The notes beneath the pieces are model-generated. The model searched no databases. It was given only the letters and a program-made list of their open reading frames with translations, and was not told the DNA's origin. A stretch of DNA of 11,156 nucleotides from Achromobacter sp. (GTDB lineage: Bacteria; Pseudomonadota; Gammaproteobacteria; Burkholderiales; Burkholderiaceae_B): NCBI GenBank assembly GCA_003454835.1, contig DMTA01000235.1:1-11156 (forward strand), written 5' to 3'. Positions 1 to 11,156 of the stretch are shown here, piece after piece. The stretch's first letter is position 1; every line of letters begins with the position of its first letter. Made by a program: the position numbers and the translations under genes.

Positions 1-1183
1 CGCCGGTCGGCGTCAGCAAACCGGCGGCGCGGCTGGATTCGTCCACGAAAAGGACATAGCCCTCGAGTTCGTCGCCAGCCGACAGCCCTGCGCCCAACGT
101 GACTGGCGCGGCGTGGCCGGGCACCAGCGCCATCAGGTTGTCGCCCGACCGATACACAATGGTCTCGGCGTGGCGCTGCGACGTCTGGCCTTCTTCATTT
201 GTCAGTGTAGCCACGATGTTGCCGCTGCGGTCCATCACCGCAAAGCCGCCCCGCTGCGGCAGTTGCGCGCTGTAGAAGGCCTTGCCCACCGGCAGGATGC
301 TTTCGTACTGCTGGTCCGCGCCGATCAGCTTGCCGTCCGGCGTCATCAGCACGGAGCCGTCCGGACCGTAGCCCGAGGCCAGGTTGCCGTCGTCCAGCAA
401 GGAGATGTCGTCGAACACCGGGTCCACGACCCAGTTCCAGTCCTTGTCCACCACGCCGTACTTGGCTTGGCCGTTGGTGGCGATGTACAGGCCCTTGTCG
501 CCCAGCGGCCGCGTGATGATGACACCGTTCCCGCCGAAACGGCGTTCGCCGCTGGTTGAACGGTATTCCTCTTTGTACTGAACCGTGGCCCGCGCGGGCA
601 CGCCATCGAACAGGCGCACGGCACGCACCACCTCGTCGAACGGCTCGCCCGCCGGATTGCCCTGGCGGTCGATCAGCATCGGCTTGCCGTCCAGCGTCAC
701 CGCCGCCAGCCCGACCTCGACAAAGTCCTGCGCCGCGTCGTAGCGCGGGCGCACGGCCATGCGGCCATTGCGGTCGATGTAGCCCCACTTGCCTTGCCAC
801 CGCACGGCGGCAAGCCCGTGGCGGAAATCGCCCACTTCCTCAAAGATCGGCTCGATCGCGACGCGGCCGTTCTGGTCCAGAAAGCCCCATGCGTGGCGGC
901 GCAGCGAGTTGTCGCGCGGCACTCGGTCGATGTTCTCGATGGCTGACGGCAGCAGCACCGCGGCGCGACCGTTCTGCAGATCCCGGATGCAGCCGTTGCT
1001 GAAGGGGTTGCGCGCGGAGATGTCGTCGGCAGCCGGATAGACCGGGTAATCGGATTCGCCCAGGCAATAGATGTGGCCAGGCTGCACGTAGCCAGTCTGC
1101 GCCTGAACGGACAGGGATGCGCCCAGCGCGGCCAATGCGCAGGCGAGGCGGGAGGTTCGTAGCACGCGTGACGTCATAATCAT
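1..1183 (-). CDS. B2: exported WG-repeat protein, N-terminal 394 residues (3' end outside window)
   Basis: The frame is open from the ATG at 1183 to the left edge, so only the first 394 codons are visible. Residues 1-28 form a Sec signal peptide: Arg-rich start, hydrophobic ALAALGASL core, cleavage after SVQA. The mature part has Cys40 and Cys65, then two clear WG repeats (WGFLDQNGRVAIEP near 99, WGYIDRNGRMAVRP near 133), an LIDRQG block near 170 and degenerate repeats. It aligns along its whole visible length with B1; residues 97-177 match B1 92-172 at 65 of 81 positions by hand count. The start ATG overlaps the TGA of A2 (ATGA) with no Shine-Dalgarno visible, so translation is probably coupled to A2. 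A second in-frame ATG at 1177 is possible. Function is unknown; WG-repeat proteins (Pfam WG/KWG type) are poorly characterised. A periplasmic or surface location is inferred from the signal peptide. Confidence 0.87.
   Translation of the reverse strand, partial: MIMTSRVLRTSRLACALAALGASLSVQAQTGYVQPGHIYCLGESDYPVYPAADDISARNPFSNGCIRDLQNGRAAVLLPSAIENIDRVPRDNSLRRHAWGFLDQNGRVAIEPIFEEVGDFRHGLAAVRWQGKWGYIDRNGRMAVRPRYDAAQDFVEVGLAAVTLDGKPMLIDRQGNPAGEPFDEVVRAVRLFDGVPARATVQYKEEYRSTSGERRFGGNGVIITRPLGDKGLYIATNGQAKYGVVDKDWNWVVDPVFDDISLLDDGNLASGYGPDGSVLMTPDGKLIGADQQYESILPVGKAFYSAQLPQRGGFAVMDRSGNIVATLTNEEGQTSQRHAETIVYRSGDNLMALVPGHAAPVTLGAGLSAGDELEGYVLFVDESSRAAGLLTPTG
1175..1183 (-). promoter_or_regulatory. ATGA stop/start overlap coupling A2 to B2
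   Basis: On the minus strand the last Glu codon of A2 is followed by TGA at 1182-1180, which overlaps the ATG of B2 at 1183-1181. A second in-frame ATG follows six bases later at 1177. No Shine-Dalgarno is recognisable upstream, which fits termination-reinitiation. The local sequence GAATGATTATGAC matches the A1/B1 junction except for one base. Confidence 0.75.
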
Positions 1184-4100
1184 TCTGCGTTGGCGTTGGC
1201 GTTGTCGACTGCCGGCGGCGAGATGCCGGCGGCCTCGGGGCAGGTGAGTTTCCGGGGCGGCCAGCTCTGCCGGTCCTCTGCATCCACGATCACCACCGTG
1301 TCGCACAGCACGCCGAACAGCGCGGCCGTCTTGCCCTGGGTATCGATGTACTCGATGAGCCGATTGCGCCGCACCAGCGCGCGTCCTTCCGCAAAGTCGC
1401 CGGCCCACGTGAACGCCGGCGCAATCGCATAGCGTCCGGTCAGATCGATGTAGCCGTACAGCTTGCCCGTGCGCTCCAGGCGGCGCGCCCGCGCCAGGCC
1501 GTCCTTCATGCGGCCAAGCTGGTTGAAGTGCGCGCCCACGACGCGCTTGCCATTCGCGTCGATGAAGCCGTACTTGTTGTCGCCGTCGCTGTACGGCGCC
1601 ACGCCTTCGCTGGCCTTGTCGCTGTCGATGGCGTAGCGGCCGGGCAGGCGGGTGACCTCGCGGCCGTGCAGGTCCACCAGAATGCTCGATCCGCTCTCGT
1701 CGTCATTGACCACGACGCGCTGCATCGATGCCAGCGGCGTGGCGTCGCCCCACTTTTCGAGCAGGGTCTTGCCGGTCTGGTCGATCACGCGATAGCCCAC
1801 GCCGATGTTGGCGCGCGCCAGGCCTTCGGGCTGCGTGAAGAACGGATTGAATTCGCCGTATTGCGCGGGCACCTTCATGTTGCCGCGCGCATCGATGGCG
1901 CCTTCGCGTTCGTCAAAGTCGAAGTAAAGCCAGTCGCCGAATTGCTGCTTGTTGTTGGGCCGGCCCTCCGACAAGCGGATGGAGGCGCCCTCTGCGTCGA
2001 TCAGGACAGCGCTTGCGTCGGCCAATTCGCCGAGAAAGCGCCCATCGGCAAGCTTCTGCGGCTTGCCGACCACGGGTTCACTCGTTTTGCCGGTGCGCAG
2101 GTTGATGACGCGGTAGGCGCGTTCGGTGTAGCCGCCGCGATTGCGCTTGCCCTCCGGCGCTTCGGCCAGCATCAGGCCGTTGCCCAGGTATTCCAGATCG
2201 TAGGCGCCGTCGTAGCGGGCGGGCACTACCCACTGGCCCTCGCGGTTGACCACGCCCCAGCGGTTCTTGTCCTGGACCTTGGCCCAGTCGTCCTCGAACT
2301 CCTGTATCTGCTCGTAGGCCGGCTTGAGCACTGGCGCGCCCTTGCGCACGTTCCACAGGCCCGAGCGGCGCTGGCGGTTTTCGTTGCGTGCGTAGTAGTG
2401 CAGCAGTTCGCCGTCAAGGCGCGAGGCCTCTTCCAGCACGTGTGCGGGAACGGACACTTCCTGCCCGCGGGCATCGATCAGAAGCGCGTCGCCGCGCAGC
2501 ATATCCTTCGTGCGGGCCCAGGTGTAGGGGCCCTTGAAGGGGCGGATCTCGGTGTAGCGCGGTTCGATGGCCCACGCGCCGTCCGCGCCGATCGCACCGG
2601 CTTGGTAATTCCTGGTGCGCGCCACGAGGGGCAGCGTGACGTCGTACGTATCGATGTTCGCCCAATCCGGATTCGTGACGATCTTGCCCGCTGCCGTGAG
2701 AATGCCGCTCGGCTGGCCATAGTCGTGCGGACGCAGGAGCGCCAGCGGGGCATCGGCATCGCGGGCGGTCGTGCGCGCGTAGTGGAACTCGCTGACGTCG
2801 TAGGCGCGCAGCTGCGCGAGGGTGGCCTCGTCGAGGATACCAAGACCGTCCCGGCCGTAGATCTGGTACAGCGATTCGTCTGCGTTGGCGCTGGCGGTCG
2901 TTTGTGCGGTGTCTGCCGCGGCGGTGGCAGCATCCATGGCGGCATCTGCCGCGGTATCGGCTTGCATTGCGTCGGCCGCCATGGCGTCGTCTGCGGCAGC
3001 ATCGGCTGCCGCAGCACCGGCTGCCACTGCCTCAGCTTGAGTCGCCTCGGTGGGCGCCGCGTCTGCCACCGTTGCCGCTTCGGCAATATCGGTTGCGGCA
3101 TCGGCGGCAAACGGCGTGTCCTGGAAAGCCGCCGCAGTCTCCGCTTCGGACGCCGCCTGCACTGCAGCCGCCGCGTCGGCGGCATGGGCTTGGTCTTCCG
3201 CGCTCATCGTGTCGCCAGCCGCGTCGGCAACGCCGGCCGGGCGCCGCGCCGCGCCATAGACCCACGCGCGCCCGTGATGAATCTTGACCTCGCCGCTGCG
3301 CAAGGGGATCAGCTGCAGCCGGCCCTCGGGATCGATCAGCAGCGTCATGCCGGGCTCGGCGGCAAAGCGCCAGCCGTCTTGCTCCCGCACACCCACATAG
3401 TCGCTTTCGAACGTATGCATGGATTGGAGCTTGCCATCCAGCAGCAACGTGCCGCCATCCGCGGCCCGCACCAGCCATATGCCCGGCGCCACCCGCTCCA
3501 CGCGTTCGTAACGCTCGGCCGACAGCGCCTCGCCGCGCACATCCACGAATTCCCATGCCCGTTCGCGGTTTACGGCCACCACATCGCCATCGCGAAGCGG
3601 CGGGGCGTTGGAACGCAGCGTCTGCGGGTCGATTGCCCAGGCGCCGCTTTTGTCCAGCAAACCCCACCAGCCGCCGTAGCGCGAATCGCGCGTCTGCGCG
3701 GGCAGTTGGCCGCTGGTCGGCGCGGCCAGCGCCATCACGCCCTCGGGCAGGGCGGCGGGTTTGCCGGTTGTCATGTTCACCAGTCGCGGCGGCGTTGGAA
3801 TCTCCATTGCCGCCAGCTTCTGGCCGGGCTCAAAGCCCGTGGTGCGCGTGCCCAGGGGAAAGGTTTTCAAGACCTTGCCCTGACGATCGATCAACACGTC
3901 CCGACCGTCCTCTTCAGCTAGCGCCGTGCCTTCTGCGTTAAAACCCGTGGCGTCGGAAAAGCGCGGTGGGATCGCCCAGTGTCCACGGTTGTCGATGTAA
4001 CCCCAGCTATCCCCCCGGCTGACTGCGGCAAGCCCATTCTGGAAGGATCTGGCGTCCGAGTATGCAGGCGCGATGGCCATGCCGCCCTGCTTGTCGATGT

Positions 4101-4323
4101 AACCCCAGGCTGCGGACTCGCCATCGGCAGTGCCCACGAACACGGCAGCCAAGCCTTCCTGAAACGGCTGGTGGCACGACATGCCCGCGCCTTCGCTGGC
4201 GCTGCCGTACGCGCATTGCTGCATCCAGCCGGGTTGCGCGGTCGCATTGCGCGGACCCAGGAGCGCCATGCCGGCCAGCGCCACCATTAGCGCCAGCGGC
4301 TTGAAAACGGGCGCCGCCGTCAT
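1180..4323 (-). CDS. A2: large exported WG-repeat protein with Ala-rich insert (1047 aa)
   Basis: Residues 1-29 are a signal peptide with likely cleavage after NATA. Cys37 and Cys50 follow. WG-type repeats are clear near 73, 107, 219, 576, 656, 689, 808, 918 and 957, for example WGYIDKQGGMAIAP and YGYIDLTGRYAIAP. Residues about 361-484 are an Ala/Asp-rich low-complexity insert. The C-terminus carries Cys1007 and Cys1028 in a C-x13-WP-x5-C motif; there is no other cysteine. It is a clear paralogue of A1, sharing blocks such as IDQTGK, LASMQRVV and GYIDLTGRYAIAP; the last repeats match at about 35 of 51 positions by hand count. The ATG at 4323 is the first possible start in frame after a TGA 42 bases upstream, but it has no good ribosome-binding site; it overlaps the stop of a short upstream frame. 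It is probably co-transcribed and coupled with B2. Location (periplasm or surface) is inferred; function is unknown. Confidence 0.93.
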   Translation of the reverse strand: MTAAPVFKPLALMVALAGMALLGPRNATAQPGWMQQCAYGSASEGAGMSCHQPFQEGLAAVFVGTADGESAAWGYIDKQGGMAIAPAYSDARSFQNGLAAVSRGDSWGYIDNRGHWAIPPRFSDATGFNAEGTALAEEDGRDVLIDRQGKVLKTFPLGTRTTGFEPGQKLAAMEIPTPPRLVNMTTGKPAALPEGVMALAAPTSGQLPAQTRDSRYGGWWGLLDKSGAWAIDPQTLRSNAPPLRDGDVVAVNRERAWEFVDVRGEALSAERYERVERVAPGIWLVRAADGGTLLLDGKLQSMHTFESDYVGVREQDGWRFAAEPGMTLLIDPEGRLQLIPLRSGEVKIHHGRAWVYGAARRPAGVADAAGDTMSAEDQAHAADAAAAVQAASEAETAAAFQDTPFAADAATDIAEAATVADAAPTEATQAEAVAAGAAAADAAADDAMAADAMQADTAADAAMDAATAAADTAQTTASANADESLYQIYGRDGLGILDEATLAQLRAYDVSEFHYARTTARDADAPLALLRPHDYGQPSGILTAAGKIVTNPDWANIDTYDVTLPLVARTRNYQAGAIGADGAWAIEPRYTEIRPFKGPYTWARTKDMLRGDALLIDARGQEVSVPAHVLEEASRLDGELLHYYARNENRQRRSGLWNVRKGAPVLKPAYEQIQEFEDDWAKVQDKNRWGVVNREGQWVVPARYDGAYDLEYLGNGLMLAEAPEGKRNRGGYTERAYRVINLRTGKTSEPVVGKPQKLADGRFLGELADASAVLIDAEGASIRLSEGRPNNKQQFGDWLYFDFDEREGAIDARGNMKVPAQYGEFNPFFTQPEGLARANIGVGYRVIDQTGKTLLEKWGDATPLASMQRVVVNDDESGSSILVDLHGREVTRLPGRYAIDSDKASEGVAPYSDGDNKYGFIDANGKRVVGAHFNQLGRMKDGLARARRLERTGKLYGYIDLTGRYAIAPAFTWAGDFAEGRALVRRNRLIEYIDTQGKTAALFGVLCDTVVIVDAEDRQSWPPRKLTCPEAAGISPPAVDNANANAE
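2872..3243 (-). repeat. Ala/Asp/Thr/Met-rich low-complexity insert within A2
   Basis: This stretch encodes residues about 361-484 of A2. It is dominated by Ala with regular Asp, Thr, Met, Glu and Gln, in irregular units such as ADAAADDAMAADAM. In A1 the two flanking blocks (GxAWVxxx and LxQIYxRDG) are joined by only about 25 residues, so most of the 83-residue length difference between A1 and A2 sits here. The coding strand is rich in GCx-GAC-GCx triplets, which could have expanded by slippage. It is likely a flexible or helical linker; no known domain is recognised. Confidence 0.8.
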
Positions 4324-4382
4324 TGCTTGCGGGCGCGGTTGCCAACCGCGGGAACGAAAAAGTCAGACGCGGCGTGCCACAT
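4320..4382 (-). CDS. Possible 20-codon upstream frame (leader peptide) of A2
   Basis: An ATG at 4382 opens 20 codons beginning MWHAAS and ending RKQ. It stops at a TGA (4322-4320) that overlaps the A2 start as ATGA. An AGG lies nine bases before the ATG. The stretch around it resembles the A1 start region: TTACAGT, CTTC and GCAGG occur in the same order at similar spacing before the ATG. Its length equals the extra N-terminal extension of A1 (A2 Met1 aligns with A1 Val22, a GTG codon). It may be a coupling leader, the frameshifted remnant of an A1-like N-terminus, or chance. No expression evidence exists in the sequence beyond these features. Confidence 0.3.
   Translation of the reverse strand: MWHAASDFFVPAVGNRARKQ
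4334..4350 (-). promoter_or_regulatory. Perfect 7-bp stem, 3-base loop hairpin just before the A2 start
   Basis: The sequence CGCGGTT-GCC-AACCGCG is a perfect inverted repeat. In the minus-strand transcript it would fold into a GC-rich hairpin ending ten bases before the A2 start codon, over the region where a ribosome would bind. It lies inside the 20-codon upstream frame, so a ribosome translating that frame would open it. It is not followed by a T-run, so it does not look like a terminator. Confidence 0.45.
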
Positions 4383-4445
4383 GATCCAATGCCTGCCAGA
4401 GTGAGAAGTAAGGCAGCACTGTAACCAGGGGTACGGGGGGACAGA

Positions 4446-4465
4446 TCGATAAATGTAACTATCGA
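4446..4465. promoter_or_regulatory. Inverted repeat TCGATA-N8-TATCGA, candidate operator upstream of A2
   Basis: This is a perfect 6-bp inverted repeat with an 8-bp spacer, in an AT-richer patch of the 220-bp gap between B1 and A2. The size and symmetry suit a dimeric DNA-binding regulator. It lies about 123 bases upstream of the A2 ATG and 64 upstream of the leader ATG. I found no convincing -35/-10 pair at a fixed distance from it and do not recognise the regulator. The rest of the gap (4324-4543) holds no clear intrinsic terminator for B1. Confidence 0.35.
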
Positions 4466-4543
4466 AAACGAAGCGTTAGTATCCCGCCCGTCCGGGTCGA
4501 AATCAGGCTCAATTTCGCGCAAATTTCGCTAACTTGTGGCTTT

Positions 4544-7480
4544 TCACGGTTCGAGTTGCGAGGCAGGGCGGATCCGCTCCACCGCTGTTACGGGAATAGC
4601 CTTCTCCCCGCAGCGTCCAGACATACGCAATGGCCACAGACGTTGCCCAGCCGAGCCATACAACGTGCGTATGCCGCATACCGTCCGCACTTGAGCGAGC
4701 GCCCGGCCGGTGGGGTCGATGATCCGGGAGTCAAACTCAGTCGATACCACCGCACGTTGATTCGCGAAGTCGGATACCGTGAGGAATTGGGCCGGAATGA
4801 CAAATTCACCATCGTGGCCGACGAAACCATAGGCGTTGCGTGATATTGCGGCCGCCAAGCCTTCGCGATAAGCGCCCAACCCATCGAAGGCAGGGCCGGT
4901 CAGCTTGCCCGTGGTGTCGATTGCGCGCTGTCCATCGTTGGGCAAAACAGTCACGGCGCGTCCGTCTGAAAACTCGGTAGCTGCGCCTTCGACGGTGAGC
5001 ACGGTAGTGCCTTTCAGGTCTGCATAATCGGTGACCCTTCTGCCGTTTGCCAGGGTATGGCGGATCAGCATCGAGGATCCGATCGGCCACCGCCACTCGT
5101 CGCTTGCCAGAGTGGCGAGCGTCTTGCCGCTGCCATCAATCACCTGCGTGGCCCCCCCATCCACCCGCAGCGCTCGGGCCGGAGAACCTTGGAAGGGTGT
5201 TCCCGGCAATGGCGAGAGCGCGATCTGCCAGTTGCCTTGGCTGTCCAGATAACCCTGCCGATTCGCACGCATAATGCTCATCCAGTTACCCACCCGGGAA
5301 AAGGTCGCGTCTTGCATGTCGAGAGCGCCGGAGCCGTCGGACGAGATGATCCACCGCCGACGGGCGTTGCCGGCCTCGATGGAGCCATTGTGTGATCGGG
5401 TGACGTGAAGCCCTGGCTCGAATGGGGTCAATGCGAGGCCCTGCGAGTTGAAGAACGCAGCGGGGAGCTGGTATTTATCGTCGCCACCACGCGACATCAG
5501 CCACAGATTCGCGTTGACGCGCTTGGCAGACCGGTGGGCGGCCGGCACGACCCAATTGCCCTGAAGGTCGATGATGCCCAGACGATCGGGCTCCATCGAT
5601 GCGATCGCCTGACCGTCGCGGAAGTCCTCGATGCTGCGAAACTGTGGCGCTGCCAGTTCCTTGCCCGCGACAAAATCGTACAGGCCCCATGGTTCGTCAT
5701 CAGCGGCGGTTTTCAAGTAGCGCGCAATGCCGGGCGCCACCACTTGCGCATCAAAGCTCTCGGGAAGATCGTAGACTTTTCCGTCGACGTCGATCATGCG
5801 CGCCACGCCATCGCCATATATCGGCGCATACCCGTGGCGGAATATGCCGATGTGCTGCTGCTCGGCCAAATCGATGGGTTTGCCCCGGTCGTCCAGCAAC
5901 ACCATGCCTGTCGACGTCCTGGCGGCGTACCGAAACGGCATTGCTTTCGCGCCCTCTGAGCGCTCCTCATCCGCGTCGTTGAGTACGATCAGTTCGACCC
6001 ACGACGCGTCCGTCACATGGGTGCCGTCGCTGAGTATCACGCCGGCGCCTCCGCCGGCCTCGTCGCGCTGGCGGGCGTCAGGTGCGGGTCCCAGCAAGGC
6101 CAGAGGGGCGTTCGTCGCGGTGGCCGGGAGCGGGAGGACGCGCCTGTTTTCGACGACCTGTAGGGTTTGCGGCGTGAGCAACGTCTTGCCGTCCTTGTCC
6201 AGGACATTGAGCAGCGCGTCTTGCGAATCGGATATCCAGAGTCGCCCGTGCTCCAACTGAATGCGTTTGACCCTGGACACCCAGTCATGGTCCGACCCGG
6301 CCCGCAGCCAGGCGCCTGTGGGCGTCAGCAATCCGGCATTCGATTTGCTACCGTCAACGAACAACAGAAACGCGTCGACATCCATGGAGACGCGCAAACC
6401 CTGTCCGAGTGCGATCGGGGCCGCGCGACCCGGCACGAGCGCCATGGTGTTTCCGCTCGCTTCATAAACGATTGTGTCGGCGTATAACCCGGATGTTTCG
6501 GCGTCCTGCCGTGTCAATGTGGCGACCACGGCCCCGTCGTCATTCAGAATGGCAAAATCGCCGCTATTTCGCACGCCTGCCGACCAGAATCCGCCACCCA
6601 CCGCAGTCATGTTGGTGTAGTGTTGGTCCGCGCCGATCAGCTTGCCTTGCGTCGTCACCATGACCCAACCTGCCGGCCCGCGGCCGATTGCCGGCCCTCC
6701 CGTGCGCCAGACACTCAGATTGTCATACACGGGCTGGACAACCCAGTTCCAATCCGCGTCTATCACGCCGGACATGTATTTGGCGTTCGAGGCGATGTGC
6801 AGGCCATTTTCACCAAGCGGCCGTTCTGGGATAACGCCCATTGCGCCGTAGCGGCGCTCGCCCGCCTCGGAGCGGTATTCCCGCTTGTACTTGAGCGTCG
6901 TTCGAGCGGGAACGCCATCGGAAAGATGCACCGAATATACGTCTTCGTCGAATGGCGATCCCACCGGATTGCCCTGTCGATCAATCAGTAGATGTCGCCC
7001 GTCAAGGGTGGCCACCGCCAGTCCGACTTCGGCGATGTCCTGCAACGCGTCAAAGCGCGGACGCACCGCCATCCGGCCGTCTTTATCGATGAATCCCCAT
7101 TTTCCTTGCCACCGCACGGCGGCCAAGCCATGGCGGAAGTCGCGCACAGCCTCAAAGATGGGCCGGATCGCGACGCGGCCGTTTTCGTCCAGGAATCCCC
7201 ACGCATGCTTCGGCAGGGACTCGTCGGCCGACTGGCCATCGGCTTTCGGCAGCGCCGACGGCAAAAGAACGGCGGCCCGATCTCCCGAGATGTCGCGGAT
7301 GCAGCCGTTGGCATAAGCGGGTCGAACGGCCGCGTGGTCCAGCGCGAAAGACGGCGTGATCTCTTGGCGCTCATAGCAGCTTCCATCCTGGACTTGCGCA
7401 TGCGAGGGCAGAGAGGCGCCCAACGCGGCGAAGGCGGCGGCGATGTGAAAGGCCAATTGAATGCGAGGCGTCATATTCAT
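4544..7480 (-). CDS. B1: large exported WG-repeat protein (978 aa)
   Basis: Residues 1-28 are a signal peptide (FHIAAAFAALGASL core, cleavage after SHA). Cys35 and Cys60 follow. WG-type repeats are clear near 94, 128, 598, 634, 743 and 884, such as WGFIDKDGRMAVRP and WGFLDENGRVAIRP. The middle (about 180-590) is more degenerate but keeps DxxG hairpin turns. The C-terminus has Cys935 and Cys957 in C-x13-WP-x6-C, the same motif as in A1 and A2; no other cysteine is present. B2 is its close paralogue. The ATG at 7480 overlaps the TGA of A1 (ATGA); a second in-frame ATG at 7474 could also serve. It is probably coupled to A1 and co-transcribed. A 220-bp gap separates it from A2. No transmembrane segment follows the signal, so a soluble periplasmic or secreted protein is inferred. 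Function is unknown. Confidence 0.94.
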   Translation of the reverse strand: MNMTPRIQLAFHIAAAFAALGASLPSHAQVQDGSCYERQEITPSFALDHAAVRPAYANGCIRDISGDRAAVLLPSALPKADGQSADESLPKHAWGFLDENGRVAIRPIFEAVRDFRHGLAAVRWQGKWGFIDKDGRMAVRPRFDALQDIAEVGLAVATLDGRHLLIDRQGNPVGSPFDEDVYSVHLSDGVPARTTLKYKREYRSEAGERRYGAMGVIPERPLGENGLHIASNAKYMSGVIDADWNWVVQPVYDNLSVWRTGGPAIGRGPAGWVMVTTQGKLIGADQHYTNMTAVGGGFWSAGVRNSGDFAILNDDGAVVATLTRQDAETSGLYADTIVYEASGNTMALVPGRAAPIALGQGLRVSMDVDAFLLFVDGSKSNAGLLTPTGAWLRAGSDHDWVSRVKRIQLEHGRLWISDSQDALLNVLDKDGKTLLTPQTLQVVENRRVLPLPATATNAPLALLGPAPDARQRDEAGGGAGVILSDGTHVTDASWVELIVLNDADEERSEGAKAMPFRYAARTSTGMVLLDDRGKPIDLAEQQHIGIFRHGYAPIYGDGVARMIDVDGKVYDLPESFDAQVVAPGIARYLKTAADDEPWGLYDFVAGKELAAPQFRSIEDFRDGQAIASMEPDRLGIIDLQGNWVVPAAHRSAKRVNANLWLMSRGGDDKYQLPAAFFNSQGLALTPFEPGLHVTRSHNGSIEAGNARRRWIISSDGSGALDMQDATFSRVGNWMSIMRANRQGYLDSQGNWQIALSPLPGTPFQGSPARALRVDGGATQVIDGSGKTLATLASDEWRWPIGSSMLIRHTLANGRRVTDYADLKGTTVLTVEGAATEFSDGRAVTVLPNDGQRAIDTTGKLTGPAFDGLGAYREGLAAAISRNAYGFVGHDGEFVIPAQFLTVSDFANQRAVVSTEFDSRIIDPTGRALAQVRTVCGIRTLYGSAGQRLWPLRMSGRCGEKAIPVTAVERIRPASQLEP
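7472..7480 (-). promoter_or_regulatory. ATGA stop/start overlap coupling A1 to B1
   Basis: The A1 stop TGA (7479-7477) overlaps the B1 ATG (7480-7478). A further in-frame ATG sits at 7474-7472. The local sequence GAATGAATATGAC differs by one base from the A2/B2 junction. Only a weak purine stretch (TAAAGA) precedes the ATG, so reinitiation by ribosomes finishing A1 is likely. Confidence 0.75.
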
Positions 7481-10371
7481 TCTTTAGCGGCGTTGGAGGT
7501 AAGGGAGGAGAAATCTCGAGGGGGGCCTTGGCAGCCAAGCGTGTGAGGGGGCCAGCTTTGTTTGCCCTGCGCGTTCAGGATCACCAATGTGCCGCACCGA
7601 TTCTCGAACCGCGCGGTCGTGTTCCCTTTAGTGTCGATGAACTCCACGAACCGGCCACGCTTGACGAGGGCTCGCTCGTCGCGGAAGTCCTCGGCGTGGG
7701 TGAACACCGGCGCGATGGCGTAGCGTCCGGTCAGGTCGATGTAACCGTGCAGGCTGCCGGTTCGCTCGGGCAGGCGCGCGCGGGCCAGCCCGTTCCTCAA
7801 GGGGCCAAGATCGGTGAAGTGCGGTCCAATCACTCGCTTGCCGGCCGCGTTGATGAAGCCCGCGCCACGATCCTGCCCCCCATAAGGCACCACGCCTTCG
7901 CTGGCGTCCCGGAAGCGAATGGACTGGGAGTCGGGAAAATCCGCAATTTCACGACCCTGGAGATCCAACATGACCTTCGCTCCCTTGCCATTGGATATGA
8001 CGACACGCTGCATCGAGGCCAGCAGGTCGCCGTTGCCTAGATTGCTCGGCAGGCTTTTTCCGGTCTGATCGATGATGCGCCACTGCCTGCCGATGCGCGC
8101 ACTCGCCACCCCTTCTGGCTGAACAAAGAAAGGGTGGATCTCGTGATAGACCGCGGGTATCTTCATGTTGCCCCGTGCATCAATGGCGCCTTGGCGCTTG
8201 TCGTACGACGTATAGAACCAATCGCCGAACTGCTTGTGAGTGTTCGGCTTACCGTCCGACTCGTGCATGGGGCGGCCCTGCGAGTCCAGCAGCACCAGCG
8301 TGCCATCGGGACGCTTTCCCAGAAACTGCCCGTTTTCGAGTGCCTGCGGTTTGTCGATGTAGGGTTCGCTGGACTTGCCGGTTTGAAGATTGATCAGGCG
8401 ATACCCGGTGTTCCCCCTGGTGTCGCGCTCGCGCGCCTGATTGCGGGCGGCGACCGACATCATCCCGTGGCCAAGGTATTGCAAGTCATAGGTGGATTGA
8501 TGCGCGGCGGCGATTACCCAACGGCCCGCCTGGTCAACGACGCCCCAGCGCCCTTTGTCTTGCGCCAGGGCCCAGCGACTGTCGATTGCCTCTATCTGTT
8601 CGTACGCGGGCTTGAATGCCATGGCGCCCTTGCGGATGTCCCAGATTCCCCAACGGTGCTGCTGGTGCTCGTTCATTGCGCGGAAGGAAAGCAGATCGCC
8701 CGTGATGCGCGGCGAGTCTTTCATGACCATTGCGGGAACCTCCAGCTTCTTGCCGGTCGCATCGATCAGAACGGCGTCTTCGTCTTTCCCCCCGTGCGTG
8801 AAGGCCCACGTATAGAAGCCCTTGAATCTGTTTATGCCGCGGTAGGCCGGGGACACCGCCCACGTACCGTCTCCAGCTATCGCCCCGACGTTCCAGTCCC
8901 TGGTTTTCACCGGGAGCGGCATCGTGACGTCGTACGTTTCGATGTGCTCCCATTGCAGGTTCCCAACGATCTTCCCCGCTGCGGTCAGCACTCTGAGGGG
9001 GCCGTCGAAACTGTGGTCGCGCACGAGCGCCAATGGCATGTCTTTGTCATTTAGCCCACCTTCTTTGGCCGGGCGGAATTCGTCAATGCGATAGCCGCGC
9101 AACGCTTCGACGGTGGCGTCATCCAGCATGGCGCCGCCATCGCGGTCGTAGATCTGCACGAGCGAGACTTTGCGCGCGTTGTCGTAGTCCTCGTTGTCCG
9201 CGTCTGCCCTGGCGTCGCCAGTCGTTTGCGCGACGCTGCTGAACACCCAGGCAAATCCCCGTTGGATTTCCACCTTGGCGTTTCGCAAGGGCAAAACATG
9301 GACGCCTCCACTGGGGTTGACGAGGATCGTTGTTTCGCTGCCGGCGGCGTAACGCCATCCTTTGTCGTTTCGCAGGTGGGTTTGCGCGCCGTCGAGTGTA
9401 TGGATCAGGTCGAGATTGCCGTCCAGCAGCATGGGCGCGCCGGCGTCCGGGTGCGCCAGCCAGAGGCCTGGCGACAATAGTTCGATTTTCCTGTACGTGC
9501 CCGGCGGCAGGACCTCGCCGCGCTCATTGAAGAAATACCAATAGCGTTCACGCTTGACTGCCAGAACGCTGCCAGATTGAATCGGGGGGGCGACGGCGCG
9601 CAGAACCAGCGGAGTGACCGTCCACCCTTTCTCAGGGTGCAGCAGCCCCCACCAACTTTCGTGCCGTCTCACCAGCGAGCTTGCCGGGATAAGGCCACCG
9701 CCGCCAGCCAGGGGCGCGGCCAATTCGTTGACATCGTGCGGCAACTTGACGGGCTTGCGAGTCGCGGTGTTAAAGAGGCGCGGGGGAGTCGGCACGTCGA
9801 TTAGGGCCAACGTCTGGCCAGGTCGGAAGCCAGTGGAATGAACGCCAAGCGGAAAGGTCTTGACGATCTTCCCCTTGCGGTCGATCAGCACGTCGCGATC
9901 ACCGTCCTGGACAACGGCGGTGCCGTTCGCGTTGAAGCCGGTGGCTTCGGCGAAGCGCGGTTCGATGACCCAGCGTCCCTGGGTGTCGATGTAACCCCAG
10001 GTGCGACCCAGAGTGACGGGGGCCAGACCATTCTGGAATGCCCCCGCGGTCGTGAACGCAGGGGAGATTGCCATGGCTCCAGACTTGTCTAGATATCCCC
10101 AGGCGGGCTGGTTCGCGTTGGCGGTGCCCGCGATTACGGCGGCGAATCCCTCCTGATAGGACCTGTGACACCCGGTCGAATATCCCTGGTAGCCGTGGTT
10201 GCGGTCGCATCCTGTGCGCCAGTCCGCAGACGCTTCCAGAGGCAGCAGCGCGAATCCCGCAAACGCTGCGGCGACCGTCAGGGACGTGATCGGGAATCCG
10301 GGCCTCACCACGCGTGGTCGACGGGCATCGCCAAAACCAATAACACCTGGGTGGGGGGAACTGTGCGCCAT
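7477..10371 (-). CDS. A1: large exported WG-repeat protein (964 aa)
   Basis: With the ATG at 10371 the protein has a long basic n-region (RRPR near 17-20), then a hydrophobic core (VAAAFAGFALL) and a cleavage site after EASA (residue 49). GTG codons at 10311 and 10308 would give a normal-sized signal peptide and align with the A2 start, so the start is uncertain; CAGG eight bases before the ATG mildly favours the longer form. Cys55 and Cys68 follow. WG-type repeats are clear near 91, 125, 241, 501, 575, 609, 728, 836 and 876. The C-terminal motif has Cys926 and Cys947 (C-x13-WP-x5-C), with no other cysteine. It lacks the Ala-rich insert of A2, having a short acidic linker (about 383-402). It is first in the visible operon, divergent from the MFS gene, and coupled to B1. 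Function is unknown; export to the periplasm or beyond is inferred. Confidence 0.93.
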   Translation of the reverse strand: MAHSSPHPGVIGFGDARRPRVVRPGFPITSLTVAAAFAGFALLPLEASADWRTGCDRNHGYQGYSTGCHRSYQEGFAAVIAGTANANQPAWGYLDKSGAMAISPAFTTAGAFQNGLAPVTLGRTWGYIDTQGRWVIEPRFAEATGFNANGTAVVQDGDRDVLIDRKGKIVKTFPLGVHSTGFRPGQTLALIDVPTPPRLFNTATRKPVKLPHDVNELAAPLAGGGGLIPASSLVRRHESWWGLLHPEKGWTVTPLVLRAVAPPIQSGSVLAVKRERYWYFFNERGEVLPPGTYRKIELLSPGLWLAHPDAGAPMLLDGNLDLIHTLDGAQTHLRNDKGWRYAAGSETTILVNPSGGVHVLPLRNAKVEIQRGFAWVFSSVAQTTGDARADADNEDYDNARKVSLVQIYDRDGGAMLDDATVEALRGYRIDEFRPAKEGGLNDKDMPLALVRDHSFDGPLRVLTAAGKIVGNLQWEHIETYDVTMPLPVKTRDWNVGAIAGDGTWAVSPAYRGINRFKGFYTWAFTHGGKDEDAVLIDATGKKLEVPAMVMKDSPRITGDLLSFRAMNEHQQHRWGIWDIRKGAMAFKPAYEQIEAIDSRWALAQDKGRWGVVDQAGRWVIAAAHQSTYDLQYLGHGMMSVAARNQARERDTRGNTGYRLINLQTGKSSEPYIDKPQALENGQFLGKRPDGTLVLLDSQGRPMHESDGKPNTHKQFGDWFYTSYDKRQGAIDARGNMKIPAVYHEIHPFFVQPEGVASARIGRQWRIIDQTGKSLPSNLGNGDLLASMQRVVISNGKGAKVMLDLQGREIADFPDSQSIRFRDASEGVVPYGGQDRGAGFINAAGKRVIGPHFTDLGPLRNGLARARLPERTGSLHGYIDLTGRYAIAPVFTHAEDFRDERALVKRGRFVEFIDTKGNTTARFENRCGTLVILNAQGKQSWPPHTLGCQGPPRDFSSLTSNAAKE

Positions 10372-10427
10372 GGAGAAGACCTGCGGAATGAAGGAACAGC
10401 GGACTGTAATAACGGGCCGCGCTGCAG

Positions 10428-10447
10428 CAATTAGAAATATGTAATTG
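10428..10447. promoter_or_regulatory. Inverted repeat CAATTA-N8-TAATTG upstream of A1
   Basis: This is a perfect 6-bp inverted repeat with an 8-bp spacer, the same geometry as the repeat upstream of A2 but a different sequence. With a 4-base bulge the arms extend outward (GCAG on the left, CTGC on the right). It lies about 57 bases upstream of the A1 ATG in the divergent intergenic region and could be an operator. A weak promoter candidate for A1 on the minus strand, TTGCTG-N16-TACAGT (10404-10431), overlaps its left arm. Confidence 0.35.
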
Positions 10448-10515
10448 CGGGCTGCGAGCAGTTATGGCCGGTAAATCGAATATCCCTTTCGAAGCCTGTT
10501 CTGCTATTGCGGGCT
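10444..10515. promoter_or_regulatory. Direct repeat ATTGCGGGCT (two copies) flanking a TCGAA-N7-TTCGA inverted repeat
   Basis: ATTGCGGGCT occurs at 10444-10453 and again at 10506-10515, 62 bases apart. Between them, TCGAA-TATCCCT-TTCGA (10476-10492) is a 5-bp inverted repeat. They sit in the 265-bp region between the divergent A1 and MFS genes and may be regulator sites; chance cannot be excluded for elements this short. Confidence 0.3.
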
Positions 10516-10555
10516 CACATTCCCGACGCGCATGCAACGGACAAAAAATAATCGG

Positions 10556-10584
10556 TTGTGCCCCCGCCGCGGCGACCCTGTAAT
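10556..10584 (+). promoter_or_regulatory. Candidate sigma-70 promoter for the MFS gene
   Basis: TTGTGC (10556-10561) is separated by 17 bases from TGTAAT (10579-10584), matching the -35 and -10 consensus at three and five of six positions. Transcription would begin near 10591, leaving an untranslated leader of about 45 bases. AATAAT at 10547-10552 is an alternative -10 without a good -35. Confidence 0.4.
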
Positions 10585-10624
10585 AGAGCGGATGCCACGC
10601 CGTAGCGCGGCAACGTTCCCTTGC

Positions 10625-10630
10625 GAGAGG
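10625..10630 (+). promoter_or_regulatory. Ribosome-binding site of the MFS gene
   Basis: GAGAGG lies six bases before the ATG at 10637. It is the only strong Shine-Dalgarno seen in the window, and it fixes the start of the transporter gene. Confidence 0.7.
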
Positions 10631-10636
10631 TTCGCC

Positions 10637-11156
10637 ATGCCCACCCCCCAAAAACCTTCCCTGGATGCATCCCAGCTTTGGCTGCTGGTCCTGGCCGGCG
10701 GCGTCGTCATGGGCCTTGCCCTGGGCGTGCGCCATGTGCAGGGCCTGTTTCTCCTGCCCGTCACGATGGACCGCGGGTGGAGCCGAGAAACCTTCGCCAT
10801 GGCGCTGGCCGTGCAGAACCTGACGTGGGGCATCGTGCAGCCCTTCACCGGCATGATTGCCGACCGCTATGGCTCGGCCAAGGTGATTGCCGGCGGGCTG
10901 GTGTTCTACGCGCTGGGCCTTGCCGGCATGGCGCATGCTTCGACGCCTGCGGCCTTCATGTGGACGGCGGGCGTGTGCATTGGAATCGCGTTGTCCGGCA
11001 CCGCCTTCGCAGCCATCTACGGCGCGCTCAGCCGCCTGGTGCCACCGGACCGCCGCAGCTGGGCGCTGGGCGTGGCTGGGGCGGTTGGCGGCCTGGGACA
11101 GTTCACGATGGTGCCGGCGGCGCAATGGCTGATCGGCGGCTGGGGGTGGGGCGCGG
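10637..11156 (+). CDS. MFS transporter, N-terminal 173 residues (3' end outside window)
   Basis: The frame is open from the ATG at 10637 to the right edge. The protein is strongly hydrophobic. TM1 lies at about 13-33, TM2 at about 52-71, the conserved MFS loop 2-3 motif A at 72-82 (GMIADRYGSAK), TM3 at about 83-101, TM4 at about 105-130, then a basic loop (VPPDRRSW) and TM5. The start is supported by GAGAGG six bases upstream. A complete MFS protein has about 400 residues, so somewhat under half is visible. Substrate cannot be told from this part; the style resembles the proton-coupled organic anion/monocarboxylate-type MFS proteins common in Burkholderiales. It is transcribed away from the WG-repeat genes and shares the 10372-10636 regulatory region with A1, but nothing shows a functional link. 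Confidence 0.9.
   Translation, partial: MPTPQKPSLDASQLWLLVLAGGVVMGLALGVRHVQGLFLLPVTMDRGWSRETFAMALAVQNLTWGIVQPFTGMIADRYGSAKVIAGGLVFYALGLAGMAHASTPAAFMWTAGVCIGIALSGTAFAAIYGALSRLVPPDRRSWALGVAGAVGGLGQFTMVPAAQWLIGGWGWGA

Follow-up and report, generated by a model that had tools for sequence, protein, structure and literature searches.

The window, meaning the whole stretch of DNA analyzed here (11,156 bp), is the entire contig C16 of a draft Achromobacter genome (G000; 4.53 Mb in 585 contigs, 79% complete). Four genes lie on its minus strand in the order A1, B1, A2, B2; the first three are complete and B2 is cut at the contig end. Since the window is the whole contig, the length of B2 is not readable from it alone. 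The features of the locus are as follows.

7477..10371, minus strand: A1, exported WG-repeat protein (964 aa; Cys 55, 68, 926, and 947; without a long Ala-rich linker; model pLDDT 83.6)
4544..7480, minus strand: B1, exported WG-repeat protein (978 aa; Cys 35, 60, 935, and 957; model pLDDT 83.0)
1180..4323, minus strand: A2 (1,047 aa), placed by the tree with the lone A gene of other Achromobacter
2..1183, minus strand: first 394 codons of B2; the remainder very likely lies on contig C148 (L019 3-1742, plus strand)
7477..7480, minus strand: overlap of the A1 stop and B1 start (ATGA)
1180..1183, minus strand: overlap of the A2 stop and B2 start (ATGA)
4417..4459, minus strand: conserved element in the A2 promoter, with a RisA-like motif as a pair of GTTACA boxes 34 bp apart
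10403..10445, minus strand: diverged copy of this element ahead of A1, its two boxes (both ATTACA) 35 bp apart
4479..10514 (ends approximate), minus strand: extra promoter-A1-B1 unit, between two blastn blocks that align with single-pair genomes
2875..3207, minus strand: Ala/Asp-rich low-complexity linker of A2
about 3550..3900: apparent recombination breakpoint, where identity to G015 drops from ∼97% to ∼82 to 84%
10637..11156, plus strand: divergent MFS transporter, N-terminal part (PF07690), a flanking gene outside the module

Contig C148 starts with a 579-aa B-type frame, and 15 exact bases are common to the ends of C16 and C148. The B2 piece in the window and the B piece of C148 are each ∼96% identical to one gene of genome G015, and B2 very likely continues from one contig to the other. 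After the B piece, C148 carries genes for a PEP-mutase family protein, a LysR regulator, and a siderophore-interacting protein. PEP-mutase and LysR frames are found in all 37 other Achromobacter loci, and the MFS gene of the right edge in 31 of the 37, so both edges of the window are edges of the usual locus. The closed chromosome of G037 has the same A-B-A-B order, and the array is therefore not an assembly artifact. The initial annotation had described an A-B-A-B array of four minus-strand genes for proteins of 960 to 1,050 residues; the array is confirmed, and the size range is correct for A1, B1, and A2, whereas the statement for four genes holds only with C148. Rfam gave no match in the window at the gathering cutoff, and scans of the window for sigma-70 promoters and terminators gave counts no higher than in shuffles. 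The Ala/Asp-rich linker of A2 is very variable in length across Achromobacter and nearly missing in A1; the draft assemblies G008 and G011 break at this linker.

Sequence and predicted fold of the A and B proteins

PF14903 (WG_beta_rep, also KWG) was present in all four proteins and was the sole Pfam family found at E ≤ 1 in any of them. The scores across the four were 139.3, 114, 203.1, and 102.2 bits, against a curated cutoff of 25.6, and A1, B1, A2, and the B2 piece all belong to this WG-repeat family. All four have N termini that by eye resemble signal peptides. The WG-repeat and exported character first ascribed to these proteins thus stands, although "giant," as they were called, is generous. 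A1 and A2 are 52% and 47% identical in two blocks, and B1 and B2 are 59% identical over the 394-codon B2 piece, in agreement with the two paralogous pairs proposed earlier. A1 and B1 also align with each other (23% identity over 968 columns; E, 5e-35), pointing to A and B as distant, anciently diverged paralogues of each other, a relationship that had gone unmentioned.

Exactly four cysteines are present in A1, A2, and B1, two near each end. Across 41 aligned A proteins these cysteines do not vary, and in 37 B proteins their conservation is 90% or higher. Predicted-structure matches had DDB1, DPP4, and translation-factor propellers (3wj9; 4uer chain b) at the top, with Foldseek TM-scores by query length of 0.08 to 0.16 in the top 50 rows, so that a match indicates a propeller only. 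In these models, as in the matched structures, each protein would close a propeller from both chain ends, with N- and C-terminal blades set around an inserted middle part, and disulfides probably staple the two ends of each protein. DDB1, DPP4, and the translation-factor propellers differ in being eukaryotic or enzymatic, with 7 to 11% identity or less, and their function is not transferable.

NCBIfam had no match for any of the four proteins (E ≤ 1), and the Pfam and NCBIfam searches revealed no toxin or immunity domain (E ≤ 1) and no anchor or translocator domain. PADLOC-DB, which covers described defense systems only, gave no match for A1, B1, or A2 at E ≤ 1. A1, A2, and B1 contain no lipobox; lipobox-like motifs occur in 2 of 58 A rows and 1 of 52 B rows (B2 being outside this set). 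A sequence search of solved structures with A1 gave no hit at E ≤ 1, and a plasmid search with A1 gave 14 records, all below 60% identity and none covering 80% of the query. The one PHROGs match, to A1 at E 0.48, was treated as chance.

A and B occur as an adjoining pair with matched rates

Among 43 Achromobacter genomes, A1 has matches in 42 and B1 in all 43, and B follows A directly in 42 of the 42 that carry A (intact A then B in 38 plus 1; in another three, a contig break divides A, and B comes after the end of A). The remaining genome, G024, has no A and a B fragment of ∼150 residues, with no MFS or PEP-mutase match in the surrounding 18 kb; the fragment (L182 8129-8542) adjoins a gene that by eye reads like one for a siderophore-interacting protein. 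Taking the start nearest to the stop, we found a 4-base overlap at 33 of 42 junctions and a start 2 nt past the stop at 9 of 42; three of these junctions come from other genera.

A family-wide sample of 250 genomes yielded 33 with a match: 28 of 29 Achromobacter genomes, three genomes from two other genera, each with an A-B pair, and two weak matches that are other WG proteins. In a class-wide sample of 369 genomes, A and B were both found in the same two genomes only, the window's own and G465 (E ≤ 1e-30). B-based searches cover the genus and class samples; the collection of named genomes was covered through A, with the best 80 of 306 kept, which gave 79 loci. Pairing was examined in 51 of them (L096 to L146), all with a strong A by profile; the other 28 (L147 to L174) are distant WG matches outside the count. 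The 51 comprise 26 Achromobacter loci and 25 others: 10 Rahnella, 3 Rouxiella, 2 Ewingella, Edaphovirga, Hafnia, two further Enterobacterales, 2 Bordetella, Inquilinus, Arhodomonas, Modicisalibacter, and one Burkholderiales metagenome-assembled genome. B adjoins A in 47 of these 51 loci; contig ends cut three Achromobacter loci short, and one locus has A without B. Outside Achromobacter, B comes directly after A in 24 of 25 named loci, where the stop of A and the start of B either overlap or are separated by 2 nt. The exception is the Burkholderiales metagenome (L140), whose A-type gene (460-3045) has no B in the following 734 bp; among the named loci uncut by contig ends (best 80 of 306), it is the sole A without B. 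Solitary A or B genes, by which the initial annotation had proposed to judge the pairing, are not common among the loci examined.

The paired loci fall in what we take to be the alpha-, beta-, and gammaproteobacteria. In nine non-Achromobacter loci the flanking genes were read; they are unlike those of Achromobacter and differ between groups, and no third gene conserved with the A-B pair was noticed in the flanks read. Three Enterobacterales loci (L113, L119, and L122) have a similar 130-aa gene downstream of B, presumably for an ASCH-domain protein. In two Bordetella genomes (L135 and L144), two same-strand genes upstream of A read by eye like response regulators.

Distances for A and B correlate at 0.96 to 0.97 over 37 Achromobacter genomes (31 with MFS), and at 0.85 to 0.95 once a neighbor gene is removed. 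For terminal branches, rho is 0.93 between A and B (0.89 in the MFS set) versus 0.27 to 0.70 between A or B and a neighbor. This analysis excludes G000, G090, G198, and G221 and takes copy 2 for G037; linkage and shared recombination may contribute to the correlation.

On these genomic comparisons, which support it well, A with B looks like an obligate partnership. The earlier proposal that A and B are partners is upheld as far as the adjoining, rate-matched genes go; that their products form a physical complex is what we infer. Operons often encode proteins that do not touch each other, and A and B could be independent envelope proteins, merely cotranscribed and serving the same pathway without contact. 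We regard such independence as unlikely, given that the pair is kept across distant proteobacteria while its neighbors change, that stop and start are coupled, that the rates of A and B are strongly coupled, and that where A is gone, in G024, B is down to a fragment.

A two-box element precedes the A gene in Achromobacter

The promoter element consists of GTTACA(T/C) followed by GTTACAGTG or a one-letter variant, and spans 43 bases in 37 genomes and 44 in 4. In 41 of 42 Achromobacter genomes the locus stretch contains it once, where A begins, G015 having only a near match in its place; none was found in three loci of other genera. A stricter paired pattern, run on eight whole genomes, gave one match in seven, always at the A gene, and none in G037, because the first box there continues with CT, not TT. 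The second box alone, with one mismatch allowed, gave seven exact sites at A and three sites elsewhere with a single mismatch, a number not above that of the reversed control.

At least two GTTACA motifs lie upstream of 32 of 40 Achromobacter A genes, versus 56 of 4,100 random stretches of the same loci. For 6 of the 40 the stretch read contains no GTTACA; four have the element farther off and two are A1 genes. Among 22 more distant loci, one GTTACA is present upstream in 12 and two in none, and no GTTACA lies upstream of the family's three A genes from outside Achromobacter (two genera).

GTTACA is the consensus in 391 of 430 RisA ChIP-seq peaks of Bordetella pertussis (PMC11019879). This motif of RisA, an OmpR-type regulator, is present at the A2-B2 promoter, and ATTACA is found before A1. 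With two GTTACA boxes ahead of it, the operon is probably under a RisA-like regulator of the OmpR type, the motif being taken from another genus. The A2-B2 promoter thus has its motif in common with the RisA regulon as there described (PMC11019879), but differs in its two precisely spaced boxes; no GTTACA precedes two g36 A genes (probably Bordetella).

The second pair and the mosaic structure of the locus

A second pair is present in at least 2 of 42 genomes among the matches listed, those of the window and G037, a count based on match numbers, the best rows among the matches listed, and the loci fetched. Both genomes carry a copy of the element with ATTACA boxes before A1, which none of 39 other loci has, and this diverged copy indicates that promoter, A, and B were duplicated together. 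In blastn comparisons with single-pair genomes, the right-hand block stops near 10515 and the left-hand block restarts near 4478. The duplicated unit is promoter plus A plus B, which bears out the earlier view that the pair was duplicated and adds the promoter to it. No relics of A1 or B1 were detected at E 1e-3 upstream of A in single-pair loci (up to 900 bp).

In the A and B trees, the A1 and B1 groups are placed within the genus as neighbors of the A2 and B2 group of mucicolens/spanius, not apart from it, in line with the local duplication initially proposed. An origin of A1B1 outside the genus was rejected by AU tests that forced A1 or B1 outside (P = 0.014 and 0.0008), the trees being quick searches with long branches; the tests exclude four A rows (A) and two B rows and the B2 piece (B). 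In the window, dS between A1 and A2 is 1.10, versus 0.60 to 0.90 for A2 against five other Achromobacter A genes; A1 gave 0.95 and 1.09 against the two tested. These values would fit an older split than the trees indicate, but they are near saturation and hence rough. Between the window genome and G037, dS is 0.88 for A1, 0.98 for B1, 0.53 for A2, 0.43 and 0.48 for the B2 pieces, 0.43 for the PEP-mutase gene, and 0.31 for the MFS fragment (for LysR, a frame artifact made the values against G037 impossible, and these were left out). By these values the A1B1 copies seem to have diverged roughly twice as far as the remainder of the locus.

The window genome's nearest relative by the A2 and B2 trees is G015; G015 and G003, the closest relatives by A2B2, are without A1B1, while P0007, labeled A. 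mucicolens, has an A1-type protein (84% identity), so the presence of A1B1 seems variable within the A. mucicolens name. Further A-B-A-B arrays may exist, since P0006 and P0093 match in the length of their longest contig, as do P0080 and P0090. The A2 C-terminal part, B2, and the right flank of the locus are 95 to 97% identical to G015, compared with 88% for the first part of A2, 78% for the B1-A2 gap, and 91% for the MFS part; the MFS part is closer to G003 (94%). Along A2, the drop in identity to G015 lies between about 3,600 and 3,900. The locus is a recombination mosaic, in which the window genome acquired the unit through recombination or else G015 took up an allele with one pair.

A1B1 might lack a role of its own, as a redundant dosage copy or as a duplicate in decay; this would be compatible with an A:B complex. 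Its stems are long (0.48 for A1 and 0.38 for B1), dN/dS for A1 and B1 (0.34 and 0.31) is slightly above that for A2 and B2 (0.21 to 0.27), the promoter boxes are altered, and the copy is missing from the near relatives G015 and G003. Decay or redundancy nevertheless seems improbable to us, since both genes are open in both genomes at a dS of ∼0.9 to 1.0 and a dN/dS near 0.3, retain the four cysteines, and have the same altered boxes before A1.

Pooled selection on A and B is purifying

Over 14 orthologue comparisons, dN/dS ranged from 0.11 to 0.34. In pooled 40-codon windows (15 close pairs each), none of 47 exceeded 1 for A and none of 47 for B; the median was 0.27 for A and 0.29 for B, and the maximum was 0.52 and 0.55, respectively. 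Single pairs reach a pN/pS of 0.57 (A) and 0.79 (B), the latter in an odd pair, G032-G004, that was nevertheless retained. Pooled selection on both proteins is purifying, and diversification for self/non-self recognition is not supported by these windows. The median pair distance is ∼1.1 for A and ∼1.0 for B, versus 0.17 to 0.31 in neighbor genes, so that A and B evolve roughly 3 to 6 times faster. That rate, together with the presence or absence of A1B1 between near relatives, the mosaic locus, and the long G037 branches of A1 and B1, would suit the surface-recognition or self/non-self role first suggested, here extended to antigenic variation, with diverged pairs providing different specificities and exchanged between strains, but we consider it quite unlikely in view of the low dN/dS, the single pair in 40 of 42 genomes among the matches listed, and the absence from our searches of any anchor, translocator, toxin, immunity, or defense match.

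Discussion

The reading that we prefer, with a probability of roughly 0.6, is that A and B form a Sec-exported, heteromeric WG beta-propeller complex of the cell envelope, encoded by a coupled operon, and that the extra promoter-A-B copy has been re-regulated. The two proteins, anciently diverged from each other, would act as one complex made in balance through translational coupling of the two genes, and this complex would most likely bind or scaffold an envelope or extracellular ligand. In Achromobacter the operon would stand behind two GTTACA boxes, probably under an OmpR-type regulator of the RisA kind. Within the mucicolens/spanius group, the whole module (promoter, A, and B) would have been duplicated in tandem; the extra copy would then have diverged, with both boxes altered, and homologous recombination inside the locus would have added or removed it. 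A bolder form of the proposal, which we offer tentatively and hold to be possible though doubtful, is that A and B make up a widely scattered two-protein WG-propeller envelope machine, and that Achromobacter has a second, insulated one, with altered boxes, in which A1:B1 does not exchange subunits with A2:B2 and which spreads between species through recombination inside A.

In the literature that we searched on WG/KWG repeats, we found no study of a paired WG system and no experimentally characterized WG-repeat member, only passing mentions; a search for Achromobacter periplasmic beta-propellers found nothing related. The WG Pfam family is listed in a modeling table, where its best structural match is 0.06 (PMC8078820), was found only in 40% of commensal Acidovorax (PMC8767351), and, as KWG, serves as a species-group marker (PMC5350142). 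PA14_16330 of Pseudomonas aeruginosa, a predicted WG repeat lipoprotein, is among the top genes of an RsmA study; like A and B it is a predicted envelope WG-repeat protein, but it is described with a lipoprotein signal, whereas A1, A2, and B1 have no lipobox and are paired (PMC8855297). Other PF14903 proteins share the WG repeats with A and B; the present ones differ in being two long paralogues, in forming a coupled pair, and in their conserved terminal cysteines.

BamB, a lipoprotein of the BAM complex, has a single propeller, and proteins of its type have a lipobox with an N-terminal Cys, a feature missing in A1, A2, and B1. BamB and other periplasmic beta-propellers are 9 to 12% identical to A and B in alignments, and no bam gene was noticed in the flanks read.

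WG repeats occur widely, and a coupled pair that persists across distant proteobacteria provides a testable functional unit for the family. The tandem copy is a natural test of the duplication, insulation, and re-regulation of a two-protein complex, and the promoter element is a first regulatory handle on the A-B pair. A separate, shorter WG-repeat protein (frames of ∼610 to 810 aa) is encoded elsewhere in several Achromobacter genomes, e.g., at G038:C1:4453893 and G036:C1:6180.
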